Assembly: GCA_018268435.1 (NCBI GenBank)
Contig: JAFDWP010000196.1
Coordinates: 1-36,831, forward strand
Length of the DNA: 36,831 nucleotides
Direction: 5' to 3'
Origin: Actinomycetota bacterium
Lineage (GTDB): Bacteria > Actinomycetota > Actinomycetes > Actinomycetales > Microbacteriaceae
The position numbers were made by a program, and so were the translations under genes. The notes below the pieces were generated by a model. That model was not told where the DNA came from. It saw only the letters and a program-made list of their open reading frames with translations, and did no database searches. Below, one piece after another: positions 1 through 36,831 of this stretch; the first letter of the stretch is position 1; each line of letters begins with the position of its first letter.

Positions 1-344
1 AGGTCGCCGTTCTGGGCGACCTGGAACGCGCCGAGCACGCACACGTCGAGGTGCCCGCCGCGCATCATCGCGAAGGAGTCGGCGTGGTGGAAGTACGCCG
101 CTCCGGCCACGGCGGTGACCGCCTGCTTGCCGGCGTTGATGAGATCGGGGTCGACCTCGCCGGACGCCGGTGCGGATCCCATCCCGAGCAGGCCGTTCTC
201 GGTGTGCAGGATGATCTCGAGGTCGGCGGGGAGGTGGTTGGCGACCAGCGTCGGGGCGCCGATGCCCAGGTTCACGAAGGCCCCCTCCGGGATGTCCTCG
301 GCGATCCGGGCCGCGAGCTCGTCGCGGGTGATGCGGGTGCTCAT
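1..344 (-). CDS. pcaJ: 3-oxoadipate CoA-transferase subunit B, 3' end cut by window
   Basis: This is the beta subunit of a class I CoA-transferase that moves CoA from succinyl-CoA to 3-oxoadipate, giving 3-oxoadipyl-CoA. Only the first 114 codons lie in the window; the frame is open at base 3. Residues visible include NLGIGAPTLVANHLP near the N-terminus, the HTENGLLGMG stretch that carries the ENG signature with the glutamate that forms the thioester intermediate in this family, and GAFQVAQNGD at the edge. The ATG at 344 overlaps the stop of pcaI as ATGA, so the two subunits are translationally coupled. The substrate assignment (3-oxoadipate rather than acetoacetate or succinate) rests on the aromatic catabolic setting and is an inference. 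Confidence 0.85.
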   Translation of the reverse strand, partial: MSTRITRDELAARIAEDIPEGAFVNLGIGAPTLVANHLPADLEIILHTENGLLGMGSAPASGEVDPDLINAGKQAVTAVAGAAYFHHADSFAMMRGGHLDVCVLGAFQVAQNGD

Positions 345-1093
345 GCGGCGCTCCCCTCGGCGGCGACGGCCAGCGGACGGCCCTCGAGGTCGACGCCGCC
401 GACGAACCCGCCGTCGCGCAGCCACCTCCGCTCGCCGACGGTGACGACGCGGTCGACGAAGATGCCCGGCGTGACCACGGCTTCGGGGTCGAGGGATCCG
501 AGCGGGACGATCTCGTCGACCTGCGCGATGGTCGTGGTCGCCGCGGTCGCCATGACCGGGCCGAAGTTGCGCGCGGTCTCGCGGAAGACGAGGTTGCCCC
601 AGCGATCGGCGCGCAGCGCGCTGATCAGTGCGAAGTCGGCCCTGATCGGGTACTCCAGCACGTAGCGCCGCCCGTCGATGACGCGCTCCTCCTTGCCCTC
701 GGCGAGCTCGGTGCCCACGCCGGTCGGCGAGAAGAAGGCCCCGATCCCGGCGCCGGCGGCGCGGATGCGCTCGGCGAGGTTGCCCTGCGGGACGAGCTCG
801 AGCTCGATCCGGCCGGACCGGTAGAGGTCGTCGAAGACCCAGGAGTCGCTCTGCCGCGGGAAGGAGCACACGATCCTGCGCACCCGCCCCTCGGCCAGGA
901 GCGCCGCGAGGCCGGTGTCGCCGTTGCCCGCGTTGTTGTTCACGATCGTGAGGTCCGAGGCGCCGTGGGCGATGAGCGCGTCGATGAGCTCGACCGGCTG
1001 GCCGGCGCGACCGAACCCGCCGATCATCACGGTCGCGCCGTCGGGGATGTCGGCGACGGCGGATGCCGCGTCCGGAACGGTCTTGTCGATCAC
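341..1093 (-). CDS. pcaI: 3-oxoadipate CoA-transferase subunit A
   Basis: The alpha subunit (250 aa) partners with pcaJ in the beta-ketoadipate pathway. It has the CoA-transferase signature GGFGRAGQP at about residues 25-33, followed by the VNNNAGNGD and PQGNLAERIRAAGAGI segments typical of family I alpha subunits. The start is a GTG at 1093, chosen because GAGGAG lies about 5 nt upstream on the coding strand and the protein begins at the family's normal place. The gene has a 129-bp leader with two palindromes, so it probably has its own promoter rather than being read only from the lig operon upstream. Its presence is odd: the 4,5-cleavage route encoded next to it needs no CoA-transferase. 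Confidence 0.88.
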   Translation of the reverse strand: MIDKTVPDAASAVADIPDGATVMIGGFGRAGQPVELIDALIAHGASDLTIVNNNAGNGDTGLAALLAEGRVRRIVCSFPRQSDSWVFDDLYRSGRIELELVPQGNLAERIRAAGAGIGAFFSPTGVGTELAEGKEERVIDGRRYVLEYPIRADFALISALRADRWGNLVFRETARNFGPVMATAATTTIAQVDEIVPLGSLDPEAVVTPGIFVDRVVTVGERRWLRDGGFVGGVDLEGRPLAVAAEGSAA

Positions 1094-1222
1094 CGCGACT
1101 CCTCGAGAGTGTTCGCTCTGCGAACGTCTGTTCGCTGCATGAACAGGCTAGCGCAGATCCCGGGACCCGTCGAGGCCGCCGGGATCCGCTCCCCTGACTC
1201 ACGGCTCCCTCACCGCACGCCG
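1094..1222 (-). promoter_or_regulatory. pcaIJ leader with two tandem GTTC/GAAC palindromes
   Basis: The leader holds GTTCGCTCTGCGAAC (1111-1125, five-base arms) and GTTCGCTGCATGAAC (1130-1144, four-base arms), with centres 19 bp apart. They share the first seven bases and the closing GAAC. Paired 15-bp GTTCG-type sites resemble operators bound by IclR-family aromatic regulators such as PcaR, as I recall that consensus. The IclR protein at 12380-13129 is the obvious candidate binder in the window. The palindromes are seen; the regulator is inferred. GAGGAG at 1099-1104 (complement) is the ribosome binding site. Confidence 0.5.
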
Positions 1223-1930
1223 TCACCCGTGCGGGTCGGTCCCCCGCGCGCGGGCCCGGGCGACGACGATGCCGCGCTGGGACGTCGGGAAGCCCTCGAA
1301 CATGCTCCGCAGCTCGGCCGCGTCGACGTCGGCGCCGAAGGCCTCCGCTCCCGGCTCGAGCATGATGCCGGCCGCGAGGCCTCCGGCGATGACCGGATCG
1401 AAGCCGAGGTCGTCGATGAGCCGGGACACCGCGGCGAGGTCGAGGGGATCGTCCCCCGCGAGCCCGATCGCCTTGCGTCCCGGCGCACCGGCCGGCCTGG
1501 CCTCGTCCTCGAGATCCTGATAGCCCATGTGGTTGAGCGCCTTCACGACGTGCGATCCGGCCAGGAACCGCTGCACGATCTCGCTCGTCGAGGTGCGCGG
1601 GTCGCTGAGCTCGTCGCGCAGCCCGTCCGCGCCCCACCAGTAGTTCATCGCGTCGATCACCAGCCTGCCGCGCAGCCGCTCGGCGGGCAGCGCGGTGTGC
1701 CTGCTCAGCGGTAGCGCCAGGAGCACGGCGTCCGCGCGCTCGGCGAGCTCCGCCACGTCCACCGCCGTGGCGCCCAGCGCGCGCACGGTCGGCGCGATGC
1801 GGGCGGGCGTCGAGGAGCCGGCGACCAGCACCCGATACCCGGCCTGCACCGCGAGCCGGGCAAGCACGCGGCCGACGCGGCCGGCGCCGATGATGCCGAG
1901 CGTCTGGATCCGGGGAGCCGTTTCCGCCAC
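1223..1930 (-). CDS. small NAD(P)-binding protein, F420-dependent NADP reductase-like
   Basis: A 235-aa Rossmann protein of the COG2085 type. It has a [10 protein letters not shown] dinucleotide loop (residues 12-21), then a region reading LVIDAMNYW and [14 protein letters not shown] that is characteristic of the NADPH:F420 oxidoreductase-like family. The start is a GTG at 1930; an ATG at 1938 is out of frame. It follows the ModA-like gene by 44 bp and probably ends the lig operon. Members of this family are often annotated from similarity alone, and many act on other substrates. No direct link to the protocatechuate route is known to me, so its role here is open. Confidence 0.7.
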
Positions 1931-1974
1931 GCCGCCATCGTAGCCAGCCCGGTGCGCGGCGGACGCCGCGGGGC

Positions 1975-2685
1975 TCAGCCCGCGGTCGGGATCGCGCCGA
2001 AGCTGTGCCGCACGATGATCGGCCGCGCCGGGGCGGAGGCGAGGAAGGCGAGCACCTCGGCCGCGGCCGAGGGATCCTCGGCGGCCGTGGCGACCGCCCC
2101 CGCGAAGACGGTGTCGATCGCGCAGTCCTCGGGCAGCACGCCGAGGATGCGGATGCCCGACTGGCCCACGAGCTCGCTGAGCTGCTGGAAGCCCAGGTCG
2201 ACCTCGCCGGCCGCGAGCGACGCCGCCACCGGGACGCCGGGGCGTGCCTGCACCAGGCGGTCGCCGAGTTCGGCGTCGAGCCCCCAGTCCGCGATCATGC
2301 GCACCAGGGCAGTGCCGCTCGGCCCGGTCGAGTACCCGATCCGCGCCGCCGCACGTAGGGCCGCCCGCAGCTCCGCCGCATCGGCGAAGGCCGCACCCTG
2401 CGGAGGCGACGCCGGCTCGGCGTCCTCCGCGGGCACCGCCACGGCGACCTGCGACCGCACGAGCGGCGTCACGGTCGCCGGATCCACCCGCCCGGATTCG
2501 GCGAGCGCGGCCAGGGCGTCCTCGGCGAGGACCACGAGGTCGAAGGGCTCGCCGGCGGCCACCCGCGCCGCCGCATCCACGCCACCGACCGACTCCAACC
2601 GCACGGCGGGGAGCCCGGCCGCGGTCGCCGCGGCGGTCAGCTCGGTCAGCACGTGCCGGGTCGCCATCGACGAGACCGCCCTCAT
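1975..2685 (-). CDS. ModA-like substrate-binding domain protein without signal peptide
   Basis: A 236-aa protein with the periplasmic-binding-protein type 2 pattern of molybdate-binding ModA proteins: an [19 protein letters not shown] stretch, a [15 protein letters not shown] segment and [15 protein letters not shown] near the end. It begins [16 protein letters not shown], with no hydrophobic signal, no lipobox and no twin-arginine motif, so it should stay in the cytoplasm. No ABC permease or ATPase gene adjoins it. Its ATG overlaps the aldo/keto reductase stop (ATGA at 2682-2685), so it is co-translated with the ring-cleavage operon. A role as a soluble metabolite-binding protein or a repurposed enzyme is possible but unproven. 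Confidence 0.7.
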
Positions 2686-3656
2686 GCTGCGTCCTCGAAG
2701 CTCTCCGCGTCGACCTCGCGGGTCGCCTGCGCCGCATAGCGCGGCCCCGACACGCTGTGCGTGCCGATGAGCGCTCCGGCGCGGGCGAGCAGGGCGGGAT
2801 CCACGCGCAGCGATGCCGCCGCGAGGTTCGCGCGCGCGTGCTCGAGCGCGGTGGTGCCGGGGATCGGCACCACGTGGTCGCCGCGCGAGAGCAGCCAGGC
2901 CAGGGCCAGCTGCGCCGGAGTGCACTCCGCCTCGGCGGCGAGGGCGCGCCAAGCCGGCAGCAGTGCGGCGTTGGCGGGCCAGTGCTCGGGCTGGAACCGC
3001 GGCATGGGCCGACGGATGTCCTTCTCGGCGAGTGCGGCGGGGTCCCCGACGCTGTCGCTGAGGAACCCGCGCGCGAGCGGCGAGAACGCGACCAGGGCGA
3101 CCCCCGCGGCCCGGGTCGCCTCGAGCATCGCGATCTCGGTGTTGCGCGTCCACAGCGAGTACTCGTTCTGCACCGCGGCGATGGGCGCCACGGCCTGCGC
3201 CTCGCGCAGCCGGTCGACCGACACCTCGGACAGGCCGATGGCGCCGATCTTGCCGGCCTGCACGGCCTCGGCGAGTGCGCCGACGCTGTCCGCGATCGGC
3301 ACGGACTTGTCCCAGCGGTGCAGGTAGTACAGGTCGATGAGCTCGACCCCGAGTCGCTCCAGCGACGCGTCGATCTGCGCGCGCAGCGTCTCGGGACGCC
3401 CGTCGATCACGCGCACGCCGTCGACGATCGCCATGCCGCCCTTACTGGCGAGCACGACCTCGTCGCGCCGCCCGGCGATCGCGCGCCCGACCAGCCGCTC
3501 GTTGCGCCCGCCGCCGTACAGCGTCGCGGTGTCGAGGTGCGTCACCCCCGCGTCGAGCGCTCCGCGCAGCATCGCGAGGCCGTCATCCTCGGACGGCGGC
3601 ACGCCATAGGCGTGGCTGAGGTTCATGCACCCGAGGCCGATGCGAGGCAGGATCAC
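2682..3656 (-). CDS. aldo/keto reductase
   Basis: A 324-aa (beta/alpha)8 NADPH-dependent oxidoreductase. The catalytic tetrad is intact: Asp42 and Tyr47 in [10 protein letters not shown], Lys72 in ASKGG, and His113 in YLHRWD. The C-terminal [16 protein letters not shown] segment is the usual coenzyme phosphate-binding part. The start is a GTG at 3656 that overlaps the ligC stop as GTGA, and the stop overlaps the next gene. It is firmly inside the lig operon, so its substrate is probably an aromatic aldehyde or a ring-cleavage semialdehyde, but no step of the standard 4,5-pathway needs it. Confidence 0.85.
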
Positions 3657-4606
3657 GCGAGCTGCTCCTCCAGCCGGCCCAGCACGCGGTAGCAGTCGAT
3701 GACCTGACGCAGCGAGGAGTTGGGCTCGCGCCCCTCGCGGATCGCAGCGAGGAACTCGCGGTCCTGCAGCTCGATGCCGTTCATGCTGACCGCGACCTGC
3801 GAGACGTCGATCGGCTGGTCCCGGCCGTCGTACAGGTCGTCGTAGCGGGCGATGTAGGTCGCCGTGTCGCCGATGTAGCGGAAGAACGTGCCGAAGGGGC
3901 CGTCGTTGTTGAAGGACAGCGACAGCGTGCAGATCGCGCCGGTCTCGCTCTTCAGCTGGATCGACATGTCCATCGCGATGCCGAGCTCGGGGTGGATCGG
4001 CCCCTGGATGGCGTTCGCCTGCACGATCCTGCCCGCCTGGTAGGCGAACAGATCCACCGTGTGCGCGGCGTGGTGCCAGAGCAGGTGGTCGGTCCAGGAG
4101 CGCGCCTCGCCCTGGGCGTTCGTGTTGGTGCGGCGGAAGAAGTAGGTCTGCACGTCCATCTGCTGCACCGCGAACTCGCCGCGGGCGATGCGGTCGTGCA
4201 CGAGCTGGTGGGACGGGTTGAACCGGCGGGTGTGCCCGACCATCGCGACCAGCCCCGTGCCCTCGGCCACGGCGAGCGCGGCCTCGGCGTCGGCCGCCGA
4301 ATCCGCGAGCGGGATCTCGACCTGCACATGCTTGCCCGCGGCCAGCACGGCCTCGGTCTGCGCGGCGTGCAGCCCGGTCGGGGTGGCGAGGATCACGGCG
4401 TCGACGTCGTCGCGCGCGAGCACGGCGTCGAGTCCGACCACGGCCGTGGGCACCCCGTACTGCTGGGCGATCGCCTGCGCCTTCTCCGGGGTGGTGCCGC
4501 TGACGACGGTGACCTCGGCGTCCTCGATCTCGGCCAGGGCGTCGAGGTGCTTCCGGCCGAAGGCCCCGGTGGCCCCGACGACGGCGATGCGGATCCGGTC
4601 GCTCAT
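3653..4606 (-). CDS. ligC: 4-carboxy-2-hydroxymuconate-6-semialdehyde dehydrogenase
   Basis: A 317-aa Gfo/Idh/MocA-family dehydrogenase. It oxidises the hemiacetal form of 4-carboxy-2-hydroxymuconate-6-semialdehyde with NADP+ to 2-pyrone-4,6-dicarboxylate. Visible are the nucleotide loop VVGATGAFGRKH (residues 9-20), HVQVEIPLADS in place of the EKP motif common in the wider family, and the LigC-like stretch SWTDHLLWHHAAHTVDLFAY that supplies the active-site histidines. Length matches LigC (about 315 aa). The ATG at 4606 overlaps the dioxygenase stop as ATGA. The position directly after the ring-cleavage enzyme supports the assignment. Confidence 0.9.
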   Translation of the reverse strand: MSDRIRIAVVGATGAFGRKHLDALAEIEDAEVTVVSGTTPEKAQAIAQQYGVPTAVVGLDAVLARDDVDAVILATPTGLHAAQTEAVLAAGKHVQVEIPLADSAADAEAALAVAEGTGLVAMVGHTRRFNPSHQLVHDRIARGEFAVQQMDVQTYFFRRTNTNAQGEARSWTDHLLWHHAAHTVDLFAYQAGRIVQANAIQGPIHPELGIAMDMSIQLKSETGAICTLSLSFNNDGPFGTFFRYIGDTATYIARYDDLYDGRDQPIDVSQVAVSMNGIELQDREFLAAIREGREPNSSLRQVIDCYRVLGRLEEQLA

Positions 4607-5931
4607 GCGTTCTCCTTCTCGGATGCGGGTGCGGCCCCGGGGTTGCTCAGCACCAGGTGTCCGACGGCGGTGTTGGATGCCGGCACGTGGTAGAACCGGT
4701 GGTCGACGACGGGGGCGTCCCCGCCGAACTGGTCGTCCATCGCGCCGCGGGCGATCAGCCAGTCCACGAGCTCGATGCCCTCGGATCCGGCCTCGTCCAC
4801 GTACTCCATGTGCTGCCACTCCGTCAGGCCCAGCGGGTCGGCGATGAGGTGGTCGAGGAACGCGTTGTCCCACTCCTTGTTGATGAGCCCGGCGCGCGGC
4901 CCCTGCAGCTGGTGGCTCATGCCGCCGGTGCCCCAGATCTGCACGTTGAGCTCCGGGCCGTCCCACTTGTCCAGGGCGCGGCGCAGCGCGCGGCCCAGCT
5001 CGTAGCAGCGCCGACCCGACGGGACCGGGTACTGCACGACGTTCACGGCGAGCGGGATGACCCGCACCGGCCACTCCTCGACCTCGCCGTACACGAGCGA
5101 CAGCGGCACGGTCAGGCCGTGGTCGACGACCATCTCGTTGACCAGGGTGAGGTCGAAGTCGTCCTGGATGATCGACTGCGCGAGGTGCGCGGCCAGCTCG
5201 GGGTAGCCCTGCACATCCGGCACCGGGCGCGGCCCGTAGCCCTCGTCCGCCACCGGGTACTCGGCGCCCGTGCCGAGCACGAACGTCGGGATGATCGAGG
5301 CGTCGAAGGCGGTCGCGTGGTCGTTGTAGACGAGGATCACGACGTCGGGGGTGTTCTCCTTCGCCCAGCTCCGGGTCCACTGATAGCCGTCGAAGACCTT
5401 CTTCCAGTACGGCTCCTCGGTCTTGCCGAGATCCATCGCGGCCCCGATCGCGGGCACGTGCGAGGTGAACAGCGCCGAGGTGTACCGCGCCGGCGCGTTC
5501 GGCCGGAACACGTCGGCCTTCTCGCCGGCCGCCGGGGGCGTCCAGCCGTCCAGGTCCTTGAGACGATTGCCCTCGGGGCGGCGTCCGCCGCCGACCATCA
5601 TGTCGCGGTACGCGGCCTCGCTCATGCCGGTCATGGAGCCGGCCATCTGCTGGAAGCTCAGCCCGTGCGTCGCGCCGATCTTGCTGAGGAAGTAGATGTT
5701 GCCGCCCTCGGCGATCATCGTGTTGAGATCCATGTCGAGCACGGCCTGGCGCTGTACTGGGCTCAGCGGCCACTCGTCGAGGTACGCGGCCTGATCGGCG
5801 AGGAAGCGCTCACGGTTCTCCGGCTTCATCAGCGACATCGAGAACTGGTTGAGGTGGTAGCCCTTGCGGGCCTGCTCGGCATCGTAGATCGTCGTGCCGG
5901 GGATGTCCTTGTACGGCTTGTCGAGGGCCAT
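4603..5931 (-). CDS. ligAB: protocatechuate 4,5-dioxygenase, alpha and beta subunits fused
   Basis: A 442-aa non-haem Fe(II) extradiol dioxygenase that opens protocatechuate between C4 and C5. Residues about 12-118 match the small LigA subunit (GTTIYDAEQARKGYHLNQF, GGNIYFLSKIGATHG) and residues about 148-435 match LigB. Iron ligands by alignment are His158 (TSHVPA), His205 (YNDHAT) and Glu387 (GSEGIEL); the proton-transfer histidine is His340 (GGMSHQ). The linker at about 119-147 is polar. The order is alpha then beta, opposite to the single-chain gallate dioxygenases as I recall them. AAGGAG lies about 8 nt before the ATG. Gallate could be an alternative substrate, but LigC, LigI and PobA in the window favour protocatechuate. 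Confidence 0.9.
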   Translation of the reverse strand: MALDKPYKDIPGTTIYDAEQARKGYHLNQFSMSLMKPENRERFLADQAAYLDEWPLSPVQRQAVLDMDLNTMIAEGGNIYFLSKIGATHGLSFQQMAGSMTGMSEAAYRDMMVGGGRRPEGNRLKDLDGWTPPAAGEKADVFRPNAPARYTSALFTSHVPAIGAAMDLGKTEEPYWKKVFDGYQWTRSWAKENTPDVVILVYNDHATAFDASIIPTFVLGTGAEYPVADEGYGPRPVPDVQGYPELAAHLAQSIIQDDFDLTLVNEMVVDHGLTVPLSLVYGEVEEWPVRVIPLAVNVVQYPVPSGRRCYELGRALRRALDKWDGPELNVQIWGTGGMSHQLQGPRAGLINKEWDNAFLDHLIADPLGLTEWQHMEYVDEAGSEGIELVDWLIARGAMDDQFGGDAPVVDHRFYHVPASNTAVGHLVLSNPGAAPASEKENA

Positions 5932-5952
5932 GGTCGTTCTCCTTCGGTCTTC

Positions 5953-6882
5953 TCAGTCCGCCCAGTACAGGCGCCGCGGGTTGTCGACCAGCAGCTTCCG
6001 CTGCTGCTCGGCGGTGGGGGCGATCTGCGGGATGTAGTCGACCAGCAGCCCGTCGTCGGGCATGTGGTCCTTGAGGTTGGGGTGGGGCCAGTCGGTGCCC
6101 CAGAGCACGCGGTCGCCGAACTCCTCGACCACGCGGCGCGCGAACGGCACGACGTCGGTGTACGCGTGCTGCTCGCCGTCGAGCGCGCGCGGACCGGTGA
6201 CGCTCAGCCGCTCGGGGCAGGAGACCTTGGTCCACACGTGGGGATTCTCCCGCAGGAAGCGCAGGAACAGCCCGAACTCCTCCCCGTCGGGGTCCTTCGT
6301 GACGTCGGGACGACCCATGTGGTCGACGACGACGTCCGTGGGGATCCGGGAGAAGAAGTCGTACAGCTCGGGGAGGTCGGCGGCCTCGAAGTAGATGACA
6401 ACGTGCCATCCGAGCGGCGCGATCCTGGCGACGATCTCGTCCAGGGCGTCGGTGGGCACGCGGTCGACCAGCCGCTTGACGAAGTTGAACCGCACCCCGC
6501 GCACACCGGCGGCGTGCAGCTCGGCGAGCTGCTCGTCGGTCACGTCGCGGCGCACCGTGGCCACGCCGCGGGCGCGGCCCTCGCTGCGCCGCAGGGCGTC
6601 GACGAGGGCGCGGTTGTCGGCGCCGTGACAGGTCGCCTGCACGATCACGTTGCCGGCGAAGCCGAGGTGGTCGCGCAGCGCGAACAGCTGCTCGGCGGAC
6701 GCGTCGCACGGGGTGTACTTGCGCTCGGGCGCGTACGGGAACTCGGCGCCGGGGCCGAAGACGTGGCAGTGCGCGTCGATCGCGCCCTCGGGCAGTCGGA
6801 ACGCGGGCGCCGACGGGCCGTCATACCAGTCCAGCCAGCCCGGGGTCTTCTCGAACGCGCCGGTGGTCTCGCCGTGCGTCAT
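5953..6882 (-). CDS. ligI: 2-pyrone-4,6-dicarboxylate hydrolase
   Basis: A 309-aa amidohydrolase-superfamily lactonase that opens 2-pyrone-4,6-dicarboxylate to 4-oxalomesaconate. It carries DAHCHVFGP (His38 and His40), a VVDHMGRPDV segment with a further histidine, and VLWGTDWPHPNLKDHMPDDG with Asp264, all typical of LigI. LigI works without a bound metal, unlike most of the superfamily. The ATG at 6882 follows the ligK stop by one base, so the genes are coupled. A 21-bp gap with a strong ribosome binding site separates it from the dioxygenase gene. Confidence 0.92.
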   Translation of the reverse strand: MTHGETTGAFEKTPGWLDWYDGPSAPAFRLPEGAIDAHCHVFGPGAEFPYAPERKYTPCDASAEQLFALRDHLGFAGNVIVQATCHGADNRALVDALRRSEGRARGVATVRRDVTDEQLAELHAAGVRGVRFNFVKRLVDRVPTDALDEIVARIAPLGWHVVIYFEAADLPELYDFFSRIPTDVVVDHMGRPDVTKDPDGEEFGLFLRFLRENPHVWTKVSCPERLSVTGPRALDGEQHAYTDVVPFARRVVEEFGDRVLWGTDWPHPNLKDHMPDDGLLVDYIPQIAPTAEQQRKLLVDNPRRLYWAD

Positions 6883-6883
6883 G

Positions 6884-7576
6884 TCAGTCCTCCACGTATT
6901 CCAGGCCGGCCGCCGCCAGGGGCGCGCGCATGCCGTACAGGTCGAGGCCCAGCACGCCCTCGCGGAACTGCGCGCGCTTGGACTCCTCGTTGTCCTCGCG
7001 CTTCCGGCTCGCCTCGGCGACGGCCCGCACGAGCTCGCGCGGCACGACCACGACGCCGTCCACGTCGGCGACCACGACGTCGCCCGGGTTCACCAGGGCG
7101 TTCGCGACCACGACCGGGACGTTCACGGAGCCGAGCGTGGCCTTGACCGTCCCCTTGGCGTTGATCGCGCGGGAGAAGACGGGGAAGTCCATCCGCTCCA
7201 GGTCCGCCACGTCGCGCACGCCGCCGTCGATCACCAGCCCCGTGCAGCCGCGGGCCGTGAGGGAGGTCGCCAGCAGCTCGCCGAAGAAGCCGTCCTCGCT
7301 CTCGGTCGTGCAGCCGGCGACGAGCACGTCGCCCGCCTGCACCTGCTCTGCGGCGACGTGCAGCATCCAGTTGTCTCCCGGCTGCAGCAGCACCGTGACG
7401 GCGGGCCCGCACATCTTCGCGCCGGGATAGGCGGGGCGGATGTAGGGGCGCATGAGCCCGACCCGGCCCATCGCCTCGTGGATGGTCGCGACGCCGAACT
7501 GCGACAGCAGCGCCACATCGTCGGGGTCGGGGCGTGCGATGTCGGTGCGCACGATGCCGAGGTTGTTCAGTCTCAT
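6884..7576 (-). CDS. ligK: 4-carboxy-4-hydroxy-2-oxoadipate aldolase
   Basis: A 230-aa class II aldolase of the RraA-like fold. It splits 4-carboxy-4-hydroxy-2-oxoadipate into pyruvate and oxaloacetate, the last step of the 4,5-route, and also decarboxylates oxaloacetate in studied relatives. The VIDGGVRDVADL motif holds Arg121 and Asp122, equivalent to the catalytic Arg123/Asp124 of the Pseudomonas enzyme, and GFFGELLATSL supplies the second conserved part. The ATG at 7576 (MRLNNLG) was chosen over more distal in-frame starts because GAGGGGAG lies just upstream and overlaps the ligJ stop; the length then matches the family. Confidence 0.92.
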   Translation of the reverse strand: MRLNNLGIVRTDIARPDPDDVALLSQFGVATIHEAMGRVGLMRPYIRPAYPGAKMCGPAVTVLLQPGDNWMLHVAAEQVQAGDVLVAGCTTESEDGFFGELLATSLTARGCTGLVIDGGVRDVADLERMDFPVFSRAINAKGTVKATLGSVNVPVVVANALVNPGDVVVADVDGVVVVPRELVRAVAEASRKREDNEESKRAQFREGVLGLDLYGMRAPLAAAGLEYVED

Positions 7577-7586
7577 GATGCTCCCC

Positions 7587-8618
7587 TCAGAGCCCGCGGG
7601 CGGCGAGCGCCCGGTCCAGCCGCGGATAGACCCGGCGCGCGTTGCCCTCGAAGACCTGGCGCCGGGCGTCATCGGTCAGATTCGCGGTGGCGTCCACGTA
7701 CCGCCGGGTGTCGTCGAAGTAGTGCCCGGTGCGCGGATCCACGTCGCGGACGGCGCCGATCATCTCGCTCGCGAACAGGATGTTCTCGGTCGGGATGACC
7801 TCGGTCAGCAGGTCGATGCCCGGCTGGTGATAGACGCAGGTGTCGAAGAAGACGTTGCCGAGCAGGTGCTCCTCGAGCTCGGGCTTGCCGAGCGCCATCG
7901 CGAGACCGCGGAACCGGCCCCAGTGATAGGGCACCGCCCCGCCGCCGTGCGGGATCACGAGCTTCAGGTCGGGGAAGTCGGCGAACAGGTCGCCGCGGAT
8001 CAGCTGCATGACGGCCGTGGTGTCGGCGCCGAGGTAGTGATCGCCGGTGGTGTGGAAGACATCCGGACGGCAGGTGGTGCTCACGTGCACCATGGCGGGG
8101 ATCTCGTACTCGACGAGCTTCTCGTAGATCGGGTACCACGAGCGGTCGGTGAGCGGCGGCGCGGACCACCGGCCGCCGGACGGGTCGGGGTTGAGGTTCA
8201 CGGCGACGGCGCCGAGCTCCTCGACGGCGCGGGTGAGCTCCTCGACCGCTGTGGCCGGCTCCGCACCCGGAGACTGCGGGAGCATCGCGCCCATCAGGAA
8301 GCGGTCCGGATACAGGGCGCTGACCCGTGCGACCAGATCGTTGCAGATCCGCGCCCAGGTGCGGCTGACCTCGAGGTCGCCGATGTGGTGCGCCATGAAC
8401 GAGGCGCGCGGGCTGAACACCGTGACGTCGCTGCCGCGGTCGTCCATCAGGCGCAGCTGGTTGGCCTCGATGGTCTCGCGGATCTCGTCGTCGCCGATCG
8501 TCAGCGTCGCCGGGTCCGGCGCCTCGCCCTGGCCCTTCGTGAAGGCGATCTGCAGATCACGCCACTCGCCCAGCTGCGCGGGGGCGGTGGTGTAGTGGCC
8601 GTGGATGTCGATGATCAA
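7587..8618 (-). CDS. ligJ: 4-oxalomesaconate hydratase
   Basis: A 343-aa amidohydrolase-fold, zinc-dependent hydratase that adds water to 4-oxalomesaconate. It opens with the metal-binding DIHGHY (His6, His8) and has HTTGDHYLG and VIPHGGGAVPYHWGR further on. This arrangement and the length match LigJ. It is the first gene of the operon. The only sensible start is a TTG at 8618: it is followed directly by IDIHGH, and AAGGA lies about 9 nt upstream on the coding strand. A TTG start on the lead gene of an inducible operon would lower its yield relative to the downstream genes. Confidence 0.88.
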   Translation of the reverse strand: MIIDIHGHYTTAPAQLGEWRDLQIAFTKGQGEAPDPATLTIGDDEIRETIEANQLRLMDDRGSDVTVFSPRASFMAHHIGDLEVSRTWARICNDLVARVSALYPDRFLMGAMLPQSPGAEPATAVEELTRAVEELGAVAVNLNPDPSGGRWSAPPLTDRSWYPIYEKLVEYEIPAMVHVSTTCRPDVFHTTGDHYLGADTTAVMQLIRGDLFADFPDLKLVIPHGGGAVPYHWGRFRGLAMALGKPELEEHLLGNVFFDTCVYHQPGIDLLTEVIPTENILFASEMIGAVRDVDPRTGHYFDDTRRYVDATANLTDDARRQVFEGNARRVYPRLDRALAARGL

Positions 8619-8724
8619 CGGGTGTCGTCCTTGTCACTCGGTGGCGGTTGCCCCGACTCTAGGTCGGCCTCGCGTATATAGTCCAATAGATATCGAGCGC
8701 TGTTCGAATAGATGGGATCTATGA
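8619..8724. promoter_or_regulatory. ligJ/lysR divergent promoter region with repeated AATAGAT boxes
   Basis: This gap stands out as AT-rich (8675-8722) in a GC-rich window. AATAGAT occurs at 8685-8691 and 8707-8713, 22 bp or two helical turns apart. The second overlaps a perfect inverted repeat ATAGAT-ggg-ATCTAT at 8708-8722, which reaches almost to the lysR start. Between the boxes TATCGA (8691-8696) faces TCGAATA (8704-8710). On the minus strand TTGGAC and TAGAGT could serve as -35 and -10 for the lig operon, though the 19-bp spacer is long. The layout fits a LysR-family regulator that binds two sites and represses its own gene. Assignment of individual boxes is tentative. Confidence 0.5.
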
Positions 8725-9639
8725 GTGTCGCTGGTCGATCTGAATCAGCTCCGCACCTTCGTCGTGCTCTACGAGCTGCGTGGCGTCACCGCGGCGGCCG
8801 AGCGCCTGCACGTGACCCAGCCGACGGTGAGCTACACGCTGCGGCGCCTGCGCGAGCGGTTCGGCGACGAGCTGTTCCGGCGTGAGGGCCACGACATGGT
8901 GCCCACGGCCAAGGCCACGGCGCTGTTCGGCCCGCTGCACGAGGCGCTCGCGGCCATCGACGCCGCCGTCGACGTGCCGGACGACTTCGAGCCGGCGGGC
9001 TTCAGCGGCGAGCTCTCGCTCGGTCTCACCTCGATCGGCGAGCAGACGTTCCTGCCGCCGATCATGGCGGCGCTGTCCCGCGAGGGATCCACCCCGCACC
9101 TGCAGGTGGAGCGCCTCGACTCCGATCAGGTCGAGGAGGGCCTGATCCGCGGGACGATCGACCTGGCGATGACCGTGTCGATGATCGGCAGCCCGCGACT
9201 GTGGCGCTCGCACGTGCGCGCCGTGGAGTACGTCGCGCTGACCTCCGAGCGGCATCCGCTGCCCGAGACCGCGCCCGACATGTTCACGGGCCGTCGCTTC
9301 GTGCGGGTGTCCGGCCGCGGAGGGCACGTGTTCCCGCTGCAGGTGCTCACCGAGCACGGGCTGATGGGGCAGGTCGCGCTGACCGTGGAGGAGTACGCGA
9401 CCGTGCCCGCGGTCGTGCAGACCACCGACCTCGTCGTGCTCGTCCCGCGCCACGTGGCGGAGGTCTTCAGCGGCTGGTTCTCGGGACTGCGCATCGCCGA
9501 CCTGCCCTGGCCGGGCCACAGCACGCCGGTCTCGCTGTACACCCGCCGCGAGGCGAGCCTGTCGCCCGTGCAGCGGTGGTTCCGCTCGATCGTGCTGGGC
9601 GCCGTCGCCGCCGGCGATCAGCCGACCCCGCCCGCCTAG
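8725..9639 (+). CDS. LysR-family transcriptional regulator of the lig operon
   Basis: A 304-aa LTTR. The N-terminal winged helix-turn-helix (residues 5-63) reads DLNQLRTFVVLYELRGVT then AAAERLHVTQPTVSYTLRRL, typical of the NahR/NodD-like branch that controls aromatic catabolism. Residues from about 92 form the two-lobed effector-binding domain. The start is a GTG at 8725; an ATG at 8721 is out of frame. It is divergent from ligJ across a 106-bp gap that has likely operator repeats, so it probably activates the lig operon in response to protocatechuate or a ring-cleavage product, as LigR does in Sphingobium. Its stop overlaps the convergent next gene by three bases. Confidence 0.85.
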   Translation: MSLVDLNQLRTFVVLYELRGVTAAAERLHVTQPTVSYTLRRLRERFGDELFRREGHDMVPTAKATALFGPLHEALAAIDAAVDVPDDFEPAGFSGELSLGLTSIGEQTFLPPIMAALSREGSTPHLQVERLDSDQVEEGLIRGTIDLAMTVSMIGSPRLWRSHVRAVEYVALTSERHPLPETAPDMFTGRRFVRVSGRGGHVFPLQVLTEHGLMGQVALTVEEYATVPAVVQTTDLVVLVPRHVAEVFSGWFSGLRIADLPWPGHSTPVSLYTRREASLSPVQRWFRSIVLGAVAAGDQPTPPA

Positions 9640-10292
9640 CGCCGACCGCGGTTCCAGCTGGCCTTGGCCGGCGCGAACGGGCTGCGCACGTGGATCGACC
9701 AGGTGGAGTGCGGGTGGATCGAGAGGATCGCCCGCTCGTACCAGGCGCGCGCCTCGTCGGAGAGCTCCGGGAGCACCGCGTCCTTGTCGATGTCGTCGTC
9801 GGGCCGGGGGCGAAGCGCCTTCCAGACCAGCTGCACCTCGGGCGCCCCGGTGGGGATGCCGTCCAGGTCGAGCACGGCGCGGTCCCACGGCAGCTGCAGC
9901 CGGGGATCGCGCTTGTACACCCAGGCGCGCGGAGCGCCGTCCTCCGCATCGATCTGCAGCACCCACGCGCCGCGGGCGTCGTCGTGCACGAGCACGGGCT
10001 GCAGATCCGCGTCCTCCGGCGCCTCCGCGAACGGCACGAGCGCCTCGTCCTCCCCCGCCGGCGCCCACGCGCTGTACCCCGCGGGCAGGGCCGTGACGAG
10101 CGCACCGAGGTCGGCCGCGACGACGCTCACATCGGTGTTCACCCTGGGGCGGATGGCACGGCCCAGCCACCGGTCGAGCGCGGCGCCGCCGGAGAGCCAC
10201 CAGCGCACCGGGGACGCGGCCAGGAGCCTCGCCGCCCCCGCCGCGTCGACCGGCTGCCACGGCGTCGTCGGGCCGGGATCGGGTGAGTGCAT
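9636..10292 (-). CDS. nucleotidyltransferase-like protein with degenerate active site
   Basis: A 218-aa protein. WWLSGGAALDRWLG (residues 31-44) and RPRVNTDVSVV (48-58) match the GG...W/R-x-H-x-D-x-D pattern of small aminoglycoside-adenylyltransferase-like or AbiEii-like nucleotidyltransferases. The expected DxD appears as Asp54-Val-Ser56, so the second metal-binding aspartate is missing, and the usual histidine of the motif is Asn52. Catalysis is therefore doubtful. It is convergent with the LysR gene and lies 9 bp from the prpE stop on the same strand. Its role is unknown; the family call is moderate. Confidence 0.6.
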   Translation of the reverse strand: MHSPDPGPTTPWQPVDAAGAARLLAASPVRWWLSGGAALDRWLGRAIRPRVNTDVSVVAADLGALVTALPAGYSAWAPAGEDEALVPFAEAPEDADLQPVLVHDDARGAWVLQIDAEDGAPRAWVYKRDPRLQLPWDRAVLDLDGIPTGAPEVQLVWKALRPRPDDDIDKDAVLPELSDEARAWYERAILSIHPHSTWSIHVRSPFAPAKASWNRGRR

Positions 10293-10301
10293 GGCTCGAG
10301 G

Positions 10302-12230
10302 CTACCGCCGCTGCGCGAGCCGCTTCGCCGCCTCCCGGATGTCGTCGACGACGGTGGGCTCCTCGATCGTGGGCGGGATCTTCACATCCGGCTTGCCGTC
10401 GACGATCTCGCGGATCGTCTTGCGCAGCACCTTGCCCGAACGGGTCTTCGGCAGCCGCGGCACCACCACGACGTCCCGGAACGCCGCCACGGCGCCGATG
10501 TCGTCGCGCACCCGCTGCACGAGCTCGCGGGTGAGGACGTCCTCGTCGATGTCGACGTGCGCCTGCAGCACCACGAAGCCCACCGGCACCTGGCCCTTGA
10601 GGTCATCCGCGGCGCCGACGACCGCGCACTCGGCGAGCGCGGGGTGCTCGAGCAGCGCCTGCTCCATCGTTCCGGTGGAGAGCCGGTGCCCGGCGACGTT
10701 GATCACGTCGTCGGCCCGCCCCATCACGAAGAGGTAGCCGTCGTCGTCGACGTAGCCGGAGTCGCCCGTGGCGTAGTACCCGGGGAAGGCGTCCAGGTAC
10801 GAGGAGTGGAAGCGCTCGTCGCCGCCCCACAGCGTCGACAGCGCGCCGGGCGGCAGCGGCAGCCGGATCGCGATGTTGCCCTCCTCACCGGCCGCGACCG
10901 GCGTGCCGTGCTCATCCAGGATGTCGACGCGATAGCCCGGCATCGGCACCGAGGGGGAGCCCGGCTTGATCGGCATCGGATCCATCCCGCGCGGGTTGGC
11001 AGTGATCGACCAGCCGGTCTCGGTCTGCCACCAGTGATCGATCACGGGCTTGCCGAGCAGCTGCTGCGCCCAGTGCTGCGTCTCGGTGTCGAGCCGCTCG
11101 CCGGCGAGGAAGAAGGTCTCCAGCTTCGACAGGTCGCGCCCCTCGGCGAACTCGCCCTGCGGATCCACGCGCCGGATGGCCCGCAGCGCCGTGGGCGCCG
11201 TGAACAGCGCCTTCACGCCGTGCTGCTCCGCGACCCGCCAGAACGCCCCGGCGTCCGGGGTGCCGACGGGCTTGCCCTCGTACAGCACCGTGGTCGCACC
11301 GACCAGCAGCGGCGCGTAGACGATGTAGCTGTGCCCGACGACCCAGCCGATGTCGCTCGCCGAGAAGAACACGTCCCCGCGGCCGATGTCGTAGATGTTC
11401 TTCATCGACCACGCCAGCGCCACCGCGTGCCCGCCGTTGTCGCGCACCACGCCCTTCGGCGTGCCCGTGGTCCCCGAGGTGTAGAGGATGTACAGCGGGT
11501 CGGTGGCGCGCACCGGGATCGCCGGGTACGGGGTGTGCGGGATCGACCTGCTCGCCCAGTCCCACCAGCGGGTGCCCTCGGTGGTGCCGTCGAAATCCGC
11601 CGCCGATCCGGGGATCTCCGGCCGGTCCTTGACGATGACGGTCTCGACCGTGTGCGCGGCGATGCCGAGCGCGTCGCGGATCGTCGGCAGGTACTCCACG
11701 ACACGGCTGGGCTCGATGCCGCCGGAGGCCGTGATGATGACCTTGGGCTTGGCGTCGTCGATGCGCACCGCGAGCTCCTTCGCGGCGAAGCCGCCGAACA
11801 CCACGGAGTGCACGGCGCCGAGTCGGGCGCACGCGAGCATGGCGACGATGGCCTGCGGCATCATCGGCATGTAGATGACGACCCGGTCGCCCTTGCCGAC
11901 CCCGGCATCCGCCAGCACGTGCGCGAAGCGCGCGACGCGGCTGAGCAGCTTCGCGTAGGTGTAGGTGCGCACCTTGCCGACCATGGGCGAGTCGTAGATG
12001 AGGGCCAGATCGTCGCCGTGGCCGGCCAGGACGTGCCGGTCGAGGGCGTTGTAGCTGGTGTTCAGCTCGCCGTCGGGGAACCATCGGCCGTACGGCCCCG
12101 CATCCGGATCGAACGCGCGCTTCGGCGCCCGGTACCAGTCGATCATCCCGGCGGCTTCGAGCCAGAACCGCTCCGGATCCTCGATGCTGCGTCGCTGGGT
12201 CTCGCGGTAGATCTCGCCTGCGTTGTTCAT
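10302..12230 (-). CDS. prpE: propionyl-CoA synthetase (AMP-forming)
   Basis: A 642-aa member of the acyl-CoA synthetase family that activates propionate (or acetate) with ATP and CoA. The ATP-binding loop YTSGTTGTPKGVVRDNGGHA, the ADIGWVVGHSYIVYAPLL-type segment, WWQTETGW and the C-terminal PKTRSGKVLRK are all present; the last holds the lysine acetylated to switch off this family. The VRDNGGH and GKPVGTPDAGAFWRV variants are more PrpE-like than Acs-like. The start at 12230 (MNNAGEIYRE) was chosen because AGAGGAG sits at 12238-12244 on the complement, 7 nt away. It is divergent from an IclR regulator, which may control it. Confidence 0.88.
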   Translation of the reverse strand: MNNAGEIYRETQRRSIEDPERFWLEAAGMIDWYRAPKRAFDPDAGPYGRWFPDGELNTSYNALDRHVLAGHGDDLALIYDSPMVGKVRTYTYAKLLSRVARFAHVLADAGVGKGDRVVIYMPMMPQAIVAMLACARLGAVHSVVFGGFAAKELAVRIDDAKPKVIITASGGIEPSRVVEYLPTIRDALGIAAHTVETVIVKDRPEIPGSAADFDGTTEGTRWWDWASRSIPHTPYPAIPVRATDPLYILYTSGTTGTPKGVVRDNGGHAVALAWSMKNIYDIGRGDVFFSASDIGWVVGHSYIVYAPLLVGATTVLYEGKPVGTPDAGAFWRVAEQHGVKALFTAPTALRAIRRVDPQGEFAEGRDLSKLETFFLAGERLDTETQHWAQQLLGKPVIDHWWQTETGWSITANPRGMDPMPIKPGSPSVPMPGYRVDILDEHGTPVAAGEEGNIAIRLPLPPGALSTLWGGDERFHSSYLDAFPGYYATGDSGYVDDDGYLFVMGRADDVINVAGHRLSTGTMEQALLEHPALAECAVVGAADDLKGQVPVGFVVLQAHVDIDEDVLTRELVQRVRDDIGAVAAFRDVVVVPRLPKTRSGKVLRKTIREIVDGKPDVKIPPTIEEPTVVDDIREAAKRLAQRR

Positions 12231-12379
12231 CCTCGAACTCCTCTGTGCGTGCGGCGATTCTGACACACCTTCCCGGGAATTGTGTATGCATAAAGCGGGC
12301 TGCTACCGACTTTCGGGGGGAACCCGCCGCCCGAATGTACACAACCGCCGCGGCGGGCGCGGCATGTCAGGCTAGCTCC
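12231..12379. promoter_or_regulatory. prpE/iclR divergent promoter region with inverted TTGTGTA boxes
   Basis: TTGTGTA (12280-12286) and its inverse TACACAA (12338-12344) face each other 51 bp apart; the first runs into the palindrome TATGCATA (12285-12292). The core is locally AT-rich, as expected for a divergent promoter. The mirrored boxes suggest one regulator acting on both genes, most simply the adjoining IclR protein, but this is inference. CAGGCT lies about 6 nt before the iclR GTG and may be its -10 box. Confidence 0.4.
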
Positions 12380-13129
12380 GTGGCGAACTCACGCTCCGGC
12401 GACTCGATGACGGACCGGATCGTGCGCGTGCTCGACACGTTCACGACCGAGCGCACCACGCAGAGCGCCGCCGACATCGCCCGCCGCACCGGGCTGCCGG
12501 CCACGACCGCGCACCGGATCACCGGGGATCTCGTCGAGGCCGGGCTGCTCGAACGCGACGACGAGGGCCGGCTCCGGCTGGGCCTGCGCCTGTGGGAGCT
12601 CGCGCTGCGCGGCTCGCGGGCGCTGCGGCTGCGCCAGGCGGCGCTGCCGCACATGGAGCGCGTGCAGGCCCGGATCCGGGAGCACACCCAGCTCGCGGTG
12701 CTCGAGCACGAGGAGGCGCTGTTCCTGGAGCGGTTGTCGCATCCGGACGCGGGCGCCAACATCACCCGCATCGCCGGGCGCCTGCCGCTGCACGCGTCCT
12801 CCTCGGGCCTCGTGCTCCTGGCGTTCGCCGACCCCGCGGTGCGGGAGCGCGTGCTCGCCGGCCCCCTGCGTGCGGTGTCGGGCGAGACCGTGACGGATCC
12901 GGCCGCCCTGCGCGCGCTGCTCGCCTCGATCCGCAGGCGCGGCCACGTCGTCGCGCCGGGATCCATCGAGTCGGTCTCCACGGGCGTCGCGGTGCCGGTG
13001 CGCGACCGGGGCGAGGTCGCCGCCGCGCTGTCGGTCGTGCTGCCGCGCGAGGCCCCGGTGGACCCGGCGCTCGCGGTGCTCCGCGAGGCCGCCGCCGCGA
13101 TCGAGGCCGACCTGCGCCGCGCGCATTGA
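12380..13129 (+). CDS. IclR-family transcriptional regulator
   Basis: A 249-aa regulator. Residues about 8-70 form the winged HTH (TQSAADIARRTGLPATTAHRIT), and the rest is the IclR effector-binding domain, with the IESVSTGVAVPVRD segment and the terminal AAAIEADLRRAH helix. The GTG at 12380 gives the usual family length; an upstream in-frame ATG would add about 45 residues of atypical sequence. It lies between divergent prpE and co-directional pobA, 98 bp before pobA. PobR/PcaU-type IclR proteins control 4-hydroxybenzoate and protocatechuate genes, so pobA and possibly pcaIJ are likely targets, with prpE as the alternative. Confidence 0.85.
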   Translation: MANSRSGDSMTDRIVRVLDTFTTERTTQSAADIARRTGLPATTAHRITGDLVEAGLLERDDEGRLRLGLRLWELALRGSRALRLRQAALPHMERVQARIREHTQLAVLEHEEALFLERLSHPDAGANITRIAGRLPLHASSSGLVLLAFADPAVRERVLAGPLRAVSGETVTDPAALRALLASIRRRGHVVAPGSIESVSTGVAVPVRDRGEVAAALSVVLPREAPVDPALAVLREAAAAIEADLRRAH

Positions 13130-13170
13130 CTTCCATTGAACGGGATTCTTCCGGGGCGCAGTCGGCGCGG

Positions 13171-13188
13171 CGGTCACACTGGTGACCG
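13171..13188 (+). promoter_or_regulatory. palindromic operator candidate upstream of pobA
   Basis: CGGTCAC-ACTG-GTGACCG is a perfect 7-bp inverted repeat with a 4-bp centre, ending 39 nt before the pobA start. Its size and place suit an operator for the IclR protein encoded just upstream. It could also fold as a hairpin in the pobA leader. Confidence 0.5.
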
Positions 13189-13227
13189 TTCCGCACACCC
13201 CGCCCGTCGCACGTCGAAGGAGACGCC

Positions 13228-14409
13228 ATGAGCACATCGGTCCGCACCCGGGTCGCGATCGTCGGAGCAGGCCCGGCCGGCCTGATCCTCTCGCAGCTGC
13301 TGGCGGACGCCGGCATCGAGTCCGTCGTGATCGACCAGCGCTCCCGCACCGAGATCGAGTCCACGATCCGTGCCGGGATCCTCGAGCAGGGCACGGTCGA
13401 CCTGCTCACCGCGATCGACCCGCACACGCGGGTGCACACCGTGGGCCACCGCCATGACGGCATCGAGCTGCGGTTCGGCGGCGAGGGGCACCGCATCGAC
13501 TTCCGCGACCTCGTCGACCGCAGCGTGTGGCTCTACCCCCAGCACGAGGTGCTCACCGATCTGCTCGCGCTGCGCCTCGCGGCCGGCCAGGACCTGCGGT
13601 TCGGCGTCACCGCCACCCGCGTCGAGGACGTCGACACCGACCGCCCGCGCGTGATCGCGACCGACGCCGACGGCGCGCCGCTCACGATCGACGCGGACTT
13701 CGTGGTGGGCGCGGACGGCTCCCGCTCCGTGGTGCGTCCCGCCGTCACCGGAACCTCGCAGGGCGGCTGGTTCCGCGAGTACCCGTTCGCCTGGCTCGGC
13801 ATCCTGTGCGAGGCACCCCCGAGCGCCGACGAGCTCATCTACAGCAACTCGGACAACGGCTTCGCGCTGATCAGCCAGCGCAGCCCCGACGTGCAGCGCA
13901 TGTACCTGCAGTGCGATCCCGTCGCGGATCCCGATGCGCTCACCGAGGAGGAGATCTGGGCGGATCTGCAGTCCCGTGTCCCCGGCACGACGCTGCACCA
14001 GGGGCGCATCTTCCAGCGCGACGTGCTCCGGTTCCGCAGCTTCGTGGCCCACGAGCTGCGGCGCGGACGGGCGGCGCTGGTCGGCGACGCCGCGCACACG
14101 GTGCCCCCGACCGGCGCCAAGGGGATGAACCTCGCGATCGCCGACGTGGTGATCCTCGCCGCCGCCCTGCGCGCCCTGCTGGCCGAGGACGACGCCCGCC
14201 TCATCGACGGGTACGCGCAGACCGCGTCCCGCCGCATCTGGAAGGCGCAGCACTTCTCCTGGTGGATGACGAGCATGCTGCACGTCGCGCCCGACGCCGG
14301 CGAGTTCGATCGCCGGCGTCAGATCGGCGAGCTGCGCTCGGTCGTGGACTCGCGGGCCGGGCGGACGTACCTCGCGGAGGCGTACACGGGCTGGCCGGCC
14401 GGCGTCTGA
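13228..14409 (+). CDS. pobA: 4-hydroxybenzoate 3-monooxygenase
   Basis: A 393-aa FAD-dependent aromatic hydroxylase that converts 4-hydroxybenzoate to protocatechuate, feeding the ring-cleavage genes. Present are the FAD loop VGAGPAGL (12-19), RAGILEQG (48-55), the GADGSRS motif for FAD and NAD(P)H, the substrate residues in ELIYSNS and ISQRS, and the GDAAHTVPPTGAKGMN motif near 290-305. Length equals the Pseudomonas enzyme. By alignment the residues matching Pseudomonas Tyr38 and Arg42 are Glu42 and Thr46; an acidic residue plus Thr there has been linked to NADH preference in actinobacterial PobA. AAGGAG lies at 13217-13222, 5 nt before the ATG. Confidence 0.95.
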   Translation: MSTSVRTRVAIVGAGPAGLILSQLLADAGIESVVIDQRSRTEIESTIRAGILEQGTVDLLTAIDPHTRVHTVGHRHDGIELRFGGEGHRIDFRDLVDRSVWLYPQHEVLTDLLALRLAAGQDLRFGVTATRVEDVDTDRPRVIATDADGAPLTIDADFVVGADGSRSVVRPAVTGTSQGGWFREYPFAWLGILCEAPPSADELIYSNSDNGFALISQRSPDVQRMYLQCDPVADPDALTEEEIWADLQSRVPGTTLHQGRIFQRDVLRFRSFVAHELRRGRAALVGDAAHTVPPTGAKGMNLAIADVVILAAALRALLAEDDARLIDGYAQTASRRIWKAQHFSWWMTSMLHVAPDAGEFDRRRQIGELRSVVDSRAGRTYLAEAYTGWPAGV

Positions 14410-14498
14410 GCCGGCCGGACCGGAGCTCCGCGGAGTCGGCCGGACCGGCGCCGACCGGTGCGGGGCGCCGCCCTGACCGGCGCCGCCGCGACCGGAGC
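14410..14498. other. GC-rich convergent spacer with repeated GACCGG elements
   Basis: The spacer between pobA and the convergent SHOCT gene is almost wholly G+C. GGCCGGACCGG occurs at 14413-14423 and 14438-14448, and GACCGGAGCTC at 14418-14428 and 14490-14500; the last copy overlaps the SHOCT gene stop. GGAGCTCC is itself a palindrome. It may act as a two-way terminator, but no U-rich tail is seen. Confidence 0.35.
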
Positions 14499-14852
14499 TC
14501 AGGACTCGGGTCGGTTCGCGCGCAGCACCTCGAGCCGGGCGCGATACTCGGTCTCGTCGACGTCGCCCTTCGCGAAGCGGTCGGCCAGGATCTGCTCCGC
14601 GCTGCGGCTCTGCGCCGTGCCCGACGACGGCAGCTGCGCACCGGGCGCACCGGTCGCTCCGGGAGCTCCGGGAGCGGCCTGCCAGGCGGCGGGCCCCGAG
14701 GGACCGTCTCCGCCACGACGGCGGACGAGCAGCGCGATGAGCAGACCCACGATGATCAGGAACATCAGCGGGCCGATGATGACGAGCGGCCAGAACGGGG
14801 CGATGCCCCAGTGCCGGGGCTGCGCGGCGAGCGCCGCGACTGTTGCGATCAT
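14499..14852 (-). CDS. small membrane protein with C-terminal SHOCT domain
   Basis: A 117-aa protein. One membrane helix spans about residues 19-42 (FWPLVIIGPLMFLIIVGLL) and is followed by RRR, so the C-terminus should be cytoplasmic. A collagen-like GAPGATGAPGA linker leads to a SHOCT domain (AEQILADRFAKGDVDETEYR), a short helical module found at the ends of many membrane proteins. The ATG at 14852 was chosen because AAGGATGG precedes it; a longer reading would add an unlikely polar extension. Function unknown; it stands alone between a hairpin and pobA. Confidence 0.75.
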   Translation of the reverse strand: MIATVAALAAQPRHWGIAPFWPLVIIGPLMFLIIVGLLIALLVRRRGGDGPSGPAAWQAAPGAPGATGAPGAQLPSSGTAQSRSAEQILADRFAKGDVDETEYRARLEVLRANRPES

Positions 14853-14983
14853 GGGTGACCATCCTTGGATCTGTGCGGCCGCATCTGGACCGATGGATCC
14901 AGCCTCGCCGTCGCCGTCCGCCGGCGAATCCGGCCCCGGGAGTGATTCCCCCTGCTCCCCCGGGAGTACCCCTCCCACTTCCC

Positions 14984-15031
14984 GGTCGTCCCCCTGAGCG
15001 CGACCCATGGGCCGCGCTCAGGGGGACGACC
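14984..15031 (-). terminator. perfect 19-bp hairpin after the response regulator gene
   Basis: GGTCGTCCCCCTGAGCGCG (14984-15002) is perfectly complementary to 15013-15031, with a 10-base loop that itself contains CCCATGGG. It lies 13-60 bp beyond the stop of the minus-strand response regulator gene, so it probably ends that operon. There is no run of T after it on either strand, so it would be a U-less terminator or mRNA end protector. Confidence 0.7.
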
Positions 15032-15043
15032 CGAGGTGGGGGG

Positions 15044-15706
15044 CTACTGCCAGCCGGGGGCGACGAGCCCGGTCTCGTAGGCGAGCACCACGAGGTGCAC
15101 CCGGTCGCGGGCGTGCAGCTTCGCCATGATCCGCGACACGTGCGTCTTCGCGGTGAGCGGGCTGAGGAAGAGCCGTGCCGCGATCTCGTCGTTCGTGAGG
15201 CCCTGCCCCACCAGACGCAGCACCTCGCGCTCCCGCTCCGTGATGCCGTCGAGCAGGCCCGGATCCGGCGCATCCCGCAGTCCGACAGTGAGCCGCTCCA
15301 GCAGCCTGCGGGTCACACCGGGGGAGAGCAGCGCCTCGCCCGCCGCGACGACCCGCACGGCGCGCACGAGATCGGCGGGCTCGGTGTCCTTCACGAGGAA
15401 GCCGGCGGCCCCGGCGCGCACCGCGCGCACCACGTACTCGTCGAGCTCGAACGTCGTCACGATCACGACGTGCACTGCGGCGAGGGCCGGATCCGCCGCG
15501 ATCTGCTCGGTCGCCCACAGCCCATCGCCGTCCGGCATGCGGATGTCCATCAGCACCACGTCCACGGGCGTGCGGCGGATCGCGTCCAGGAGCTCGCGTC
15601 CGCCCGCGGCCTCCACGGCCACCTCGATGCCGTCCTCCGCGTCCAGCAGCGCACGGAAGCCCGCCCGCACCAGGAGCTGGTCGTCGGCCAGCGCGACCCG
15701 GATCAT
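15044..15706 (-). CDS. NarL/FixJ-type response regulator
   Basis: A 220-aa two-component regulator. The receiver domain (residues 1-120) has the acidic pocket Asp8-Asp9, the phosphorylation site Asp54 in VVLMDIRMPDGDG, and Lys in FLVKDTEPADL. A LuxR-type HTH follows (ITEREREVLRLVGQGLTNDE, then the recognition helix LSPLTAKTHVSRIMAKL). The ATG at 15706 overlaps the kinase stop as ATGA, so it pairs with the kinase next to it. Its targets cannot be told from the sequence. Confidence 0.92.
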   Translation of the reverse strand: MIRVALADDQLLVRAGFRALLDAEDGIEVAVEAAGGRELLDAIRRTPVDVVLMDIRMPDGDGLWATEQIAADPALAAVHVVIVTTFELDEYVVRAVRAGAAGFLVKDTEPADLVRAVRVVAAGEALLSPGVTRRLLERLTVGLRDAPDPGLLDGITEREREVLRLVGQGLTNDEIAARLFLSPLTAKTHVSRIMAKLHARDRVHLVVLAYETGLVAPGWQ

Positions 15707-16917
15707 GCGACCCTCCCCCACGGCAGCGTCGCGACCACGCACGCGCCGCCGTCTGCGCCGTCGCGGATCTCGACGGTCCCGCCGAGCAGCGCCGCGCGCT
15801 CCCGCATGCCGAGCACGCCGCCGTGCCCGGATGCGACGGGATCCGCCCCGCCGAGCCCACGCCCATCATCCGCCACGGTCACGACGAGCATCGGATCCGG
15901 CTCGTCGCGCCGCTCCAGGACCACGCGCACGTGGCCGGCCTGCGCATGGCGCACCGCGTTGGTGAGCGCCTCCTGCACGATCCGGTAGGCGGCGAACTGC
16001 GCGGCGCGGCTGGGCGCCACACCGGGCAGGCGGTCGTCCAGCACGATGTCCAGGTCGGGGCTGGTGAGGCCCGCAACGAGGCGGGGCAGCTCCGCGAGCT
16101 CGGCCTGCGGCACGAGCGGCGCCTCGCCGTCGCGGAGCACGCCGAGCACGCCGCGCACCTCCTCCAGCGCGAGCTTGGAGGTGTCCTTCACGTTCTGCAG
16201 CGCCGCGCGCGCCTGCTCGGGGTCGCGGTCGAACAGGTGCAGCCCGACGCTCGCCTGCACGTTCATCTGCGACAGGGCGTGCCCGAGCACGTCGTGCAGC
16301 TCGCGGGCGATGCGCACCCGCTCGTGCTCCTCGGCGCTGCGCCGACGGCGCTGGGCATCGGCCCGCACGGCGGCCGACCGCGCACTGCGCGTCCGCACGA
16401 AGGCGCCGACGGCGAAGCTCGCCGCGAGGGCCGCCGTGGCGGCCACGATGAGGCCCGGATGCCACACCCGGCCGATACTCACGCCGATCAGGATCGCCGC
16501 GGCCCAGCCGGTCGCGACGGAGACGGCCGCCCAGATCATGGCGCCGCGCGCGACGGCGATCGCGATCGCGAAGGCCAGCGCGAGGTACGGCGGCCCGTAG
16601 ACCGGTGCGGTGAGCACGTCCAGCAGCGCCAGCGCGGAGACGACGGCCACCGTCGGACCGGGGAAGCGGCGGGCGGCGAACAGCGCCAGCGGACCGGCGA
16701 CGGCCAGCACGAGGTGCAGGCCGATCCGCCAGTGCTGCCCGTGCAGCCCGGCGTGCGCGGCGATCCAGGCGTTCGCCGGCAGCTGCACGAGCAGGCTCAG
16801 CACGACCGGCACGATCAGCAGCATGCGCTGCGGCGATCCGACCGGGATCCGGCCGGTGTCCGGGCCGAACCAGGCCGTCGACATCCCCTCGGCGCTGTCG
16901 TGCGGCTGTTCCGACAT
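15703..16917 (-). CDS. sensor histidine kinase, HisKA_3 family
   Basis: A 404-aa sensor kinase. The N-terminal half has about five or six hydrophobic helices (residues about 32-175) with almost no external loop, so it probably senses a membrane signal. The dimerisation box ERVRIARELHDVLGHALSQMN places the phosphorylated His at 208. The ATPase part has an N-box (IVQEALTNAVRHA) and a G-box (VADDGRGLGG). It is the first gene of the kinase-regulator pair. TAGCAT lies 6 nt before the ATG. Confidence 0.92.
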   Translation of the reverse strand: MSEQPHDSAEGMSTAWFGPDTGRIPVGSPQRMLLIVPVVLSLLVQLPANAWIAAHAGLHGQHWRIGLHLVLAVAGPLALFAARRFPGPTVAVVSALALLDVLTAPVYGPPYLALAFAIAIAVARGAMIWAAVSVATGWAAAILIGVSIGRVWHPGLIVAATAALAASFAVGAFVRTRSARSAAVRADAQRRRRSAEEHERVRIARELHDVLGHALSQMNVQASVGLHLFDRDPEQARAALQNVKDTSKLALEEVRGVLGVLRDGEAPLVPQAELAELPRLVAGLTSPDLDIVLDDRLPGVAPSRAAQFAAYRIVQEALTNAVRHAQAGHVRVVLERRDEPDPMLVVTVADDGRGLGGADPVASGHGGVLGMRERAALLGGTVEIRDGADGGACVVATLPWGRVA

Positions 16918-17059
16918 CCTTCGATGCTAATCTCGTCCGCCCTGCGCCGGATCCTCCTCCGGGGGACGTGCGGCGTACTCCGCCGGGTGCAGGACGCGCC
17001 GCGGATGTCGCACCCGTAGGCGGTCGTGGCGCGGCGTGCCCGTGGATACGCTGACCGGC
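16918..17059. promoter_or_regulatory. divergent promoters for the kinase and the esterase
   Basis: On the minus strand TAGCAT (16924-16929) stands 6 nt from the kinase ATG. On the plus strand TACGCT (17047-17052) stands 7 nt from the esterase ATG. Both fit the actinobacterial TAnnnT -10 box placed for a leaderless mRNA. No further operator was recognised. Confidence 0.45.
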
Positions 17060-18043
17060 ATGTCCGCTCGCCGTGTCGTGATCGTGCTCGCCGCCATCGC
17101 CGTCGTCGTTGCCCTCGGCGGTGCCGCGGCGGTCGCCGTGCTCGTGCGCCCCGTCGGCGCCGGGGCCTCCCCGACGCCGTTCCCGGCCGGGTCCTCCGCC
17201 CCGGCTACCCCGCCCGGCTCGACCGGCTCCCAGGAGTTCACGCTCACCTCCGGCGGCGTGCAGCGCACCTACCGCGTGCACACCCCCACGGGCCTTCCGG
17301 CGCAGGCGCCGCTCGTGGTCATGCTGCACGGCGGCGGCGGCAGCGGCGCGGTCGCGGAGCAGTACTACGGCTGGGACCAGGAGGCCGACCGGGAGGGGTT
17401 CGTCGTCGCCTACCCCGACGGGCTCGGCGATGCCGTGCCGGCCTGGAACACCGAGGGCGGATGCTGCGGCTATCCGGCCCGCGAGGACATCGACGACGTC
17501 GGTTTCATCCAGGACATGGTCGCCGCGATCGGATCCCGAACCCCCCTCGACCCCCGGCGCATCTACGCCGCCGGCATCAGCAACGGCGGGATGATGGCGT
17601 ACACCCTGGCCTGCCGCACCGATCTGTTCGCGGCGATCGGCCCCGACTCGGCCACGCAGCTCGGCTCCTGCGACGACCCCGAGCCGGCCTCGGTCATCCA
17701 CATCCACGGATTGCAGGACACGACGATCCCCTTCGCCGGAGGCACGGGAACGGGGCCTGCCGCGATCGACGGCCCTCCGGTGCCCACGGTGATCGATCAG
17801 TGGCGCGCGACGGATCGATGCGCCCCCGCGACCGAGACGACGGCCGGCGTGGTCACGACCTCGGTCAGCGCCTGCGCGGACGGTCGCGCCGTCGAACTCA
17901 TCACCATCGCCGACGGAGGCCACGGCTGGCCCGGGTCACCCGTCAAGGCGGGGCGCTCCACGGTCGGCGGCAATCAGCCGTCGCAGGCGCTCGACGCGAC
18001 CGACACGATGTGGCGGTTCTTCGCCGCGCACCCGAAGCCGTGA
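17060..18043 (+). CDS. secreted LpqC-like esterase (PHB depolymerase family)
   Basis: A 327-aa alpha/beta-hydrolase. A hydrophobic segment at residues about 5-30 forms a signal anchor, and a Pro/Ser/Thr-rich stretch follows. The mature part has LVVMLHGGGGSG for the oxyanion site, the nucleophile in YAAGISNGGMM, the acid in HIHGLQDTTIPF and the base in ADGGHGWPGS, so the catalytic triad is complete. This matches the LpqC/feruloyl-esterase-like branch that cleaves extracellular esters. The ATG at 17060 is preferred to a GTG at 17036 because a TAnnnT box stands 7 nt upstream. A link to releasing aromatic acids is conceivable, but the gene is not in the lig operon. Confidence 0.82.
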   Translation: MSARRVVIVLAAIAVVVALGGAAAVAVLVRPVGAGASPTPFPAGSSAPATPPGSTGSQEFTLTSGGVQRTYRVHTPTGLPAQAPLVVMLHGGGGSGAVAEQYYGWDQEADREGFVVAYPDGLGDAVPAWNTEGGCCGYPAREDIDDVGFIQDMVAAIGSRTPLDPRRIYAAGISNGGMMAYTLACRTDLFAAIGPDSATQLGSCDDPEPASVIHIHGLQDTTIPFAGGTGTGPAAIDGPPVPTVIDQWRATDRCAPATETTAGVVTTSVSACADGRAVELITIADGGHGWPGSPVKAGRSTVGGNQPSQALDATDTMWRFFAAHPKP

Positions 18044-18069
18044 GGTCGGGGCGAGGACGACCTGGGGAC

Positions 18070-18261
18070 TCAGTTCTCCCAGGAGCGGCTGCGCTTGGTG
18101 GCGCCGCCCGGCTCGCGCATCATGTACGCGAGGGCGAGGCTGATCGCCAGGATGCCCGCGACGAAGACGGGACCCTGCCATGCGGGCAGGCCGGGAGCGA
18201 TGCCCAGCAGCACGAATCCGCCGAGGAACAGAATTCCGAACACGATGTAGTGAAGGATCAC
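18070..18261 (-). CDS. small two-helix membrane protein
   Basis: A 63-aa protein. Two hydrophobic helices (about 2-22 and 29-46) are joined by a short PGLPAWQ turn, and the tail is basic (MMREPGGATKRSRSWEN). The start is a GTG at 18261 supported by an ideal AGGAGG 7 nt upstream on the coding strand. It has no recognised family motif and no operon partner; it is convergent with the esterase across 26 bp that contain a short AGGTCG/CGACCT inverted repeat. Confidence 0.75.
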   Translation of the reverse strand: MILHYIVFGILFLGGFVLLGIAPGLPAWQGPVFVAGILAISLALAYMMREPGGATKRSRSWEN

Positions 18262-18360
18262 CGGGCAACCTCCTGTTGAGCCTCTCGAGTCTATCGCGCC
18301 CCGCCGCGCGCCCTCGACCCGACCTTCCGCAGCCCCCTGACCGATGTCGGCCCCCGCGGC

Positions 18361-18366
18361 TACGCT
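18361..18366 (+). promoter_or_regulatory. -10 box of a leaderless promoter for the RidA-like gene
   Basis: TACGCT lies 6 nt before the ATG at 18373, and no purine-rich ribosome binding site precedes the start. This fits a leaderless transcript. Confidence 0.45.
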
Positions 18367-18372
18367 CCGACC

Positions 18373-18771
18373 ATGAGCATCTCCTATCCCTCCGTGCCGG
18401 GGCTGGTGCACAGCCCGGGCTTCAGCCACGTCGCCGTGATCCCGCCCGGATCCACGCTGATCCACGTGGGCGGCCAGAACGGCGTGGACGCCTCGGGGGC
18501 GATCGTCTCCGACGACGTGGCCGCGCAGTCCGCCCGGGCGCTGGAGAACGCCGAGGCCGCCCTCGCGGCGGCGGGGGCGACCCTCGCCGACGTCGTCGGG
18601 TGGACCGTGCTGATCCACCAGGACGCGGATCTCCGCGCCGCCTACGGGGCGGTCGGCCCGCGGCTGGCCCGGGAGGGGGCGCCGCCCCTCGTCACCGCGG
18701 CCCGTGTCGTGGGCCTGGGCGTGCCCGGGGCGCTCATCGAGATCGGCGCGATCGCGGCCCTCACGCCCTGA
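18373..18771 (+). CDS. RidA/YjgF-family protein lacking the catalytic arginine
   Basis: A 132-aa protein of the trimeric YjgF/YER057c/UK114 fold. IHVGGQNGVDASGAIV and the terminal GALIEIGAIAAL match the family. In true RidA deaminases an Arg in a PARS/T motif binds the imine or enamine carboxylate. Here the same place reads PPLVTAARV, and the aligned residue is Thr. It therefore belongs with the Rid subgroups that lack RidA activity, whose roles are less clear. It is a single gene, 99 bp before the ABC transporter gene. Confidence 0.82.
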   Translation: MSISYPSVPGLVHSPGFSHVAVIPPGSTLIHVGGQNGVDASGAIVSDDVAAQSARALENAEAALAAAGATLADVVGWTVLIHQDADLRAAYGAVGPRLAREGAPPLVTAARVVGLGVPGALIEIGAIAALTP

Positions 18772-18780
18772 CCCGCACGC

Positions 18781-18811
18781 ATGACGGATGTCATGGCCGA
18801 TCCATGACATC
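18781..18811 (+). promoter_or_regulatory. operator candidate for the DesR-like regulator
   Basis: GATGTCATGG-CCGAT-CCATGACATC (18787-18811) is a perfect 10-bp inverted repeat. It overlaps a second palindrome, ATGAC-GGAT-GTCAT (18781-18794), so three GTCAT/ATGAC half-sites are stacked. The centre lies about 44 bp before the -10-like CAGACT (18841-18846), where an activator would touch the polymerase. DesR-type regulators bind TCAT/ATGA inverted repeats, and such a regulator is encoded at the end of this operon. Confidence 0.65.
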
Positions 18812-18853
18812 GTTCATCGCGCACGGCGCGCGGTGCGGAGCAGACTGGACGAC

Positions 18854-18874
18854 ATGAACGAGGCGACATCATGA
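18854..18874 (+). CDS. six-codon leader ORF overlapping the ABC ATPase start
   Basis: ATG AAC GAG GCG ACA TCA TGA reads MNEATS. Its ATG stands 7 nt after CAGACT, so it may be translated from a leaderless mRNA. Its stop overlaps the ABC start as ATGA. The GAGG inside it can also serve as the ribosome binding site of the ABC gene. Coupled translation is plausible but unproven; it could be chance. Confidence 0.35.
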   Translation: MNEATS

Positions 18875-19821
18875 GCGAAATCCGGACGGCTCCGTCCGTC
18901 TCCCGCAGCCCCTCCGGGTCACCGGCCGCGATCGCCGCACACGGTCTCACGAAGCGCTTCCGCGGCTTCACCGCCGTCGACGGCGTGGACATCGAGGTCG
19001 CGCAGGGCGAGGTGGTCGCGTTCCTCGGCCCGAACGGCGCCGGCAAGACCACCACGATCGACATGCTGCTCGGGCTCTCCCAGCCCGACGGCGGCGAGGT
19101 GTCGCTGTTCGGGCTCTCCCCCCGGCAGGCGATCGGACGCGGCCTGGTCTCGGCGGTCATGCAGACCGGCGGCCTGCTCAGCGATGTCACGGTCCGCGAC
19201 ACCATGAAGCTCACCGCATCGCTGTTCACGCACACCACGAGCATCGACGCGGCCCTGGAGCGCGCCGGCATCGCTGACATCGCAGACCGCAAGGTGCAGA
19301 AGTGCTCCGGCGGCCAGCAGCAGCGCCTGCGCTTCGCCATGGCGCTGGTATCGGATCCGGGGCTCATCGTGCTGGACGAGCCGACCACCGGCATGGACGT
19401 GGAGGGCCGGCACTCGTTCTGGCAGGCGATCCACGCCGACGCGCAGCGCGGACGCACGGTGCTGTTCGCCACGCACTATCTCGAAGAGGCCGACCAGTAC
19501 GCCGACCGGATCGTCCTGATCCGCAAGGGGCAGATCGTCGCCGACGGCACCACCGCCGAGATCAAGGCGATGGCCACCGGCCGCACCGTCGAGGCCGACT
19601 GGGACGAGGCGAGCGGATCCGCACAGGCCGAGATCGCCGCGCTCCCCGGCGTCGAATCCGTCGAGGTGCGCGGCCCGCGCATCATCATCCGCGCGAACGA
19701 CTCCGACGCGGTCGCGCGCCACCTGTTCACCCGCACGAGCGCGCACGACGTCACCATCACCAGCCAGAACCTGGAGCAGGCGTTCCTGCGGCTCACGGGC
19801 GACGACACGGAAGGGGAATGA
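18871..19821 (+). CDS. ABC transporter ATP-binding protein, drug/lipid exporter type
   Basis: A 316-aa ATPase. It has Walker A (GPNGAGKTTT), a Q-loop (VMQTGGLLSD), signature (CSGGQQQR), Walker B (LIVLDEPTTGMD) and the switch His (ATHYLEEAD). A C-terminal extension from about residue 225 is typical of DrrA/CcmA-like exporters. It is the first gene of a four-gene operon with a permease, a DesK-like kinase and a DesR-like regulator. Similar sets, such as the Bacillus linearmycin system, sense and remove membrane-active compounds. The substrate here is unknown. Confidence 0.93.
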   Translation: MSEIRTAPSVSRSPSGSPAAIAAHGLTKRFRGFTAVDGVDIEVAQGEVVAFLGPNGAGKTTTIDMLLGLSQPDGGEVSLFGLSPRQAIGRGLVSAVMQTGGLLSDVTVRDTMKLTASLFTHTTSIDAALERAGIADIADRKVQKCSGGQQQRLRFAMALVSDPGLIVLDEPTTGMDVEGRHSFWQAIHADAQRGRTVLFATHYLEEADQYADRIVLIRKGQIVADGTTAEIKAMATGRTVEADWDEASGSAQAEIAALPGVESVEVRGPRIIIRANDSDAVARHLFTRTSAHDVTITSQNLEQAFLRLTGDDTEGE

Positions 19822-20642
19822 CCATGACCACCGCCGCTGAGCGCCTGGACCGGATCGATCCGAGCTCCCGTCGCGTGCCGCCGATGGGCGGTTTCAGCCT
19901 CACCTTCCTCGGCGTCGAGCTGAAGCGCCTGTTCCGCAACTCCAGCGTGGTCGTGTTCACGCTGATCTTCCCCATCGCGATGCTCGTGATGATCGGACTG
20001 CCCAACAAGGGCACATCGATCTCGAACGTGCCGGTGAGCCAGGGCGGCATGTCGGCCGCCGTCCCGATCATGATCTCGATGGCCGTGTACGGCGCGATGG
20101 TCGCGAGCACCATGACCGGAGTCTCGGTGGCCGCCGAGCGCGCGCAGGGCTGGAGCCGCCAGCTGCGCCTGACGCCGCTGAACCCGGTCGTCTACATCCT
20201 GGTCAAGATCGTCTGCGGCCTCGTGCTCGGCGGGATCGCCGTGCTCGTGACGCTGCTCGTCGGCGCCGCCCTCGGCATCACCGCCCCGCTCGGGAACCTG
20301 ATCCCCGCCGGTGTGCTCGCCTGGCTGAGCTCGCTCATGCTGACCAGCCTCGGTCTCGCCGTCGGCTACGCCTTCCCCGCGCAGAACGCGATGCGCTACC
20401 TCGGTCCGATCCTGCCGATCCTGAGCTTCATGGGCGGACTGTTCATCCCGCTCGCGATCATGCCCGAGGCCGTGCAGATCGGAGCCCGGTTCACGCCGCT
20501 CTGGGGCATCGCGGAGCTCTCCCAGGCGGCGGTCATCGGCGCCGAGCCGAACGGCTGGGCCGTGCCCAACCTGATCGTGTGGTTCCTCGTCTTCACGGGG
20601 CTCGCGGTGCTCATGTTCCGCCGGGACACCAAGCGCGTCTGA
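19818..20642 (+). CDS. ABC-2 type transporter permease
   Basis: A 274-aa permease with about six membrane helices, beginning near residue 41 (VVVFTLIFPIAMLVMIGL). The conserved ABC-2 segment AERAQGWSRQLRLTPL lies between helices 2 and 3. The ATG at 19818 overlaps the ATPase stop as ATGA; a second ATG six bases later is less likely. It forms the membrane pore for the ATPase next to it. Only one permease gene is present, so it should act as a homodimer. Confidence 0.92.
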   Translation: MTMTTAAERLDRIDPSSRRVPPMGGFSLTFLGVELKRLFRNSSVVVFTLIFPIAMLVMIGLPNKGTSISNVPVSQGGMSAAVPIMISMAVYGAMVASTMTGVSVAAERAQGWSRQLRLTPLNPVVYILVKIVCGLVLGGIAVLVTLLVGAALGITAPLGNLIPAGVLAWLSSLMLTSLGLAVGYAFPAQNAMRYLGPILPILSFMGGLFIPLAIMPEAVQIGARFTPLWGIAELSQAAVIGAEPNGWAVPNLIVWFLVFTGLAVLMFRRDTKRV

Positions 20643-20643
20643 C

Positions 20644-21900
20644 GTGACGGACGACCTCGGCGACGCGCAGGGCATGACGGCCTCGGCCGGACGCCCTGCG
20701 CGTCGCGCCGGCGTCCGCGCCTTCCTGTCCCGGGTCGGCATCCGCGAGGGCGGCTTCCTGGACGCGCCCTCGCTGGACGGCGTCACCGGCTGGCCGCGGC
20801 TCCGGCTCACGCTGGGGGCGCCCGGCGCGAAGCGCTGGTATCCGGGCGCGCTGATCAGCCAGGCGTTCATCATCGGCTTCATCCTGGTGCCGATCCTCAC
20901 CGAGCTGCCGCCGCCGGGATCCTGGTTCTGGGGCCTCGGCGTGGTCGTGTACGGCGCGCTGTTCACGATCGCCTTCCCCGTGGCGATGGCGCTGCCCGCA
21001 CGCTGGCGCTGGGCTCCCCCGGCCGGGCTCCTGCTGCTGTCGCTGCCGTTCATCGTCGTGCTCGGCCCCGATCTCTCCGGCCTGTGGACGTACGTGGCCG
21101 TGTCTGCGGCGCTGTGCTTCGGCGGCGACCGCCGCGCTCTGCTCGCGGTCGTCGGACTGGCGGCGGTCGCGTTCGTGATCAACATCATCGACGGCGGACT
21201 GCAGCCGACCAGCACCCCGCCGTGGACGATGCCGCTGATCATCCTCTCCATCGGCACGCTGATGGCCGCGTTCACCCGCAACCTGGAGACCCTCGCCGAG
21301 CTCCGGCGCACGCAGAAGGAGCTCGCCGTCGTGGCCGTCGAGGAGGAGCGCAACCGGGTCGCGCGCGACATGCACGACATCCTCGGGCACTCCCTCTCGG
21401 CGATCGCCCTGAAGGCGGACCTCGCGGCGAAGCTGTCCGAACGGGATCCGGCCGCGGCCTCGGCCGAGATCCACGAGGTGCAGACCCTGGCCCGCGCCAC
21501 GCTCAGCGACATGCGCGCCGTCGTCTCCGGCTATCGCCAGGTGCGCATCGCGAGCGAGCTCGCCTCGCTGCGCACCCTGCTGCCCGCCGCGGGGATCACC
21601 GCCCACCTGCCCCCCACCACCGACGAGGTGCCGGAGCGCAACCGCGAGCTGTTCGGCTGGGCCCTGCGCGAGGCCGCCACGAACGTGGTCCGGCACTCCC
21701 GGGCGACGAACTGCTGGGTGGCGCTCTCCCCGGGCCGCATCACGGTCGAGGACGACGGCGTCGGGCCCGCCGCACCACCCGCCCAGGAGCCGACCGGCAC
21801 GGGTCTGCACGGGCTCGCCGAACGGGCCGCCGACGCCGGCGGCGCGCTCACGATCGGCCGCTCCCGTCACGGCGGGTTCCTGCTGGAGGTCACCGCATGA
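20644..21900 (+). CDS. DesK-like sensor histidine kinase
   Basis: A 418-aa kinase. About five membrane helices span residues 68-210 and are followed by a helical linker. The box NRVARDMHDILGHSLSAIALK puts the phosphorylated His at 244; the HD-x-LGHSL form is the DesK mark. The ATPase N-box (LREAATNVVRHS) and G-box (VEDDGVGPAA) are present. The GTG start at 20644 is one base beyond the permease stop. It probably senses lipid-phase stress caused by the transporter's substrate. Confidence 0.92.
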   Translation: MTDDLGDAQGMTASAGRPARRAGVRAFLSRVGIREGGFLDAPSLDGVTGWPRLRLTLGAPGAKRWYPGALISQAFIIGFILVPILTELPPPGSWFWGLGVVVYGALFTIAFPVAMALPARWRWAPPAGLLLLSLPFIVVLGPDLSGLWTYVAVSAALCFGGDRRALLAVVGLAAVAFVINIIDGGLQPTSTPPWTMPLIILSIGTLMAAFTRNLETLAELRRTQKELAVVAVEEERNRVARDMHDILGHSLSAIALKADLAAKLSERDPAAASAEIHEVQTLARATLSDMRAVVSGYRQVRIASELASLRTLLPAAGITAHLPPTTDEVPERNRELFGWALREAATNVVRHSRATNCWVALSPGRITVEDDGVGPAAPPAQEPTGTGLHGLAERAADAGGALTIGRSRHGGFLLEVTA

Positions 21901-22547
21901 CGATCGACGCCTCGGCCTCCGCGTCGGCCTCGGCCGAGCGGATCCGGATCCTGCTCGCCGACGACCAGGCGCTCGTGCGCGGAGCGCTCGCGACGCTGCT
22001 CGGACTCGAGGACGACCTCGCCGTGATCGCGCAGGTCGGCCGCGGGGACGAGGTGCTGCCCGCCGCGGAGCAGCACCGCCCGGACATCGCGCTGCTCGAC
22101 GTGGAGATGCCCGGCATCGACGGGCTCACCGCCGCCGCTCGGCTGCGCCAGGCCCTGCCCGGAGTACGCATCGTGATCGTGACGACGTTCGGCCGGGCCG
22201 GCTATCTGTCCCGCGCCCTCGCCGCGGGCGTGACCGGGTACGTGGTGAAGGACACCCCGGCCTCCGAACTCGCCGACGTCGTGCGTCGGGTGATGCGCGG
22301 CGAGACGGTGATCGACGCCGCTCTCGCGACCGATGCGCTGACGGCCGGCCCGTCGCCGCTGACCCCCCGCGAGACCGAGGTGCTCCTCGCCGCGCGCGAC
22401 GGCGGCACGATCGCGGATGTGGCCCGCGCCCTGCACCTCTCCGAGGGGACCACGAGGAACCACCTGTCCTCGGCGATGCAGAAGCTCGAGGCCCGGACCC
22501 GCGCCGATGCGGCGCGGATCGCCCAGGAGCGCGGCTGGCTGCTGTGA
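21897..22547 (+). CDS. DesR-like response regulator
   Basis: A 216-aa regulator. After a short Ala-Ser repeat (ASASASASA, residues 5-13) the receiver has Asp22-Asp23, the phospho-acceptor Asp68 in IALLDVEMPGIDG, and Lys in YVVKDTPASEL. The HTH (LTPRETEVLLAARDGGTIAD, then LSEGTTRNHLSSAMQKL) is the DesR type. The ATG overlaps the kinase stop as ATGA. The palindrome at 18781-18811 is the likely target, giving autoregulation of the operon. Confidence 0.93.
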   Translation: MTIDASASASASAERIRILLADDQALVRGALATLLGLEDDLAVIAQVGRGDEVLPAAEQHRPDIALLDVEMPGIDGLTAAARLRQALPGVRIVIVTTFGRAGYLSRALAAGVTGYVVKDTPASELADVVRRVMRGETVIDAALATDALTAGPSPLTPRETEVLLAARDGGTIADVARALHLSEGTTRNHLSSAMQKLEARTRADAARIAQERGWLL

Positions 22548-22589
22548 CCCGGACCGGCCGGTGTTCAGGTGCGGGGCGCAGGCATCCCC

Positions 22590-22595
22590 TACACT
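22590..22595 (+). promoter_or_regulatory. -10 box of a leaderless promoter for the deacetylase
   Basis: TACACT stands 7 nt before the ATG at 22603, with no ribosome binding site between. The 55-bp gap to the previous operon is enough for a separate promoter. Confidence 0.45.
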
Positions 22596-22602
22596 CGGCA
22601 CC

Positions 22603-23769
22603 ATGACCGGAGGATCATCCGCATCGTCGCGCGCCCGAAGACCCTCGCCCGCGGTGATCCGCCGCCGCAGGCTCGTGGTGGGGCTGATCGCGGTGCTCGC
22701 CGTGGCCCTGATCGTGGTCGTCTCGATGATCGTCGTGCGCGCCCTCTCCGGCGGCGACCCGAAGGCGGTCGCGGCGGGCTCCTCCGGCACGCCCACCCCC
22801 ACGCCGACCTCGACGCCGCTGACGCCCGCGCAGCAGCTGCTGAAGACCGCCGCCGACCCCGGCGCCGCCTGCGCGGTCTCGTTCTCCGGCGAAGGCATCA
22901 CGCAGGCGCCGATGCTGCAGACCGAGGGCGTCCTGTACACCGGGCTGCCGATCCCGGAGCGCGCCGGCGCCGTGTTCGCCGGCTGGTATCCGTCGCCGGA
23001 GCAGGCGCAGACCCAGACCCAGACCGACCGCGTGAACGGCTCGCAGCTGACCGCGTGCACCGACCACGAGCGCACCCTGTACGCGGCGTGGACCACGCCG
23101 GAGCAGAACGTCGCGACCGCCGCGAAGATCCCGATCCTGATGTACCACCAGTTCACGACCAAGCCCGAGGGCGAGGACAACTGGCTGCGCAACAACTACG
23201 TGTACATCGAGGACTTCAGGGCGCAGATGGACTACGTCGCGTCGCAGAAGTTCTACCTGCCCACCTGGGACGAGCTGAACGCCTTCATCGACGGCAAGCT
23301 GTTCCTGCCGCAGCACTCGCTGATCATCACCGACGACGACGCGGATCCGACCTGGCTCTCGCTCGCCGTGCCGGTCGTGACGGAGCGCAAGCTGCTCACC
23401 ACGTCCTTCGTGATCACGAAGGATCGGCAGGCGCCGTCCCCCTCCCCCTTCGTGCTGCAGCGCTCGCACACCGACTCGATGCATACCGCGGGCGCCAACG
23501 GCAAGGGCCAGATGGTCAACCTGTCCGCCGACGAGATCGCCGCCGACCTGGACAGGTCGGCGCAGATCCTCGGCGCCAAGGAGGTCGTCGCCTACCCCTA
23601 CGGCCACTACAACGCGACCTCGGAGGAGGGTGTGGCCAAGGCCGGGTTCCTGCTCGCGCGCACGATCGACTTCGGCTACGTGAAGATCGGCACGAACAAG
23701 TTCGCGCTGCCGGTCGTCCGCATCAACTACGGCGACACGGTGGACGGTCTGAAGAACAACATCGGCTGA
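22603..23769 (+). CDS. membrane-anchored polysaccharide deacetylase with InlB-B-like module
   Basis: A 388-aa protein. A basic N-terminus and one membrane helix (residues about 24-46) anchor it outside the cell; a TPTPTPTST linker follows. Residues about 107-165 (FAGWYPSPEQ ... TLYAAWT) resemble a Listeria-Bacteroides (InlB B) repeat. The NodB domain begins near KIPILMYHQF (176-184). It shows IITDDDAD (241-248), where Asp245/Asp246 match the catalytic DD of TFDDG, and HTDSMH (289-294), a stretched form of the HxxxH metal site. YPYGHYN follows. The one-residue stretch and the missing glycine suggest an altered active site. Probable substrates are cell-wall or matrix amino sugars. Confidence 0.8.
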   Translation: MTGGSSASSRARRPSPAVIRRRRLVVGLIAVLAVALIVVVSMIVVRALSGGDPKAVAAGSSGTPTPTPTSTPLTPAQQLLKTAADPGAACAVSFSGEGITQAPMLQTEGVLYTGLPIPERAGAVFAGWYPSPEQAQTQTQTDRVNGSQLTACTDHERTLYAAWTTPEQNVATAAKIPILMYHQFTTKPEGEDNWLRNNYVYIEDFRAQMDYVASQKFYLPTWDELNAFIDGKLFLPQHSLIITDDDADPTWLSLAVPVVTERKLLTTSFVITKDRQAPSPSPFVLQRSHTDSMHTAGANGKGQMVNLSADEIAADLDRSAQILGAKEVVAYPYGHYNATSEEGVAKAGFLLARTIDFGYVKIGTNKFALPVVRINYGDTVDGLKNNIG

Positions 23770-23790
23770 GCGCGGCGCCCGAGCGGGCCG

Positions 23791-24960
23791 TCACTCCGCG
23801 GCGGCGGTCTCCGTCTCGAGGCGCATGCCCACGCGCTCGGCGGCCTTGCGGGTGCGCACCGCGCGGCGCGGTGCGTAGACCACGAGGGAGTGGAACAGGA
23901 AGCGCACGAAGAACGCGGCGACCAGCGAGATGGCTGCGGCGAGGATGCTGGAGATGTGCCAGGTCTCGACCATGAGGGCGAGGATCGGGATGCGCAGCGC
24001 CGCCTCGACGTTGTTGAAGGTGAACGACTGCGCGAACCGCACGGCCAGGGCCGAGGCGTCGCCGCGCATGTCGTTGAAGACGTAGCGCTCCTGTAGGACG
24101 AAGTTGCCGATGATGGTGACCTCGGCCGCGATGATGGCAGCCCAGACGTACTCCATGCCCAGGTGCGTGAGCGCCCACATGATGACGAGGTTCGCTAGCG
24201 CGCCCACGGCGCCGATGATGGCGAACAGCGACATCTTGCCGAACCGCAGCCGTGCGAGGTGCTTGAGGAACTGCATGCCCTGCAGGAACGACGCCTTGGA
24301 CTGCCCATGCAGCCGTTCGCCGAACTCCATCGGCACCTCGGCGATGCGCACATCCGAGCGCACCAGGATCTCCAGCAGGATCTTGAAGCCATTGGGCCGC
24401 AGCGCGTCGCGGTCGAGCGCGCGGCGGTTCACGAGGAAGTATCCGGTCATCGGATCCGAGGCGCCGGAGAGCCGGATCGGGAACATCGCCTTGGTGAGCA
24501 GGGTGGCTCCGCGGGAGACGCCGATCCGCATCGCGCCGGCGAGGCCGCCGCTGTCGCCGCCGCCGATGTAGCGCGAGGCGATGACGACATCCGCGTCGCC
24601 CTGCTCGTAGCGGCCGATCATGTCCGGCAGCAGCTCCGGGGGGTGCTGCAGGTCGCCGTCCATGACGATGCACACGTCGTGGGTTGCGGCCGCGATGCCC
24701 TCGACCACGGCCCCGCCGAGGCCGGCGACCGGCTTGTCGCGATGCAGCAGCCGCACGGGCAGCGGTGCGTCGGCGGCGATCCGCCGGATCACCTCGGGGG
24801 TGTCGTCCGAGCTGTCGTCCACGAACAGGATCTCGACGTCACGACCGGACACTGCGGCCGCGACCCGCGAGACGAGGTCCGCGATGTTGTCGCGCTCGTT
24901 GAAGGTCGGAATGATGACCGTGGCGCCGGGAATGGATTCCCCCGCCGACATGTCTTCCAT
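23791..24960 (-). CDS. dolichol-phosphate mannosyltransferase-like GT2 fused to GtrA domain
   Basis: A 389-aa enzyme. Residues about 12-240 form a GT-A glycosyltransferase (VIIPTFNERDNI, LFVDDSSDDT, MDGDLQH with the metal-binding Asp101-x-Asp103, and NGFKILLEILVR) that moves a sugar from a nucleotide donor to polyprenyl phosphate. Residues about 245-365 carry four helices of the GtrA type, including the NFVLQERYVF signature, which probably flip or hold the lipid-linked sugar. Such fusions occur in archaea and actinobacteria. The ATG at 24960 follows a strong AGGAGG; ATGs further upstream lack one. Confidence 0.88.
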   Translation of the reverse strand: MEDMSAGESIPGATVIIPTFNERDNIADLVSRVAAAVSGRDVEILFVDDSSDDTPEVIRRIAADAPLPVRLLHRDKPVAGLGGAVVEGIAAATHDVCIVMDGDLQHPPELLPDMIGRYEQGDADVVIASRYIGGGDSGGLAGAMRIGVSRGATLLTKAMFPIRLSGASDPMTGYFLVNRRALDRDALRPNGFKILLEILVRSDVRIAEVPMEFGERLHGQSKASFLQGMQFLKHLARLRFGKMSLFAIIGAVGALANLVIMWALTHLGMEYVWAAIIAAEVTIIGNFVLQERYVFNDMRGDASALAVRFAQSFTFNNVEAALRIPILALMVETWHISSILAAAISLVAAFFVRFLFHSLVVYAPRRAVRTRKAAERVGMRLETETAAAE

Positions 24961-25114
24961 GCCCCCTCCTCCGTTCGCCGGACTCGACATGGTCCCACGA
25001 GAAACCATGCGAAACCTGCGCGTTTCCCGTCAGACAGCCGCCAGGGCCAGGCTACCGGGCGCCCCCGCGCGGGTGGGCGGGCTCCGGAACGGATCCTCCC
25101 GCTCCGGATCCGCG

Positions 25115-25120
25115 TACCCT
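25115..25120 (+). promoter_or_regulatory. -10 box of the mycoredoxin-like gene
   Basis: TACCCT stands 6 nt before the ATG at 25127. The GGAGG between them is only one base from the ATG, too close to work as a normal ribosome binding site, so a leaderless start is favoured. Confidence 0.4.
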
Positions 25121-25126
25121 GGAGGC

Positions 25127-25390
25127 ATGACCTCCCCCGCCTCTGACACCATCACCATGTTCGGCGCCGACTGGTGCGGCGACTGCCGCCGCACCAAGAA
25201 GCAGCTCGACGAGCTCGGCGTCGAGTACACCTACATCGACCTCGTCCAGGATCCCGCCGCCGCCGACGTGGCCAAGGAGATCTCCGGTCGCATGAACATC
25301 CCGGTGGTCCTCTACCCCGACGCCTCGCACCATGTCGAGCCGTCGAATGCCGACGTCGAGGCCAAGCTGCGCGAACTGTCGCTGATCTGA
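25127..25390 (+). CDS. mycoredoxin/glutaredoxin-like thiol oxidoreductase
   Basis: An 87-aa thioredoxin-fold protein with the active site ADWCGDCRRTKKQL near residues 14-27. The WCxxC pair and the short length match mycoredoxin-1, which removes mycothiol from oxidised proteins in actinobacteria. MNIPVVLYPD supplies the cis-Pro loop. The two central residues are Gly-Asp rather than the more usual Gly-Tyr. It is divergent from the glycosyltransferase gene. Confidence 0.85.
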   Translation: MTSPASDTITMFGADWCGDCRRTKKQLDELGVEYTYIDLVQDPAAADVAKEISGRMNIPVVLYPDASHHVEPSNADVEAKLRELSLI

Positions 25391-25395
25391 CGCGG

Positions 25396-25465
25396 ACCGG
25401 TTCCTGAGCGAGCCGCAGGCCATCCGCCACCGGTTCCTGAGCGAGCCGCAGGCGAGACGAAGGAC
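25396..25465. repeat. intergenic repeat, GAGCCGCAGGCGAG variant, one partial and one full copy
   Basis: ACCGGTTCCTGAGCGAGCCG plus CAGGC occurs at 25396-25420 and again at 25429-25453. The second copy continues with GAGACGAAGGAC, the same 3' end as the repeats at 30756-31390. Compared with those, this variant has a single-base insertion in each central half. It lies between the mycoredoxin and transporter genes, and its end abuts the transporter's -10 box. Confidence 0.8.
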
Positions 25466-25470
25466 GCCGA

Positions 25471-25476
25471 TACACT
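25471..25476 (+). promoter_or_regulatory. -10 box of the GPH-type transporter, next to a repeat
   Basis: TACACT stands 7 nt before the ATG at 25484, with no ribosome binding site. The -35 region would fall within the repeat copy that ends at 25465. Confidence 0.4.
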
Positions 25477-25483
25477 GGCGCGC

Positions 25484-26854
25484 ATGAGCACCGCCGCTCG
25501 CGCCGAACGAGCATCCACGCGCCTTCCCGCCCGCACCGTCGCCCGCTATGCGGCCGGATCCCTCGGCACCGGCGGTTTCGCGACGCTGCCCGGCCTGGTC
25601 CTCGCGTACTTCCTCACCGACAACCTCGGGGTCGCCGCGATCCTCGCGGGCACGATCGTCACCCTCGCGAAGATCTGGGACGTCCTGATCGACCCCGTGA
25701 TCGGCGCCTGGTCGGATCGCAGCCTGATCCGCACCGGGAGCCGCAAGCGGTTCATGCTGATCGGGGCATCCACGCTCCCGGTGTTCTTCGCGCTCACGTT
25801 CGCGGTCCCGCCCGTGTTCGGTCCCGTCGCCGGCGTGATCTGCGTGCTGATCGCCTTCCTGGCCACGGCGACCGCCTTCAGCCTGTTCCAGGTGCCCTAC
25901 ATCGCCCTGCCCGCCGAGCTCACGCCGAGCTACGACGAGCGCACGCGGCTGCTCAGCTGGCGGGTGATCGTGCTCACGGTCACGATCCTGCTGTTCGGCG
26001 GCGGCGGTCCGGAGCTGCGCCGCCTCACCGGTGATCCTGTCACCGGCTATCTCGTCATGGGCGTGGTGGCCGGGGTCGTGATCGGGATCGGGATGCTCAT
26101 CGCCGCGCGCACCGCCGACGACGCGGTGGCGGCCCCCGCCGACGTCGAGCACATCGGCATCCGCGCCCAGTACGCCGCGGGGTTCGCCGCCGTGCGCCGC
26201 TCCCTGCCGTTCCGCGCCCTGCTGGGCACCTACCTGCTGCAGGCGCTCGCCACCGGCACCATGCTCGCCGGCGCGCAGTACGTGGCGACCTGGGTGATGC
26301 GCTCCGAAAGCGCGGTGACGCTGCTCTTCGTCGCGCTGGTGGCGCCCGCCGTCATCGCGACGCCGGTGTGGGAGCGGCTGTCCCGGCGGATCGGCAAGGA
26401 GCGTGCGTTCCGGATCGCCTCGCTGATGTTCCTCGTCGCCTCGGCCTCGATCGTGCTCGCGCTGTGGGCTCCCGGATCCTGGATCTACGCCTCGGTGGCC
26501 GTCGCGGGCGTCGCGTACGCGGGCATGCAGGCCCTGCCGATGGCGATGCTGCCGGACGTCATCTCGTACGACGAGCGCACCAGCGGCCCCGGCCAGGCGG
26601 GGACGTTCACCGGGATGTGGACCGCCTCGGAGACCGTCGGGTTCGCCCTTGGCACCACGATCGTCGCGGTCGTGCTGGCGATCACCGGCTACGTGTCCCG
26701 CACCGCCGGCGACGCGAGCACGCAGCCGGCCAGCGCCGTGTCGGGCATCGTGCTGATCTTCAGCGTCGTGCCCGCCGCGCTCATGCTGCTGAGCCTGCTC
26801 ACCCTGGCCCGCTACCGCCTGCGCCGCACTGACATCGACGGCACCGCCCCCTGA
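25484..26854 (+). CDS. MFS transporter, glycoside-pentoside-hexuronide:cation (MelB-like) type
   Basis: A 456-aa protein with about 12 membrane helices. The loop between helices 2 and 3 reads KIWDVLIDPVIGAWSDRS, the GPH-family signature, and ELTPSYDERTRLLSWR after helix 4 is equally typical. A second copy of the motif (MLPDVISYDERTSG) occurs in the C-terminal half. Such proteins carry sugars or glycosides with Na+ or H+. The substrate cannot be set, and no sugar-use gene adjoins it. Confidence 0.85.
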   Translation: MSTAARAERASTRLPARTVARYAAGSLGTGGFATLPGLVLAYFLTDNLGVAAILAGTIVTLAKIWDVLIDPVIGAWSDRSLIRTGSRKRFMLIGASTLPVFFALTFAVPPVFGPVAGVICVLIAFLATATAFSLFQVPYIALPAELTPSYDERTRLLSWRVIVLTVTILLFGGGGPELRRLTGDPVTGYLVMGVVAGVVIGIGMLIAARTADDAVAAPADVEHIGIRAQYAAGFAAVRRSLPFRALLGTYLLQALATGTMLAGAQYVATWVMRSESAVTLLFVALVAPAVIATPVWERLSRRIGKERAFRIASLMFLVASASIVLALWAPGSWIYASVAVAGVAYAGMQALPMAMLPDVISYDERTSGPGQAGTFTGMWTASETVGFALGTTIVAVVLAITGYVSRTAGDASTQPASAVSGIVLIFSVVPAALMLLSLLTLARYRLRRTDIDGTAP

Positions 26855-26859
26855 CCCGG

Positions 26860-26922
26860 GCTCGGATCCGCGCGGGGCTCCGATCCGCGCCGGGCCTCCG
26901 ATCCGCGCCGGGCCAGATCCGC
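26860..26922. repeat. short tandem repeat, unit about 17 bp
   Basis: GGCTC(G/C)GATCCGCGC(G/C)GG-like units run head to tail about three and a half times after the transporter stop, ending in AGATCCGCGAG, where the nested inverted repeat begins. Units differ by one or two bases. Confidence 0.65.
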
Positions 26923-26990
26923 GAGACTCCATGTTTGGAGTGAGACTTCACGTCCGTCGTGGAGTCTCACCCGGAAAATGGAGTCTCGCG
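26920..26990. repeat. nested inverted repeat built from GAGACTCCA units
   Basis: CGCGAGACTCCAT (26920-26932) pairs perfectly with ATGGAGTCTCGCG (26978-26990). Inside it GTGAGACT (26940-26947) pairs with AGTCTCAC (26963-26970). ACTCCA (26926-26931) can instead pair with TGGAGT (26936-26941). Four versions of one GAGACTCCA-like unit in alternating direction thus allow rival folds. It lies 42 bp before the aldehyde dehydrogenase start, beside TAACCT at about 26997, a possible -10 box. Confidence 0.75.
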
Positions 26991-27031
26991 AGCGCGTAAC
27001 CTGAGAACAGACTGCGCCGAAGGAGACCCCG

Positions 27032-28771
27032 ATGCCCGACACCCTCGCCGACGACGTCCGCGCCCCGATCGAGAGCGACATCGCCGTCCTGCGGAAGGGA
27101 TCCGCCGCGTGGTCCGCGCTGACGGTCGGGCAGCGCGTCACGCTGCTGCGCGGCGTGCGGCGCACGGTCGCGGCGAACGCACGCGCCTGGGCGCGCACCG
27201 CGGTGCGGTCGAAGCAGCTGAGCGACGACCACCCGCTGCGCGGCGAGGAGTGGCTGAGCGGCCCCTACGCGACGCTCGGCGCCCTGGACGCCTACATCGA
27301 GACGCTGGACCGGATCGCGAACGGGCGGAACCCGCTCGACGGGATCACGATCGACCGCACCGCGAGCGGGCAGACGCGCGTGCACGCCTTCCCGCTCGGC
27401 GGCATCGACGAGCTGCTGCTGTCCGGCTTCACCGGCGAGGTGTGGCTCACCCCCGGCGTGACCCCGGGGGACGCGCGGGCACGTGCCGGCCTGGCGCAGC
27501 GCACCCCCGCCCCCGGTGACGGCGGCATCGGCCTCGTGCTCGGCGCCGGCAACGTCACGTCGATCCCGGTGCTCGACGTGCTCTACGAACTGCTCGCGCA
27601 CGACCGGGTCGCGCTGCTCAAGGTCAACCCGACGCAGGACGCCCTGGTGCCGGTGTTCGAGAGGGCGCTCGCGCCGCTGATCGCCCCCGGCTTCCTGCGG
27701 ATCGTCCGCGGCGGCGCCGACGTCGGCGCGTACCTCACCGCGCACGACGCGTTCGCACACGTGCACATCACCGGATCCGCGGCCACCTTCGACGCGATCG
27801 TGTGGGGCCCCGCGACCGGCCCCGGCTCCGCCCAGACCAAGCGCCGCAAGCGCGAGAACCGACCCCGGCTGAAGACGCCGATCACCGCCGAGCTCGGCGG
27901 GGTGTCGCCGATCATCATCGTCCCGGGCGACTGGAGCGATGAGGATCTGCGCTTCCAGGCCGAGCACGTCGCGACCATGCGGCTGCAGAACGCGGGCCAC
28001 AACTGCATCGCCGGCCAGGTCGTGATCCTCTCCCGCGACTGGACGCAGAAGGACCAGTTCCTCACCGAGCTGCGCCGCGCGTACGCTATCGCGCCGGAGC
28101 GCCCCGTCTGGTATCCCCGCTCGGACGAGCGGATCGCGCAGGCCTCCGCCGCGTACCCGGACGCGCTCGTGCTCGCGGACCGGCTGCTCGTCGAGATCGG
28201 CGACGGCGACGACGCCACGGCCCTGGAGCAGACCGAGTACTTCGCCCCCGTGCTGGGAGTGGAGCAGCTGCCCGGCACCGGGCAGGCGTTCCTGGACGCC
28301 GCCGTGGCGCATGCGAACGAGCGGCTGCAGGGCACGCTGGGCGCCAACGTGCTCATCGACCCGGCCACGGAGGCGTCGCTCGGGGCGGGCTTCGAGCGGG
28401 CCGTCACCGCGCTGCACTACGGATCCATCGCGGTCAACACGTGGACGGCGTTCGGCTTCATCACCCCGACCGTCACCTGGGGCGCGTTCCCCGGCAACAC
28501 GATCGCCGAGGTGGGCAGCGGTCTCGGCGTGGTGCACAACGCCCTGCTGCTCGCCGACGTCGAGCGTTCCGTGGTGCGCGGTCCGTTCCGTCCGTTCCCG
28601 CGATCGACCTCGATCGTGCGCGACGGCGGCCGGTTCACGGTCCTGCCTAAGCCGCCGTGGTTCGCGTCGTCCCGCACCGCCGCCGAGGTCAGCGAGGGGC
28701 TGACCCGGTTCCGTGCGCAGGGCGGCGTGCTCGCGCTGCTGCGCACGCTGGCGCGGGCGATGCGGGCGTAG
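27032..28771 (+). CDS. aldehyde dehydrogenase family protein, long atypical form
   Basis: A 579-aa NAD(P)+-dependent dehydrogenase-fold protein. The catalytic pair is visible: Glu287 in AELGGVSP and Cys325 in AGHNCIAGQ. The cofactor segment VLGAGNVTSIPVLDVLYELL (170-189) and HITGSAATFD (245-254) match the Rossmann part. It is about 80-100 residues longer than common aldehyde dehydrogenases, with an extra N-terminal region and a C-terminal tail of about 50 residues (PPWFASSRTAAEVSEG). It is a single gene. AAGGAG stands 7 nt before the ATG. The substrate is unknown. Confidence 0.82.
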   Translation: MPDTLADDVRAPIESDIAVLRKGSAAWSALTVGQRVTLLRGVRRTVAANARAWARTAVRSKQLSDDHPLRGEEWLSGPYATLGALDAYIETLDRIANGRNPLDGITIDRTASGQTRVHAFPLGGIDELLLSGFTGEVWLTPGVTPGDARARAGLAQRTPAPGDGGIGLVLGAGNVTSIPVLDVLYELLAHDRVALLKVNPTQDALVPVFERALAPLIAPGFLRIVRGGADVGAYLTAHDAFAHVHITGSAATFDAIVWGPATGPGSAQTKRRKRENRPRLKTPITAELGGVSPIIIVPGDWSDEDLRFQAEHVATMRLQNAGHNCIAGQVVILSRDWTQKDQFLTELRRAYAIAPERPVWYPRSDERIAQASAAYPDALVLADRLLVEIGDGDDATALEQTEYFAPVLGVEQLPGTGQAFLDAAVAHANERLQGTLGANVLIDPATEASLGAGFERAVTALHYGSIAVNTWTAFGFITPTVTWGAFPGNTIAEVGSGLGVVHNALLLADVERSVVRGPFRPFPRSTSIVRDGGRFTVLPKPPWFASSRTAAEVSEGLTRFRAQGGVLALLRTLARAMRA

Positions 28772-28785
28772 TCACCCCGGGAGGA

Positions 28786-29676
28786 CTACGGCGTGGCCAC
28801 CGAGAACGTGTCGCACTGGCCGAGCCCGTTCTTGTACCCGGTCGCGAACCAGTAGTCGCGCTGCTTGCTGGATCCATGCGTCCAGCTCTCCGGGTTCGTG
28901 TAGCCCGCGGACTGCTGCTGGATGTGGTCGTCTCCGACGGCCGCCGCGGCGTTCAGCGCGTCGTTGATCTGCGCATCCGTCGGCTTCTTCATGTAGGCGA
29001 CGCCGTTCTTGTCCTTCTGCTGCGTCATGTCGGCGATGAACGCCCCGGCGTAGCAGTCGGCCTGCAGCTCGGTGCGCACGCCGTTGCTGGCGGGACCGGT
29101 GCCGTTGTTCGGGTACCGCGCCATCGTGCCGGTGATGTTCTGGATGTGGTGCCCGTACTCGTGCGCGACCACGTAGACCTGGGCGAGGTCGCCGGCCTCC
29201 GCGCCGAACTGCTGCTTGAGCAGCTGGAAGAAGGTCGGGTCGATGTAGACGGTCTGATCCGAGGGACAGTAGAAGGGCCCGACGTCGTTCGAGGCGGTGC
29301 CGCACGGCGTCGACGTCGCGCCGTCGACGCTGACCTGGCCGGGCTCGACGTAGCCCTTCACGTTCTTCGCCCAGTAGTCGTTCAGCACCAGCGAGGTCGC
29401 CGCCACCCGGCAGTCGACGCTGCTGTTCGCGTCCGTGCCGGTGCTGCAGTTCTGCACCGAGCCCTCCGTGGACCCCGCGCCCTGCTGCTGGCTCTGCGAC
29501 GTGCCGGCCCCGCCGCCGAGCAGGCCGGAGAGGTCGACGCCGGTGAAGGCGCTGATGAGCATCACCACGACGGCGCCGAGGCCCACGACTCCGCCGCCGG
29601 CGATCGCCGCCGTGCGGCCGCCGCTGCGCCGCTTGACCTTGTTGTCCGAGACATCGGCATCCGGGTTGAACGTCAT
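28786..29676 (-). CDS. neutral zinc metallopeptidase, YpfJ-like
   Basis: A 296-aa protein. A basic N-terminus and a helix at about residues 22-45 anchor it in the membrane; a Gln/Ser/Gly linker follows. The zinc site VAHEYGHHIQN gives His172, Glu173 and His176, and ELQADCYAGAFI supplies the third ligand. Four Cys (77, 89, 125, 137) may form disulphides outside the cell. It matches the PF04228 family. It is convergent with the aldehyde dehydrogenase, 14 bp away, and divergent from mdh. Confidence 0.9.
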   Translation of the reverse strand: MTFNPDADVSDNKVKRRSGGRTAAIAGGGVVGLGAVVVMLISAFTGVDLSGLLGGGAGTSQSQQQGAGSTEGSVQNCSTGTDANSSVDCRVAATSLVLNDYWAKNVKGYVEPGQVSVDGATSTPCGTASNDVGPFYCPSDQTVYIDPTFFQLLKQQFGAEAGDLAQVYVVAHEYGHHIQNITGTMARYPNNGTGPASNGVRTELQADCYAGAFIADMTQQKDKNGVAYMKKPTDAQINDALNAAAAVGDDHIQQQSAGYTNPESWTHGSSKQRDYWFATGYKNGLGQCDTFSVATP

Positions 29677-29761
29677 GCGTCCAGTTTTCCATGCGCAGCG
29701 CCCCGACGGCGAGGCATAGGCTCGCACTGGACGTCGTTTCGGCGACGGAAGGGAGTCGAAA

Positions 29762-30754
29762 GTGACCACCACGGTGACTCTGACCGGCGCCGGCGGGCAG
29801 ATCGGATACGCGCTGCTGTTCCGGATCGCGGCGGGCGACATGCTCGGCCCGCACGAGAAGGTGCGGCTGCGGCTGCTCGAGATCCCCGCCGGTCTCGCCG
29901 CCGCCGAGGGTGCGGCCCTCGAGCTGCAGGACGGAGCGTTCGGCCTGCTCGAGCACGTCGAGGTGACCGACGACCCCGCCATCGGCTTCGACGGCGCCGA
30001 CCACGCGCTGCTCGTCGGCGCCCGGCCGCGCGGCCCGGGCATGGAGCGCGGCGACCTGCTCGCCGCCAACGGCTCGATCTTCGGCCCGCAGGGCGCCGCG
30101 ATCGCCGCGCACGCCGCGCCCGGGATCCGCGTCACGGTGGTCGGCAACCCCGCGAACACGAACGCGCTGATCGCGGCGGCCTCCGCCGACGGCGTGCCCG
30201 CCGAACGGTTCAGCGCGCTCACCCGGCTCGACGAGAACCGTGCGCGGGGTCAGCTCGCGGCGGCGCTCGGCGCCCCGGTGACCGACATCGCCGGCGTCAC
30301 GATCTGGGGCAACCACTCCGCGACACAGTTCCCCGATGTGGCGCACGCCACCGTCGGCAGACGTCCCGTGCTCGACGCCCTCGTGGAACGGGGCGGGGAT
30401 GTGCGGGCGTGGCTGGACGGCACGTTCATCCCCCGGGTGGCGAAGCGCGGTGCCGAGATCATCCAGGTGCGCGGATCCTCGTCCGTGGCCTCGGCGGCGA
30501 GCGCGACCATCGACCACGTGCGCGATTGGGCGCTCGGCACCGGCGAGCGCCGCACCAGCGCCGCCGTCGTCTCGCACGGCGAATACGGCGTGCCGGAGGG
30601 ACTGATCAGCTCGTTCCCCGTGCGCGCGGTCGACGGGGCGTGGCAGATCGTCGAGGGGCTGGATCCGGACGCCTGGGCGCGGGAGCGCATCGACCGCTCG
30701 GTCGCCGAGCTCATCGAGGAGCGCGACGCCGTCCGCGCCCTCGGCCTGCTCTGA
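29762..30754 (+). CDS. mdh: malate dehydrogenase
   Basis: A 330-aa TCA-cycle enzyme that oxidises malate to oxaloacetate. It has the NAD loop [12 protein letters not shown] (residues 9-20), Glu40 in RLLEIP (acidic, so NAD rather than NADP), the substrate loop [14 protein letters not shown] with Arg90 and Arg96, VGNPANTNA, Asp157 in TRLDENRA and the catalytic His185 in WGNHSATQF. The length is that of the group with cytosolic MDH. The GTG at 29762 is preceded by AAGGGAG. A TAGGCT box at about 29717 may be its promoter. Oxaloacetate is also a product of ligK, but the genes are 22 kb apart. Confidence 0.94.
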
Positions 30755-30755
30755 C

Positions 30756-30813
30756 GGTCGGTCCCTGAGCGAGGAGCGCAGCGACGAGACGAAGGGCGTC
30801 AGCTCAGGAACCG
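30756..30813. repeat. type-A repeat copy plus a type-B end, downstream of mdh
   Basis: A full copy of the longer repeat form, starting GGTCGGTCCCTGAGCGAGGA and ending GACGAAGGG, fills 30756-30796, two bases after the mdh stop codon. GCTCAGGAACCGG (30802-30813), the inverted end of the shorter form, follows 5 bp on. Together they form an imperfect inverted pair just beyond the end of the GIY-YIG gene, and may stop transcription from both sides. Confidence 0.85.
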
Positions 30814-30823
30814 GGAGCGCCCG

Positions 30824-31108
30824 TCAGCGTCCACGCGATCGTCGGCTCCATCCCTGCAGGTCGTCGTAGCGCCCTTCGATCAGCGCGAGCTTCTTCGCGC
30901 GGTTCCAGCGATGGATCCTGCGCTCCCAGGCGAACGCCTCGTCGACGCGCTCGAACTCCGCCGTCCACACGAGTTCGACGGGGCGGCGGCGACGGGTGTA
31001 GTCGCCGCCGAACCCCTGCTGATGCTGTTCCAGACGCCAGACCAGATCTGTCGTGCTGCCGGTGTAGAAGCTGTCATCGGCGCAACGGAGGATATAGACG
31101 TGCGGCAT
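30824..31108 (-). CDS. small GIY-YIG nuclease-domain protein
   Basis: A 94-aa stand-alone GIY-YIG domain (UPF0213/YhbQ-like). The motif is HVYILRCADDSFYTGSTT, with the two tyrosines and the GS end in place, then the WRLEQHQ helix with the catalytic-type Arg and FAWERRIHRWNRAKKLALI with the metal-binding Glu. It seems intact. The ATG at 31108 stands 7 nt from TACCGT (31116-31121 on the complement), so it is probably leaderless. Copies of one repeat family lie on both sides of it, 10 bp beyond its stop and from 52 bp before its start. Confidence 0.88.
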   Translation of the reverse strand: MPHVYILRCADDSFYTGSTTDLVWRLEQHQQGFGGDYTRRRRPVELVWTAEFERVDEAFAWERRIHRWNRAKKLALIEGRYDDLQGWSRRSRGR

Positions 31109-31115
31109 GCCGGAC

Positions 31116-31121
31116 ACGGTA
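31116..31121 (-). promoter_or_regulatory. -10 box of the GIY-YIG gene
   Basis: TACCGT on the minus strand, 7 nt before the ATG, with no ribosome binding site. Confidence 0.4.
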
Positions 31122-31160
31122 CCGGCGCGGCCGAATGCGGCGAGCGCGTTGTCCACAGGC

Positions 31161-31390
31161 GTCCTTCGTCTCGCTGCGCTCGCTCAGGAACCGGGGGTCG
31201 GTCCCTGAGCGAGGAGCGCAGCGACGAGACGAAGGGGCTCAGCGCACCCGCGCGTCCTTCGTCTCGCTGCGCTCGCTCAGGAACCGGAGGTCGGTCCCTG
31301 AGCGAGGAGCGCAGCGACGAGACGAAGGGCGCTCGCTCAGGAACCAGGGGGCGGCGGTCCGTCGTCTCACTGCGCCCGCTCAGAAATCGG
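31161..31390. repeat. array of alternating type-A and type-B inverted repeats
   Basis: In order: type B (31161-31194, minus orientation), type A (31196-31236, plus), B (31254-31287), A (31289-31329), a B end only (31331-31346) and a decayed B (31357-31390). Each B-A pair is an inverted repeat of about 76 nt, and the pair is duplicated with a 93-bp period. B reversed has the core GAGCGAGCGCAGCGAGACG; A has GAGCGAGGAGCGCAGCGACG, the same core with two extra triplets. This fills the whole gap between the GIY-YIG and alcohol dehydrogenase genes; no gene was found in it. Confidence 0.88.
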
Positions 31391-31401
31391 GGGAGACCCG
31401 C

Positions 31402-32442
31402 TCAGATCGTGGCGACGTCGATCACGAAGCGGAACCTCACATCGCTCGCCAGCACCCGGTCGTACGCGTCGTTGATGCCGGCGGCGTCGATGAGCTCGAT
31501 CTCGGCGGCGAGTCCGTGCTCGGCGCAGAAGTCGAGCATCTCCTGCGTCTCGGCGATGCCGCCGATCGCGGATCCGGCCAGCGACCTGCGGTGCCCGAGC
31601 AGCTGGCTGATCGACAGCGACATCTGCTCCGGGGGCGCGCCGACGCACACCAGGACGCCGTTCGTGTCGAGCAGGCGCAGATAGTCGTCCAGCGGCAGCG
31701 GCGCGCTCACCGTGTTCAGGATGAGATCGAACCCGCGACGGTTCCCCGTGAAGGTCTCCGGGTCGGAGGTGGCGAGGTAGCGGTCCGCGCCGAGCCGGAT
31801 CCCCTCCTCCTTCTTGCGCAGCGACTGGGAGAGCACGGTGACCTCGGCGCCCAGCGCGTGGGCGATCTGCACCCCCATGTGGCCGAGCCCGCCGAGGCCG
31901 ACGACGGCGACGCGCGATCCCGGACCGACCTTCCAGTGCCGCAGCGGCGAGTAGGTCGTGATGCCCGCGCAGAGCAGCGGCGCCGCACGGTCCAGCGGGA
32001 TCGACGCGGGGATCCGCACGACGAAGTCCTCGGTGACGACCACCTGGCGCGAGTACCCGCCCTGCGTGACGGTGCCGTCGCGGTCGATCGCGCCGTACGT
32101 GCCGACCGATCCACCGGTGCAGTACTGCTCCTCGCCGCGCCGGCAGGCGGCGCATTCGCGGCAGGAGTCCACCAGGCAGCCCACGCCGACCCGGTCGCCG
32201 ACCGCGAACCGGGTGACGTCGGATCCGACGGCGGCCACGGTGCCCGCGATCTCATGCCCCGGTGCGAGCGGGTAGCGCTGCGGGCCCCAGTCGCCGCGCA
32301 CGGTGTGGATGTCGGAGTGGCAGATGCCTGCGAAGGCGATGTCGATCACGACGTCGTGGGCGCCGGGCTCGCGGCGCTCGATCGTGGTCGGGGCGAGAGG
32401 CGCACCCTCACTCGGTGCGGCGTAGGCGGCGACGACGGGCAT
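31402..32442 (-). CDS. zinc-dependent NAD(P) alcohol dehydrogenase
   Basis: A 346-aa medium-chain dehydrogenase close to the AdhC/YahK/cinnamyl alcohol dehydrogenase group. The catalytic zinc site has Cys41 (GICHSDIH) and His63-Glu64 (GHE). The structural zinc has Cys94, Cys97, Cys100 and Cys108 ([15 protein letters not shown]). The cofactor loop [13 protein letters not shown] is near residue 180. These enzymes reduce a range of aldehydes, usually with NADPH. The ATG at 32442 is divergent from the resolvase-fold gene across 142 bp. Confidence 0.9.
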
Positions 32443-32584
32443 GGGCACTCCTCGAGACGACGTGAGCGGAACAGTGCGAGAGTACCCCGCGCCGCGGAGG
32501 TCGCGGCGATCCCGGCCGGATCCGATCCGCCGCGCGCGCCGGGTGTCGGCGGGAGCGGGCAGAATAGACACGGAGGCGGATTTC

Positions 32585-33070
32585 ATGGAAGCGACCACGC
32601 ACGCGCACGCGGACGCCGGCGGCACGACCGGGGGGCCGCTCGACGACGCGCTCACCAGTCCCCTGCACCTGCCGCATGCGGCCGCAGAGTGCCCGAAGTG
32701 CTTCACCGAGCTGCAGCAGAACCGCGACTGGTGGTCGGCCAAGCCCGACGGATCCCGCCTGGTCGGCCTGGTCGTCGCCCGCGACGGCATGCCCTCGGTG
32801 GTGCAGCAGCGCGACGACCTCACCCGCTTCGGCGTGCCGATCGAGGGGTTCCGCCACCCGGCCCCCGACATCCTGGAGAGCTGGACGGATCGGATCTCCC
32901 GGCTCATCGACACGCTGCACGCGGGCGACGTGCTGGTGGTGGCGAACATCCACGCCCTCGGCAACGACATCGACGAAGAGGCCCGCACCGTGGCCGCGCT
33001 GCGCCGGCACGGCGTGATGGTGAAGGTGCTCAACCACAACGCGCGCCACCTGGCCGACGCCGGTCGCTGA
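32585..33070 (+). CDS. serine-recombinase-fold protein with all catalytic residues replaced
   Basis: A 161-aa protein. Residues about 61-152 align without gaps to the catalytic domain of gamma-delta resolvase as I recall it: [15 protein letters not shown] matches GDVILVKKLDRLGRD, and [11 protein letters not shown] matches DAQGVSIRFID. The residues equal to Arg8, Ser10, Arg45, Asp67, Arg68 and Arg71 are Val64, Arg66, Thr101, His123, Ala124 and Asn127. No DNA-binding tail follows. Residues 1-60 hold a CPKC pair. It cannot recombine DNA by the known route and may be a binding or scaffold protein. GGAGG precedes the ATG; a longer start at 32441 is less likely. Confidence 0.65.
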
Positions 33071-33119
33071 GGCCGCGCCTCGACGCCGCACGGGTCCGCC
33101 CGGGTCCGCCCGCGCGGCC
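33071..33119. terminator. convergent spacer with GGCCGCGC inverted repeat
   Basis: GGCCGCGC (33071-33078) pairs with GCGCGGCC (33112-33119) around two tandem CGGGTCCGCC units. It lies just after the resolvase-fold stop and just beyond the end of the convergent 33126 gene, so a two-way terminator is likely. No U-tract is seen. Confidence 0.45.
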
Positions 33120-33125
33120 GGTGGC

Positions 33126-33764
33126 TCAGGCCGCGGTGCCGGCGGGGATCCAGGCCAGGGTCGAGACGCACAGGTCGAACAGCGCCTTCATCGCGACGAC
33201 GGGCTCATCGTCGGCGGGCGCGTCCTCGGGGCGCATGATGACCAGCGTCAGCCGCAGCGCACGCCGGCGCCGACTCCCCGGGATCGGCGTCAGGTAGAGC
33301 ACGGTGGTGACGGCCGCGCGCTCGCCTTCGATCGTCTGCACCTCATCGCGCTCCATGCGCAGGAAGCGCTTGTCCTCGAACAGCGGCGTGGCTCCGTGCT
33401 CCCGGACCGCCGCGCGGACGACCTCGTCCAGGCTCACGCCGGCCTCGGCCTGCTGCACGGTCGCCGTGAGCGAGGCCGGAAGGTAGAGCGTGCCGTCCTC
33501 CGCGGATCCGGCCGGCACGAACATGGCGACCGCGGACAGCGCGCGCATCTGCGTGAAGGCGTCGCCGACGAGGCGGTTCATCTGCGCGGCGAGGTCGGGG
33601 CGCTGCGCCTGCAGGAGACGCGAACGGAGATCACCGAGCATCCGGCGCTCCTCCGCAGCGTCGACGGGCCGGCGTTCCCACCCCGGGGGCAGCACGAGTG
33701 TGAAGTCCGGATCCGGTGTGCCGCCGAGCTGCTCGCGCAGGCTGACGCTGGTCGGGGTGCTCAT
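33126..33764 (-). CDS. hypothetical protein, last gene of the type VII-like operon
   Basis: A 212-aa soluble protein with no signal peptide. It opens with [15 protein letters not shown], has a beta-rich middle ([43 protein letters not shown]) and ends with [20 protein letters not shown]. This layout (a PPGW start, a long anti-parallel sheet and a final amphipathic helix) resembles Mog1/PsbP-like proteins such as LpqN and DcrB. The similarity is by pattern only. The ATG overlaps the membrane-protein stop (ATGA), so the two are co-translated. Confidence 0.75.
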
Positions 33765-34576
33765 TCCTCGCTCCTCACGGGGTCCATCGCGAACAGGGTG
33801 CCGAGGTCGGCGGACAGTGCGCGGTTCAGGGTGTCCTCGTCGATCAGCCCGCGGCGATGCAGGATCCGCAGCGCGTCGTCCCGGTCGTCGCGGATGACGG
33901 CGAGCTCGGGCGCGCCGATGTCCTGCACCCGGACGCGGGAGCGCTCACGGTCGCTCAGCGTGGGGGCTGCGGGCAGCGGATCCTCCCGGACGGGAGCGGG
34001 CGAGCCCCGCCGTAGCAGGATCGCGACGCAGAGCGCGCCGGCCAGCACGACGGTGGCGGCGACGGGCCAGATCCAGCCCGACGCGTCGAAGGCGTCGCGG
34101 GCGGCGACCGTCGGCACGCCGGCCAGGGCGAACGCCGCCATCACGGCGGCCGTCGCGGCCAGACCCAGCACGCCCGGCGACCAGTGCGCGCCGTCCCGGA
34201 TCCACACGATCCACAGCAGCGCCTGCATGACGGCCGCGATCGCGAAGCAGATCCCGGCGGCCGGCACGGCGGTCGACGCGGGAAGCGGCTCGACGAGCGA
34301 GAAGAACGACAGGCCGACGGCGTAGAACGCGACGCCGGCGAGCGGTGCGACCGCCCCGCACAGGCCCAGCAGGACGAACAGCGCACCCGCGCCGCGGCGC
34401 ATCGCGGGCACCGGGCGCAGCCGCGCAGCGAAGGAGGCGCCGTCGGCGCCGAACCCGGCGACGACGTCGGGATGGCGCTGGAAGGCGACCGACTCGAGCC
34501 GGGCCAGTCGGGGGACGTTGGCGAGGGACTGATCCTCCGCCCACGCCCGCGCGTCCGTGTAGGGAAGGCTCGTCAT
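33761..34576 (-). CDS. hypothetical multi-span membrane protein
   Basis: A 271-aa protein. Residues 1-58 are soluble. Helices follow at about 62-82, 84-100, 105-125, 133-153 and 168-186, and a cytoplasmic tail of about 80 residues ends with a helix-rich part (LSDRERSRVRVQDIG ... ILHRRGLIDEDTLNRALSAD). The tail looks like a short DNA- or protein-binding helical bundle. No family was recognised. It starts 4 nt after the preceding gene's stop and overlaps the next, so it belongs to the operon from 36728 to 33126. Confidence 0.75.
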   Translation of the reverse strand: MTSLPYTDARAWAEDQSLANVPRLARLESVAFQRHPDVVAGFGADGASFAARLRPVPAMRRGAGALFVLLGLCGAVAPLAGVAFYAVGLSFFSLVEPLPASTAVPAAGICFAIAAVMQALLWIVWIRDGAHWSPGVLGLAATAAVMAAFALAGVPTVAARDAFDASGWIWPVAATVVLAGALCVAILLRRGSPAPVREDPLPAAPTLSDRERSRVRVQDIGAPELAVIRDDRDDALRILHRRGLIDEDTLNRALSADLGTLFAMDPVRSEE

Positions 34577-34580
34577 GCTC

Positions 34581-35165
34581 TCACGCTACCCGCCACGACC
34601 CGTCCGGTCCGTTCTCCGGCAGGGGCGGCGCCACCGCGACGAACGGGCGGCCGTCGGCCCCGGTCAGCTGCAGCGACTGCACGAACTGGTGGATCATCGG
34701 CATCAGCGGGGCGAGGATCTCGGGCAGCGTCGGCTCGACGTGCACCGTCACCCCCTGCCCGGCATCGTGGAACACGTACTCGACGCCCCACACGTCCGCC
34801 CCGGCCACGCGCTGCGTGAACGGGACCTGGAGGCCGGGTCCGAGCCCGGTCGCCTCGTAGCCGATGGCGTCCGGTGCCGCGGGCAGGGCCGCGGCGTCGA
34901 TGCGCCCGACGGCCGCGTGCACGAAGACGCACACCGGGGCGTCCGTGGGCCAGAGCTGGAAGAACAGCGCGTCCTCCTCGCGACGGTGCTCGGTGGCCGC
35001 GTCCAGCATCATCGGGACGAGCCGGTCGTAGGACTCCTGCCACGCCCGCCCCCAGCCCGCACGCAGGGCGGCGGCGCTGTCGCGCACCCAGTCCGCGCCG
35101 GCGTCCGCGGGCACCAGGAGCCAGCCAGGGCTCAAGCTCTCGCCCGTGAGGGTCGCGCCGCTCAC
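34581..35165 (-). CDS. hypothetical protein, possible partner or immunity protein
   Basis: A 194-aa soluble protein. It begins LSPGWLLVPADAGADWV, has ALFFQLWPTDAPVCVFVHAA in the middle, a beta-rich VWGVEYVFHDAGQGVTVHVEP part and a closing helix (PLMPMIHQFVQSLQL). The same order of features occurs in the 33126-33764 protein, so the two may be distant paralogues. The GTG start at 35165 overlaps the stop of the 409-aa gene as GTGA. In secretion-substrate loci the gene just after a toxin often encodes its immunity protein or chaperone; that role here is inference. Confidence 0.7.
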   Translation of the reverse strand: MSGATLTGESLSPGWLLVPADAGADWVRDSAAALRAGWGRAWQESYDRLVPMMLDAATEHRREEDALFFQLWPTDAPVCVFVHAAVGRIDAAALPAAPDAIGYEATGLGPGLQVPFTQRVAGADVWGVEYVFHDAGQGVTVHVEPTLPEILAPLMPMIHQFVQSLQLTGADGRPFVAVAPPLPENGPDGSWRVA

Positions 35166-36391
35166 AGCACCGCCCCCACCCACGGCAGGCTCTTGCTCGG
35201 GCCGTCGTGGCCGGTCCAGCTCGCGATCTTGTCGCCGAGCTTCCACGGCCCGGAGACCAGGTTGTGCGCGAACTGGAGCGCGGCGGGGAGGGTCGTCGAG
35301 AGGCAGTAGCCGTTGGCCGCGCCCGTCATCGCCTCGATCGTCTGGCTCATCCCGCCCACGTCCTTGCCGAACATCAGCCGCATCATGACGTCGCCGACGC
35401 CGGCCGGGTTGTTCATGGTGAACAGCCCGCGCCCCATGGAGGCGGCTCCCCGCCAGCCGCCGCCGGCCATGCTGCCGATGAGGCTGAGCGTGCGGCCCTG
35501 GCCGATCGCGGCGCTCCAGCTGGACGGCTTGAGCGCCATGAACGTGTCGCCCAGGAAGGCGAGACGGCCGGCGGATCCCTGGAAGAGCTTGCCGACGCTG
35601 CCGAAGGGGATCACCCCCACGACGGCCAGGATGAGCTGGGTGAGCCCGGTGTCCCCGCGCACGTACTGGTAGATGGTCAGACCGAGCGTGATGAGACCGA
35701 TGACGCCGCCGATCAGGGCGAAGATCGGCCCGCCGATGATGATGGCGGCGATCCCGACGATGATGCCGACGACCTGGAGCACCTTGAGCGTGCCGGCGAC
35801 GAAGCCGTCTACGTCGTCCCAGAACCCGTCCTTGATCGTGCCGCTGGTGGCCTCGGTGATGCCGTGGACGGCGGTGTCGAACGCCGTCTCCCAGGTGTCG
35901 TACGCCGCGTCGAAGATCTGCGCCTCGGCCACGAAGTCGTCGTGCTTGCGCTTCTTCTCGAGGTCGTGCTCGCCGTTCGTCTTCGCCTCGGGGGTGCCGG
36001 CCTCGGGCTGCCCCCACGACGGCCGGTCGCCGGGCAGGTACCCGTCGGCGCTCACGTACGCGCTCCACGCCTCGCCGCAGCGATCCGCCGCGGCGTTCAG
36101 CCGGGGCTGCACGTCGGCCAGCGCATCCGCGTACGCGACGAGGACGGGTCCGGTCGGACGGTAGAGCTTCCCTGCGAGCGAGAGCTGCTCGTGCGTGTCT
36201 CCGACGACCTCCTGCAGCTTCTCGATCGCCTGGCCCTTCTGCCCCGACGCCTGATCGGCGAGCGTCTTGAGGAACGCCGCGCTGGATCCCATCGCATCGC
36301 CCAGCTCGGTGATCGACGTCCCGCGGGAGCGGATCGGATCCGGGCTCCCTTCCACGCGCTCGATCCAGCGGCCCTGAGGTGACCTGTCCAT
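35162..36391 (-). CDS. putative type VII-secreted protein with glycine-rich hydrophobic core
   Basis: A 409-aa protein without a signal peptide. Residues about 16-115 (GSPDPIRSRGTSITELGDAM ... AADRCGEAWSAY) resemble the helical T7SS signal domain of actinobacterial polymorphic toxins. Residues 145-195 are charged and helical. Residues 203-264 are strongly hydrophobic, with small-residue spacing (VVGIIVGIAAIIIGG, IGGVIGLITLG), as in glycine-zipper or pore-forming segments. The last 140 residues match nothing I recognise (NGYCLSTTLPAALQFAHNLV, SWTGHDGPSKSLPWVG). It lies 4 nt after a WXG100-like gene, with no good ribosome binding site of its own. Toxin function is inferred from layout only. Confidence 0.65.
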   Translation of the reverse strand: MDRSPQGRWIERVEGSPDPIRSRGTSITELGDAMGSSAAFLKTLADQASGQKGQAIEKLQEVVGDTHEQLSLAGKLYRPTGPVLVAYADALADVQPRLNAAADRCGEAWSAYVSADGYLPGDRPSWGQPEAGTPEAKTNGEHDLEKKRKHDDFVAEAQIFDAAYDTWETAFDTAVHGITEATSGTIKDGFWDDVDGFVAGTLKVLQVVGIIVGIAAIIIGGPIFALIGGVIGLITLGLTIYQYVRGDTGLTQLILAVVGVIPFGSVGKLFQGSAGRLAFLGDTFMALKPSSWSAAIGQGRTLSLIGSMAGGGWRGAASMGRGLFTMNNPAGVGDVMMRLMFGKDVGGMSQTIEAMTGAANGYCLSTTLPAALQFAHNLVSGPWKLGDKIASWTGHDGPSKSLPWVGAVL

Positions 36392-36395
36392 CGGG

Positions 36396-36728
36396 TTACG
36401 CCGCCTTCCTGGATCCGTGCTCGCCGGTCGCGTCGACCTCCATGCCCTTGGCGGTCTCCTCGTCCCACTTCGCGCAGCCGTCGAGCACCCCCTGCACGTG
36501 CTCCTGGACCTTCTTGATGTCACGGGAGAGGTCGCTGCGCTTGGAGTCCCAGCGCGATTCGAAGTCGCCCGCCTTGCGGCGCAGCGCATCGCGGCCGAAC
36601 GGATACCCGATCGCGTCCTGCACGGCGTCGGTCTTCGAGCCGGCATCATCCAGCTCCGACACGATGCTCTTCAGCTTCTCGTTGACGGCGCTGAGCTCGT
36701 CGTACTTGATCCAGATCCCGTCGGACAT
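36396..36728 (-). CDS. WXG100-like helical protein
   Basis: A 110-aa, charged, two-helix protein. IWIKYDELSAVNEKLKSIV and FGRDALRRKAGDFESRWDSK, then LSRDIKKVQEHVQGVLDG, follow the family of WXG100-like proteins that partner type VII substrates in actinobacteria. The turn reads Trp60-Asp-Ser instead of Trp-x-Gly. It heads the operon, and GGGAGGAAG stands just before the ATG. It probably forms the secretion pair with the 409-aa protein. Confidence 0.7.
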   Translation of the reverse strand: MSDGIWIKYDELSAVNEKLKSIVSELDDAGSKTDAVQDAIGYPFGRDALRRKAGDFESRWDSKRSDLSRDIKKVQEHVQGVLDGCAKWDEETAKGMEVDATGEHGSRKAA

Positions 36729-36831
36729 GCGCTTCCTCCCTCGACTCCTCCACCGTACGGACGCCCATCCGCGACGTCGATGGGGAGGACTCCCCACCGG
36801 CACCCGGCAGACGGCGAGGGGCCGGTGGTCG
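36729..36831. promoter_or_regulatory. operon leader with two inverted repeats at window edge
   Basis: TGGGGAG-GA-CTCCCCA (36781-36796) is a perfect 7-bp inverted repeat. CCACCGGC (36794-36801) pairs with GCCGGTGG (36821-36828). The first may be an operator of the type VII-like operon, the second the terminator of a gene beyond the edge. The window ends before this can be settled. Confidence 0.35.

Follow-up and report, generated by a model that had tools for sequence, protein, structure and literature searches.

The window, a stretch of 36,831 nucleotides from an Actinomycetota bacterium of the family Microbacteriaceae, contains an intact open reading frame of 94 amino acids for a GIY-YIG nuclease on the reverse strand (30824..31108; ATG start; PF01541), for which a GTG at 31156 is an alternative start giving 110 amino acids. 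The flanking open reading frames encode, as judged by eye, a malate dehydrogenase (mdh; 29762..30754, forward strand) and a zinc alcohol dehydrogenase (ADH; 31405..32442, reverse strand), and by synteny they form the two borders of a gene-less orthologous site in L213 and L229. Past the stop codon of the nuclease gene is a whole, inward-pointing palindrome of the form CCCT-GAG...CGA-AGGG (30763..30796, forward), next to a fragment of a second, inverted copy, its GCTCAGGAACCG part (approximately 30799..30815, reverse; repeat family D3). Directly upstream of the gene lies a whole, inward-pointing palindrome, TCCT-GAG...CGA-AGGA (31162..31189, reverse), head-to-head with another whole copy (31203..31236, forward; repeat family D1). 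Two further whole palindromes (31255..31282, reverse, and 31296..31329, forward) are likewise head-to-head, giving two upstream doublets (31162-31236 and 31255-31329), beyond which are a partial copy, CGCTCGCTCAGGAACC (31330..31345, reverse), and a degenerate copy with a 73% match (approximately 31358..31391, reverse; repeat family D2). This tally, one whole copy and one fragment past the stop codon and, upstream, four whole copies and two that are partial or degenerate, agrees with the first-pass annotation, which had reported copies of one repeat on either side of an intact 94-residue GIY-YIG gene. The same palindrome family occurs at a second site in the window (25403..25464, forward) as one partial and one whole copy (25435-25464).

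A pattern search of the 3.34-Mb genome from which the window comes found 228 copies of CCTGAGCGAG versus 18 of the reversed string, so the window palindrome belongs to a genome-wide family; CGTTGAGCGAG, a string discussed below, has 8 copies there. An Rfam search of the locus returned zero matches at the gathering score, and the sub-threshold matches, mostly to miRNA families, look like chance hits arising from self-complementarity. We infer that GAG opposite CGA would place tandem G.A mismatches within the stem. Minimum-energy folding as single-stranded DNA formed the outer stem in just three of eight test repeats, neither of the window's two among them, and folding therefore lends no support there to a hairpin substrate.

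PF01541 is the sole domain found in the window protein (E value 5.3e-17; 62.3 bits against a Pfam cut-off of 22.6), which has no NCBIfam match, and its AlphaFold2 model (pLDDT 89, pTM 0.81) has the GIY-YIG fold. The nearest solved structures by sequence are UPF0213 proteins (1zg2 and 1ywl); by fold they are UPF0213 and then Slx1-Slx4. The GIY-YIG core is marked by conserved Tyr, Tyr, Arg, His, and Glu residues, and in the proteins of the subfamily defined below these are Y5 (166/168), Y15 (171/171), R25 (170/171), H29 (171/171), and E62 (170/171). By its domain and five core residues the protein is a member of the GIY-YIG superfamily, with a predicted nuclease activity. The dN/dS ratio of the window gene versus L012 is approximately 0.05, and a median of 0.26 over 139 pairs indicates that the gene is under purifying selection. 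In a plasmid collection of 72,556 records, relatives occur in 40, each with less than 60% identity.

A protein-only search of a collection of 84,980 species produced 25 loci, most of which by eye have palindromes on both sides that differ in sequence between loci. Palindrome-flanked examples come from Microbacterium, Agrococcus, Nocardioides, Sphingomonas, Bradyrhizobium, Lysobacteraceae, Maribacter, Eremiobacterota, and others, and at three of the 25 loci (L030, L032, and L033) no flanking palindromes were seen by eye. The palindromes share a common module comprising an outer stem X, GAG, an inner part, CGA, and the complement of X. In Maribacter (Bacteroidota; L026, L029, and L125) this module lies beside GIY-YIG genes and is A+T-rich at L125.

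The genomes searched comprised 199 Microbacteriaceae (49 positive, with 67 matches, all taken), 149 Sphingomonadaceae, 119 Microbacterium (53 positive), and 15 genomes of named loci. Subfamily membership was assigned by HMM (at least 85 bits with a model end of at least 82, or at least 110 bits), as was strand, and the resulting subfamily consists of 171 loci from several phyla, 170 of them distinct since L028 and L111 are one gene and both were counted. The rule left out 35 rows, 8 from Microbacteriaceae and 27 others. Also left out were three genus rows below 85 bits (L265, L290, and L291), the near-duplicates L013 and L029, doubles among L104-L120 of the named loci, L105/L035 (a second copy like L016), and the unscored L034 and L036. 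Sixty of the 68 listed Microbacterium rows were taken in, the other 8 being short fragments, as were 34 of the 71 listed Sphingomonadaceae rows with at least 89 bits and, in addition, 37 low-scoring rows among the matches listed.

The module is present on both sides within 400 bp in 139 of the 171 subfamily loci, compared with 0 of 27 for the unrelated ADH gene in Microbacterium, in keeping with an enrichment of repeats beside GIY-YIG genes, the absence of which the first-pass annotation had named as contrary to its proposal. The ADH figure applies to located genes and omits the gene-less sites L213 (module on both sides) and L229 (one side); with fixed positions it is 1 of 27. Microbacteriaceae account for 51 bracketed loci out of 59, and in the same 59 loci six control modules bracketed 0 to 3 genes and a seventh, CGA/GAG, 9, the last being a poor control because the repeats themselves contain CGA/GAG. 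Among the 139 bracketed loci, 99 have inward-pointing nearest copies (one quarter expected, p = 4e-30), with median gaps for these 99 pairs of 61 bp upstream and 33 bp past the domain end. The three outer-stem bases are equal on both sides in 98 of the 139 pairs, versus a mean of 27.8 and a maximum of 45 in 1000 shuffles. These results confirm that the association of gene and repeat is wider than the window alone could reveal. Among the dropped rows, seven nested Microbacteriaceae genes (L095-L097 and L099-L102) are without module bracketing as defined; L103 and L181, also nested in the subfamily tree, are bracketed, and adding all nine gives 141/180. By eye, L095, L097, and L099 sit amid repeats such as GTTGGCTCGAGGGAGCGCCAGCGACCGAAGCCAAC, which resemble the module with an additional base ahead of GAG, and L100-L102 have no repeats.

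The site between ADH and mdh is without the nuclease gene in G470 (L213, 2544-2674) and G423 (L229, 2542-2676), and by eye both gene-less sites hold a head-to-head palindrome doublet of the CGTTGAGCGAG type. This doublet matches the palindromes that flank the nuclease of the same two genomes elsewhere (L208 and L196). Comparison of L012 with L013 revealed, near the gene, indels of 72 and 28 bp containing copies of the repeat; two more indels, of 33 and 31 bp, lie approximately 2 kb away and contain parts of palindromes. A clean-bordered insertion of one whole solo palindrome was found in neither the L012/L013 nor the L026/L029 comparison.

Gene presence and repeat load were compared using pattern searches for genome-wide counts, where no gene means none detected and, for large genomes, part of the first-look gene candidates was scored. 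Of the Microbacteriaceae genomes, 37 of the 46 with the gene have the GTAT-type palindrome, as do 25 of the 153 without it (Fisher 1.5e-15), the 153 including three genomes with low-scoring matches only (G002, G102, and G149); a reversed-pattern control gave zero in 199/199 genomes of the family. At least 5 copies were found in 32 of 48 Sphingomonadaceae genomes with the gene and 22 of 101 without (1.8e-7), and at least 20 copies of CCTGAGCNNGTCGAAGG in 22/48 versus 6/101. The repeats are therefore not equally common with and without the gene, although some gene-less genomes are rich in repeats; equal frequency was the other outcome that the first-pass annotation had named as contrary to its proposal.

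For one repeat type, copy number is higher in genomes with the nuclease of matching type. Across 119 Microbacterium genomes, with two that hold gene fragments (G378 and G406) placed under no gene, an excess of CGTTGAGCGAG over its reversed string of at least 30 was found in 18 of the 24 genomes with a GTT-type gene only and 3 of the 4 with both types, compared with 6 of the 68 for which no gene was fetched, 1 of the 14 having a CCT-type gene only, and 0 of the 9 others. The respective medians of the excess are 89, 50, 5, 7, and 9. The corresponding link for CCTGAGCGAG is weak, with 3 of the 14 CCT-type genomes reaching an excess of at least 30, compared with 2 of the 68 that have no gene; several genes of the CCT type are found within CCTGAGC[C/T]TGTCGAAGG-like repeats (e.g., L200), which the CCTGAGCGAG string does not count. 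G423 is an exception, having a GTT-type gene yet 115 copies of CCTGAGCGAG. The searched repeat type is missing from 9 of the 46 gene-bearing Microbacteriaceae genomes and 10 of the 48 gene-bearing Sphingomonadaceae genomes, which is explained at least in part by their having repeats of different types. Copy-rich genomes without a detected gene include G045 (621 copies), G069 (117), G025 (105), and G438 (114), where the gene may have been lost recently or have escaped detection, or a different type may supply the activity.

The joint occurrence of gene and repeat load is also what would be seen if the palindromes spread by other means and, once folded into hairpins or cruciforms, stall replication, the nuclease being kept as a housekeeping or addiction function that resolves these structures and spreads nothing. 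Both the purifying selection on the gene and the processing of branched DNA by Slx1-Slx4, the nearest fold of studied function, fit such a role. By itself, however, it does not explain the position of the gene between inward-pointing, matched copies, and the gene went undetected in the genomes with 621, 117, and 105 copies. We consider this explanation unlikely, but deserving of serious attention.

A second repeat class emerged from the remaining small GIY-YIG genes in sphingomonads, those with an A1 score below approximately 66 bits, which were initially a negative control for the GAG...CGA module and many of which have CGTC-type REPs beside them. Such REPs have been described as having a CGTC or TGTC head, a stem of 8-9 bp usually starting with AT, a loop of 4-5, and a CCA tail, and they are reported to be apparently without a dedicated transposase (Di Nocera et al. 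2013, PMC3733652). Our detector required a GTC head, a perfect stem, and a loop of 3-8. With a stem of at least 7, CGTC REPs lie on both sides of 10 of 21 genes (other heads, 0-1) and 8 of the 20 genes from a fresh set (other heads, 0-2), and with a stem of at least 6 on both sides of 16 of 30 Pseudomonadota loci (other heads, 0-3), the search of 249 genomes having given 60 positive ones, 30 of which contribute one listed row each. The pooled set at stem 7 (L163-L179, L242-L261, and L292-L321, with L126, L129, L130, and L133) has CGTC REPs on both sides of 34 of 71 loci, with control heads at 0-6 and 22 of the 34 pairs pointing inward; the 71 include both L244 and L292, which represent a single place. 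The detector is strict. On visual inspection, the majority of the 20 fresh loci are flanked on each side by copies, perfect or imperfect, and a few have other palindromes. The AT stem start and CCA tail could be read by eye in many of these REPs but not in all, and the form CGTC-ATTCCCGC-GAAG-GCGGGAAT-CCA that flanks the second subfamily resembles the published CGTC-tagged REPs, differing from the 2013 description in lying beside a GIY-YIG gene. The window's palindromes, with their GAG...CGA module, are a separate class. The two classes hardly cross over, the CGTC form being found on both sides of 0 of the 171 loci of the GAG...CGA subfamily and the GAG...CGA module at 1 of the 71 loci of the CGTC subfamily (L126).

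Repeat type also follows nuclease type within the first subfamily. On a tree of 179 proteins, built on few columns and with many forks unresolved, the outer-stem label requires 25 changes, versus 66.3 in 200 shuffles (minimum 57) and 50.5 (minimum 43) when labels are shuffled inside taxonomic groups. The label changes 11 times in Microbacteriaceae alone, against 24.3 in shuffles (minimum 18); in Sphingomonadaceae alone the 7 changes are within chance (9.3, minimum 5). Genomes with two or three nucleases may have a distinct palindrome at each (G036, G117, G174, and G180). Based on a strict double label, the label of a paralog equals that of its nearest relative from another genome in 8 of 19 cases and that of the co-resident paralog does so in 1 of 19, a test in which the definition of the label matters since the strict version gives only 8/19.

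Individual residues co-vary with the repeat. All 72 rows with R at residue 73 have T two bases before GAG, and 49 of the 56 rows with K at this position have C there. Of the 86 rows with T adjoining GAG, 81 have G at residue 67, versus 20 of the 44 with C. None of the independent contrasts for the residue 73 and 67 pairings is opposite in direction, though there are at most five, too few to reach 0.05.

These patterns are difficult to reconcile with the gene being a passenger that lands in or between existing palindromes, as a safe intergenic recombination hot spot, with the repeats being independent of it. The repeat type would then have no cause to track the nuclease type on the tree, GTT-type amplification to follow the matching nuclease, or the two nuclease subfamilies to keep to two repeat classes. 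We therefore regard a passenger role as highly improbable, despite the repeat-rich genomes without a detected gene and the description of REPs as insertion sequence targets in part of the literature (PMC1525189). Least credible to us is shared ancestry alone, whereby gene and repeats are vertically inherited and their types agree without a functional link: labels do cluster by lineage and independent residue-base contrasts are few, but paralogs in the same genome have different types (8/19 against 1/19, as above), the gene is patchily distributed (49/199 Microbacteriaceae and 53/119 Microbacterium genomes), and shuffles within taxa need twice the observed changes (50.5, minimum 43, vs 25).

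The explanation that we favor, and consider fairly probable, is a REP system in which a GIY-YIG nuclease is the dedicated enzyme instead of a RAYT transposase. The cognate association of gene and palindrome is well supported. Support for action of the predicted nuclease on the repeats is indirect only, coming from repeat type on the protein tree, the different repeats of paralogs, copy number, and residue-base co-variation. The first-pass annotation had likened the locus to RAYT genes among their REPs, with a different nuclease fold, and this likeness is supported by the GIY-YIG identity of the enzyme and by the outcome of both the enrichment and the gene-less-genome comparisons.

Like the REP/RAYT systems (TnpA-REP or REPtrons), the window has intergenic palindromes of a dispersed family, some as dimers, around the gene of a nucleic-acid enzyme, and across the subfamily the gene is flanked by its own type of genome-dispersed REP (139/171 loci). 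According to parts of the 2013 survey, REPtron enzymes are repeat-specific where families coexist, and some species have repeats but no REPtron (PMC3733652). RAYTs are described there as HUH tyrosine transposases of the IS200/IS605 group whose REPs end in GTAG (PMC3733652). Here, in contrast, the enzyme is a GIY-YIG protein, with only PF01541 and no HUH transposase domain found on the window protein, and the palindrome heads in the window have GGTC or GGTT before CCTGAG, without GTAG. It is not a RAYT system, though it would work like one. GIY-YIG homing endonucleases of the I-TevI type belong to the same superfamily, and their selfish spread by break repair is a likely analogy. As presented in part of a phylogenomic survey of the superfamily, homing enzymes cut DNA whose target site is uninterrupted, and they often have NUMOD modules (PMC1564403); the window protein, unlike these, is a bare 94-residue domain amid dispersed cognate repeats. 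The small GIY-YIG proteins of UPF0213/COG2827, the closest structures by sequence, and Slx1, next by fold, are the other relatives, and SLX1 is described, in the portion of the literature consulted, as inactive without SLX4.

We propose that the nuclease would recognize the base of the palindrome, that is, the outer-stem bases adjoining GAG and CGA, probably as a hairpin or cruciform. It may nick or cut there as Slx1-like enzymes cut branched DNA; these nucleases are the nearest solved relatives of studied function, and an extruded hairpin fits as a substrate. Host break repair using other copies as template would then spread and homogenize the palindromes, and could carry the gene, bordered by two inverted copies, to new places. 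The second GIY-YIG subfamily may play the same role for CGTC-type REPs. We are evenly divided on the broader proposition that small free-standing GIY-YIG nucleases are the missing enzymes of many bacterial REPs, acting by base reading through the W68-K73 region, cutting, and copying both themselves and the palindrome by break repair. As part of this proposition, one subfamily would drive GAG...CGA palindromes in Actinomycetota, Alphaproteobacteria, Bacteroidota, and others and another the CGTC REPs, together forming a second class of REP system, transposase-free and self-spreading, and R73 for T and K73 for C two bases before GAG would be a candidate code in the first subfamily.

Literature searches suggest that this proposed partnership of enzyme and repeat was previously unrecognized. 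By word search, no GIY-YIG-REP link appears in the available text of PMC12306157 or PMC1564403, and 'palindrom' is absent from that of the latter survey. Within the open-license PubMed Central literature, none of the matches listed is a GIY-YIG-REP paper by its title or abstract start, and the sequence string of the commonest repeat is in no paper. The Bradyrhizobium repeats Br-REP1 and Br-REP2 were considered, and their consensus sequences, as given in part of PMC5082802, differ. In the accessible sections of the 2013 survey, the GTAG class alone had a known partner enzyme and the mobilizer of CGTC REPs was left open (PMC3733652).

REPs are dispersed in many bacterial genomes, and if GIY-YIG nucleases are their partners, the question of CGTC mobilization becomes testable with an enzyme of fewer than 100 residues. 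The candidate recognition code, which sets residues 66, 67, and 73 against two stem bases, is checkable by single-residue swap. If the partnership is real, genes whose annotation goes no further than 'GIY-YIG nuclease family protein' would likewise gain a possible role. The one locus at which the repeat classes cross over, the deltaproteobacterial L126, groups with the second subfamily, and its palindrome, TTGTCATTCTGAGGAGCGTAGCGACGAAGAATCTC, combines a GTC head with the GAG...CGA module; it is possibly an intermediate between the two classes.
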